The notes under the pieces are model-generated. The model ran no database searches, was not told the origin of the DNA, and was given only the letters and a program-made list of their open reading frames with translations. Shown here piece after piece: positions 1 to 41,585 of a stretch of DNA of 41,585 bases (within the stretch, counting starts at the first letter, position 1; every line of letters begins with the position of its first letter). The stretch lies in contig SKWQ01000202.1 of assembly GCA_007128855.1 (NCBI GenBank), positions 1-41,585 of the forward strand, in the 5' to 3' direction. Made by a program: the position numbers and the translations under genes. Source of the DNA: Balneolales bacterium (lineage in GTDB: Bacteria; Bacteroidota; Rhodothermia; Balneolales; Natronogracilivirgulaceae).

Positions 1-447
1 GATCCCGATCATATCGTCATTCCGGCCAATTACAACACAAGCGGGCAGCTGGTTATTTCCGGACATGTTGCAGCCGTGGACGATGCCATGGAGCAATTGC
101 GCGAGGCCGGAGCCAAGATCGTCAAAAAGCTGCCTGTCAGTGGTGCTTTCCACTCCTCACTCATGTCCTCAGCGCGTGATGAGCTGGATACCATACTGGA
201 CAAAATTGATTTCAAAGAGCCGGTGGCCGGTGTCTATTCCAACGTCAGCGGTACCGCGTCCGTGGATCCCGAGGAGATAAGGGGCCACCTGAAACAGCAG
301 TTGCTGAAACCGGTTCGATGGGTACAGACGATGAACAACATGTATAAGGACGGAGCACGGCATTACGTGGAAGTAGGATCCGGAAATGTACTTCAGGGTC
401 TGGCAAAAAGAACACTCACCGGTGTCGGCATATCCGGATTTCAATAA
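1..447 (+). CDS. fabD: Malonyl-CoA:ACP transacylase, C-terminal part (cut by window start)
   Basis: This is the 3' part of the enzyme that moves malonyl groups from CoA to acyl carrier protein for fatty-acid elongation in the cytoplasm. The frame is open from base 1 to the stop at 445-447, giving 148 residues. Family marks are ANYNTSGQLVISG near the start of the visible part and VSGAFHSSLM around residues 47-56; the latter carries the His of the Ser-His pair. The GHSxG nucleophile lies upstream of the window. The first in-window ATG (76) is internal and is not the true start. The gene is followed at once by fabG, acpP and fabF, the usual order of a fatty-acid synthesis operon. Identification is secure. 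Confidence 0.93.
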   Translation, partial: DPDHIVIPANYNTSGQLVISGHVAAVDDAMEQLREAGAKIVKKLPVSGAFHSSLMSSARDELDTILDKIDFKEPVAGVYSNVSGTASVDPEEIRGHLKQQLLKPVRWVQTMNNMYKDGARHYVEVGSGNVLQGLAKRTLTGVGISGFQ

Positions 448-473
448 GAACAAAGCACCTAAATGTGGTATCT

Positions 474-1232
474 ATGAATTTGGAAAAGTTTGCACTTGAA
501 GGCAAGACTGCCCTGGTCACCGGTGGGAGCCGGGGGATTGGTAAAGCCATTGCCCTTCAACTGGCCCGTGCCGGGGCAAATGTGCTCATTACATATGCGC
601 GCTCTGCCGAAGCCGCCGGGGAAGTTGTTCGCCAAATTGAAGATATGGGAACCAGGGCAATAGCAATACAGGCAGATGCCGTGGATTTCAAAGAGGCGGA
701 AAAAGTCATTGGTGCTGCTCTGGAAGCGTTCAATGGGCTGGACATCCTGGTGAACAATGCCGGTATCACCCGTGATACCCTGATCATGCGCATGACGGAA
801 GAGCAGTGGGACGAGGTGATCAGCACCAATCTGAAAAGTGTGTTCAATTACTCAAAAGCAGCCATTCGTCCCATGATGAAGGCCCGATCCGGTTCCATCA
901 TAAACATCAGTTCGGTGGTGGGTATTGCCGGAAACGCTGGACAGACAAACTACTCGGCTTCCAAGGCCGGTATCATCGGTTTTTCAAAATCACTGGCCAA
1001 GGAAGTGGCCTCCAGGAACATCCGGGTGAATGTCATTGCGCCCGGATACGTTTCCACCGAGATGACCGGGAAGCTTGACGAGAACATCCTCAAAAGCATT
1101 GAGGCGCAAATACCGCTCAAACGGGCCGGTGAACCGGATGAAGTGGCTCTTGCCGTTTCATTTCTTGCATCCGATGCCGCTTCCTACCTCACAGGAGCCG
1201 TACTGAACGTGGACGGAGGCATGGCGATGTAG
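474..1232 (+). CDS. fabG: 3-oxoacyl-ACP reductase FabG
   Basis: NADPH-dependent reductase that converts 3-oxoacyl-ACP to 3-hydroxyacyl-ACP in fatty-acid elongation. It is a classical short-chain dehydrogenase of 252 residues, the normal FabG length. The cofactor motif TGGSRGIG lies at residues 16-23 and NNAG follows in mid-domain. The catalytic set is Ser147, Tyr160 and Lys164 (YSASK). The C-terminal PGYVSTEMT stretch and the LNVDGGMAM ending are typical of FabG. A GTG at 465 would add three residues; I prefer the ATG at 474 because the protein then begins like other FabGs. There is no clear ribosome binding site for either start. It lies 26 bases after fabD. Confidence 0.95.
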   Translation: MNLEKFALEGKTALVTGGSRGIGKAIALQLARAGANVLITYARSAEAAGEVVRQIEDMGTRAIAIQADAVDFKEAEKVIGAALEAFNGLDILVNNAGITRDTLIMRMTEEQWDEVISTNLKSVFNYSKAAIRPMMKARSGSIINISSVVGIAGNAGQTNYSASKAGIIGFSKSLAKEVASRNIRVNVIAPGYVSTEMTGKLDENILKSIEAQIPLKRAGEPDEVALAVSFLASDAASYLTGAVLNVDGGMAM

Positions 1233-1358
1233 CGGTGCTCTTCATGTTGATTTAACTGGAATCTATTTTTATTATAAAAGGCGTTTAAGCGAGCCCATTG
1301 GTATATTCCAAGAATCGCGAAATCAAACAGATAACTCACAATACACAGGTAACACATT

Positions 1359-1598
1359 ATGTCGAAAGATATCGAAGTAAAAGTAAAAGCAATCATCGTT
1401 GACAAGCTCGGGGTCGATGAGTCCGAAGTGAACAACGAAGCCAATTTCACCAACGATCTGGGAGCAGATTCACTTGATACCGTGGAACTGATTATGGAAT
1501 TCGAAAAGGAATTCGACATCAGTATACCCGATGAGGATGCCGAGAACATTGCAACCGTCGGCGATGCCATTGACTATCTGAAAGGGAAGATATCCTAA
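1359..1598 (+). CDS. acpP: Acyl carrier protein
   Basis: Small acidic carrier that holds growing acyl chains on a 4'-phosphopantetheine arm. It has 79 residues, the standard length. The attachment serine is Ser38 in the [10 protein letters not shown] motif at the start of helix II. The 126-base space after fabG is the largest in this operon and is AT-rich (1261-1281), so a separate acpP promoter may lie there, as is common for this highly expressed gene. I could not fit a clean promoter consensus. fabF follows after 21 bases. Confidence 0.97.
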
Positions 1599-1619
1599 CA
1601 GTCACCTACACATTCTTTG

Positions 1620-2864
1620 ATGTCTAAACGTAGAGTAGTAATTACCGGCATAGGGGCCCTTACACCTGTTGGTAAAGGTGCCCCAGAGTTTTGGAACGGG
1701 TTGATATCCGGAAAAAGCGGTGTCAAGACCATCGATAATTTCGATATCAGCACTTCACCCACCAAGTTCGCAGCTCAGATAGAGGATTACGACGCCTCGC
1801 AGTACATGAACTCCAAGGAGGCCCGTCGTATGGACAAATTCTGTCAGTATGCGATGATTACGGCCGAGGAAGCGATCAATGACTCCGGGCTTGACCTGGA
1901 CCAGATCGACAAGAACCGGGTCGCAGTCATTGTTGGCAGTGGGATAGGCGGCATGCAGGTCTTCTATGACCAGGCTGTCGAGTTCTATAAAAAAGGGCAG
2001 CGTGGTGTCTCACCGTTCTTCATTCCCATGTTGATACCTGATATCGCTGCCGGACAGATATCCATCAAGTACGGGTTCCGTGGACCCAATTTCTGTGCTG
2101 TCTCCGCTTGTGCTACAGGATCACATAATATCGGTCTGGCATATGATGCCATTGTAACCGGTCAGTCTGACTATGCTGTGACTGGCGGGGCGGAAGCTCC
2201 GGTCTTTGGCATGGGACTTGCCGGTTTCAATTCCGTAAGGGCCCTCTCCACACGCAACGACAGTCCGGAGACGGCGTCACGACCCTTCGATAAGACCCGG
2301 GATGGTTTTGTTCTTGGCGAAGGCGCCGGCATGATGATGCTTGAGTCTTACGAATCGGCTGTTGCCCGGGGAGCGCGTGTCTATGGTGAGATCGTGGGAT
2401 ATGGTTTTTCCGCGGATGCACATCATATCACGGCACCGGATCCGGAAGGCAAGGGGGTCATCCTGGCCATGACCAGTGGCCTGAAAGCCGCCGGCATCAC
2501 GACCGAGGATGTGGACCATATCAACATGCACGGTACTTCCACACCACTTGGTGACATTGCCGAATCGCAATCCATCAAAAAAGTCTTTGGGGATCACGCC
2601 TACAAAATCAATCTGAATTCCACCAAATCGATGACAGGACACATGCTTGGCGCCGCAGGTGCCGCTGAGTCCATTGCCACCGTTCTGGCGATTTATCACG
2701 GTATCATCCCCCCGACGATCAACTACCAGCATCCGGACCCTGATTGTGACCTTAACTACACCACAAATGAGGCGGTAGTAAGGGACATCACATACGGAAT
2801 AAACAATGCATTCGGATTTGGTGGCCATAACACAACCGTGGTATTCAAAAAATTCGTGGAATAG
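1620..2864 (+). CDS. fabF: 3-oxoacyl-ACP synthase II (KAS II)
   Basis: Condensing enzyme that extends acyl-ACP with malonyl-ACP. It has 414 residues, the normal FabF size. The Cys-His-His triad is intact: Cys164 in SACATGSHN, His304 in HGTSTPLGD and His341 in SMTGHMLGAAGA, spaced as in known FabF proteins. The GFGGHN motif near the C-terminus completes the thiolase-fold active site. A TTG at 1617 sits directly before the ATG at 1620; the ATG gives the usual MSKRRVVITG beginning. Its TAG stop shares one base with the GTG start of rnc, so the two genes are probably translationally coupled. Confidence 0.96.
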   Translation: MSKRRVVITGIGALTPVGKGAPEFWNGLISGKSGVKTIDNFDISTSPTKFAAQIEDYDASQYMNSKEARRMDKFCQYAMITAEEAINDSGLDLDQIDKNRVAVIVGSGIGGMQVFYDQAVEFYKKGQRGVSPFFIPMLIPDIAAGQISIKYGFRGPNFCAVSACATGSHNIGLAYDAIVTGQSDYAVTGGAEAPVFGMGLAGFNSVRALSTRNDSPETASRPFDKTRDGFVLGEGAGMMMLESYESAVARGARVYGEIVGYGFSADAHHITAPDPEGKGVILAMTSGLKAAGITTEDVDHINMHGTSTPLGDIAESQSIKKVFGDHAYKINLNSTKSMTGHMLGAAGAAESIATVLAIYHGIIPPTINYQHPDPDCDLNYTTNEAVVRDITYGINNAFGFGGHNTTVVFKKFVE

Positions 2865-3610
2865 TGATTAAACGAATCCGGGCATTGCTTGAGTGGAAGC
2901 AGCTCGATTCTGACCAAAAACAGAAGATTAAAGCCATCAGTATACTGATAGGACTTCCTGTGTCCCGACCGGCATTATATCTGAAGGCATTGAGGCACAG
3001 GTCGATAGTTGCTGAAAAGAAATTGGCGGCCACCGAGTCCTATGAGCAGCTTGAGTTTATAGGGGATGCTGTTCTTGATCTTGTAGTCTCGGAAATTATT
3101 TTCAAAAAATATCCGGATGCCGGGGAAGGGCTCCTGACCCAGCTGCGTTCCCGGTTGGTGAATGGAGGAATGCTTGCCCAAATCGGTCGTAATATCCGGT
3201 TGATGGAGTACATCGAGCTAGGGGACCGGGTGAAGAACCAGGGGGTGGAATACTCCGAAAGTGTATTGGCTGACGCCTTTGAAGCCCTTGTCGGTGCGGT
3301 ATATCAGGATCACGGCTATGATATATGTCGTGACTTTGTTGCCCGTCTCTACCATCAATTCGTGAATTTTGATGAGATGGTCAGTGCGCGAGACAACTAC
3401 AAAAGCATGCTTTTGGAAGCAGCCCAGGCTAAAAAAATGCCCGCCCCTGTGTATCGCATTGTTCAGGAATCAGGCCCCGGTCACGAAAAGGTTTTCGAAG
3501 TGGAGGTTCGGGTGAATGACAATGTTCTGGGAACCGGCAGTGGAAAAAACAAGAAAAAAGCGGAACAGGTTGCCGCCCAGCAGGCACTCAATATCCTTAA
3601 GAACATATAG
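2864..3610 (+). CDS. rnc: Ribonuclease III
   Basis: Double-stranded-RNA endonuclease that processes rRNA precursors and structured mRNAs. It has 248 residues. The RNase III signature YEQLEFIGDAVLDLVVSE lies at about residues 60-77 and includes the acidic Mg-binding residues. The second acidic helix is DAFEALVGAVYQD. A C-terminal double-stranded-RNA-binding domain covers roughly residues 185-246, ending in the KKKAEQVAAQQAL helix. The start codon is GTG and overlaps the fabF stop by one base. An rnc gene directly after fabF/acpP is a common bacterial arrangement. The first 30 residues are basic and longer than in the E. coli protein. Confidence 0.94.
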   Translation: MIKRIRALLEWKQLDSDQKQKIKAISILIGLPVSRPALYLKALRHRSIVAEKKLAATESYEQLEFIGDAVLDLVVSEIIFKKYPDAGEGLLTQLRSRLVNGGMLAQIGRNIRLMEYIELGDRVKNQGVEYSESVLADAFEALVGAVYQDHGYDICRDFVARLYHQFVNFDEMVSARDNYKSMLLEAAQAKKMPAPVYRIVQESGPGHEKVFEVEVRVNDNVLGTGSGKNKKKAEQVAAQQALNILKNI

Positions 3611-3686
3611 TTAAACTGTTGTATCTTCCATTCAACAATATTAGGTTTTCCCGTTTGGTATCCTTCAAAATAATTCCCAGCAGTGT

Positions 3687-4757
3687 ATGTCACAATTGAC
3701 CGTTGAAATCAAAAGGACTCCCCATTCCCGGCTATCAGAGATAGATTTCGATAATCTGACATTTGGAGAACAGTTCTCTGATCACATGCTTGAGGTCCGC
3801 TTCAGTGAAGGTGCCTGGCGTGACCCCCTGATCCTTCCTTACGGACAGATTCCGATGTATCCGGCTGTTTCCACACTTCATTATGGCCAGGCGGTTTTCG
3901 AAGGGATGAAAGCGTTCCATTACAGCGGCGGCAAAGTGAATGTTTTCCGGATGGACAAGCACTATGAGCGATTCCGGCGCTCCTGCGAACGTGTGTGCAT
4001 CCCCGAGGTCCCCGAGGAGATATTCAAGGATGGCATGAAGACCCTTGTTGAAACCGACAGGGATTGGGTTCCAAAATCAAGATACAAATCACTGTACATC
4101 AGGCCGATTGTCTTTGCATCAGACCAGACTTTGGGGCTGCGGGCATCCGGGAACTATCGTTTTTATATCATCTGCAGTCCGGTCGGAAATTATTACTCGG
4201 AAGGGATCAAGCCCATCCGGCTCACCACCATGCCCAAGTATGTGAGGGCCGTTATGGGTGGGGTCGGTGATGTAAAGGTGCCCGGCAACTATGCAGCAAG
4301 CCTGCAGCCGACAATGAAAGCGCAGCAGCTTGGCTACACACAGGTATTATGGCTGGATGCCCTGGAGCACAGATATGTCGAGGAGGTGGGAAGCATGAAC
4401 ATTTTCTTCGTTATCGGTGATGTGCTCGTTACGCCTCCGCTCAACGGAAGCATTTTACCTGGAATCACCCGAAACAGTGTTCTTGAGCTTGCCAGGGCAA
4501 AGGGTATGCCTGTTGAGGAGCGTCCCGTAACCATTGACGAGCTGGCCGATTACCACAGGCAGGGCAAGCTGAAAGAGATATTTGGGGCAGGCACGGCCGC
4601 CGTGATATCGCCGGTGGGAACCATCCACCATGATGACTACCAGATAGCCATTGGCGCTGACGAAATGGGTCCGGTGGCCCGATGGTTCTATGCCAACATA
4701 ACCGGTATCCAGCATGGAGAAATTGCCGATCCCGATTCCTGGTGCACCCTTATTTGA
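3687..4757 (+). CDS. ilvE: Branched-chain amino-acid aminotransferase
   Basis: PLP-dependent fold-type IV transaminase for the last step of leucine, isoleucine and valine synthesis and the first step of their breakdown. It has 356 residues, the size of the longer BCAT class shared with eukaryotes rather than the roughly 310-residue E. coli form. The PLP lysine is probably Lys197 in GDVKVPGNYAASL, the counterpart of the CKxGGNY motif. YGQAVFEGMKAF near residue 70 and the EEVGSMNIFFV stretch, which carries the cofactor-binding Glu, support the call. It is separated from rnc by 76 bases and from thyA by 30. The next gene has a better ribosome binding site (CGGAG) than this one. Confidence 0.93.
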   Translation: MSQLTVEIKRTPHSRLSEIDFDNLTFGEQFSDHMLEVRFSEGAWRDPLILPYGQIPMYPAVSTLHYGQAVFEGMKAFHYSGGKVNVFRMDKHYERFRRSCERVCIPEVPEEIFKDGMKTLVETDRDWVPKSRYKSLYIRPIVFASDQTLGLRASGNYRFYIICSPVGNYYSEGIKPIRLTTMPKYVRAVMGGVGDVKVPGNYAASLQPTMKAQQLGYTQVLWLDALEHRYVEEVGSMNIFFVIGDVLVTPPLNGSILPGITRNSVLELARAKGMPVEERPVTIDELADYHRQGKLKEIFGAGTAAVISPVGTIHHDDYQIAIGADEMGPVARWFYANITGIQHGEIADPDSWCTLI

Positions 4758-4787
4758 ATTGATTAGAATAACTGAAACGGAGTTTCC

Positions 4788-5636
4788 ATGAAGGCATATC
4801 TGGACCTGGTCGATCGCGTCTTGGAAAAGGGCGTCCGTAAAGAAAACCGCACCGGCGTTGACACCATTTCCTCGTTCAGCGAGTTCTACAAGGTGGACCT
4901 GGCGGACGGCTTTCCGTTGCTTACCACCAAAAAAGTCCCATTCCGTTCGGTCATCCTGGAACTGCTGTGGTACCTGAGGGGTGAAGACCACATCCGCTGG
5001 CTGCGCGACGAGAAAGATTGTCACATCTGGGATGCATGGGCCGGTGAAGATGGACATGTGGGACCGATATATCCGGTCATGTGGCGGCGCTTTCCCTATT
5101 TTGAAGAGGAGGAGATCAGCCTGGAAGGTGACGCAGGCACACTGCAAAAGACCGTGTACGACAAGAAAGAATCCGACCAGATCAGAAATGCCCTGGAGCT
5201 CCTGCGCACCAATCCGCACAGCCGGCGTATCGTTGTCAGTGCCTGGCATCCGGGCCTCCTGGGGAAAATGGCACTTCCACCGTGCCATGTCATGTTCATT
5301 TTCAACGTGGCCAACGGCCGGCTTAACTGCCATCTTACACAGCGGTCCGGTGATATCGCACTGGGAATCCCGTTCAACCTCGCTTGCTATTCAGCCCTGA
5401 CCATGGTCATGGCAAAACTCACAGGGCTCGAGCCCGGATTTTTCGCCCACACCATTGTGGATGCGCATATCTATGTAAACCATGTTGAAGGCTTGAAAGA
5501 ACAGCTTACGCGTGAACCACGGACGCTCCCCCGGCTTGAAATCAATGCCAGGGATATCGATGAACTGAGTTTTGAAGATTTCAAGCTCGTTGACTATCAC
5601 CCGCACCCGCGCATACCATTTGAAGTGGCGGTCTGA
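4788..5636 (+). CDS. thyA: Thymidylate synthase (folate-dependent)
   Basis: Converts dUMP and methylene-tetrahydrofolate to dTMP and dihydrofolate. It has 282 residues, a little longer than the E. coli enzyme because of an acidic, charged insert around residues 105-130. The catalytic cysteine is Cys166 in LPPCHVMF. The following QRSGDIALGIPFN segment holds the phosphate- and dUMP-contacting residues. The C-terminus ends PFEVAV, close to the usual hydrophobic tail that closes over the active site. A CGGAG ribosome binding site precedes the ATG. folA starts three bases after the stop, which pairs the maker and recycler of dihydrofolate in one transcript. Confidence 0.97.
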   Translation: MKAYLDLVDRVLEKGVRKENRTGVDTISSFSEFYKVDLADGFPLLTTKKVPFRSVILELLWYLRGEDHIRWLRDEKDCHIWDAWAGEDGHVGPIYPVMWRRFPYFEEEEISLEGDAGTLQKTVYDKKESDQIRNALELLRTNPHSRRIVVSAWHPGLLGKMALPPCHVMFIFNVANGRLNCHLTQRSGDIALGIPFNLACYSALTMVMAKLTGLEPGFFAHTIVDAHIYVNHVEGLKEQLTREPRTLPRLEINARDIDELSFEDFKLVDYHPHPRIPFEVAV

Positions 5637-5639
5637 CCA

Positions 5640-6122
5640 ATGGGCATCAAGATAATAAGCATGATCGCAGCGCACGACCCCGATCTGGTGATCGGGAGGG
5701 ATGGGAAACTCCCATGGCATATTCCAGAAGACCTTGCGCATTTTAAAGAAAGGACCCGCGGACACGCGATCGTAATGGGCCGTGCCGTGTTTGAGGAACT
5801 GCAGCACAGACCACTCCCTGACAGACGGAATGTCGTATTGACCCGAAGCCGGACCTACGATAACGTGGAGGTGTGCCGAAGCCCTGAAGAGGCAATCGAG
5901 CTTCTTTCGGACTATGAAAAAATCTACATCATCGGCGGGGCTGAGGTTTACCGTCAATATTTCCCATTGTGCAACCGGCTTGAAATGACGCATATCCACA
6001 AAAACTATCACGGGGATACCTTTTTTCCGGAATACCGGCATGAAATTGGAAAGGTATGGAAAGAAATCGCCAGGCAGGAGCATGATGAGCTCACTTTTAT
6101 TGACTACGCCAGGATATCATAG
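5640..6122 (+). CDS. folA: Dihydrofolate reductase
   Basis: Reduces the dihydrofolate produced by thymidylate synthase back to tetrahydrofolate with NADPH. It has 160 residues, the usual size. The active-site acid is Asp31 in PWHIPEDLAHF. GRAVFEEL and IIGGAEVYRQ match the two NADPH-contact regions. The C-terminal FIDYAR strand is typical. It starts three bases after thyA and ends three bases before the M1 peptidase gene, so all three are almost certainly co-transcribed. Confidence 0.96.
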   Translation: MGIKIISMIAAHDPDLVIGRDGKLPWHIPEDLAHFKERTRGHAIVMGRAVFEELQHRPLPDRRNVVLTRSRTYDNVEVCRSPEEAIELLSDYEKIYIIGGAEVYRQYFPLCNRLEMTHIHKNYHGDTFFPEYRHEIGKVWKEIARQEHDELTFIDYARIS

Positions 6123-6125
6123 CCA

Positions 6126-7865
6126 ATGAAGGCATTAGCGTTTCCATTCCTGATATTATCCTTTCAGGCAGCCATTCTGGTAACCGGTTGCACTGCAAGG
6201 GCAGATATTCCGGTGACCGTACCACTGAAAGAGTACGAAAACAGCATTCTGGACTCCGGTGGAAAGCTGATCGAAGAGCAGGCGGCGCTGGATGTGCATT
6301 ATTACGACCTGGATCTGACCGTGGATCCGGAAGACAGTTCCCTTTCTGGAATTGTCCACACCCACGCACTGATCGTCGGTAGAACCAATGTGTTTGTGGC
6401 ACATCTGGATACTGTTTTTACCGTTTCCCGGGTTATCCAAAATGGAACCGGCGGAGGGGCTGGTGACAAGAATGAAGCTGTCCTGGATTTTTATCACGAA
6501 GACGGACTGATAGTCGCGGATCTTGGCCGGACCTTTCATCCGGGCGATTACCTGAAAGTATCCGTTACCTACTCAGGAAGGCCGAGGATGGCACCGAACC
6601 CACCATGGGAAGGGGGATTCACCTGGGCCCGGACAGAAAGCGGGTTGCCTTGGATTGGCGTCTCATGCCAGGTAAACGGGGCGGACATCTGGTGGCCCGT
6701 AAAGGACCATCCTTCAGACCGGGCTGATTCCGTCTCCATTCGCATTACGGTCCCGGAAGAGGTGACCGCAGTTTCAAACGGTGTGTTGCGAAGTGTTGCT
6801 GCAGAACGCCAGCCCGGTACGCGTACGTTTCACTGGGTCACTAACGCACCCATCAGCAACTATGCGGTCAGCATCAACATCGCACCCTATGAAGAAATTG
6901 TGCGAGAATACGAGAGCGTGTCCGGTGACGTTTTCCCGATCATTTTCTGGGCCCTCCCGGAAAACAGGGGCAAAGCGGAAATCCTGATGGATCAGGTTGT
7001 GGACCATATGCGCTTCTTTGAGGAGCTCCTTGGGCCCTATCCATACAGGCACGAAAAATACGGTGTTGCGGAGGCCCCGTTTTTTGGGATGGAACACCAG
7101 ACGATCATCGCCTACGGAGCCGGGTATGTGGACGACACGGTCTTTGATACTGGTTCGGGCTTCGACGACCTGCACCATCATGAACTGTCCCATGAGTGGT
7201 GGGGGAACTTTGTGACGGCTGCTGACTGGAAGGATTTCTGGATCCACGAAGGGTTTGGCACCTATATGCAGCCGTTGTATGCGGAATACCTGCATGGAAA
7301 GGAACAGTATCGCTATTTCATGAAGCGCATCCACGAGCGGATCATGAACAATATGCCTATCGCGCCTGAAGAGTCGCGCTCCACCAGGGAGATGTTCGAG
7401 GGGCGGGATATCTACATGAAAGGCGCCTGGGTGCTGCACACCCTGCGAAAAATGATCGGGGATGACCATTTTTTTTCAACGCTCAGGCAGATGACATATC
7501 CGGGAGGGTATCAGACCGCTTCGAGCGAAACGGCTGTCACAGTTGTCCCTGCGCGTTTAACGGACACCGATGAGTACATTGCCATTGCAGAACGGATATC
7601 AGGAAAGGAACTGGACTGGTTTTTTGATGCCTATCTTCGTTACAGTGAGTTGCCCGTACTGCACCAGGTGATGCGGGAAGGAGGTGTGGTGCTTTCATGG
7701 ACCGTTCCGTCCGGCAGGGAGTTCCCCATGCCTGTTGAAATATGGGACGGAAATGAGCGCAGGACCGTGGTCCCGGATGGATCAACTATCATCCCCGTTT
7801 CCGATCCAGAAAAGCTCAGGATCGATCCGGACAACAAGGTTCTCAGGGCAGGCATGTTCCATTGA
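6126..7865 (+). CDS. M1-family zinc metallopeptidase, predicted lipoprotein
   Basis: Predicted membrane-anchored aminopeptidase of 579 residues. The N-terminus is a lipoprotein signal with lipobox LVTGC and the lipidated Cys at residue 22, so the protein should work outside the cytoplasmic membrane. A beta-rich M1 N-domain is followed by the thermolysin-like catalytic domain. The zinc motif HELSH is at residues 352-356, and the third ligand Glu375 lies in WIHEGFG, where most M1 enzymes have NEGF. The exopeptidase motif reads GMEHQ (321-325) instead of GxMEN, a form I associate with Bacteroidota-type M1 proteins. The transition-state Tyr is likely in IYMKGAWVLHTLR. The C-terminal ARM-like domain is short. 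It starts three bases after folA; the reason for that linkage is unclear. Confidence 0.9.
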   Translation: MKALAFPFLILSFQAAILVTGCTARADIPVTVPLKEYENSILDSGGKLIEEQAALDVHYYDLDLTVDPEDSSLSGIVHTHALIVGRTNVFVAHLDTVFTVSRVIQNGTGGGAGDKNEAVLDFYHEDGLIVADLGRTFHPGDYLKVSVTYSGRPRMAPNPPWEGGFTWARTESGLPWIGVSCQVNGADIWWPVKDHPSDRADSVSIRITVPEEVTAVSNGVLRSVAAERQPGTRTFHWVTNAPISNYAVSINIAPYEEIVREYESVSGDVFPIIFWALPENRGKAEILMDQVVDHMRFFEELLGPYPYRHEKYGVAEAPFFGMEHQTIIAYGAGYVDDTVFDTGSGFDDLHHHELSHEWWGNFVTAADWKDFWIHEGFGTYMQPLYAEYLHGKEQYRYFMKRIHERIMNNMPIAPEESRSTREMFEGRDIYMKGAWVLHTLRKMIGDDHFFSTLRQMTYPGGYQTASSETAVTVVPARLTDTDEYIAIAERISGKELDWFFDAYLRYSELPVLHQVMREGGVVLSWTVPSGREFPMPVEIWDGNERRTVVPDGSTIIPVSDPEKLRIDPDNKVLRAGMFH

Positions 7866-7898
7866 CCGTCACTTCGGTAATCCTCTGGTTTTTCCGCG

Positions 7899-7927
7899 AA
7901 CTGCCTGTTGTACTGCACAGGATAGTT
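7899..7927. terminator. Possible bidirectional hairpin between convergent genes
   Basis: An imperfect inverted repeat (AACT-CCTGT / ACAGG-AGTT with an 8-base loop) lies between the M1 peptidase (+) and the FecR-like gene (-). There is no strong T-run on either side, so it is a weak candidate for a shared terminator. Confidence 0.25.
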
Positions 7928-7931
7928 TCTG

Positions 7932-9059
7932 CTATAACTGTCTGCTGTCTGGATAGACAGAGGTCGTAGACTCACCGTGTTTCGGGTCGCTGTGGGCCCC
8001 TTGCGAGGAGTTGGCTTCATTATCGGGATAGGCATCCGATCTGGGATCAGCAATGAAATTTATGGGATCTGACCAATCACCGGTGACTCCATAATAATCG
8101 ATGGCCATAACCCTGGCCACATACCTGCCTGGGGAAGTGATTTCGGCAGCGATTTCACTTCGATGATGGAGGGTCAACGAGTGGTGGATCTTCCCGTCGT
8201 TTTGCTCGAAAATGTGTACCAGGTACTGATCAGCCATGGGAACGGGGTTCCACACAATAGTGGCTGTGTAGCCGGCATCCTTGTTGGTTGTGTCAGGTGC
8301 ATCCGTTTCGGGGCCATCGGATGCAGACCATTTTGGCACCACGTAGGCAGTGACCATCCTTGGCCGGTCAGGAAGGGTGATACTTGAAAAGTTTGCCGTT
8401 GTAATCCGTCCCATCAGGCCTTCACCTGCCAGTATCTCACAGGGCGAACCCTGGCAACTCCACCACATGGATCCTATTTTGGTCGTTAGGATCATTCCCG
8501 ACTCGCCGCGGCAGTGGATCCCGAATGACATCGGAACGGTCCCTGAATTGTGATATGTCGACTCATCAAAGCATCGGACAACTTCCGGGAATGAAGATTT
8601 GGTCTGGTCATTTTCAAAAAGAATTTCTGCACCATTAAGTGTCAGCTGTGAGCCATCCTGATCCAAGACGGCTTTTGAAGCCGGAAAGAGGATCATGGAA
8701 CCGCCCGGATAGAAATCAATTATCGCAAAGTGCTTTGAGCAGGTTTCCAGAATGTCCCCGGGCAGCAAGTTTGCGTCACGTGCACCTCCAAGTGTTTCAC
8801 CGTTCCTCTTTATTTTCATACAGTCATGAGAGTAGGATACCCGTGCAAAGCTGGTGTCACCTGGCATGAAGTTTCCACTGGCACCTTCATCATAAAGTGA
8901 ATCCCTGAGTATAACATCACTGCCATCGTGAGCCGGATCCGAATTCTCGATCACAGAAACGACGGGAATACTTTCCGCTGAAAACAATCCTGTTTTTGTA
9001 AAAGGTAAAGTGGAAATGAGACCTGTTGCCAGGATCAGTGCAATTATTCGGAAATTCAT
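7932..9059 (-). CDS. Secreted FecR-like protein with FN3-like C-terminal domain
   Basis: A 375-residue protein with an N-terminal signal peptide (hydrophobic residues about 3-22, likely cut near FSA-ES). Residues about 70-215 resemble a FecR-type beta domain: a run of short strands with GETLGGARDANLLPGDILET, a self-contained 'store as variable, then compare' pattern seen in FecR-domain proteins. Residues about 245-335 look like a fibronectin-III-type domain (ATIVWNPVPMADQYLVHI, then GRYVARVMAID). The C-terminal 40 residues are polar and probably disordered. There is no sigma factor or TonB receptor nearby, so a classical FecR signalling role is unlikely. It lies four bases after the HD-domain gene on the same strand. 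The function is not known. Confidence 0.6.
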   Translation of the reverse strand: MNFRIIALILATGLISTLPFTKTGLFSAESIPVVSVIENSDPAHDGSDVILRDSLYDEGASGNFMPGDTSFARVSYSHDCMKIKRNGETLGGARDANLLPGDILETCSKHFAIIDFYPGGSMILFPASKAVLDQDGSQLTLNGAEILFENDQTKSSFPEVVRCFDESTYHNSGTVPMSFGIHCRGESGMILTTKIGSMWWSCQGSPCEILAGEGLMGRITTANFSSITLPDRPRMVTAYVVPKWSASDGPETDAPDTTNKDAGYTATIVWNPVPMADQYLVHIFEQNDGKIHHSLTLHHRSEIAAEITSPGRYVARVMAIDYYGVTGDWSDPINFIADPRSDAYPDNEANSSQGAHSDPKHGESTTSVYPDSRQL

Positions 9060-9063
9060 GGGG

Positions 9064-10323
9064 TCATTTGTGCAGGGACACGTTTTTCAGATGTACTATA
9101 TAGTGCTTGATCACCGGTTTGGTCAGAGCAAGAATGTGCTGATTGTCTGAGGCCTTCGAGAACTCAACCGCAACATCGTCATCTTGAAGTATCCAGATGC
9201 CGTCATTATGATACGTATAGGCCTCGCTTTGGCTGAAATCATGAAAAAAATAGCAATCCACCGTTTCACTGTCAAAGGGTAAGCCCATACTGTCCAAAAC
9301 GGAAGCCGTCCGTTTTCTCCATTGTGCGAGTTCTTTCTCCGTTGGTTTCTTGTCAAGTAAAGTAGTACGGAAGAAGTCACGGTTCAGAAAGCGCCGGCAC
9401 AAATCCTGCAGAACAATTTGATCGGAATGCTGCCAGTATTTCAAATTCACCAAAATATCATTATCGTCGAGGTCAATAAAAGAATCCAAAACCTTTTTCG
9501 TCACTTTTCTGGACCTTGCATTCTTGTTCCTGAAAAAAAACTCAAGGGCTGGTGAGTAAAATGGGAGTTCGGCCTCCTGATGTAACAGTTGATGGACACG
9601 CTTTAGTATGGCGAGCAACAATTTATCACCACCAAGCACGGTTTTGTGCAGATAGACCTGCATGTACATGAGCCGCCTGGCTACCACGTAGTTCTCGATA
9701 GCATAGATACCTTTTTTGTCGATGACGATATTCCCCTGATGAACCCTCATGGTCCGTATGATCCGGTCAATGCCGATAGCCCCTTCCTGAACACCGGTGA
9801 ACATGCTGTCCCGTCGGATGTAGTCAAGGCGGTCTATGTCCAGTTGGGAAGAAATGAGTTGATGCAGGAATTTTTTTGGATACCGACCGGTAAAAATGGC
9901 AATGGCCGTATCCAGCTGACCCTCAAACTGACGGTTGAGTTCTTCCATCAGCATCAGAGTGAGTTCTTCATGGTTGGTGTTTCGAATGATGCTGTTTTCG
10001 AGCGTATGAGAAAAGGGCCCATGGCCAATGTCATGAAGCAGAATGGCGACCAGGGTACTCTCGAATTCCTTGTGTGTGATGGTGGTATCGCGTTCGCGCA
10101 AATGCTGGAGCACTCGCTGCATCAGTCCAAGGGAACCGAGTGCATGGGAGAACCGGGAGTGTTCGGCTCCCGGGAAGACCGTATTTGCCAGACCCAGCTG
10201 CCTGATCCTTCTCAGTCGTTGAACGTAGGGGTGTTCAAGCAACTTCAGGACCAGCCCCTTTGGAACATGGATGAAACCGTGCACCGGATCTGTGAAAATT
10301 TTGTATTGCGTGGATTTATCCAT
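9064..10323 (-). CDS. HD-domain phosphohydrolase (dNTPase/SAMHD1-like)
   Basis: A cytoplasmic metal-dependent phosphohydrolase of 419 residues. The N-terminus KIFTDPVHGFIHVP and the order of motifs follow the SAMHD1/YwfO-type HD family: HSRFSHALG supplies the first His, LLHDIGHGPFSHTLE the HD pair, and SQLDIDRLDYIRRDS the final Asp. All expected metal ligands are present. Related proteins hydrolyse dNTPs to nucleosides and triphosphate; the actual substrate here cannot be read from sequence. The C-terminal 100 residues are less conserved. It is divergently transcribed from the M42 peptidase gene across a 174-base space with no promoter I could assign firmly. Confidence 0.88.
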   Translation of the reverse strand: MDKSTQYKIFTDPVHGFIHVPKGLVLKLLEHPYVQRLRRIRQLGLANTVFPGAEHSRFSHALGSLGLMQRVLQHLRERDTTITHKEFESTLVAILLHDIGHGPFSHTLENSIIRNTNHEELTLMLMEELNRQFEGQLDTAIAIFTGRYPKKFLHQLISSQLDIDRLDYIRRDSMFTGVQEGAIGIDRIIRTMRVHQGNIVIDKKGIYAIENYVVARRLMYMQVYLHKTVLGGDKLLLAILKRVHQLLHQEAELPFYSPALEFFFRNKNARSRKVTKKVLDSFIDLDDNDILVNLKYWQHSDQIVLQDLCRRFLNRDFFRTTLLDKKPTEKELAQWRKRTASVLDSMGLPFDSETVDCYFFHDFSQSEAYTYHNDGIWILQDDDVAVEFSKASDNQHILALTKPVIKHYIVHLKNVSLHK

Positions 10324-10497
10324 AGAGAAGAGAAACTGCTGCGGATGCGGTATTGGCCAATCAGTTTCATTTTTAGTGCAGTATGTTCCTGCCGGGAATA
10401 TAATAAGCCCGTTTTGAAAAGACTTTTACAAAGTACTGAAATGGTCTGTGAAAATAAGTATTATTTGATGTTATAATCATGAATCCATGGGTCTAAT

Positions 10498-11574
10498 ATG
10501 ACATTTGACAAAAGAACGGAAGAATTCCTTGAGAAACTGCTCGTCACACCGAGTCCGGCCGGTTTTGAGAAAGCGGGTCAGCAAGTTTGGCTGGATTTTG
10601 TAAAACCCGTTGCCGATGTGGTGGAGACGGATGCCTACGGATCCGCGGCAGCACGGCTGGATATCGATCCGGCTGCCACCACGGTCATGCTTGAGGCACA
10701 TTGTGACGAAATAGGCATGATCGTGCAGTACGTGGACGAATCGGGGTTCGTATACATAAACCGGGTTGGCGGCAGTGATCCGGGAATCGCCCGGGCACGC
10801 AAAGTATTTATCCATAGCCGGGATGGCATCGTAAGCGGTGTCATCGGCAACACTGCCATACATCTCCAGGACCGTGAAAACAACAAGCTTCCGAAGTGGA
10901 GCGATCTGTTTATTGACATCGGGGCATCGAACAGGGAAGAGGCGTTGGGCATGATCCGTATTGGCGATCCGATCACACTGGCCGAGCAGTTTGAATTCCT
11001 GTCTGACGAGTTGATCAGCGGACGCGCACTGGATAACCGGCTTGGTGGATTTGTCATCGCCCGGGTCCTTGAGATACTCAAACTCAGAAGATCCGAACTG
11101 AGCGTAAACGTGATAGTCCTGAATGCCGTGCAGGAGGAGGTGGGCGGATTTGGTGCACGGATGATGGCGTACCGTTATGAACCCGATGTGGCTTTTGTTA
11201 CGGATGTGACGCATGCCACAGATACACCCGGCATCAATCACAAACAGCATGGACTGGTGAAGCTTGGCAATGGACCGGTCATCAACCATGGGGGTGCCAA
11301 TCACCCCGTGGTGCTTGAACATTTTGAACAGGTGTCAGAAAAAACGGGCATCGGGCTTCAGAGAGAAGCTTCTGGTTCGCGTACCGGAACGGATGCGGAC
11401 AGTATTTTCTATCAAAAGCGGGGTATTCCCATCGGGTTGGTCTCGCTTCCGTTGCGCTACATGCATAGCCCTGTGGAAATGGCATCCCTCTCCGATGTTT
11501 CACAGCTCACGGATTTCCTTGCCGAGTCGGTACTTGCTGTACAAGCTAACCAGCGATTCTCCCTGTTCGACTGA
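10498..11574 (+). CDS. M42-family aminopeptidase
   Basis: Cytoplasmic dinuclear-metal aminopeptidase of the TET/glutamyl-aminopeptidase family, usually a dodecamer that trims short peptides. It has 358 residues, the normal length. All metal ligands are visible: His68 (EAHCDEIG), Asp179 (RALDNRLGG), Glu214 with the general base Glu213 (QEEVGG), Asp236 (VTDVTH) and His323 (YMHSPVE). In most relatives the bridging Asp sits in ALDDR; here it is ALDNR. This keeps the ligand and changes the next residue. It is transcribed alone, with terminator-like hairpins downstream. Family members have also been annotated as endoglucanase M or FrvX, but peptidase is the better supported reading. Confidence 0.92.
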   Translation: MTFDKRTEEFLEKLLVTPSPAGFEKAGQQVWLDFVKPVADVVETDAYGSAAARLDIDPAATTVMLEAHCDEIGMIVQYVDESGFVYINRVGGSDPGIARARKVFIHSRDGIVSGVIGNTAIHLQDRENNKLPKWSDLFIDIGASNREEALGMIRIGDPITLAEQFEFLSDELISGRALDNRLGGFVIARVLEILKLRRSELSVNVIVLNAVQEEVGGFGARMMAYRYEPDVAFVTDVTHATDTPGINHKQHGLVKLGNGPVINHGGANHPVVLEHFEQVSEKTGIGLQREASGSRTGTDADSIFYQKRGIPIGLVSLPLRYMHSPVEMASLSDVSQLTDFLAESVLAVQANQRFSLFD

Positions 11575-11612
11575 TTCTGGTTCTGATTCTGGGTTTCTTT
11601 CCGGTTTAATGT

Positions 11613-11646
11613 AAAAAAAGCCATTTCGATTGCTCGAGATGGCTTT
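11613..11646 (-). terminator. Hairpin with T-run, second terminator after the H1-like gene
   Basis: A 13-base stem with one wobble pair (AAAGCCATxTCGA type) and a four-base loop. Read on the minus strand the stem is followed by a run of seven T. On the plus strand only a short T-run follows, so it may also weakly stop the M42 transcript. Confidence 0.6.
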
Positions 11647-11654
11647 CTAAAAAC

Positions 11655-11679
11655 AAAAAAAAAGCAACGTTTCGTTACT
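11655..11679 (-). terminator. Rho-independent terminator of the H1-like gene
   Basis: Directly after the stop codon of the H1-like gene, the minus strand reads AGTAACG-AAA-CGTTGCT followed by nine T. This is a compact seven-base stem with one wobble pair, a triloop and a strong T-run. Confidence 0.7.
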
Positions 11680-11680
11680 T

Positions 11681-11854
11681 TTACTGTTTTTTATTGCTCT
11701 GGATATCGACACGGATATCCTGGGACAATTTTTTAAGATCCTGGAGTGTTTTTCTTGCGCGAGTTCCAGCAGTTTTGTTGCCCTTGCTGTAGAACTTCTC
11801 CATATCCACCTCTAGTTCATCAACCAAAGCTTTTATTTCGTTGAATCTGTTCAT
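11681..11854 (-). CDS. Histone H1-like (Hc1-type) small DNA-binding protein
   Basis: A 57-residue gene found by reading the minus strand directly. The product begins MNRFNEIKALVDELE, continues with FYSKGNKTAGTRARK and ends IQSNKKQ. It matches my memory of the Hc1-like histone H1 family of Bacteroidota and Chlamydiae in length, in the FYxKGNKxAGTRxRK core and in a lysine-rich tail. Such proteins are thought to bind DNA and compact the nucleoid. A GGAG ribosome binding site lies about eight bases before the ATG, and two terminator hairpins follow the stop, so it is a single-gene transcript. The protein is near-neutral at the N-terminus and basic from residue 24 on. Confidence 0.85.
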   Translation of the reverse strand: MNRFNEIKALVDELEVDMEKFYSKGNKTAGTRARKTLQDLKKLSQDIRVDIQSNKKQ

Positions 11855-11925
11855 GAATTAACTCCGTTATTTTTCAATTGAATTACAAGTTACAAGAAGA
11901 CGTCTCGCCTCCGTTTCATGGAAGC

Positions 11926-11951
11926 TAAATATAAGCAATCCAACATGTCAA
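11926..11951 (-). promoter_or_regulatory. Candidate promoter for the H1-like gene
   Basis: On the minus strand TTGACA (11951-11946) is followed by TATATTTA (11933-11926), about 70 bases before the H1-like start. The elements resemble a -35 box and a Bacteroidota -7 box, but their spacing (12 bases) is short for either consensus, so this is tentative. Confidence 0.25.
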
Positions 11952-11954
11952 GTT

Positions 11955-11976
11955 AAAAATCGCTAATTAGGCGATT
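11955..11976 (-). terminator. Probable terminator of the 12033-17698 operon
   Basis: AATCGC/GCGATT stem of six bases with a seven-base loop. On the minus strand it is followed by five T. It sits about 55 bases after the stop of the amino-acid-kinase-like gene and just upstream of the H1-like promoter candidate. Confidence 0.45.
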
Positions 11977-12032
11977 AAAAAGCAGTTTTAAGTAATTATT
12001 TTCAGGAAAAGGCCCAAAACACGACCATGTCT

Positions 12033-12671
12033 TCACAAAACTGGCTGCAATCCTCCTTTATCGGGTAGTTTTCCAAAGGCATCAGCGTTGCCCAAATAAG
12101 TATTTTTGGGAGGGGGGATGAGTTCCCGGGGCAGCAGTTCAATCAGTTTCTTCTGTTTTTTAACCTCTTTCGCTTTTCGATTGCCGGTGACGGCGGGATC
12201 CTTCACGTCGTTGGCAGGGAATGCAATGACGGTTTCGATTTTCAGCTGTTCACCCAGGGCTTCTGCAAGGGTACGCAACGGCAGCGGCACGATTTTTCGA
12301 TGAAGTGTATCCCAGACCAGGTTTGAGAGAATGAGATGTGTGCCGGCTGGACGGGCCTCGATCCACTCGTGATCAACCGTGACCTCTTTGCCTGATATCT
12401 GAATGAGCCTTTTTTGGAAGCCGTTTACACCAACTCCCGAAACGCCACTGTCAGCCAGAAGTGCCACGATCCTGTGATTCAGGTCCCTGGTGCTTCGCAT
12501 GACCGCATCCACCCTCATCATCCCGGTTTGGATCAGGCGTTCCGTGTAGTTGCTGTCAGCATGGATTATGATGCCGGTACATCCTCGTTGCTGCCCCATT
12601 GCCTCCGAAAAGGATTTCATGAAAAAGGTGTGATCCAAATGGTCATAATCCAGTATGGCGATATATTTCAT
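12033..12671 (-). CDS. Amino-acid-kinase-like protein (acetylglutamate-kinase-related fold)
   Basis: A 212-residue protein of uncertain role. The segment IIIHADSNYTERLIQTGMMR followed by DLNHRIVALLADSGVSGVGVNGFQK resembles the part of acetylglutamate kinases that places a glycine-rich loop, a 'G-x-R' helix and a short strand in order. The typical N-terminal KxGGS nucleotide loop is absent: the protein opens with YIAILDYDHLDHTFF. The C-terminal third is rich in lysine and proline. The ATG at 12671 is chosen because GAGGGA, overlapping the cytidine deaminase stop, lies seven bases before it. A TTG at 12701 would extend it by ten residues. It is the last gene of the operon. The kinase assignment is an inference from pattern only. 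Confidence 0.45.
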   Translation of the reverse strand: MKYIAILDYDHLDHTFFMKSFSEAMGQQRGCTGIIIHADSNYTERLIQTGMMRVDAVMRSTRDLNHRIVALLADSGVSGVGVNGFQKRLIQISGKEVTVDHEWIEARPAGTHLILSNLVWDTLHRKIVPLPLRTLAEALGEQLKIETVIAFPANDVKDPAVTGNRKAKEVKKQKKLIELLPRELIPPPKNTYLGNADAFGKLPDKGGLQPVL

Positions 12672-12681
12672 GTCAATTCCC

Positions 12682-13431
12682 TCAATGTTGTTTGTGACCA
12701 AGACTTCCTGCCTTGAACTGGTATGGCAAAAGGTCTGCCACGGTCAATCTGGATGTTTCCACATCATTGTGATGCATATACATGACACCATCGCCCATGT
12801 GTTCTACGAGTACCTGTCGGCATGCGCCACAGGGGCTGACATAGTCACTTTGCGGAGCGTATACATGGATTTCCTGGAAGGAGGCGGCCCCTGAAGCCCG
12901 GGCTTTGGCAATGGCTACCCTTTCGGCACAAAGCCCTTTCTGCCAGTCATCGACTTCAATGTTAACCCCTGAAAAAATCCCGGCGTCTGTAACAAGGAGC
13001 GCTGTGACTGGAAAGGCGGAATAAGGAATGATGCATCTGTCCGTGAGTTCCCGGAGTCGCACAATGTCAGCATTCTGCTCATTTGTCTGGAAAAATCGCT
13101 CATCCGTACCTGAAACAGGGTGGGAGCTTGTGTTGCATTTCAGCCCGAATTCATCGCACCAGTAGAGCAACTCTTTCTCGGAGCATGAGGAGGTCTTCCG
13201 GGTATGATCCTTTGTTTCGATCTTATCTGGAAAAAGCAATGCCCCGGGGGTGTCTCCTTCACTGAGACAGGAAAAAATGGCTGCCTGGGCCGCCCCGATA
13301 CTTAGCGGAAAGGATATGTTTTCCACCCTGACACCCGGATGCAGAACGCCGGAAGACCCTTTTACCATGCAGAAGTCTTTGAGACCGGAGTAGGGCGCAT
13401 AACAGCGTGTTTCAAGATCGATCCACTTCAT
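12682..13431 (-). CDS. cdd: Two-domain cytidine deaminase with an inactive N-terminal domain
   Basis: Predicted zinc enzyme that deaminates cytidine or deoxycytidine to uridine in nucleoside salvage. It has 249 residues made of two deaminase-like halves. The C-terminal half holds the complete active site: Cys168-Ala-Glu170 (GLCAERVA) and Pro200-Cys201-Gly-Ala-Cys204 (PCGACRQ), giving three zinc cysteines and the proton-shuttle Glu. The N-terminal half begins CYAPYSGLKDF and keeps the fold pattern GVRVENISFPLSIGAAQAAIF. Its zinc/proton motif is Gly46-Ala-Ala48 in place of Cys/His-Ala-Glu, and its second cysteine motif is lost. In E. coli Cdd the dead half is the C-terminal one. The stop overlaps the ribosome binding site of the next gene. 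Confidence 0.85.
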   Translation of the reverse strand: MKWIDLETRCYAPYSGLKDFCMVKGSSGVLHPGVRVENISFPLSIGAAQAAIFSCLSEGDTPGALLFPDKIETKDHTRKTSSCSEKELLYWCDEFGLKCNTSSHPVSGTDERFFQTNEQNADIVRLRELTDRCIIPYSAFPVTALLVTDAGIFSGVNIEVDDWQKGLCAERVAIAKARASGAASFQEIHVYAPQSDYVSPCGACRQVLVEHMGDGVMYMHHNDVETSRLTVADLLPYQFKAGSLGHKQH

Positions 13432-13448
13432 TTTTGTTCATTGTTTAC

Positions 13449-15269
13449 TCAAGGTTCCAGTGGAAGAGTGATGCCGTCACCAGTCAAATATAACGGGGGA
13501 ATCGAAACCTGCAACCGTCCGTTCACGGCCGCGGTGCCCAGAAGAGCTCCAGCAACGGCTTCCTGCTGGCGTCTGTTGGGCGACCATCCCAGAACGTGCA
13601 CATCTGCTTCGGCCATATTGAGGACAACGTAGGGTGTTCCCAGTGAGACTGCAACCACCGGCTTTTCTCCTTCGATCAAGCGGCCCATGAACGGGGAAAC
13701 GGCATCATCGAGATTGATATCTTCAGCTGTTCTGATAGCAATATGTGACACGGCGATCACCAGGTCAGATGCCCTGATGGCTTCAGTCGCAACAAGGCTG
13801 TCGCGTGGGCATTGTCCCGGAAACATTTCAACGGAAGTGATGTTTTTGAAATGGCCGTCCAAAATACGGGATATGTGGTCATCGGGACGTCGTCTTCCAT
13901 CAGATATGTGCAGAATGCTCACATTTTCGAACCGGCTGCTGTCAATGGGGAGCAGTTGGCCCTGGTTTTTCAGGACAGTGATGGATTTTTTTGCGATATG
14001 ATCTGCTATGAGCCGGTGTTCCCTGGTATTTACCTGCTCCGGCAGCAGCTCCAGGTCCACAACCTGTTTGCTGTGGAAAAGTCCGGCCCGGGTCTTTTCG
14101 TTTAGAATCCTTCGGACAGAGTCGTCTATGCGCGACTCCGGGATTTCACCGGATATCACAGCCAGATGCACCGCATCGATTGCCTCAACAAGATCCGCAG
14201 GCAGCAATATCTGGTCTATTCCGGCTTTTACGGCAAGTACCGCGGCTTCCCCTGCTTCAAAATAGTCTCGGATTCCCCGCATACCCATGCCATCCGTGAC
14301 GATCAGCCCGTCAAACGCGAGACTGTCCCGGAGAAGCGCCCCCGTAATATATGGGTCGAGCGTACCCGGATAGCCGGCATTCCTGGCAATAGCCGGCAAC
14401 GCAATATGTGCCGTCATCACACTCGGCAGTCCGGCATTGATCGCATCCCGGAAGGGAATCAGTTCCAGAGTGGACAGGCGAGCATAGTCAAAAGTCAGCA
14501 CCGGCAGGTCCAGATGCGAATCGACATCGGTATCTCCATGACCAGGAAAGTGTTTGGCCGTTGCCATTACCCCGGCATCCCGGACGCCCTTCATGAAAGC
14601 GATACCGTACAGGGATACCGTATCGGGGTTCTCGGAATAGGATCTGACATTGATGACCGGATTCAGAGGATTGTTGTTTACATCAAGGACCGGCGCATAG
14701 ATCTGATGGATTCCGAGGGCAGAGGCCTCACGCCCCGTGATGTACCCCTTCTGATAAGCGTAATGTGGGTTTCCCGTGGCAGCAATACCCATGGCAGGCG
14801 TAAAATATGTGGCCTGAGGAATTCTCATGGCTGCCCCGAATTCCATATCCTGGCTCACCCACAGTGGAATGCGGCTGATATCCTGCAGACGGTTGGTTAC
14901 GATGGCCTGATCATGGATATTGCCACCGAAAAACATGATTCCACCCACTTCATGTTCTACTACTGCCTCGGTCATACGCTGCCATGCTGGTTCATCATGC
15001 GGATAAAAGCCTCCACGAGCTGCGACAACGAACATCTGCCCGATCTTCTGCCGGAGCGACAAACTACCCAGGCTCCGCTCCATATCTGTTTGCGCATCCG
15101 AAAGCAGCAAGCGCTCCTTGGTTTCTGCAGAGGAAGCTGGTGAAGAGTCATCGGACAATGTGGCTGATGGTCCGCACGAAGTCAGTGTCAGGAAGCCGAT
15201 AAGAAATAATAATGACAAAATGTATGTCGAAGCAGTTGATATCTTTCTGTTTGTTAGTCCCTGAATCAT
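13449..15269 (-). CDS. GH3 beta-N-acetylhexosaminidase-like lipoprotein (NagZ type)
   Basis: Predicted glycoside hydrolase family 3 enzyme that removes N-acetylglucosamine from peptidoglycan or chitin fragments. It has 606 residues. The N-terminus has a membrane-spanning signal and lipobox LTSC with the lipid Cys at 32, so it is anchored outside the cytoplasmic membrane, unlike cytoplasmic E. coli NagZ. The (beta/alpha)8 domain carries KHFPGHGDTDVDSH at 239-252, the NagZ-type loop with the catalytic Asp-His pair. The nucleophile is Asp326 in IVTDGMGM. A second alpha/beta domain covers about residues 410-600, as in B. subtilis NagZ. It overlaps the acylase-like gene by four bases (ATGA), so the two are translationally coupled. 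Confidence 0.88.
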   Translation of the reverse strand: MIQGLTNRKISTASTYILSLLFLIGFLTLTSCGPSATLSDDSSPASSAETKERLLLSDAQTDMERSLGSLSLRQKIGQMFVVAARGGFYPHDEPAWQRMTEAVVEHEVGGIMFFGGNIHDQAIVTNRLQDISRIPLWVSQDMEFGAAMRIPQATYFTPAMGIAATGNPHYAYQKGYITGREASALGIHQIYAPVLDVNNNPLNPVINVRSYSENPDTVSLYGIAFMKGVRDAGVMATAKHFPGHGDTDVDSHLDLPVLTFDYARLSTLELIPFRDAINAGLPSVMTAHIALPAIARNAGYPGTLDPYITGALLRDSLAFDGLIVTDGMGMRGIRDYFEAGEAAVLAVKAGIDQILLPADLVEAIDAVHLAVISGEIPESRIDDSVRRILNEKTRAGLFHSKQVVDLELLPEQVNTREHRLIADHIAKKSITVLKNQGQLLPIDSSRFENVSILHISDGRRRPDDHISRILDGHFKNITSVEMFPGQCPRDSLVATEAIRASDLVIAVSHIAIRTAEDINLDDAVSPFMGRLIEGEKPVVAVSLGTPYVVLNMAEADVHVLGWSPNRRQQEAVAGALLGTAAVNGRLQVSIPPLYLTGDGITLPLEP

Positions 15270-17698
15270 GGTAATAGATATTGAGTATTGTCAATGTTAC
15301 GAATTTCGCTGGATGGGAGTGTGACAGATTCTTTCATCAATCCATCGTTCCACAAAATAAGCTGGTCGCTGAAGTGTCCGGAAAAGAGGTTGCCGGATTG
15401 GCCTGTGCTCAAGATGGAGTGATAAGAGTGATGTGGATGCAATACCATGACACGCTTGTGTGTTGTGGCTGCTGAAATGTTCAAAGTCTGGTCAAAGCCT
15501 GGTTGCATGGAGTTCAGGGTATGAGCGGAGCCTGAAACCGTGATATTCTGAGGTTGAAAGAGGTTTCGTTCGGCGAGTCGGGCCGGCAGACTGGTGATCC
15601 GCGTCTCATCAAACAGAATCGGTGCAAAGGTACCATCCAGGACCCGGGTCCATTGCCAGTCAAATGGTTCGGTGCCATATCTGTCCGACAGAAATCCAAC
15701 CGCTTCGCTCATGCTGCTGGAAATCCATTCCTGGAATGAATACGGATGGGTGTCCGGCCAGCGATGGGGATTCAACAGCAGTGAGGAGACTGCTGTTTGT
15801 GGGATATGTGGCGTAATGAAGAGCCTTTTCATCGCGGGCTCATCTATCCATGGCATGTAGAGGTTACTTGCAGCCCGGTGAAAAAAAAGCTGGAAAAGTG
15901 TTGCTGCTGTTTCGTTGGGACCGAATTCGTAATTCCAGTTTTTCAAATAGGGGATGACAAGCTCCAGCATGGGGTCTGAATCCGGCAAACCGGCAGCCAG
16001 CTCAAGGACTCCGGTGATATGCGGCGTCAGTTCTGCAGCAAAGGACGAATAAGTGTCATTATGCCAATGAAGCGTTGCATCGGAAAGCAACCGGTCTGGC
16101 GGTGTCTGGTCGATTAGCTGGCCAATCCGCAAAGCCCTGTCCCATGGAGGGGAGAACAGGCATTTGTTTCCGACAGCAGGTCTGGCCGAAGCTGGCTGAT
16201 CGAGGAAGGTGACCGGTGCCCCCGTGGCATGTCGGACATGGGGAATGATGCGCGAAGCCGGTACTGAAAGGGATGAAATGACGGAATCAGCGATACCTAA
16301 GGGATATGGGCTCACAAGCATCCGGCCTGCCGAAATCCTGCCCGTCTGTCCGTCAGCAGTGCCATACAGCAACTGAAGGGCCGTAGAGGTCATGGATTCT
16401 GCCGCATCCACCAGCTGTGAGGGTGATCGGGAAGTGGAGATTGCCCTTAGCGACCCGAAATCCGTGGAATGGCTGGATCCGGCCCAGTCAAAAGCAAGGA
16501 ACCTGTTGAATTCTTCGGATATGGCCACGACCGGTTTGCCGGACGCTTTTTTCAAAACCAGCTGCTTTTCGCCGCCGTTCCTCAGATTCAGGATGTGACG
16601 CTCGACTGTCACCTTTTCATCGAGGCGGTATGTGACGGTCGGATCCTGCTCCCAGTCTGTGGGGTTACCGGTGGGTTCCCTGAAGAGTCTCCCCGTAAAA
16701 AAATCACCGTCGTCAGTTACAATCGGCATGAGGGCCCAGGCAAGGTATTCGTTTTGTCCCGCAATCATTGCAGGCAAGCCCGGAATGGTGACACCGGACC
16801 GCCATCCACGATCACTTTGCAGCACCATTTCATAAGTGCCATCGGGAATGGTCATAAGTGACTCCCTGGAGTATGTCAGCAGGCCGGTTTGGTCGGGGCC
16901 GGGTAATGTCATGGCCAGACCGACACCGGAATAACCCGCGACAGCGGGGACTACGGTATTGGTAAAGTTCAGATAATCATCCATCAGCGACTGAAAAGCG
17001 TGTTCGTGAAGCGTCGGGGCTTCCGGACCGAACAGGATTTCCCCGGGGACATCCGCTCCTGTCAGCGCCCTGATGAGCATCTCGTCATCGATATGCTGAA
17101 GAGAGGTCAAGGCAAGTTTTGACCAGAATGACTGTTGATTGTTCCAATGCCAGAGTAAAAGCACACCCACAGAATGCCATGGTTCCCAGTCCAGTGGTTT
17201 CACGTCACTGAGGGAGAATTCCGGCGGAAGGTGCTTTCGGTTTTTTCGAACAAAAGAATTGACGCCATGTGCATATGCTTCCAGATGCGCCTTATCCTGC
17301 TGTGAAAGCCCCTCATAGGCTACTCTCGCAGTCTGGCCAAAGGACATGGTGAGGTAAAACATATCCTTTGCCATCAGGCCTTCTCCCAGCTCTCTGGAAT
17401 GAAGACCTTCGAGTTTGTATTGTTGCCGTGTCATTTGCCAGAGGCGGTCCCGGGCATGCAGGTAGCCCATTGTGACATACAGATCCGTTTCCTGCTGAGC
17501 CAAGACATGAGGTACCTGATATGCGTCCCATTGGATGGTCACCCTGTTATGCAACTCCGTCAGTCTTACGCTGCCATCCAGGGGTGGGACGACCCGGTGG
17601 AAGGTCCAGTAAAACGACAACCCGGTGATAACCGAAATGAGGATGATAAACAGGATGGCAATCCAGACAGCGGAAAGCTGTGATGACCATTTCATCAA
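15266..17698 (-). CDS. Penicillin-acylase-like protein with altered nucleophile site
   Basis: An 810-residue protein of the penicillin amidase/acylase branch of Ntn hydrolases, with an N-terminal membrane segment at about residues 11-31 and the rest outside. Whole-length family marks are present: WDAYQVPHVLAQQETDLY and GYLHARDRLWQM in the alpha-chain region, SGVTIPGLPAMIAGQNEYLAWAL, the DRALRIGQLI helix, and STGQSGNLFSGHFSDQ near the C-terminus. At the expected self-cleavage point, where relatives have Gly-Ser-Asn-Asn-Trp, this protein reads Gly255-Tyr-Ser257-Gly-Val. The later ANDPHL motif reads TYSRESL. Self-processing and acylase activity are therefore doubtful. It is first in a four-gene operon with GH3. 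Family members cleave acyl-homoserine lactones or beta-lactam side chains; no substrate can be named here. Confidence 0.8.
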   Translation of the reverse strand: MMKWSSQLSAVWIAILFIILISVITGLSFYWTFHRVVPPLDGSVRLTELHNRVTIQWDAYQVPHVLAQQETDLYVTMGYLHARDRLWQMTRQQYKLEGLHSRELGEGLMAKDMFYLTMSFGQTARVAYEGLSQQDKAHLEAYAHGVNSFVRKNRKHLPPEFSLSDVKPLDWEPWHSVGVLLLWHWNNQQSFWSKLALTSLQHIDDEMLIRALTGADVPGEILFGPEAPTLHEHAFQSLMDDYLNFTNTVVPAVAGYSGVGLAMTLPGPDQTGLLTYSRESLMTIPDGTYEMVLQSDRGWRSGVTIPGLPAMIAGQNEYLAWALMPIVTDDGDFFTGRLFREPTGNPTDWEQDPTVTYRLDEKVTVERHILNLRNGGEKQLVLKKASGKPVVAISEEFNRFLAFDWAGSSHSTDFGSLRAISTSRSPSQLVDAAESMTSTALQLLYGTADGQTGRISAGRMLVSPYPLGIADSVISSLSVPASRIIPHVRHATGAPVTFLDQPASARPAVGNKCLFSPPWDRALRIGQLIDQTPPDRLLSDATLHWHNDTYSSFAAELTPHITGVLELAAGLPDSDPMLELVIPYLKNWNYEFGPNETAATLFQLFFHRAASNLYMPWIDEPAMKRLFITPHIPQTAVSSLLLNPHRWPDTHPYSFQEWISSSMSEAVGFLSDRYGTEPFDWQWTRVLDGTFAPILFDETRITSLPARLAERNLFQPQNITVSGSAHTLNSMQPGFDQTLNISAATTHKRVMVLHPHHSYHSILSTGQSGNLFSGHFSDQLILWNDGLMKESVTLPSSEIRNIDNTQYLLP

Positions 17699-17776
17699 AC
17701 AGGAAAATATGTGTAAGTTTAGGGATTACGTCTGAATGCACAAATTACGAATTCTATACCAGAACCGTTTCAATAA

Positions 17777-19042
17777 ATGCAATCCAATCATCCTCTGCCG
17801 GTTGACCCCGACCGCCTGCAAGCAATTGCGCAAAAATGGGGTACGCCCACCTATGTATACATGGAATCCATGATCCGTGAGCGTTGCCGCATGCTGAAAA
17901 CACTGTTCCCGGACCTGCCGGTATCCTGGTTGTATGCCGTCAAGGCTAATGACAATCCACACGTCATCCGGATCATTGCCGGTGAGGGGCTGGGGTTTGA
18001 TACGGTAAGCTATGAGGAAGTGCTTTTATGTCTGCGACTTGATACCGATCCCAGAGATATTTTCTACACTGAAAATAACATGACCGATGCGGAAATGCAC
18101 GGAGCGGCAAGGCAGGGTGTCGTTCTGAATATCGGATCACTTGGCCGATTGAAGGCATTTTGCAGTGCCTATCCGGGATCGGAATGCAGTATTCGCATCA
18201 AACCGGACATCAGTGACGGACATCATGCGAAAGTGGATACCGGCAACCAGGACAGCAAGTTCGGTATCCGGATGGACCTTATCGCGCAGGCAGTTGCGAT
18301 TGCCCGGGACCACGGGGTCCGGATCCGGGGCATCCATGCGCACATTGGCAGCGGGATACAGGAGCCGGAAAACCTGCTGGCCGAAATCGAGGTTTTGCTG
18401 AAATCATCTTCACTACTTGAGGATTTGGCGTTCATCAATTTCGGCGGCGGAATCCCGATACCTTACCGTGCCAATGAAACCCCGTTCGACCTGCAGCGCT
18501 TTGCGCAACTGGCATCCGGTCGGTTGCGGGATTTCCTTTCGACGGTTGGCAAACCGGTCACTTTTTTCTTCGAACCTGGCAGATGGATAGTGGGACCGGC
18601 TGGCCTGCTTCTCACTCAGGTCAACACGGTGAAAGACCAGGGCCGTAAAAAGTTCATAGGCACGGACACAGGATTCAACCATTTGCTCAGGCCGGCCTTG
18701 TACGATGCCTATCATGAGGTTGTGAGCATCACTGCCAGGGAAGCCAAATCAACCCAGACCTACCATGTCGCCGGAAATATTTGTGAGAGCGGGGATATGC
18801 TGGGTCTTGACAGGTCACTCCCGGAGAGCAAGCCCGGAGACTATCTTGCTATCCTCGATGCCGGCGCATATGGCATGACCATGGCATCCCAATACAACAG
18901 AAGGGCCCTGCCGGCAGAAGTGCTGATCACTTCCGATGGTTACCACAAGACAATCCGGAGCAGGAAGTCACCTGAGGAAACCGTGGATGATTTTCTGAGG
19001 GAAACCGGATTGGCTGCCAATCAAGTTGGTGAAGTGTCATGA
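17777..19042 (+). CDS. lysA: Diaminopimelate decarboxylase
   Basis: PLP-dependent fold-III decarboxylase that makes L-lysine from meso-diaminopimelate. It has 421 residues, the normal length. The PLP lysine is Lys56 in YAVKAND. The HIGSGI and FGGGIPIPY motifs bind the cofactor phosphate, EPGRWIVG follows, and Cys336-Glu-Ser (CESGDML) belongs to the neighbouring subunit's active site. These features also occur in carboxynorspermidine decarboxylase, but the EPGR and CESGD forms favour LysA. It is divergent from the acylase operon with 78 bases between. Its stop overlaps the ltaE start by four bases. Confidence 0.9.
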   Translation: MQSNHPLPVDPDRLQAIAQKWGTPTYVYMESMIRERCRMLKTLFPDLPVSWLYAVKANDNPHVIRIIAGEGLGFDTVSYEEVLLCLRLDTDPRDIFYTENNMTDAEMHGAARQGVVLNIGSLGRLKAFCSAYPGSECSIRIKPDISDGHHAKVDTGNQDSKFGIRMDLIAQAVAIARDHGVRIRGIHAHIGSGIQEPENLLAEIEVLLKSSSLLEDLAFINFGGGIPIPYRANETPFDLQRFAQLASGRLRDFLSTVGKPVTFFFEPGRWIVGPAGLLLTQVNTVKDQGRKKFIGTDTGFNHLLRPALYDAYHEVVSITAREAKSTQTYHVAGNICESGDMLGLDRSLPESKPGDYLAILDAGAYGMTMASQYNRRALPAEVLITSDGYHKTIRSRKSPEETVDDFLRETGLAANQVGEVS

Positions 19043-20076
19043 TAGACCTTCGAAGCGACACCGTGACCTGTCCAACCGATGGTATGTGGGATGCCATGTA
19101 CAAGGCACCGGTTGGTGACGATGTATTTGGCGAAGATCCCGGCCTGAATGCCCTGGAGAAGAAAGTTTCGGGTATGTTCGGCATGGAGAACGGGGTGTTC
19201 GTCCCCAGTGGCACCATGGGTAATCAGATTGGGTTGAAGGTGCATACCCAGCCGGCTGACGAGGTGATCATTGATGAGAACGCCCATATCTATCACTCGG
19301 AAGGTGCTGCCGGCTCCCTCATATCCGGCATTCAGCTCAGACCGCTTCCGGGTAATCGTGGTGTAGTGAACTGCGATATCGTCCGGCCTGCTATCCGAAC
19401 GCGCAATGACTGGGATCCCCACACAAGGGTAGTGGCTCTTGAAAATACCTCAAACAAGGGCGGGGGCACCTGCTACCCATTGGAAGTTATGAAGGAGCTC
19501 TTTCTGCTGACAAGGGAGCATGGACTGGCCCTGCACATGGATGGGGCGCGGATCTGGAACGCGGCCGTGGCCACCGGCACGGATCTTCGTGAATACGGCG
19601 CTCTCTGTGACACTATCTCGGTTTGTTTCAGCAAAGGCCTTGGAGCTCCGGCCGGTTCCATGCTGCTGGGTAATGAGGATGTCATCAAAAAGGCCCGAAG
19701 GTTCCGCAAGATACTTGGAGGAGGGATGAGACAGGCCGGTATGCTTGCCGCCGCTGCGTCATATGCCGTGGATCATCATTTTGACAAATTGGAAGAAGAC
19801 CACAAAAAAGCAAAGAAACTGGCCGAAGCCGTTGCTGAATCCCCCTGTTTCGACATAGATCCCGATCATGTCGAGACAAACATTGTCCTTTTCAGGGTGA
19901 TACGCGGTTCTGAAGAACAGGCACTGGCATGGTTCGACAGCAAGGGGGTAGCCATGATCCCCTTCGGTGACGAGACCATCCGTGCCACGTTTCACTTCCA
20001 GGTTTCTGACCGGGATCTTGATACGGCGCTGGATGCCGTGAAAACGTACACCGGGGAAGAAAAGTCACATCCGTGA
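19039..20076 (+). CDS. ltaE: Low-specificity L-threonine aldolase
   Basis: PLP enzyme that splits L-threonine or L-allo-threonine into glycine and acetaldehyde. It has 345 residues. The start MIDLRSDTVTCPT is the family signature, and FVPSGTMGNQ and HMDGARIWNA follow in the expected order. The PLP lysine is Lys199 in CFSKGLGAPAGS. It overlaps lysA (ATGA) upstream and the MFS gene (GTGA) downstream, so these genes form one tightly coupled operon. Confidence 0.93.
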   Translation: MIDLRSDTVTCPTDGMWDAMYKAPVGDDVFGEDPGLNALEKKVSGMFGMENGVFVPSGTMGNQIGLKVHTQPADEVIIDENAHIYHSEGAAGSLISGIQLRPLPGNRGVVNCDIVRPAIRTRNDWDPHTRVVALENTSNKGGGTCYPLEVMKELFLLTREHGLALHMDGARIWNAAVATGTDLREYGALCDTISVCFSKGLGAPAGSMLLGNEDVIKKARRFRKILGGGMRQAGMLAAAASYAVDHHFDKLEEDHKKAKKLAEAVAESPCFDIDPDHVETNIVLFRVIRGSEEQALAWFDSKGVAMIPFGDETIRATFHFQVSDRDLDTALDAVKTYTGEEKSHP

Positions 20077-21302
20077 ATATCCTTCAGTTTTCGGTCCGGT
20101 ACAAACGACTGATCCTGTTCGGATTTGCCCTTACCTTCTTTTCCAGTTTTGGTCAGACGTTTCTCGTTTCCGTTTTTGTTCCGGGCTTTCTGGAAGCATT
20201 TAACATATCAAATGCGTACTTCGGCGTACTCTATTCTGTCGCAACACTTGGAAGTGCCGGTATCCTGGCCTGGGCAGGCGCCCTGATCGACCGGGTTCCC
20301 CTGAAACGGTATGCGCTGATGGTAGCCGCAGGATATGTTGTCTCCTTGTTGTTCGTGGCTTCTTCCCAGTGGATATGGATGCTTCTGGCAGGACTGCTTG
20401 GTGTCCGTCTATTTGGACAGGGACTGTGCGGGCATATTGCTCATACTGCCATGGCCCGCTACTTCATTACCTTGCGGGGACGTGCATTGAGCCTGTCAAA
20501 TCTCGGTTTTTCCCTGGGGGAAGCAGTCCTCCCAGTGACGGTGACTGCAATGATCGGTGTTATTGGGTGGAGGATGGGATGGACGGTTATCAGCATGTTC
20601 GTAATGCTGTTTCTCCCACTGCTGATCATGGCAACGCTGGGCAGGGACCCTCGTGAGCATTCAGAATCAGCCATGAGCGATGATTCCGATTTGAATACGC
20701 AGGAAACCGGTCATCAATGGCGCAGGCGCCTGGTATTGAGGGATATGCGTTTTTACCTGATGTTACCTGGGGCGGTTGCGTCACCGTTTTTGCTTACCGG
20801 TTTTTTCCTCTACCAGACACAACTGGCTGTTTTTAAAGGATGGGATTTTGACATCATGGCCTCCGCGTTCATAGCTTTCGCTCTTTCGAAGTCGGGCTCT
20901 TCACTGCTCTCCGGCTCCCTTATCGACAGATTCACTGCCTGCCGTCTCTTCCCGTTCTTCCTGATACCGCTTCTGGCAGGTTTTTTCCTGCTCATCCATT
21001 TTTCGCAGCCTCTAACAGTTTTTGCATTCATGTTCCTGGCTGGAATTTCCATGGGAGCTGCTTCCAATATCACCACCTCTATCTTTGCTGAATTGTACGG
21101 AACGGTCAACCTTGGCTCCATCAGGAGTATGATGACCATGTTCATGGTCATCAGCACCGCAATCAGTCCCGTCCTGTTTGGATTCATTCTGGATGCCGGA
21201 CATCCCTTTTCGGTCATAATCAATGGATCGATCGCATTTGTGATATTGTCCGTCATCCTTGCTATTTTTGTGTACCGGCAATCCGGAAATATCACACCTT
21301 AA
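20073..21302 (+). CDS. MFS transporter
   Basis: Inner-membrane transporter of the major facilitator superfamily with 409 residues and about 12 hydrophobic segments. A polar central loop (about residues 190-220) separates two six-helix halves. The first helix region SSFGQTFLVSVFVPGF and the loop ALIDRVPLKRY after helix 2, a weak form of the MFS motif A, support the family. The start is GTG inside the ltaE stop. The substrate is not visible in the sequence; the lysA-ltaE neighbourhood hints at amino-acid export or uptake, which is only an inference. Confidence 0.85.
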   Translation: MNILQFSVRYKRLILFGFALTFFSSFGQTFLVSVFVPGFLEAFNISNAYFGVLYSVATLGSAGILAWAGALIDRVPLKRYALMVAAGYVVSLLFVASSQWIWMLLAGLLGVRLFGQGLCGHIAHTAMARYFITLRGRALSLSNLGFSLGEAVLPVTVTAMIGVIGWRMGWTVISMFVMLFLPLLIMATLGRDPREHSESAMSDDSDLNTQETGHQWRRRLVLRDMRFYLMLPGAVASPFLLTGFFLYQTQLAVFKGWDFDIMASAFIAFALSKSGSSLLSGSLIDRFTACRLFPFFLIPLLAGFFLLIHFSQPLTVFAFMFLAGISMGAASNITTSIFAELYGTVNLGSIRSMMTMFMVISTAISPVLFGFILDAGHPFSVIINGSIAFVILSVILAIFVYRQSGNITP

Positions 21303-21311
21303 ACAACAGTT

Positions 21312-21905
21312 ATGAGCAAACAAGAACTGATCCTGTCTGGCAAGGCATCTTTTTATCTGGAGGTCCCGTACCGGCTCTACCGTGCAGGTAATGTCGGCAA
21401 GCAACCACTGTATGTCTATCTCCACGAAACCGGCCGGAACCTGGCCACCCTCGAGAAAATGATTGCTCCGCTCAGGACCATGCCCGGCTATCACCTTCTC
21501 ATCCAGGCTCCGTACCCGGATGTTCTGCCGGACACGGAAGACCGGTCATATTACTGGATCCCGAATCACAAGGATGAACAGACCATTACCGCGGCCAGGG
21601 AATATGTCTCCGAGTTCCTGCAGGAGGTCATCGATGGCTTGCTGCCGCACATTGAAGCCGAGCGACTGGTTCTTGTCGGGTGGCAGGGATCCCGGAATCA
21701 GGTTTCCTATTTTTGTGCCACGAGGCCGCACTACATCAATGAAATGGTGTTGTTCGGGGGTTCGGTCAACAGGGTCTGGATGGAGCAGGACAGTTCCAGG
21801 TACAAGCACCTCAGGATACTTGGATTATCCGGTAAGGATGCGGAAATCAGTGAGGATACGGCAAATATCATCCAACAATGGATTCACGGTGGACAAGAAA
21901 AATAA
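21312..21905 (+). CDS. Alpha/beta-hydrolase-like protein lacking the nucleophile serine
   Basis: A 197-residue cytoplasmic protein of the small carboxylesterase/phospholipase-like alpha/beta-hydrolase type. The order of elements fits: a beta strand PLYVYLHETG at residue 32, LLIQAPYPD, a helix, then the nucleophile-elbow strand RLVLVGWQGSRNQ. Where active relatives have G-F-S-Q-G, this reads G-W-Q-G-S, so the serine is replaced by glutamine. The acid strand HLRILGLSGKDAEIS keeps a plausible Asp. A histidine near the C-terminus (WIHGG) may be the remaining triad member. The chain is slightly short. It lies nine bases after the MFS gene and closes the operon. It may be a non-catalytic partner or binding protein. 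Confidence 0.55.
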   Translation: MSKQELILSGKASFYLEVPYRLYRAGNVGKQPLYVYLHETGRNLATLEKMIAPLRTMPGYHLLIQAPYPDVLPDTEDRSYYWIPNHKDEQTITAAREYVSEFLQEVIDGLLPHIEAERLVLVGWQGSRNQVSYFCATRPHYINEMVLFGGSVNRVWMEQDSSRYKHLRILGLSGKDAEISEDTANIIQQWIHGGQEK

Positions 21906-21976
21906 AATAGGTCCTGGGCCAGCCTGAACGGAAAAGGTCCGGTTCCCTGTGAATAAACCATTGGTCATTGGGCCCC

Positions 21977-22004
21977 TTGAAGTCCAGACAGTATTATATT
22001 TTAG
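21977..22004 (+). promoter_or_regulatory. Weak promoter candidate for the response regulator
   Basis: In the 245-base gap 21906-22150, TTG at 21977-21979 lies 17 bases before TATTTTAG (21997-22004), one base off the Bacteroidota -7 consensus TAnnTTTG. A transcript from here would have a leader of about 140 bases. Nothing else recognisable was seen in this gap. Confidence 0.2.
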
Positions 22005-22150
22005 GTATACTGGTAAATAATTGCTTTTTAATCTGGAATTTTCACTATTTTTTAGATGATTTGGAGTCATGTGTCACACGATTTGCTCAACAAGAACTAT
22101 AGTATTCCGTTGGCATTTTATTACTATGGATCAGTACATCTCGAGCTTCT

Positions 22151-22846
22151 ATGAAAATACTTGTTATTGAAGACGACAGGATAGTTCGCACCCTGGTTAA
22201 GCACGTTTTGGAGAATGAGGGGCACGAAGTGACCGTCGCAGACAGAGCTGATACCGGAGAGAAAATGGCCTTGGAAGATGATTTTGAAATCATCATCCTG
22301 GATCTCGGTCTTCCTGACAAAAGTGGGCTAGAGGTATGTAAAACACTGCGCGACAATAATATAAAAACCCCAATCCTCATTCTGTCTGCCTATCAGAATA
22401 CGGATACGAAAATTGCCGGTCTGAATACCGGGGCCGACGACTACCTTACAAAACCTTTTGACAACAAGGAATTGCTGGCACGTATCAACGCCATCATCCG
22501 GCGTGTGAAGAAAGGGGATGAGACGAACAATACCTATGAGTGCGGGGAACTCAAAATAGATCTGGTCAACCGGGAATTTTTCGTTAGGGACACCAAGGTC
22601 ATGCTGACCAACAATGAGTTCAACCTCATGGCCTACTTCATGAAGAATCCTGACCGGATCCTGTACAAGGACGAGCTGACAAACAATGTCTGGGATATCA
22701 ATTTTGACACCAACACCAATTTCCTGAATGTCTATATCAGTTATATCAGGAAAAAGATTGAAGAACTCACACCCGTAAACTACATCCAGACGGTTCGCAA
22801 GAAAGGATTCAAGCTCAACAGCAATCCGGTGCGTGAGTACGATTAG
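22151..22846 (+). CDS. OmpR/PhoB-family response regulator (orphan)
   Basis: Two-component DNA-binding regulator of 231 residues. The receiver domain (1-118) has the acidic pocket Glu7-Asp8-Asp9, the phospho-acceptor Asp51 (IILDLGLPDKSG), the switch Ser79 and the conserved Lys101 (LTKPFD). A winged-helix OmpR-type DNA-binding domain covers about 130-228, with the recognition helix in NFLNVYISYIRKKIE and the wing IQTVRKKGFKL. No histidine kinase gene is next to it, so its partner is elsewhere or it acts alone. It is followed after 13 bases by trmH, which is probably co-transcribed. The target genes are unknown. Confidence 0.92.
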   Translation: MKILVIEDDRIVRTLVKHVLENEGHEVTVADRADTGEKMALEDDFEIIILDLGLPDKSGLEVCKTLRDNNIKTPILILSAYQNTDTKIAGLNTGADDYLTKPFDNKELLARINAIIRRVKKGDETNNTYECGELKIDLVNREFFVRDTKVMLTNNEFNLMAYFMKNPDRILYKDELTNNVWDINFDTNTNFLNVYISYIRKKIEELTPVNYIQTVRKKGFKLNSNPVREYD

Positions 22847-22859
22847 TTTTACAGCCACA

Positions 22860-23579
22860 ATGGCAAACAACCCGGAAATCAGAATCAGAAAGCAGCAAAC
22901 TTCTTTTTTTGCCCAGTACGTGAGTGACCACAGGAAAAAGCTGTTTCAGGATATCCTCAAAAACCGCACACGCTTTGTCACTGTGGTCCTGGAGGACATC
23001 TACCAGCCGCAAAATGCGTCAGCCGTGCTCCGCAGTTGTGATGCCTTTGGTATCCAGGACGTCCACGTAATAGAAAACCGGAACGTGTTTGATGTGGACA
23101 AAGGGGTCACCATCGGATCGGACAAGTGGCTCAGTATTCACCGTTACCGCCAAAAGGGGAAGAACAACACATCAGCAGCTTATCAGGAGTTGCGTAAAAA
23201 GGGGTATCGTATCATAGCAACAACCCCCCATGAAAAACAGGTTGCGCTCCCGGAGTATGTACCGGAAGGTCCCATAGCCCTGGTCTTCGGCACTGAAAAA
23301 CTGGGACTGACACCCTATGCGATCAAAGAGGCAGACGAATGGCTCCACATCCCCATGCATGGATTCAGTGAGAGTTTCAATATATCCGTAAGCGTGGCCT
23401 TGTGCCTGTATCACCTGCGCATGCATCTGGAGGAGCAAAGGTGCGACTGGTCCCTGTCCACCGGAGAGAGAGACGAGCTGTACCTGCAGTGGCTCCGAAA
23501 ATCAGTTCACCGACTGCCGGCGCTGGACCGAAAATTCAAAGAGCTTCTGGAGAATTCTTCCCTGCCAGCTCCAGACTGA
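22860..23579 (+). CDS. trmH: tRNA (guanosine-2'-O-)-methyltransferase, SpoU/TrmH family
   Basis: SAM-dependent enzyme of the SPOUT (trefoil-knot) class, likely methylating the 2'-OH of G18 in tRNA. It has 239 residues from the ATG at 22860. The three SpoU motifs are present: motif 1 QNASAVLRSCDAFG with the catalytic Arg58, motif 2 FGTEKLGLT (143-151), and motif 3 IPMHGFSESFNISVSVAL (164-181). A helical C-terminal extension beyond the knot is typical of TrmH rather than of the rRNA enzyme RlmB, which has an extra N-terminal domain. A GTG at 22833 would start inside the response-regulator gene and is less likely. Its last 44 bases overlap the 3' end of tex on the opposite strand. Confidence 0.88.
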   Translation: MANNPEIRIRKQQTSFFAQYVSDHRKKLFQDILKNRTRFVTVVLEDIYQPQNASAVLRSCDAFGIQDVHVIENRNVFDVDKGVTIGSDKWLSIHRYRQKGKNNTSAAYQELRKKGYRIIATTPHEKQVALPEYVPEGPIALVFGTEKLGLTPYAIKEADEWLHIPMHGFSESFNISVSVALCLYHLRMHLEEQRCDWSLSTGERDELYLQWLRKSVHRLPALDRKFKELLENSSLPAPD

Positions 23580-25734
23580 TACGTCCCCGCTGTTCATCCA
23601 CCTCAAGAATTGCGACCCGGATGATATCACCAACCGATACCACATCGTGTGGATTTGCAACACGTCGGCCGCCGCCCATTTTAGAGATATGCAACAGTCC
23701 GTCCTGTTTCACTCCGATGTCAACAAACGCCCCGAAATCCACAACGTTGCGGACCGTTCCTTCCAGTTCTAGACCCACACTGAGGTCGCTCATCGATAGT
23801 ATTTCCTGACGCAGCAGCGGTTTGGAAAGGGACTCCCTGGGATCGCGTCCCGGCCTTTGCAACTGCTCCATGATCAGTTGCAGTGTTGGCAATCCGATGC
23901 CAAGGTCCCCCGCCGTCTGCTCCGGATCGATGTTCCGGAACTTGATTGGAAACATGGTGATGGACTCTCCGATGTCATCCATTTTCACACCTATGGAATT
24001 GCAGAGTTTCTGTGCCGCATCATAACTTTCCGGGTGGATGGCGGTATTGTCCAAAGGGTTGGACGAATTCGGGATGCGAAGAAAACCGGCGGCCTGCTGA
24101 AAACGGAATGCGCCAAGGCCTGAGACGCGGAGCAGCTCCTGACGATCCCGGAACGGACCGTTTTCGTTGCGGTAAGCGACAATTTTTTCGCCAATGGAAC
24201 TGCTCAGTCCGGAAACATATGTCAGAAGGGAGGAACTCGCCGAATTCAGGTTAACACCTACGCTGTTGACGCAGCTTTCAACCACGTCATCCAGTTTTCG
24301 GGATAGATTTGCCTGATTGACGTCATGCTGATACAAACCCACACCGATGGACTTGGGATCGATTTTAACCAGTTCGGCCAGCGGGTCCTGCACCCGGCGC
24401 GCTATGGATATGTTGCCCCTCATGGCCGCCTCAAGGTCAGGAAACTCCTGCTTTGCAAGCGGAGATGCCGAGTATACAGATGCTCCGGCCTCATTCACTA
24501 TAAGATAGTGAAGGTCATCTCCCTTCTGCTTGCCCTGCCGCTCCGAAATGAGTTCAGCAACTACCTGCTCGGTCTCACGGCTTCCTGTACCGTTGCCGAT
24601 TGCGATAAGTGAAACGCCATGGGCATCAATGAGACTGTCCATCACATCGATCGACTCCCTGACCTTCTTCAGCGGCGGTGTTGGGTAGATGGTGGTTCCT
24701 TCCAGGTATTTGCCCGTACCATCCACCACCGCCACCTTGCAGCCGGTGCGATATCCGGGATCTATGCCCATCACCGTACGTGCCGACAGGGGAGGTTGCA
24801 GGAGCAGATTCCTGAGGTTTTCCGCAAAAGTCCGGATAGCGTGCTCTTCCGCTTTCTCCGTGAGCTCCTTTCGTGCTTCCCTTTCAAGCGCAGGGAAAAG
24901 CAGACGTTTGAAACTGTCTTTTAGAGCCAGTACAAGATGTTCAGTGAATACAGATCTGCGATTTGTTAAGATAAAGCGCTCCATGTGTTCAAGCGCCTTG
25001 CCCTCCATGATTTCCAGCTTTACTTTCAGTACACCTTCGCGCTCACCCCGGTTGATGGCAAGTATCTGGTGGGGCTTCAGGTAGCTGAGTTTACCGCTGA
25101 ATTCATAGTACTCCCGGTAGGTTCCGCGCTCATCCGGCTCCGTGGAACGGGCAACCTGCACAATCCCATGTCGCTGTATCTGATTGCGCAGGCCATTGCG
25201 CAGATCCACTTCTTCGCTGACCCATTCCGCGCAGATGTCGCGTGCCCCCTGGAGTGCCTCATGTACATCGGCAACACCTTTTTCCGGGTCGACAAATGCC
25301 CGGGCTTCCGATTCTGCATTCCCTGTTGTGGTTTCTTCTTCCCATATCATCCCGGCGAGCGGTTCCAGTCCTTTTTCCTTTGCAGCACTTGCCCGTGTTT
25401 TTCTTTTGGGTTTGTAGGGGAGGTACAGGTCCTCGAGGTTCTTGAGTGAGGAGCATGACCGGATCTGCTCTTCGAGTTCGGATGACAGCATTCCCTGTTC
25501 CCGGATGGACGACAGGACCGTTTCCTTGCGTTCGCCGAGCAGACGAAGATATTCCAAACGGTCGCGGATGCTGCGCAGCACTTCTTCATCAAGCCCGCCG
25601 GTTCTTTCCTGGCGGTATCGCGCTATGAATGGAATGGTAGCTCCTTCGTCCAGCAAAGAGATTACCGCTGCCACCTGTCCGGTTGCAAGTGAAAGTTCTT
25701 TTGAGATCGCAGAAAATATTCCGTCAGATGACAT
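23536..25734 (-). CDS. tex: Tex-family RNA-binding transcription accessory protein
   Basis: Large cytoplasmic nucleic-acid-binding protein related to Bordetella Tex and eukaryotic Spt6. It has 732 residues, close to the usual 770. The N-terminal helical region opens with VISLLDEGATIPFIARYRQERTGG in pieces typical of Tex. A YqgF-like RNase-H fold begins near residue 320 (GIDPGYRTGCKVAVVD). Helix-hairpin-helix elements lie at about 495-560 (YVSGLSSSIGEKIV, VSGLGAFRFQQAAGF). A C-terminal S1 RNA-binding domain begins near residue 650 (GLELEGTVRNVVDFGAFVDI) and ends with SLELAGK close to the stop. The gene stands alone on this strand, and its 3' end overlaps trmH by 44 bases. Confidence 0.95.
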   Translation of the reverse strand: MSSDGIFSAISKELSLATGQVAAVISLLDEGATIPFIARYRQERTGGLDEEVLRSIRDRLEYLRLLGERKETVLSSIREQGMLSSELEEQIRSCSSLKNLEDLYLPYKPKRKTRASAAKEKGLEPLAGMIWEEETTTGNAESEARAFVDPEKGVADVHEALQGARDICAEWVSEEVDLRNGLRNQIQRHGIVQVARSTEPDERGTYREYYEFSGKLSYLKPHQILAINRGEREGVLKVKLEIMEGKALEHMERFILTNRRSVFTEHLVLALKDSFKRLLFPALEREARKELTEKAEEHAIRTFAENLRNLLLQPPLSARTVMGIDPGYRTGCKVAVVDGTGKYLEGTTIYPTPPLKKVRESIDVMDSLIDAHGVSLIAIGNGTGSRETEQVVAELISERQGKQKGDDLHYLIVNEAGASVYSASPLAKQEFPDLEAAMRGNISIARRVQDPLAELVKIDPKSIGVGLYQHDVNQANLSRKLDDVVESCVNSVGVNLNSASSSLLTYVSGLSSSIGEKIVAYRNENGPFRDRQELLRVSGLGAFRFQQAAGFLRIPNSSNPLDNTAIHPESYDAAQKLCNSIGVKMDDIGESITMFPIKFRNIDPEQTAGDLGIGLPTLQLIMEQLQRPGRDPRESLSKPLLRQEILSMSDLSVGLELEGTVRNVVDFGAFVDIGVKQDGLLHISKMGGGRRVANPHDVVSVGDIIRVAILEVDEQRGRISLELAGKNSPEAL

Positions 25735-25840
25735 GATTTTTGCTATTTTGTCGTTTCATATCGAGAGCACTGCATGCCGGTAAAACAAGTAAACGTGCCC
25801 GGGCAGATGCCAAATATATCAGCCGTATCATCTATTTACA

Positions 25841-26620
25841 ATGGAACAGAAAATTAAAGAGGAACTCCTGCAGTTTGCAATTTACCTGGCCAGGACGGCC
25901 GGCAAGGACACACTGGCGCATTTCCGGAAAAAAATTGACATCGAACGCAAAGGCGATGATTCACCCGTTACCGTTGCCGACCGTGAAGCGGAAAAATGGA
26001 TGCGGGGGCGAATTGCGGAACGTTTTCCGGATCATGGAATCGTAGGAGAGGAGTACGGCACGGAGAGAGAGTCTTCATCCGTTCGCTGGATTCTGGATCC
26101 GATTGACGGGACACTTTCGTTTATCCATGGAATTCCTCTCTATACGACACTGATCGGTGTGACCATTGATAATGAACCTGAAATCGGCGTGATCTATGCT
26201 CCTGCCACGGATGAGCTTTGCGAGGCGGGAATCGGCCTGGGTGCCAGGTACAATGGCAAGGACTGCCGCGTTTCCGACACATCGGTAATGCGCAAGGCAA
26301 CCCTTCTGAGCACGGACATGACCACCATCATCAGTGAGGGGTTGGTAGATCCGTTTCGCATTCTGCTTGACGAATGCCGTATGCACCGCACCTGGGGCGA
26401 TGCTTATGGACACATGATGGTTGCCAGCGGACGAGCCGATATCATGTTCGATCCTGTGCTGAACATCTGGGACGCCGCTCCATTGCTGCCCATTCTACAG
26501 GAATCCGGCGGGGTGTTTCTCGACTTTTCGGGGCATGCGGCCATAGACAGTGGCCATGGCTTTTCATCAAATGAGAAGCTGGCATCCATTGTGCTCTCCG
26601 TCATGGAATCCACACGCTGA
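25841..26620 (+). CDS. hisN: Inositol-monophosphatase-family phosphatase, probably histidinol-phosphatase
   Basis: Mg-dependent sugar/alcohol phosphatase of 259 residues. The metal sites are complete: Glu70/Glu71 in IVGEEYG, Asp86-Pro-Ile-Asp89-Gly-Thr (DPIDGT), and Asp211 in NIWDAAPLLPI. The RTWGDAYGHMMVASGRAD stretch (183-200) and SFIHGIPLYTTLIG after DPIDGT look more like HisN histidinol-phosphatases than like SuhB inositol phosphatases, so histidine synthesis is the better guess. No other his genes lie nearby to confirm this. It is divergent from tex with about 106 bases between, and is followed by the M1-like pseudopeptidase gene after 41 bases. Confidence 0.75.
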   Translation: MEQKIKEELLQFAIYLARTAGKDTLAHFRKKIDIERKGDDSPVTVADREAEKWMRGRIAERFPDHGIVGEEYGTERESSSVRWILDPIDGTLSFIHGIPLYTTLIGVTIDNEPEIGVIYAPATDELCEAGIGLGARYNGKDCRVSDTSVMRKATLLSTDMTTIISEGLVDPFRILLDECRMHRTWGDAYGHMMVASGRADIMFDPVLNIWDAAPLLPILQESGGVFLDFSGHAAIDSGHGFSSNEKLASIVLSVMESTR

Positions 26621-26661
26621 TCTGCTACCTGGAAATCCTTCATATCATGGAAAGAGTTACC

Positions 26662-28995
26662 ATGTCAACGAAATCATTTTTACTGCCAGTGCTCATCACC
26701 GTGCTGTTTACTGCAGCGGCACACGAAGTACGCGCATCAGGTGAAAATCCCGGTGCACTGCACGATTATCCAACCAGACCAGATTCCCAGGTTCGTTATA
26801 CCGGTCTGGAATTGCACCTGGAAGCAGGTTTTGATGAAGGGACGGTCCGGGGCACGGCAACCTATCGCTTCCACCCAAAACATGCCTATCTGGAAGAGCT
26901 TGCATTGTCGGCACCCGGTATGCAGATCCGGGAACTGACCATCAACGGGGAACAGGTTGCCTACCAGAAACGGGGTGACACTCTCAGCATCCCGTTTCGG
27001 GAGAATCCAGACACGGACAGGGAGCACGTGCTTTCTGTGAGTTATGTCACGAGTCCGGTGTTCGGCGTCCATTTCAGGCATAACGGGACCATAGTATCAT
27101 CATCACTGCCGGGCAGCACCATGCATTGGCTCCCCGGTCCGGCACATCCCGGTCCGGCCATGCCAATCGTGACAAGACTGGAAGTACCCGGCGATCTGAC
27201 GGGAGTTGCCAGCGGAGCACTGGAAAGGCAGACCTCCACCGATAAAGGGCGCCTCTATGTATTTCGCACCGGGGTGGAAGTGCCGATTACCGATTTGTTT
27301 TTTGCGGTTGGGAATTTCGAAGTGGATGATGCTTTTTCCGGAACAAAAAACCTGAGGGTCTACTGGGAACAGGGCGTGACGGATCCGGATCAGGCTCAGG
27401 ACTACATCACATTCTTGACCCGGCGCGTGCGTGATTTCGAACGACTGTTGCAAAGTGAAATGCCCGTTCAGGCCTTTCATGCCATCATTTTGTCGGACAA
27501 CATGTGGGAAACCCGTCCCTATTATGCGGGGGCAGCCGTGGTTCAGGGCAGACCCGATCAGATTAAAACAATGATGTCCCGGTCCATAGCCGCCCAATGG
27601 CTGGGAATCGCATTGAGGCCCGAAAAGTGGGACGAATCAGGTCACATTACATTGCTCCAGGCACTGGCGGCTGAAAGGCTGGGTGAACCGGATTGGGAAT
27701 ACGCTACTGATCCGATGGGGGATGCTTTTGTCGTACCTGAAACGGCGTATCGCCGAAAGGGCATGGAAGCCTGGCAGGGGTCGCGGGATTTCCTGCGAAA
27801 AAAGTCCATGCCGATCCTGAAAGAAGCCATGGATTCCGCCCTTATGGGTCTGGCTGCACGAAGGGGCGTACTCACATCCTATGAATTTTCCGCACTCATC
27901 TACGAAAAAACCGGCCTCTGGATGGAAATACCGCAGGCTACGCAACCGGAACCCAAAACAAAACTCCGTTACCTGGTAAACGCTGATGAAATCCGGGGAT
28001 CGGACCGGTTTATGCTAACGGTGGAGCCGCTGGAAGACATAACCGACAAAGAGCTCGGCATCAGGGTTTACTGGATCCGGGACGGGGAAATCCGAAACAC
28101 CCAGCTGACTTTTTCAGGTAGTGGGGACCAGCTGGAAATCAGTCCGGGTGGTTCCATCAGCAATATCTGGGTCGAATCTGACGATGCCAAGAGCCATGGG
28201 TTCGAGATCCGTAAACCATTTTCACACTGGCTGTACCAGCTCCGAAGGGATGAGCGACCGGAAATGAGAAAAGAGGCTGCCCTGGCACTAAAGGGCTATT
28301 CCAGGGATCCCGATCTACAGCTCGCCGTTCAGGATCTTCTGAACAGGGAGCAGGATCCGGAGGCATTGGCCGCCATGCACCGGCTCATGGCGGAACTCAC
28401 GGCCGGTGCCAGCGGTACCGAGCGCCGATTCCTCGACGGCATCACTTCCCGGCATGAGCAGGTCCGTTTTGAGTCGATGAAAGCCTTGCAAAACTACAGA
28501 AATAACACACAGGTAGAAAACCAGGTCTTCTCCATAATACAGTCATCGGATGATATCTCACTGGTCAACGAGGCCATCCGCACTTACCGAAAACTAGTAT
28601 CGGAAGAACAATTCCGTGATTTTGCGATTCAATTCCTCCGGGAAGACAGGCAGGAGCAGATGTTCACTGAAACTCTGATCTCGGAACTCTTTGAAGTAAC
28701 AACCAATGATACTGTCCTGGAAACAGTTGCGGAATATCTAAACCCGGGTTACAATTTTCAGCTTCGCTGGTTGGCTTATCGACTGCTCAGGCAGCATGCT
28801 GCTGGTACAGGATGGCAGGATGGCTTTGTTCGGGAATATTATGACGATCCGGATCCGAGGATACGGTTCATCGCACTATTTTCCATACCGGCAATGAATT
28901 TTGAGGAGCGGGGACCTTTTTTGGAGTCACGTATGTTGGTTGAGTACGATATTCGTATATTGCTACAGGCGAGCGTTCTCGCTGACGCAGAATAA
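26662..28995 (+). CDS. Secreted M1-peptidase-like protein without a zinc site, HEAT-like C-terminus
   Basis: A 777-residue exported protein. A signal peptide ends near VRA-SG. The N-terminal 200 residues follow the M1 aminopeptidase beta domain (YTGLELHLEAGFDEGTVRG, then LPGPAHPGPAMPIVTRLEVP). In the region that should hold the zinc motif, the sequence reads RSIAAQWLG at 307-315, aligned to HExxHQWFG. Both His and the Glu are lost, as is the downstream NEGF glutamate, while the flanking QW-G survives. About 525-775 is a string of short helical pairs resembling HEAT repeats (DPEALAAMHRLMAEL, DPRIRFIALFSIP). It is probably a binding or scaffold protein. The ATG at 26662 is chosen because GGAAAG lies about eight bases upstream; an ATG at 26647 adds five residues. 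Confidence 0.75.
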   Translation: MSTKSFLLPVLITVLFTAAAHEVRASGENPGALHDYPTRPDSQVRYTGLELHLEAGFDEGTVRGTATYRFHPKHAYLEELALSAPGMQIRELTINGEQVAYQKRGDTLSIPFRENPDTDREHVLSVSYVTSPVFGVHFRHNGTIVSSSLPGSTMHWLPGPAHPGPAMPIVTRLEVPGDLTGVASGALERQTSTDKGRLYVFRTGVEVPITDLFFAVGNFEVDDAFSGTKNLRVYWEQGVTDPDQAQDYITFLTRRVRDFERLLQSEMPVQAFHAIILSDNMWETRPYYAGAAVVQGRPDQIKTMMSRSIAAQWLGIALRPEKWDESGHITLLQALAAERLGEPDWEYATDPMGDAFVVPETAYRRKGMEAWQGSRDFLRKKSMPILKEAMDSALMGLAARRGVLTSYEFSALIYEKTGLWMEIPQATQPEPKTKLRYLVNADEIRGSDRFMLTVEPLEDITDKELGIRVYWIRDGEIRNTQLTFSGSGDQLEISPGGSISNIWVESDDAKSHGFEIRKPFSHWLYQLRRDERPEMRKEAALALKGYSRDPDLQLAVQDLLNREQDPEALAAMHRLMAELTAGASGTERRFLDGITSRHEQVRFESMKALQNYRNNTQVENQVFSIIQSSDDISLVNEAIRTYRKLVSEEQFRDFAIQFLREDRQEQMFTETLISELFEVTTNDTVLETVAEYLNPGYNFQLRWLAYRLLRQHAAGTGWQDGFVREYYDDPDPRIRFIALFSIPAMNFEERGPFLESRMLVEYDIRILLQASVLADAE

Positions 28996-29016
28996 TACAC
29001 CAGGAGTCTATCCAGA

Positions 29017-29280
29017 ATGAATTACATCATCAAACTACCGCCAAAATCTAAGCGTGATGACATCGTCGATGCCTGGGTAAGTGATGTTCTGAACGACCAT
29101 GACTACAGCAGGTTAAGAGCGACGCTCAACCAGCTTATCGAGAGCGGATTCAACAGGGATGGTGTAATGTTCATGTTCCTTCACCGGACCACACACGAGA
29201 TTGCATGCAAAAGAATCATCCAGCAGTCACGCTACGAATTGGCCGAAATAGCCTTCAGCAATCCGATCAGTCTCAATTAG
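29017..29280 (+). CDS. Small hypothetical protein
   Basis: An 87-residue soluble protein of unknown role. An AGGAG ribosome binding site lies about ten bases before the ATG, the best in this part of the window. The composition is mixed-charge and mostly helical, with no cysteine pair, signal peptide or membrane segment. A helix around RLRATLNQLIESGFNRDG and HEIACKRIIQQSRYEL is the most structured-looking part. It follows the M1-like gene after 21 bases and probably shares its transcript. I recognise no family. Confidence 0.7.
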   Translation: MNYIIKLPPKSKRDDIVDAWVSDVLNDHDYSRLRATLNQLIESGFNRDGVMFMFLHRTTHEIACKRIIQQSRYELAEIAFSNPISLN

Positions 29281-29292
29281 AAAGGAACATCC

Positions 29293-29327
29293 AATCCGGC
29301 TCCACTCAATGGGAAAAGGACCGGATT
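29293..29327. terminator. Bidirectional terminator-like hairpin
   Basis: AATCCGG / CCGGATT inverted repeat, extended by TCC/GGA past a bulged C, with a loop of about 14 bases. It lies between the small hypothetical gene (+) and the ABC permease gene (-), where convergent transcripts must end. T-runs are short. Confidence 0.4.
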
Positions 29328-29328
29328 A

Positions 29329-30612
29329 TCATTTCTCCCGTACCCATCTCCACAATTCCCTGAAACTGGCCTTTTTGCCATACATCAGTATTCCCGTGCG
29401 ATAAATCCTGGAGCTCATCCAGATCAGTACGACAAAGGTCATGATCATCAGTACAATGGTCAGGCCGAATTGCCACAAGGGGACCTGAAGCACAGCCATG
29501 CGCACCGGCATGAGTATCGGGGCAAAGAAAGGCACCATCGATAAAGTGACAGCCAGAGTTGAAGCCGGGTCATCTGACACAGGGAAGAGGAACATCAGCG
29601 GGATGATGATCAGCATGATGATGGGTAGCTGGAGCTGCTGGCTGTCCGATTCCTGATCTACTGCGGATCCTACAGCGGCAAAAAGCGAGCTGTAAATCAA
29701 AAAGCCCAGCAGGAAAAACAGTACAAAGCCGATCCATATCATGGGTCCGATGGGAGGGATGCTGAATGCAGCCACATCGGAAGCAGCCTCAGCCGCCTGG
29801 GCCGTTTCCGGACCGGAACCCATGAACAGGGAGATCACGGGACCGGCTGCAACCATCAGAAGGGCACCGGCTACAGCCCAGATGGCGAATTGCGTTAGCC
29901 CCAACAACGCTACTCCAATAACCTTGCCCATGAGCAATTCAAACGGCCGGACCGATGAGGCGATGACTTCCACGATGCGGCTTGTCTTTTCTTCCATGAC
30001 ACTGCGCATTATGACTGCCCCATAGCCAAACATGGCACCGTAGATAATGAAACCCATGATAAATCCAAGAAACATGTAAAATCCACTGTCGGCGGCTTCT
30101 TCACCTTCGGCGGTTATGGTAAGGTTTTCTGTCTGCACACGATCGGCTAGGATCTGCTTTACTTCTTCTGATGCCTCAATCCGATCCAGCCGGATATTCC
30201 TGACAATTTGCTGCAGATCGGACCGGATGCGCGAGGTGACCGACATCCCGGCCGTCCCGCCATGATAGAAAACAGCCTTCCCCTGACCATCCAGTACTTC
30301 ATGCGGAACTACCAGATAGCCCTCAATCTCGCCCCGCATAAGGGATTCCCGAAGCTCATCAGGTGTGTTTTCGGCCATGCGGTAGTAGGCCGAGTCACTT
30401 GCTACCATTTCCGTTCCGATTATACCGGTTTCATCATAGACCAGGAACTGTCGTACCCGATCACCGGACATGGTCTGGATAACGGCTGGCAGGACCAGAA
30501 GCAGTATCATGACAACCGGGGCCAGTATGGTCGATACGATGAATATCTTGCTCTTGAGCCGCGTCATATACTCGCGTTGAATGATCAGCAGCAACTTTTC
30601 TTTTTGTATCAT
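29329..30612 (-). CDS. ABC-2 type exporter permease (NatB-like)
   Basis: Membrane subunit of an ABC exporter, 427 residues. The first membrane segment at about 22-45 is followed by a large extracytoplasmic domain (about 50-170), then five or six clustered membrane segments to about residue 405. MRSVMEEKTSRIVEVIASSV just after a membrane segment is the hallmark of the NatB/YhaP ABC-2 permease family; NatAB of B. subtilis exports sodium. It overlaps the ATPase gene by four bases (ATGA) and must be co-translated with it. The real substrate (Na+, drugs or other) cannot be read from sequence. Confidence 0.88.
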   Translation of the reverse strand: MIQKEKLLLIIQREYMTRLKSKIFIVSTILAPVVMILLLVLPAVIQTMSGDRVRQFLVYDETGIIGTEMVASDSAYYRMAENTPDELRESLMRGEIEGYLVVPHEVLDGQGKAVFYHGGTAGMSVTSRIRSDLQQIVRNIRLDRIEASEEVKQILADRVQTENLTITAEGEEAADSGFYMFLGFIMGFIIYGAMFGYGAVIMRSVMEEKTSRIVEVIASSVRPFELLMGKVIGVALLGLTQFAIWAVAGALLMVAAGPVISLFMGSGPETAQAAEAASDVAAFSIPPIGPMIWIGFVLFFLLGFLIYSSLFAAVGSAVDQESDSQQLQLPIIMLIIIPLMFLFPVSDDPASTLAVTLSMVPFFAPILMPVRMAVLQVPLWQFGLTIVLMIMTFVVLIWMSSRIYRTGILMYGKKASFRELWRWVREK

Positions 30613-31520
30613 CCCTGTACCTCCCCGGAGACCGAATCGATGAATATTTCCTGGATGCTTGGCTGGACAAGCTCGAATCCCTGGACACGGACGTGTTGCT
30701 GCGCTTGACTCAGGATGGCCTGGTCGTCTGCGCCATCCAGCAGCCGGATCTCTGCAAAGTTCGTGGACCGGTTGTTGATCCTGACGTTTTGCAACTCAGA
30801 CAGGAAACGACTATCGCCGGTGAAACGCAGCCGGATGCTGTTGTGCCCGTAGGAGGAGCGGATCTGGTCAAGATTCCCGTTCAGGATCAGTTTCCCATTG
30901 TGAAACAGGGCGATGTCATCACAGAGTTGTTCCACCTGTTCCATTCTGTGCGTGGCAAAAAAAATGGTCTTTCCCGCATCCCGAAGTTCCAGTATTACCT
31001 CTTTCAGCATTTCACTGTTAATGGGGTCAAGCCCGCTGAACGGTTCGTCAAAAATCAGGCAATCGGGATCGTGAGCAATCGTTGCCACAAACTGGATTTT
31101 TTGCTGCATCCCCTTGGAAAGCTCCCCAACCTCTTTTCCGATCCAGCCGTAGGCATCAAAACGTTCCAGCCAGAGACGGATCCGCTGTCGGGCATCCTGG
31201 CGTGTAAGACCGCGCAGACGGCAAAGATAGATCAGTTGTTCTCCAACTTTCATTTTCTTGTACAGGCCACGTTCTTCCGGCAGATATCCCAGGCGGGCCT
31301 GGGTTTCGGATCCCACCGGCGTTCCAAAGAGCCTGATACTGCCGGAATCCGGTTTCAGTATGTAGGTGAGCATTCGTATACTGGTGGTCTTGCCGGCTCC
31401 GTTAGGTCCGAGCAATCCAAAAATCCGCCCCTGGTTTACATCAAAACTGACATTGTCCACTGCACGGAAATCACCGAACTGCTTGGTCACACCCTCAAAT
31501 TCAACTATGGAATCACTCAT
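30609..31520 (-). CDS. ABC transporter ATP-binding protein (NatA-like)
   Basis: Cytoplasmic ATPase subunit of the exporter, 303 residues. Walker A is GPNGAGKTT (38-46), the signature is LSKGMQQKIQF, Walker B is CLIFDEPFSGLDP, and the switch His is in FFATHRMEQ. KGMQQK in place of the usual SGGQ is typical of the NatA/DrrA-type ATPases that pair with ABC-2 permeases. The last 80 residues form the small DrrA-like C-terminal domain. It is the first gene of the pair and is divergent from glgA across 216 bases. Confidence 0.93.
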   Translation of the reverse strand: MSDSIVEFEGVTKQFGDFRAVDNVSFDVNQGRIFGLLGPNGAGKTTSIRMLTYILKPDSGSIRLFGTPVGSETQARLGYLPEERGLYKKMKVGEQLIYLCRLRGLTRQDARQRIRLWLERFDAYGWIGKEVGELSKGMQQKIQFVATIAHDPDCLIFDEPFSGLDPINSEMLKEVILELRDAGKTIFFATHRMEQVEQLCDDIALFHNGKLILNGNLDQIRSSYGHNSIRLRFTGDSRFLSELQNVRINNRSTNFAEIRLLDGADDQAILSQAQQHVRVQGFELVQPSIQEIFIDSVSGEVQG

Positions 31521-31609
31521 GAAAAATCACTGTTATTGTAGTATCTGTGATTATGGTCAATCGGAAAATAAAGTTTGTAAGATAGTCTTTGAATTTCTTA
31601 TATACCTGT

Positions 31610-31638
31610 AATTGAATGCATTTTTCGATATTTCAATT
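31610..31638. repeat. Inverted repeat in the natA-glgA divergent region
   Basis: Perfect seven-base inverted repeat AATTGAA (31610-31616) / TTCAATT (31632-31638) with a 15-base spacer, in the 216-base space between the ABC ATPase and glgA. It could be an operator half-site pair or chance in AT-rich DNA. Confidence 0.3.
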
Positions 31639-31656
31639 GGACAACATAAAGCCTGA

Positions 31657-31697
31657 CAATGGCAATGTCGCATTGGAGTTTCGTACTCAATGGCAAT
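31657..31697. repeat. Ten-base direct repeat upstream of glgA
   Basis: CAATGGCAAT occurs at 31657-31666 and again at 31688-31697. The start-to-start distance of 31 bases is close to three helical turns. The repeats lie 40-80 bases before the glgA start, where a regulator might bind. Confidence 0.35.
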
Positions 31698-31736
31698 AAA
31701 AACAGCTTCTACGAATATCATAGCAGATAGTTTCAC

Positions 31737-33179
31737 ATGCAGGTACTCCACATCAGTTTTGAATGTTATCCGGTAGCAAAAGCCGGAGGTTTGGCCGATG
31801 TCGTCGGCGCTCTCCCAAAGTATTTACAGGAATTTGACGTCGATTCATGGGTCGTGATGCCCCACTTCGACATCGAGTGGGTCCGAAACCATCAACTGGA
31901 TACCGTGCACAGCGGTGTTGCCCACATGGGGGATGAGCGTTTCGAATACCGGATTGTCCGGGAAGCAGGTGGTGTGCTCGGTTTCCCGTTGTATCTCGTT
32001 GATATCCCCGGCAGGCTCGACCGACCTGGCATCTACATCGACCCCCAGAGCGATTTCCCTTATTGGGATGAGTTCGAGCGTTTCGCATCATTTCAGATTG
32101 CCGTGCTGGACTGGCTCAAATCCTTCAGTAAAAAACCGGATATCATCCATTGCCACGACCATCACACGGCGCTCATCCCGTTTCTGATGACCAGTTCCCC
32201 GGTGTATCATGAATTCCGGTCCATTCCGTCGGTATTGACCATTCACAACGGACACTACCAGGGCTGGTACGATTCGGGCAAGCGCTATCTGCTCCCGAAA
32301 ATTGAACCGGAACGGGAGGGCTTTCTCTACTGGAATGGCCGGATGAACGCCCTGTCTGCCGGAATCCGAACCGCGTGGAACATCACTACCGTTTCGGAAT
32401 CCTATCTTCATGAATTGCAGCACTCGTGCAAAGGTCTTGAATCCCTGCTCTCCTACGAGCAAATGAAATCGCATGGCATCATAAACGGCATCGACACCGA
32501 TGTCTGGAACCCGGAGACGGATCCGCTGATCGTGGACAACTTTAGCCCTAAAACCTTTCCGGAAGGCAAGTCGAAGAATAAGGAGTGGATTTGCAGTGAA
32601 TTCGGATTTGATCCGGCACTGCCCCTGTTTTCCTTCATCGGCAGGCTTGTAGAAGAAAAGGGGGCCGATCTCCTTCCGGATTTGATCGTACGGTATCTGG
32701 AGACCGGACTCAAGGGCAGTTTCCTCTTGCTTGGCACCGGGGAGCCCTGGCTCCACACCAGGTTCAGGGATATGAAAAGCCACTATGTGAATTTCTTTGA
32801 TGCTTCACTTACCTACAACGAGGAGCTGGCTCACCGCATGTACGCCGGCAGCGACTTTCTGATCATGCCCTCGCGGGTGGAACCATGCGGGCTCAATCAG
32901 ATGTACGCCATGAGATATGGCACTCTTCCCATTGTCAGAAGCATCGGGGGGCTGCGGGATACGGTGCAGGATTTTTCCCAACCCGACGGATACGGAATCC
33001 TGTTCAACTATTTCAGCCAGGACGATGCCTACCATGCCCTCCAGCGTGCCGCTGCATTATATCATGACAGTCAATTGATGAATGAATTGCAGAAAAGGGC
33101 GATATCCAAAGATTTTTCCTGGCATAGCTCAGCAGAAAAGTATGTCAACATGTACAAATCATTAATCAAGGAGAAGTAA
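31737..33179 (+). CDS. glgA: Glycogen synthase (ADP-glucose)
   Basis: GT5-family glycosyltransferase that adds glucose from ADP-glucose to alpha-1,4-glucan. It has 480 residues, the normal length. The N-terminal AKAGGLADVVGALPKYL carries the KxGG substrate loop (Lys15-Gly17-Gly18). The C-terminal domain has FIGRLVEEKGADLL, then SRVEPCGLNQMYAMRYG with the E-x7-E type acidic pair, and GGLRDTV. It is followed after two bases by glgC, which makes its substrate, so the two are coupled. Confidence 0.95.
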   Translation: MQVLHISFECYPVAKAGGLADVVGALPKYLQEFDVDSWVVMPHFDIEWVRNHQLDTVHSGVAHMGDERFEYRIVREAGGVLGFPLYLVDIPGRLDRPGIYIDPQSDFPYWDEFERFASFQIAVLDWLKSFSKKPDIIHCHDHHTALIPFLMTSSPVYHEFRSIPSVLTIHNGHYQGWYDSGKRYLLPKIEPEREGFLYWNGRMNALSAGIRTAWNITTVSESYLHELQHSCKGLESLLSYEQMKSHGIINGIDTDVWNPETDPLIVDNFSPKTFPEGKSKNKEWICSEFGFDPALPLFSFIGRLVEEKGADLLPDLIVRYLETGLKGSFLLLGTGEPWLHTRFRDMKSHYVNFFDASLTYNEELAHRMYAGSDFLIMPSRVEPCGLNQMYAMRYGTLPIVRSIGGLRDTVQDFSQPDGYGILFNYFSQDDAYHALQRAAALYHDSQLMNELQKRAISKDFSWHSSAEKYVNMYKSLIKEK

Positions 33180-33181
33180 CC

Positions 33182-34453
33182 ATGATGGAATCAACCATAG
33201 CTGTTATCCTGGGTGGCGGAGCTGGAAGCCGTCTGTTTCCGCTTACTAAAAACAGATCGAAACCCGCCGTTCCGGTAGGTGGAAAGTATCGTCTTGTGGA
33301 CATTCCCATTTCCAATTGCCTCCACTCGGACATCCGCCAGATCTATGTTCTCACCCAATTCAACTCTGCCTCCCTGAATTCGCATGTAAAAAACACATTT
33401 CACTTCGATGCTTTCTCAAGAGGATTTGTTGATATCCTTGCGGCAGAACAGACTCCCAGTTCGCATCAGTGGTATCAGGGAACGGCGGACGCCGTGCGGC
33501 AAACCTTTCGCTACCTGCAAAACCACCGCGCCGACAAGGTCCTGATCCTGTCCGGAGACCAGCTCTACCAGATGGATTACCGGCATATGATGCAGGCTCA
33601 CGAAGAGAACAATGCGGAGCTTACCATCGGAACCATCCCCGTCAACTCTCATGATGCCACCGGGTTCGGTATCATGAAAACGGATGACAAGGGAATGATC
33701 GAAAGTTTCATTGAAAAACCCACACTTGAACAGCTTTCCGGTTGGGAGTCACAGGTACCGGATGAAATGAAAGCGCTGGGAAAAGTCTACCTCGCCTCCA
33801 TGGGCATCTATATCTTCAATAAGGATACGCTATGGAGTCTTATCAACGATAATCCGGAAGCTCTTGATTTCGGAAGAGAGATCATCCCCAAAGCGATTGA
33901 ATCACAAATGGGTGTGGCCAGTTACAAGTACACCGGTTACTGGACCGATATAGGAACCATACGGTCTTTCTATGACGCCAATCTTGAACTGGCAGATCCA
34001 ATGCCACAGTTTGATCTGTACGCTACTGGAAAAAAAATATTTACCAGGCCAAGGCTGCTCCCGCCGACGAAGATATTCGGGACCACTACGGATCGCTCCC
34101 TGATTGCTGAAGGATGTGTGATTGAGGCCGAATCCATTTTTCACTCGGTTATTGGAATCCGCTCCCGGATCGGTCCGAAGAGTGTGGTTAAGGAATCCAT
34201 CATGATGGGTAACGATTTCTACCCGTCCATTGAAGAACTCACTGAATCCAATCCGGACATGCCCGCGCGTGGCATAGGAGCTGGTTGCCATATCGAGCGC
34301 GCCATTATCGATAAAAACGCCCGAATCGGTAACGATGTCCGCATTGTTGGCGGCGATCACCTGGAAAATACCAGAAATGAAAACTACTCCATTGTAGATG
34401 GAATCATTGTGGTTGAAAAAAACGGAATCATCAAAGACGGAACGGTGATCTGA
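33182..34453 (+). CDS. glgC: Glucose-1-phosphate adenylyltransferase (ADP-glucose pyrophosphorylase)
   Basis: Makes ADP-glucose from glucose-1-phosphate and ATP, the committed step of glycogen synthesis. It has 423 residues. The nucleotide loop GGGAGSRLFPLTKNRSKPA, the VDIPISNCLHSDI segment, the sugar-phosphate FIEKP region and a C-terminal left-handed beta-helix (about 290-423) are all present. An AGGAG ribosome binding site sits at the end of glgA. Tandem ATGs at 33182 and 33185 leave the exact start open by one residue. Confidence 0.95.
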   Translation: MMESTIAVILGGGAGSRLFPLTKNRSKPAVPVGGKYRLVDIPISNCLHSDIRQIYVLTQFNSASLNSHVKNTFHFDAFSRGFVDILAAEQTPSSHQWYQGTADAVRQTFRYLQNHRADKVLILSGDQLYQMDYRHMMQAHEENNAELTIGTIPVNSHDATGFGIMKTDDKGMIESFIEKPTLEQLSGWESQVPDEMKALGKVYLASMGIYIFNKDTLWSLINDNPEALDFGREIIPKAIESQMGVASYKYTGYWTDIGTIRSFYDANLELADPMPQFDLYATGKKIFTRPRLLPPTKIFGTTTDRSLIAEGCVIEAESIFHSVIGIRSRIGPKSVVKESIMMGNDFYPSIEELTESNPDMPARGIGAGCHIERAIIDKNARIGNDVRIVGGDHLENTRNENYSIVDGIIVVEKNGIIKDGTVI

Positions 34454-34488
34454 AATAAATATGATATCCTGAAGTCAACCTGTCGATC

Positions 34489-36219
34489 ATGAAGCTGATA
34501 AAAAAACCGCTGCCGTCAGAAGTCGGAACGGGCAAGTGGAATACCTTTGCCCTGATTTTGACTGTACTGCTTTTGGTGGCTGTCCTGAGCAGTTGCGGTC
34601 AGGAACGTGAAACGGAAAGCCCCCTATCTGTGCCACTGGCCGAAGGCGATACCGTCAGCATCGCCGTTATGGCAACGACCGACGTGCACGGATGGGTAAG
34701 GGCATGGGATTACTACCGGGATCAGGTTGAACCGGGTTATGCGCTGTCAAAGGTCGCATCGCTGGTTGACTCTGTGCGCACGTTCCACCCGAATACAATA
34801 CTGCTGGATGCAGGAGACTGGCTTCAGGGCAATCCCTTTGCCGAATATTTCGCCCTGCACGATCCGCAGGAACGTCACTATCCGTTCCTTGCGGCTGCCG
34901 ACCACATGCGGTACGATGCTATTGTGCTGGGTAATCATGAATTCAATTTCGGACTGGAGTATCTGGACAGGCAGATTGCGCAGACCGGGACCCCCGTTCT
35001 TGGCGGCAATATCTATCATCATGGTACCGATGACCCGGCCTATGCACCATATATCATCAGGGATGTTGCCGGCGTCCGGGTCGCTGTCGTCGGGTTGACC
35101 ACGCCGGGTTCCGCGGTATGGGACAGGTCTCGTGTGGAAGGTGTACTCGATTTCGGGGACGGATTGGAAGCAGCCCGGCGATTTGTCGGCAAAGTTCGTG
35201 AGGATCACCAGGCCGAGGTGGTGATCGTACTGGCACATTCCGGACTGGAGGGCAGCAGCAGCTACCAGCGTGATGGCCTCGGCGAGGAAAATTTCGGCAG
35301 AGCCGTTGGGGAGCAGGTCCCGGGTGTCGATCTGCTCGTACTGGGTCACACCCACCGTACTATTGATGATGTCGTCCTGCGGGGATCTGACGGGCGGGAA
35401 GTCGGGGTCATTCAACCCGGACGCTGGGCATCCCATTTGGGCGTCGCCGAAATGAAGATGACACGTGATTCCACCGGAACGGTCCGCGTTGTCGACATTT
35501 CAACTTCCAACCACTCCGCGGAGAGGGTGGAGGAGCATCACGAAATCGTGGAACTGACCCTTGAGGCACACGAGGATGTCGTCCGTTTTGTGACGGAACC
35601 CATGGCTCATACGGATGATACCTGGTCTGCCACGGATGCAAGGAGAAGAGATACCCCTGTCATTGACCTGATCCAGACCGTTCAGAAAAAGCAGACCGGC
35701 GCACAGCTCTCTGCGGCAGCAGCTTTCAACACTTCCGTCTCATTCGGACCGGGAGCCATTACCAGAGGTGACATCGCCCTGCTATATCCCTACTTCAACA
35801 CCCTTTACAAGCTGGAGATTTCCGGAGCACAGATCCGCAGTTTTCTTGAGCACACATCACAATACTACACAAGTGAAACCGATGAACAGGGGAATCCTGT
35901 CGTCAACAGAGGATGGCCCGGCTTCAACTTTGACATGCTGGCGGGCGTATCCTATGTCCTTGACCTGAGAAACCCTCCGGGGGAGCGGGTCACCAAACTG
36001 ACCTATAACGATACCCCGGTAGGTGACGATGACCGGTTTACCATTGCCATCAACTCTTACAGAGCCGAAGGCGGAGGCGGCTTCGATATGCTGCAGGATG
36101 CTCCTGTCCTGATGACCATTGACCGCTCCGTCGGCGACATGATACTGGAGTATCTTCAGGAAGCGGAAGTGATCCGGCATGATGACGTATTCGAAGAAAA
36201 CTGGCATCTTGCATACTGA
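34489..36219 (+). CDS. 5'-nucleotidase/cyclic-nucleotide phosphodiesterase-family lipoprotein
   Basis: Exported two-domain phosphoesterase of 576 residues. The signal has lipobox LSSC with the lipid Cys at 36, so the protein is membrane-anchored outside the cytoplasm. The N-terminal calcineurin-like metallophosphatase domain has D65-x-H67 (TTDVHGW), Asp110 (DAGDWLQG), GNHEF (148-152) and later LAHSG and LGHTH. The C-terminal 5'-nucleotidase domain includes AAAFNTSVSFGPGAITRGD and SYRAEGGGGFDML. The overall pattern is nearer to CpdB (2',3'-cyclic phosphodiesterase/3'-nucleotidase) than to UshA. It lies 35 bases after glgC, and a scavenging role for phosphate and nucleosides is likely. Confidence 0.88.
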   Translation: MKLIKKPLPSEVGTGKWNTFALILTVLLLVAVLSSCGQERETESPLSVPLAEGDTVSIAVMATTDVHGWVRAWDYYRDQVEPGYALSKVASLVDSVRTFHPNTILLDAGDWLQGNPFAEYFALHDPQERHYPFLAAADHMRYDAIVLGNHEFNFGLEYLDRQIAQTGTPVLGGNIYHHGTDDPAYAPYIIRDVAGVRVAVVGLTTPGSAVWDRSRVEGVLDFGDGLEAARRFVGKVREDHQAEVVIVLAHSGLEGSSSYQRDGLGEENFGRAVGEQVPGVDLLVLGHTHRTIDDVVLRGSDGREVGVIQPGRWASHLGVAEMKMTRDSTGTVRVVDISTSNHSAERVEEHHEIVELTLEAHEDVVRFVTEPMAHTDDTWSATDARRRDTPVIDLIQTVQKKQTGAQLSAAAAFNTSVSFGPGAITRGDIALLYPYFNTLYKLEISGAQIRSFLEHTSQYYTSETDEQGNPVVNRGWPGFNFDMLAGVSYVLDLRNPPGERVTKLTYNDTPVGDDDRFTIAINSYRAEGGGGFDMLQDAPVLMTIDRSVGDMILEYLQEAEVIRHDDVFEENWHLAY

Positions 36220-36225
36220 TATCAT

Positions 36226-37371
36226 ATGAACATCCTTCTGGTCGAGCCATTCCTTGGTGGATCCCACCGGGCCTTCATTGAAGGGTTGCGCGAACATTCC
36301 CGTCACCGCATATTCACGGCCACCATGATCGGCAGCCACTGGAAGTGGCGGATGAGCGGCGGTGCCGTCACACTTGCGGAAAAAACCGACGCGATAATGG
36401 AGGATATCGACCTGGTCTTTGCCAGCAGCATGACCAATCTCCCGGCCTTCATTGCACTCACCAACCCGCGTTTTGCTAATGTGCCAATCGTTCTGTACAT
36501 GCATGAAAACCAACTGACCCAGCCGGTTCCTGAAAACGAAGAACGCGACATCACCTACTGCTATATCAACTACCTGAGTGTACTGGCAGCGGATTATGTA
36601 TACTTTAATTCCGATTTTCATAAAAAATCATTCCTGGATGCATTGCCAGGTCTGCTTGCCCGGTTCCCGGATTATCAGCAGTCAGAATCCATAGGAAAGA
36701 TTTCAGCAAAAGCTGATTTGTTGTATCCGGGACTGGATCTGATGGCGTTTGATGAAGCCGTAAAAATGAGAAAGATGAGACCCCCTAATACAAGGCCGGT
36801 CGTGGTGTGGAATCAGCGCTGGTCATTCGACAAAGACCCCGGGAAGTTTTTTCGTGTCATCGACAAACTGGATGATGCCGAGTGTGCCTTTGACCTCATC
36901 TTTGCCGGCGACCATCATCACGACCAGTCCGGGTTGTTCGAACAGGCCTGGAAAAGATACGGCAGCCGCATCCTGCATTACGGCTTTGTGGAGAATACCG
37001 AGCAATATGCTAACTTGTTGCAGAGAGGGGATTTTGTGGTCTCCACGTCACAGCATGAATTTTTCTGTACGGCTGTCATGGAAGCCGTGTATTGCGGCTG
37101 CCATCCCGTATTGCCCCGCAGTCTGACCTATCCCGAACTTATTCCCAAAGCCCTGCAGGAACCGTTGCTGCATGGTCCGGTTTTCTATGATGATGAGACG
37201 GATCTGTTCCGGAAGATGAAGAAACTTCTGGACGGCACCCATAAAAGGCTGCCACTCGCCACGCTGCAATCAATCAACCGCGAGTTGGACTGGAGCCGCA
37301 TCATCACAAAATACGACAGGATATTTGAGTATATCAGAAAGGACTTTCCTCGTCGTCGGGAGGCGGGGTAA
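36226..37371 (+). CDS. DUF3524 glycosyltransferase, probable tRNA-queuosine mannosyltransferase
   Basis: A 381-residue glycosyltransferase of GT-B fold. The N-terminal DUF3524 domain is recognisable from ILLVEPFLGGSHRAFIEGL, then GSHWKWRMSGGA, YMHENQLTQP and DYVYFNSDFHKKSFLDALP. The C-terminal GT4-like half contains VVVWNQRWSFDKDP, LIFAGDHH and SQHEFFCTAVMEAVYCGC with the nucleotide-sugar-binding Glu. The human DUF3524 protein GTDC1 (QTMAN) mannosylates queuosine in tRNA-Asp; that role for the bacterial form is inferred by family. It lies six bases after the nucleotidase gene in the glg transcript. Its last 38 bases overlap the dnaB 3' end on the other strand. Confidence 0.8.
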   Translation: MNILLVEPFLGGSHRAFIEGLREHSRHRIFTATMIGSHWKWRMSGGAVTLAEKTDAIMEDIDLVFASSMTNLPAFIALTNPRFANVPIVLYMHENQLTQPVPENEERDITYCYINYLSVLAADYVYFNSDFHKKSFLDALPGLLARFPDYQQSESIGKISAKADLLYPGLDLMAFDEAVKMRKMRPPNTRPVVVWNQRWSFDKDPGKFFRVIDKLDDAECAFDLIFAGDHHHDQSGLFEQAWKRYGSRILHYGFVENTEQYANLLQRGDFVVSTSQHEFFCTAVMEAVYCGCHPVLPRSLTYPELIPKALQEPLLHGPVFYDDETDLFRKMKKLLDGTHKRLPLATLQSINRELDWSRIITKYDRIFEYIRKDFPRRREAG

Positions 37372-38884
37372 AGCCCGTTTTCCGGGCTCTTCGTTCGCCT
37401 GAGTCATCGCCCTGGGTCACTTCGGTGAGACGTTCGGCACCCTCAGAGGGGTCAGACGCCAAATAGGAGGGATCCCCATAAGCACGGGACAGGTTTTCAA
37501 ACCGGGCATACTGCTTGATGAATTGCAGGCTCACGGTGCCGACCGGACCATTCCGCTGCTTGCCGACGATGAGCTCCGCGACCCCCTCGGTTGAATTGCC
37601 CTGGTCGTCCGTGGTGATCTTGTAGTACTCCGGACGATAGAGAAAACAGACAACGTCAGCATCCTGCTCGATGGATCCCGATTCGCGCAGGTCACTGAGT
37701 TGCGGGCGCTTATCACCGCCCCGCTGTTCCACCGCCCGGCTGAGCTGTGAAAGGCCGATCACGGGCACATCGATTTCCTTGGCCAATGCCTTCAGGCCTC
37801 GCGAAATACCGGCTATTTCCTGCTCGCGGTTCTGCCGGTCGTTCTGCATGCCTGTCATCAGCTGGAGGTAGTCGACGACGATCAGTCCCACTCCGTGTTC
37901 GCTCTTGAGCCTGCGGCACTTCGACCGGAGTTCCATGATACTGATGGACGGCGTGTCATCAATGAAAATAGGTGCGGTGTGCAACCGGCCGGCCGCTTCC
38001 AGGAGTTTCTTGAACTCGTTGTCATCGAGCTTGCCCGTTCGTGCCTTCTGGGCATCGACGCGGGCTTCCATGGTCAACAGTCGCTGTACAAGAGCCTGAT
38101 CCGACATCTCAAGACTGAAGACGGCAACCGGCGTTCTCTTTTCGGGATCCTGGTTCAGGGCGGCGTTCCTTGCAACGGTAAGCGTGAACGCCGTTTTCCC
38201 CATGGATGGACGGGCGGCAATGATGATCAGGTCGCCTTTCTGCCAGCCGGCTGTAATGTTGTCAACATCAAGCCCGGTTGGCACACCGGTAATGCCCTGC
38301 TTCTTGCCCCGGATTTCCTCCAGATAGGATATCGTAGTTTTCAGGATATCGACAAGTGCCCTGTTGCCACCCCGTGCCTTGGCATTGGTGATATCATAGA
38401 TCCGCTGTTCGGCGCCATCCAGCACCTCGAAGGAATCGCTGGTGCTGTCGTAGGCATCCTGGATAATATCGGAACAGCTCAGGATCAAGTGTCTTTTCAA
38501 CGCCTTTTCCGCAACGATCTGGCAATGATACTCGATGTTCGCTGCCGAACTGACCGATCTCGTCAGCTCCGTGAGGTATCTGCTTCCACCGATCGTTTCC
38601 AGCAGGTCCCTGTCCCGCAACTCATTTTCAACCGTTAGCAAGTCCAGCGGATTGTCGCGCTCATAAAGTTTGGTGAGCACTTCATAAATATGCCTGTGCG
38701 CCGGCTTGTAAAAATCGTCCGTTTCCAGCATCTCAATGGCTACCGAAGCAGCCTGTTCTTCGATAAGCATGCTGCCCAGTATGGCTTCCTCTATCTCAAC
38801 GGCCTGCGGAGGTATGCGTCCCTGTGACTCAAGCTGCGCATAGCTGTCTGTCCGGTTGGGCTTTTTTTGTTCTTTGTTCGCCAT
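37334..38884 (-). CDS. dnaB: Replicative DNA helicase
   Basis: Hexameric 5'-to-3' helicase of the replication fork. It has 516 residues from the ATG at 38884. The N-terminal domain (EIEEAILGSMLIEEQA) binds primase and loader. The RecA-like C-terminal domain has Walker A RPSMGKT (225-231), the VFSLEMS strand, Walker B LIVVDYLQLM, and LSQLSRAVEQRGGDKRPQLSDLR split over the DNA-binding loops with SGSIEQDADVVCFL. A longer open frame reaches 38983, but its extra 33 residues (MRCLSSEKV...) do not look like DnaB, while MANKEQKKP does. No intein is present. A 173-base space separates it from the uracil glycosylase gene upstream; I could not assign a promoter there. Confidence 0.95.
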   Translation of the reverse strand: MANKEQKKPNRTDSYAQLESQGRIPPQAVEIEEAILGSMLIEEQAASVAIEMLETDDFYKPAHRHIYEVLTKLYERDNPLDLLTVENELRDRDLLETIGGSRYLTELTRSVSSAANIEYHCQIVAEKALKRHLILSCSDIIQDAYDSTSDSFEVLDGAEQRIYDITNAKARGGNRALVDILKTTISYLEEIRGKKQGITGVPTGLDVDNITAGWQKGDLIIIAARPSMGKTAFTLTVARNAALNQDPEKRTPVAVFSLEMSDQALVQRLLTMEARVDAQKARTGKLDDNEFKKLLEAAGRLHTAPIFIDDTPSISIMELRSKCRRLKSEHGVGLIVVDYLQLMTGMQNDRQNREQEIAGISRGLKALAKEIDVPVIGLSQLSRAVEQRGGDKRPQLSDLRESGSIEQDADVVCFLYRPEYYKITTDDQGNSTEGVAELIVGKQRNGPVGTVSLQFIKQYARFENLSRAYGDPSYLASDPSEGAERLTEVTQGDDSGERRARKTGFTPPPDDEESPF

Positions 38885-39017
38885 AACGATAAGAAATGCA
38901 ATATGATAACGATCTATAACAGGGACTTTTCCGGGTGGCTGGACCCACTTGGCCGAAACCTTTTCTGATGACAGGCAACGCATTTGCAGCCGAACTCAGA
39001 GCGGAATGAAAAGGTAT

Positions 39018-39046
39018 AAAAAAAACAGGACGAGTGCTTAGTCCGG
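39018..39046 (-). terminator. Possible terminator after the uracil glycosylase gene
   Basis: Short GGAC/GTCC stem with a nine-base loop just past the stop at 39058, followed on the minus strand by TG and eight T. The stem is short, so termination may be partial, with read-through into dnaB. Confidence 0.35.
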
Positions 39047-39057
39047 TTCGAAAAATC

Positions 39058-39984
39058 TCACCCTTGTTTGCCTGTCAATTCGTCATATCGCTTGCGAAGG
39101 AGTTGGACATCCTCCCAGGTGTCCCGTTTCCATGCGGGGTTGCGCAACAGCGCGGCTGGGTGGAAAGTGACAAGGAGCTCCGCTCCGTTTTGGAACGGAT
39201 GGAACCTTCCGCGAAGGTTCTTCATCGGCTCAGTGGTATTGAGGAGCGTCTGTGCCGATATGCGGCCAAGGCAAAGGATGAGCTTCGGCTGGATGAGCTC
39301 AATCTGACGGTAGAGGTAGGGGAGGCTGCGTTCGCGTTCTTCTGGATGGGGATCCCTGTTGTTGGGCGGCCTGTGCTTCAGGATGTTGGCAATGTAGACA
39401 TCCTCCCGCCGGAAGGAGATGGCCTCAAGGATCTTGTTGAGAAGCTGACCCGCTTTCCCAACGAACGGCTCGCCCTCTTTGTCCTCCTGGAATCCGGGCG
39501 CCTCGCCAATGAGCATGAGGTCGGCATCCGGGTTCCCGGTACCGAAAACCAGCCTCGTGTCAGCCAGATCAGTGCGCAGCACTTCAGCGGCAAGGCAAAT
39601 CTCGAAGAGTTCATCGAGAGTCCGGGCGGCGGCCGGGCCGGAGTTTTCTGCAGGGGTTGTGCCGGTCAAACCGGTATTCATATAATCGGCTTCGGTGTTT
39701 GAGACCTGCGTTTCAGTCGATATACTTCCCGAAATACTACCCGAACCATCATCTGATGAAGCGTCGGAATGTTCTGGGGCCGATTTGGCGTCATGGGGCG
39801 GTTCCGGGATCTCAAACCGGCCGTATGTCTCTTCTTCGCTTGCAAGAAATTCACGGACTGAACGGAACAGCGAGCCCTCTTCTGGCAAATCCTGCTTTTG
39901 CCCGCTGTCACTGGCATCGGTTTCTCCGGTCACCTCCTCATTTCCCCTGGTTTGCCTGCTCAATTCCTTGTTGTGATTTGACAT
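39058..39984 (-). CDS. Family-4-like uracil-DNA glycosylase missing most Fe-S cysteines
   Basis: Predicted DNA-repair glycosylase that excises uracil. It has 308 residues. The first 120 are acidic, Ser/Asp/Glu-rich and probably disordered. The catalytic core (about 122-305) has motif GEAPGFQED (160-168), then [42 protein letters not shown], and HPAALLRNP (His275) as the late DNA-binding motif. Classical family-4 enzymes hold a 4Fe-4S cluster with four cysteines; here only Cys130 remains. The C-x2-C partner at 133 is Ala, the KCRPP cysteine is His204 and the last one is Ser220. It should still fold as a UDG but without the cluster. It lies between mtaB and dnaB, all on this strand. Confidence 0.85.
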
Positions 39985-40040
39985 ATGTCAGGTAACTTTT
40001 TGATGGTGTGATTTATATGTCCCGTTGAAACCAACCGCAT

Positions 40041-41441
40041 TCAGGGTCCAGCATTGACCATTCCTGTGGCGGTGGCACCCATTTGTTTCCATTCGGGGTG
40101 GGATTCCGGAGTATTAACCGTCAAGGTGCCCAGAACGGCATGGGAAGGGTTACGCGCATCCAACCGGCAATATATGATTTTGTTGATCAGTGACGGGTCG
40201 TGTGGCAGGGATACGCGGATATAGTTATCGGTCCAGCCGAAAATCCTGCCGTCATTAATTTCCTGCTCCATGAGCACGGGCCGAACCGTTCCGAGGAACC
40301 GGCTGTCGAACTCAAACCGCTTCTGTTCGGAGACGCGCCTCAGTTTATGGGTCCGTTCCTTGCGCACCTTTTTGGGTACGTCACCGTGCAGTTCCAGCGC
40401 CGTGGTGTTGGGCCTTTCAGAATAGGTGAATACGTGGAGGTATCCAACGGGCAAGGATTGCAGGAATGCCATGGTGGTGCGGAAGTGTCCGTCCGTCTCT
40501 CCGGGGTGGCCGGTGATCACATCCACGCCGATGCATGCATCTGGCATCAGATCAAGGATGGTTTCGACCCTGCTGCGGTAGAGATCTGTCCGGTACCGGC
40601 GTTTCATGAGCTGAAGGATCTCGTCCGATCCGCTTTGAAGGGGAATGTGGAAGTGCGGCTGCACCGTTTTTGAGCTGGCCACAAATGCAATGATCTCATC
40701 GGTGAGCAGGTTGGGCTCGATGGATGAAATCCGGATGCGATCCATTCCGGGCAATTGGTCCAGCTGAACCAGCAGATCCAGAAATGTCTCATCGTATTGC
40801 CTGCCAAAATCCCCGACGTTCACTCCGGTCAGCACGATTTCGCGATATCCATCCGCGATGACGCTTCGGGCATTATCCACCACCTCGCTGATGGAGGGGC
40901 TCCGGCTTTTTCCGCGGGCGAGGGGGATGGTACAGAAGCTGCATTTGTAGTCGCATCCGTCCTGCACCTTCAAAAAGGCCCTGGTGCGGTCATTTGCGGA
41001 GAATGCATGGTGGAAATCGACCGCTTCGTTCACATCGGTCCGGTGGATGATGGTCTGGTCGGGTTTTTCGAAGTTTCCTGCAAGTGCCAGAATATCGAAT
41101 TTGTCCCGTGCACCCACGACCAGGTCCACGCCATCGATAGCGGCGATTTCCTCCGGTTCGAGCTGGGCGTAGCAGCCGGTCACTACGATGAATGCCCCGG
41201 GGTTGCGTCGTTGGGCGCGGCGTACGGCTTTTCTGCAGTCCCTGTTGGCATCCTGCGTGACAGAGCAGGTGTTGATGACATAGACATCGGCCGTGTCCTC
41301 AAAGGGCAGGATCTCAAAATCCATCCCGCTGAAATGTCGCTTGAGCGTGGAGGTTTCAGCAAAGTTCAGTTTGCAACCCAGTGTGCAGAAAGCCACACTT
41401 CGTGAAGATTTTGCAGATATGTCGTAATTCGTGTTTGTCAT
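40041..41441 (-). CDS. mtaB: Threonylcarbamoyladenosine tRNA methylthiotransferase
   Basis: Radical-SAM enzyme that adds a methylthio group to t6A37 in tRNAs. It has 466 residues. The N-terminal domain holds the second cluster's cysteines Cys23 (TLGCKLNFAET), Cys59 (NTCSVT) and Cys90 (TGCYAQ). The radical-SAM motif C163-x3-C167-x2-C170 (CDYKCSFC) follows. GCKLN and the RTRAFLKVQDGCDYKCSFC context distinguish MtaB from MiaB and RimO. A C-terminal TRAM-like segment is short. The gene lies three bases after an unidentified partial gene and 56 bases before the uracil glycosylase gene. Confidence 0.94.
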   Translation of the reverse strand: MTNTNYDISAKSSRSVAFCTLGCKLNFAETSTLKRHFSGMDFEILPFEDTADVYVINTCSVTQDANRDCRKAVRRAQRRNPGAFIVVTGCYAQLEPEEIAAIDGVDLVVGARDKFDILALAGNFEKPDQTIIHRTDVNEAVDFHHAFSANDRTRAFLKVQDGCDYKCSFCTIPLARGKSRSPSISEVVDNARSVIADGYREIVLTGVNVGDFGRQYDETFLDLLVQLDQLPGMDRIRISSIEPNLLTDEIIAFVASSKTVQPHFHIPLQSGSDEILQLMKRRYRTDLYRSRVETILDLMPDACIGVDVITGHPGETDGHFRTTMAFLQSLPVGYLHVFTYSERPNTTALELHGDVPKKVRKERTHKLRRVSEQKRFEFDSRFLGTVRPVLMEQEINDGRIFGWTDNYIRVSLPHDPSLINKIIYCRLDARNPSHAVLGTLTVNTPESHPEWKQMGATATGMVNAGP

Positions 41442-41444
41442 TGT

Positions 41445-41585
41445 TCAGATGCCTGCAAGGGCAAGGAGCTGTGGAGGAAGCGATCCGGATGCGTACCATC
41501 GGTGATCGGTATGATACACCAGGCAGCCGACCGGCTGTTCCGAAACAGAAGGATACCGGTTTACCCGGCAAGGACCAACCGGTGC
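41445..41585 (-). CDS. Unidentified gene, C-terminal 46 residues (cut by window end)
   Basis: One minus-strand frame is open from the window edge to a TGA at 41445-41447, three bases before the mtaB start. The peptide runs APVGPCRVNRYPSVSEQPVG to ending QLLALAGI. The neighbouring frame is closed by a TAA, and the tight spacing to mtaB supports a real upstream operon gene. The fragment is too short for me to name a family. Confidence 0.5.
   Translation of the reverse strand, partial: APVGPCRVNRYPSVSEQPVGCLVYHTDHRWYASGSLPPQLLALAGI

Follow-up and report, generated by a model that had tools for sequence, protein, structure and literature searches.

The Locus and Its Gene Neighborhood

The window, by which we mean the whole stretch of 41,585 nucleotides analyzed here, derives from a metagenome-assembled genome of a Balneolales bacterium that is approximately 89% complete. 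It carries a gene for a protein related to the M1 aminopeptidases, which we call the pseudopeptidase and which is listed with its features and closest neighbors in Table 1. The open reading frame (26647–28995, forward strand) had been positioned correctly in the first-pass annotation, which began at 26662, i.e., at the second ATG, from which a product of 777 amino acids would result.

Table 1. Coordinates of the pseudopeptidase gene, its parts and its flanking genes in the window.
Feature	Coordinates	Strand	Basis
Inositol-monophosphatase/HisN-type phosphatase	25841..26620	+	PF00459, TIGR02067
M1-fold pseudopeptidase with HEAT-type domain IV	26647..28995	+	782 aa from first ATG
Predicted signal peptide, hydrophobic, ends near HEVRA	26662..26736	+	model helix 4–26
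Domain I, M1 N-terminal beta domain, residues 43–237	26788..27372	+	PF17900, model strands, conservation
Domain II, former catalytic domain, residues 238–420	27373..27921	+	alignment, model
Former GxMEN region, D-N-M-W-E-T-R-P-Y-Y-A-G, residues 279–290	27496..27531	+	alignment
Erased HExxH, R-S-I-A-A-Q-W-L-G, residues 307–315	27580..27606	+	alignment
Site of 4-residue deletion, L-N-E-G (third zinc ligand) removed	27628..27639	+	alignment
Domain III, beta-sandwich, residues 433–518	27958..28215	+	model
Domain IV, HEAT-type solenoid, residues 519–777	28216..28992	+	PF13646, model
Family signature DPDLQLAVQD, residues 549–558	28306..28335	+	two alignments
Family signature GASGTERRF, residues 582–590	28405..28431	+	two alignments
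All-helical 87-aa protein of unknown family	29017..29280	+	starts 21 bases after pseudopeptidase stop

The phosphatase gene ends 26 bases ahead of the first ATG of the pseudopeptidase, and its best NCBIfam model is the histidinol-phosphatase HisN, slightly under the cut-off. Of 69 loci, 61 have it directly upstream in the same orientation and seven more within 4 kb upstream, while it was not found in the flank at one. The downstream gene encodes an 87-residue protein without a match in Pfam or NCBIfam, whose model is a small helical bundle with no significant match in the PDB. This protein is 72–91% identical within the host family, a conservation far above that of the pseudopeptidase, and its gene still follows directly downstream in members of two other families (f2 and f5), in which identity falls to 33–40%. 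Spacing, strand and retained linkage are consistent with the shared transcript that had been proposed for these two genes, and probably the phosphatase gene is co-transcribed as well. No export signal is obvious in the phosphatase or in the 87-residue protein, so neither is taken as a partner of the pseudopeptidase, and the 87-residue protein in particular is disfavored as its binding partner. Further downstream, at 29329–34453, genes for a NatAB-type ABC transporter (minus strand) and then glgA and glgC are located, and this neighborhood is conserved in most Balneolales loci; contig ends limit the counts, which are at least 51 of 73 loci for the transporter and at least 43 of 73 for glgA. The conserved neighbors, i.e., the phosphatase, the transporter, glgA and glgC, yield no clear functional lead.

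Fold and Domain Architecture

Profile matches, alignments and a structural model together strongly support that the protein is a four-domain homologue of M1 peptidases that is itself no peptidase. The AlphaFold2 model, which was computed from an alignment of 62 sequences, has a mean pLDDT of 91.6 and a pTM of 0.83, and it displays the M1 fold with domain II present, as the check by structure prediction suggested earlier had required. Compared with the PDB by Foldseek, the model matches TAF2 best (E 2.5e-32), followed by active M1 aminopeptidases starting at 1.4e-29 (PepN); whole-chain TM-scores of these matches are only 0.4–0.5 with an rmsd above 10 Å, which we attribute to different angles between the predicted domains. 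Searching the PDB with the family profile resulted in matches to leukotriene A4 hydrolase (1.3e-18) and TAF2 (3.3e-18). The M1-type N-terminal domain read from the single sequence is borne out at the family level: Peptidase_M1_N (PF17900) scores 12.2 bits against the protein of the window alone, which is under the Pfam cut-off, and is matched by 32 of 41 family members, with a best value of 6.5e-15. Within this domain an HWLP..HP motif is conserved. For the catalytic-domain family Peptidase_M1 (PF01433), the protein of the window has no match at E ≤ 1, and this family is not among the 25 most frequent Pfam families listed for the members.

The HEAT-like character of the C-terminal 250 residues also holds. 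HEAT_2 (PF13646) is matched by the protein of the window with 29.6 bits, over the cut-off, and by 39 of 41 members, and the model shows 16 helices forming approximately eight HEAT-like pairs (residues 520–776). In the first of the two signatures in this domain (Table 1), D551, L554 and D558 are invariant in both family alignments. What does not stand is the notion that this tail is a special feature. A HEAT-repeat domain IV is standard in M1 family members such as LTA4H, PepN, ERAP and PSA (PMC10343166). Five Bacteroidia proteins of 806–833 amino acids (L150, L151, L152, L161, and L162) match nearly the full length of the family profile, e.g., L150 at positions 12–766 with 216.6 bits; they share the domain order and the HEAT-type tail and retain HExxHQWFG and NEGF, without the deletions in domain II of the pseudopeptidase. 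As such full-length active homologues exist, the tail is the ordinary domain IV of M1 enzymes.

Loss of the Zinc Site

Aligned with these five active Bacteroidia enzymes, the pseudopeptidase shows RSIAAQWLG in place of HExxHQWFG, on a domain II helix that spans residues 298–317 in the model. WGGMEN is replaced by WETRPY, with GGMEN opposite ETRPY, and domain II carries deletions: a 4-residue gap falls exactly at the LNEG of the active full-length homologues, removing the NEGF segment, and an 8-residue stretch ahead of the former HExxH is missing as well. A frameshift or a misalignment that hides an intact motif had been named as the possible pitfall; all forward frames of the gene are free of HExxH and HDxxH, and HExxH is likewise absent from all 123 family sequences, which combine 61 and 62 sequences from two overlapping samples of Balneolales genomes. 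The position of the first His is an Arg in 47 of 62 members, the catalytic Glu is replaced by Gly, Ala, or Ser in most of them, and so is the second His by Ala, Gly, or Ser, with a lone second His in one member. The surrounding positions are near-invariant: Q312 is kept in 60 of 62 members, W313 and G315 in all 62, W282 in 57 and E283 in 52. The original observation that RSIAA stands for HExxH, that the QW-G residues are kept and that the NEGF glutamate is absent is therefore upheld by alignment, profile, model and the survey across the order. There is strong support from these comparisons that the three zinc ligands have all been lost, together with the general base and the GxMEN motif. Judged by its sequence, the protein is not a catalytic M1 peptidase, as HExxH, the Glu of NEGF and GxMEN are all missing.

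The window contains another M1 protein, a lipoprotein encoded at 6126–7865 with a lipobox (LVTGC) and a PF01433 match of 74.7 bits, and its zinc site is intact (HHELSHEWWGN...HEGF) as had been reported. As a direct comparator, for which it had been put forward, it is less suited, being a short M1 protein and a distant relative; the Bacteroidia enzymes of 800–840 amino acids (e.g., L150, L162) serve this purpose better.

Distribution and Selection

Of 98 relatives, 94 carry the gene, almost all of them with one match, a single-copy count that is based on six-frame searches of draft genomes. An alignment query yielded 73 loci, and the relatives belong to the Balneolales, with Fodinibius, Gracilimonas, Rhodohalobacter, and Balneola among them. 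Genera without the gene have small genomes (g29, g33), and in a second survey it was also missing from g35 and from two incomplete genomes of g26. Scans of genome contigs and viral contigs with the single sequence revealed no relatives, and in a tblastn search of plasmids the sole matches were weak ones, to M1 enzymes of actinobacteria. Among pairs whose dS is under 1.5, dN/dS is approximately 0.10–0.24, with the M1 part and the HEAT part behaving alike. Presence and substitution pattern strongly support that the gene has been kept by purifying selection across the order.

Origin of the Inactive Lineages

Outside of the Balneolales, HExxH is also lost in homologues of families f9, f14, f17, and f20, which belong to the Rhodothermales, an order name that is inferred from the class. 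The inactive Rhodothermales proteins (L140, L141, L142, L143, L144, and L156) have the architecture of the pseudopeptidase and likewise lack HExxH; in contrast to it, they carry other substitutions (e.g., LLARQWFG, DDAFPAY) and no 4-residue deletion. In all five loci with enough flank, their genes converge on a SpoU methylase gene. The loci recorded for this convergence of an inactive M1-HEAT gene with a SpoU-type methylase gene, which holds outside Balneolales wherever the flank suffices, are L170, L171, L172, L174, L179, and L198. In the window's own family such a methylase gene is located three genes upstream (22833–23579), and at L178, an active Bacteroidia locus, one is approximately 2.5 kb off.

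In trees, the Balneolales proteins form one clade (support 100) and most inactive Rhodothermales proteins another, and an AU test does not reject a topology in which the inactive proteins of both groups are held together (p 0.31). Separate losses are favored because L145, a family f15 fragment in which NEGF is kept, falls within the Rhodothermales clade (SH-aLRT 96) and is found near the same SpoU gene; this fragment is truncated by a contig end and does not include the HExxH position. Probably, Balneolales and Rhodothermales thus lost the zinc site independently. On the basis of quick trees with long branches, we favor two losses or more, and the paralogue L154 may represent a further one. 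L154 (G120:C9), a protein of approximately 895 amino acids from a different clade of paralogues, no longer carries HExxH (ELARSVAHQWFG, VPEG); in its close relatives the motif is intact.

Predicted Export and Possible Functions

A hydrophobic stretch is present at the N-terminus of 59 of 62 family members, which agrees with the earlier view of a secreted protein. From this we infer that the pseudopeptidase is exported and is probably periplasmic or surface-facing. M1 enzymes hold peptides in a groove that lies between domains II and IV. Since the chemistry is lost, the fold is kept and the gene is retained by selection, a role in binding is most likely, and a binding or chaperone-like function as initially suggested is plausible. 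In particular, we consider it probable that the protein is a secreted M1 pseudo-aminopeptidase that acts without catalysis as a binding scaffold. By analogy to TAF2 and other M1 pseudoenzymes, the V-shaped groove that the HEAT-type domain IV forms with the remodeled domain II would hold a protein or peptide partner. Contacts between proteins are often mediated by HEAT solenoids (PMC10343166). Conserved positions surround the former pocket and also occur in domains I and IV, and an extended binding surface fits with this distribution, although conservation of Asp and Arg in the HEAT part is to some extent typical of HEAT repeats in general and does not necessarily indicate a binding face.

Next to the scaffold, we place a protein whose rebuilt pocket would bind exported peptides or unfolded proteins without cleaving them, making it a periplasmic chaperone or receptor. 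The lining of the pocket was not randomized but swapped for a conserved motif, as seen for W282 and E283 opposite the WGGMEN of active enzymes, and the M1 homologue Tma108 binds nascent chains, with mutation of a substrate-binding residue abolishing this binding (PMC11266112). The Glu of GxMEN that binds the substrate N-terminus is gone, however, and domain II has deletions; we regard this reading as rather unlikely. Third in our ranking, and more doubtful still, is a regulatory subunit for one of the cell's active M1 paralogues, which it would control through heterodimerization or competition for substrate. Candidates for such a paralogue exist, as three M1 genes of the genome score over the Pfam cut-off, among them that of the 904-residue L001 with HEIIHQWFG, but the pseudopeptidase has very low sequence similarity to them and is not adjacent (the lipoprotein gene is 19 kb away), and we know of no M1 enzyme that requires such a subunit. 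It appears even less probable that the M1 fold has acquired a catalytic activity or a metal site of another, unrecognized kind: near-invariant polar residues remain (H155, H162, D279, E283, and Q312), but most such positions are the same or similar in active M1 proteins, and no novel metal-ligand cluster was recognized. A decaying pseudogene or an assembly artefact, for which the lost catalytic residues and the gene of one metagenome-assembled genome (L147; G039:C152), in which a frameshift or an assembly error leaves two open frames (328 and 476 amino acids), could be cited, is in practice refuted by open frames in nearly every species, the order-wide presence and the low dN/dS.

Relation to Known M1 Proteins and Significance

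The scaffold reading has its closest counterpart in TAF2, a TFIID subunit with M1-like domains D1–D4, which is the best fold match of the pseudopeptidase and among its best profile matches and which likewise uses the four-domain M1 fold as a scaffold. The aminopeptidase-like domain of Taf2, composed of four subdomains, contacts other subunits and DNA (PMC6220335). While TAF2 is a nuclear eukaryotic protein of approximately 1200 amino acids in a known complex, the pseudopeptidase is a bacterial protein with predicted export; it is hence no TAF2 itself, although its mode of action may be similar. The TPR_TAF2_C profile matches weakly in 4 of 41 members (best 0.0074). Most likely the two zinc sites were lost independently, and these comparisons point to no common descent beyond a shared M1 ancestry. 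LTA4H, PepN, ERAP, and PSA share the fold but are catalytic zinc enzymes. Tma108, a yeast homologue of M1 enzymes for which a binding role has been proposed (PMC11266112), is associated with nascent chains at the ribosome and, unlike the pseudopeptidase, retains all but one of its active-site residues.

Proteins of this kind, i.e., M1 pseudoenzymes such as TAF2, are thus already known, and what is new here is a bacterial one with predicted export. No description of the family was found in the open-access literature searched, which is weak evidence of novelty as subscription journals are mostly outside of it; the M1 pseudoenzymes described there are a few eukaryotic proteins (TAF2, Tma108). For genome annotation, the findings call for caution against labeling pseudopeptidase genes as metallopeptidases. 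The gene is carried by cultured Fodinibius, Gracilimonas, Rhodohalobacter, and Balneola and is thereby open to experiment. Tentatively, and with more doubt than conviction, we suggest that the Balneolales turned a secreted M1 aminopeptidase into a near-universal non-catalytic structural component, a periplasmic protein comparable in kind to TAF2, and that a sister lineage repeated this independently at another locus. If this is true, loss of the zinc site in long M1 enzymes would be recurrent and the scaffold role would be selected for. This ancient, near-universal bacterial family, together with its active full-length homologues and separately inactivated relatives, constitutes a natural series for studying the role of an aminopeptidase fold after the loss of catalysis.
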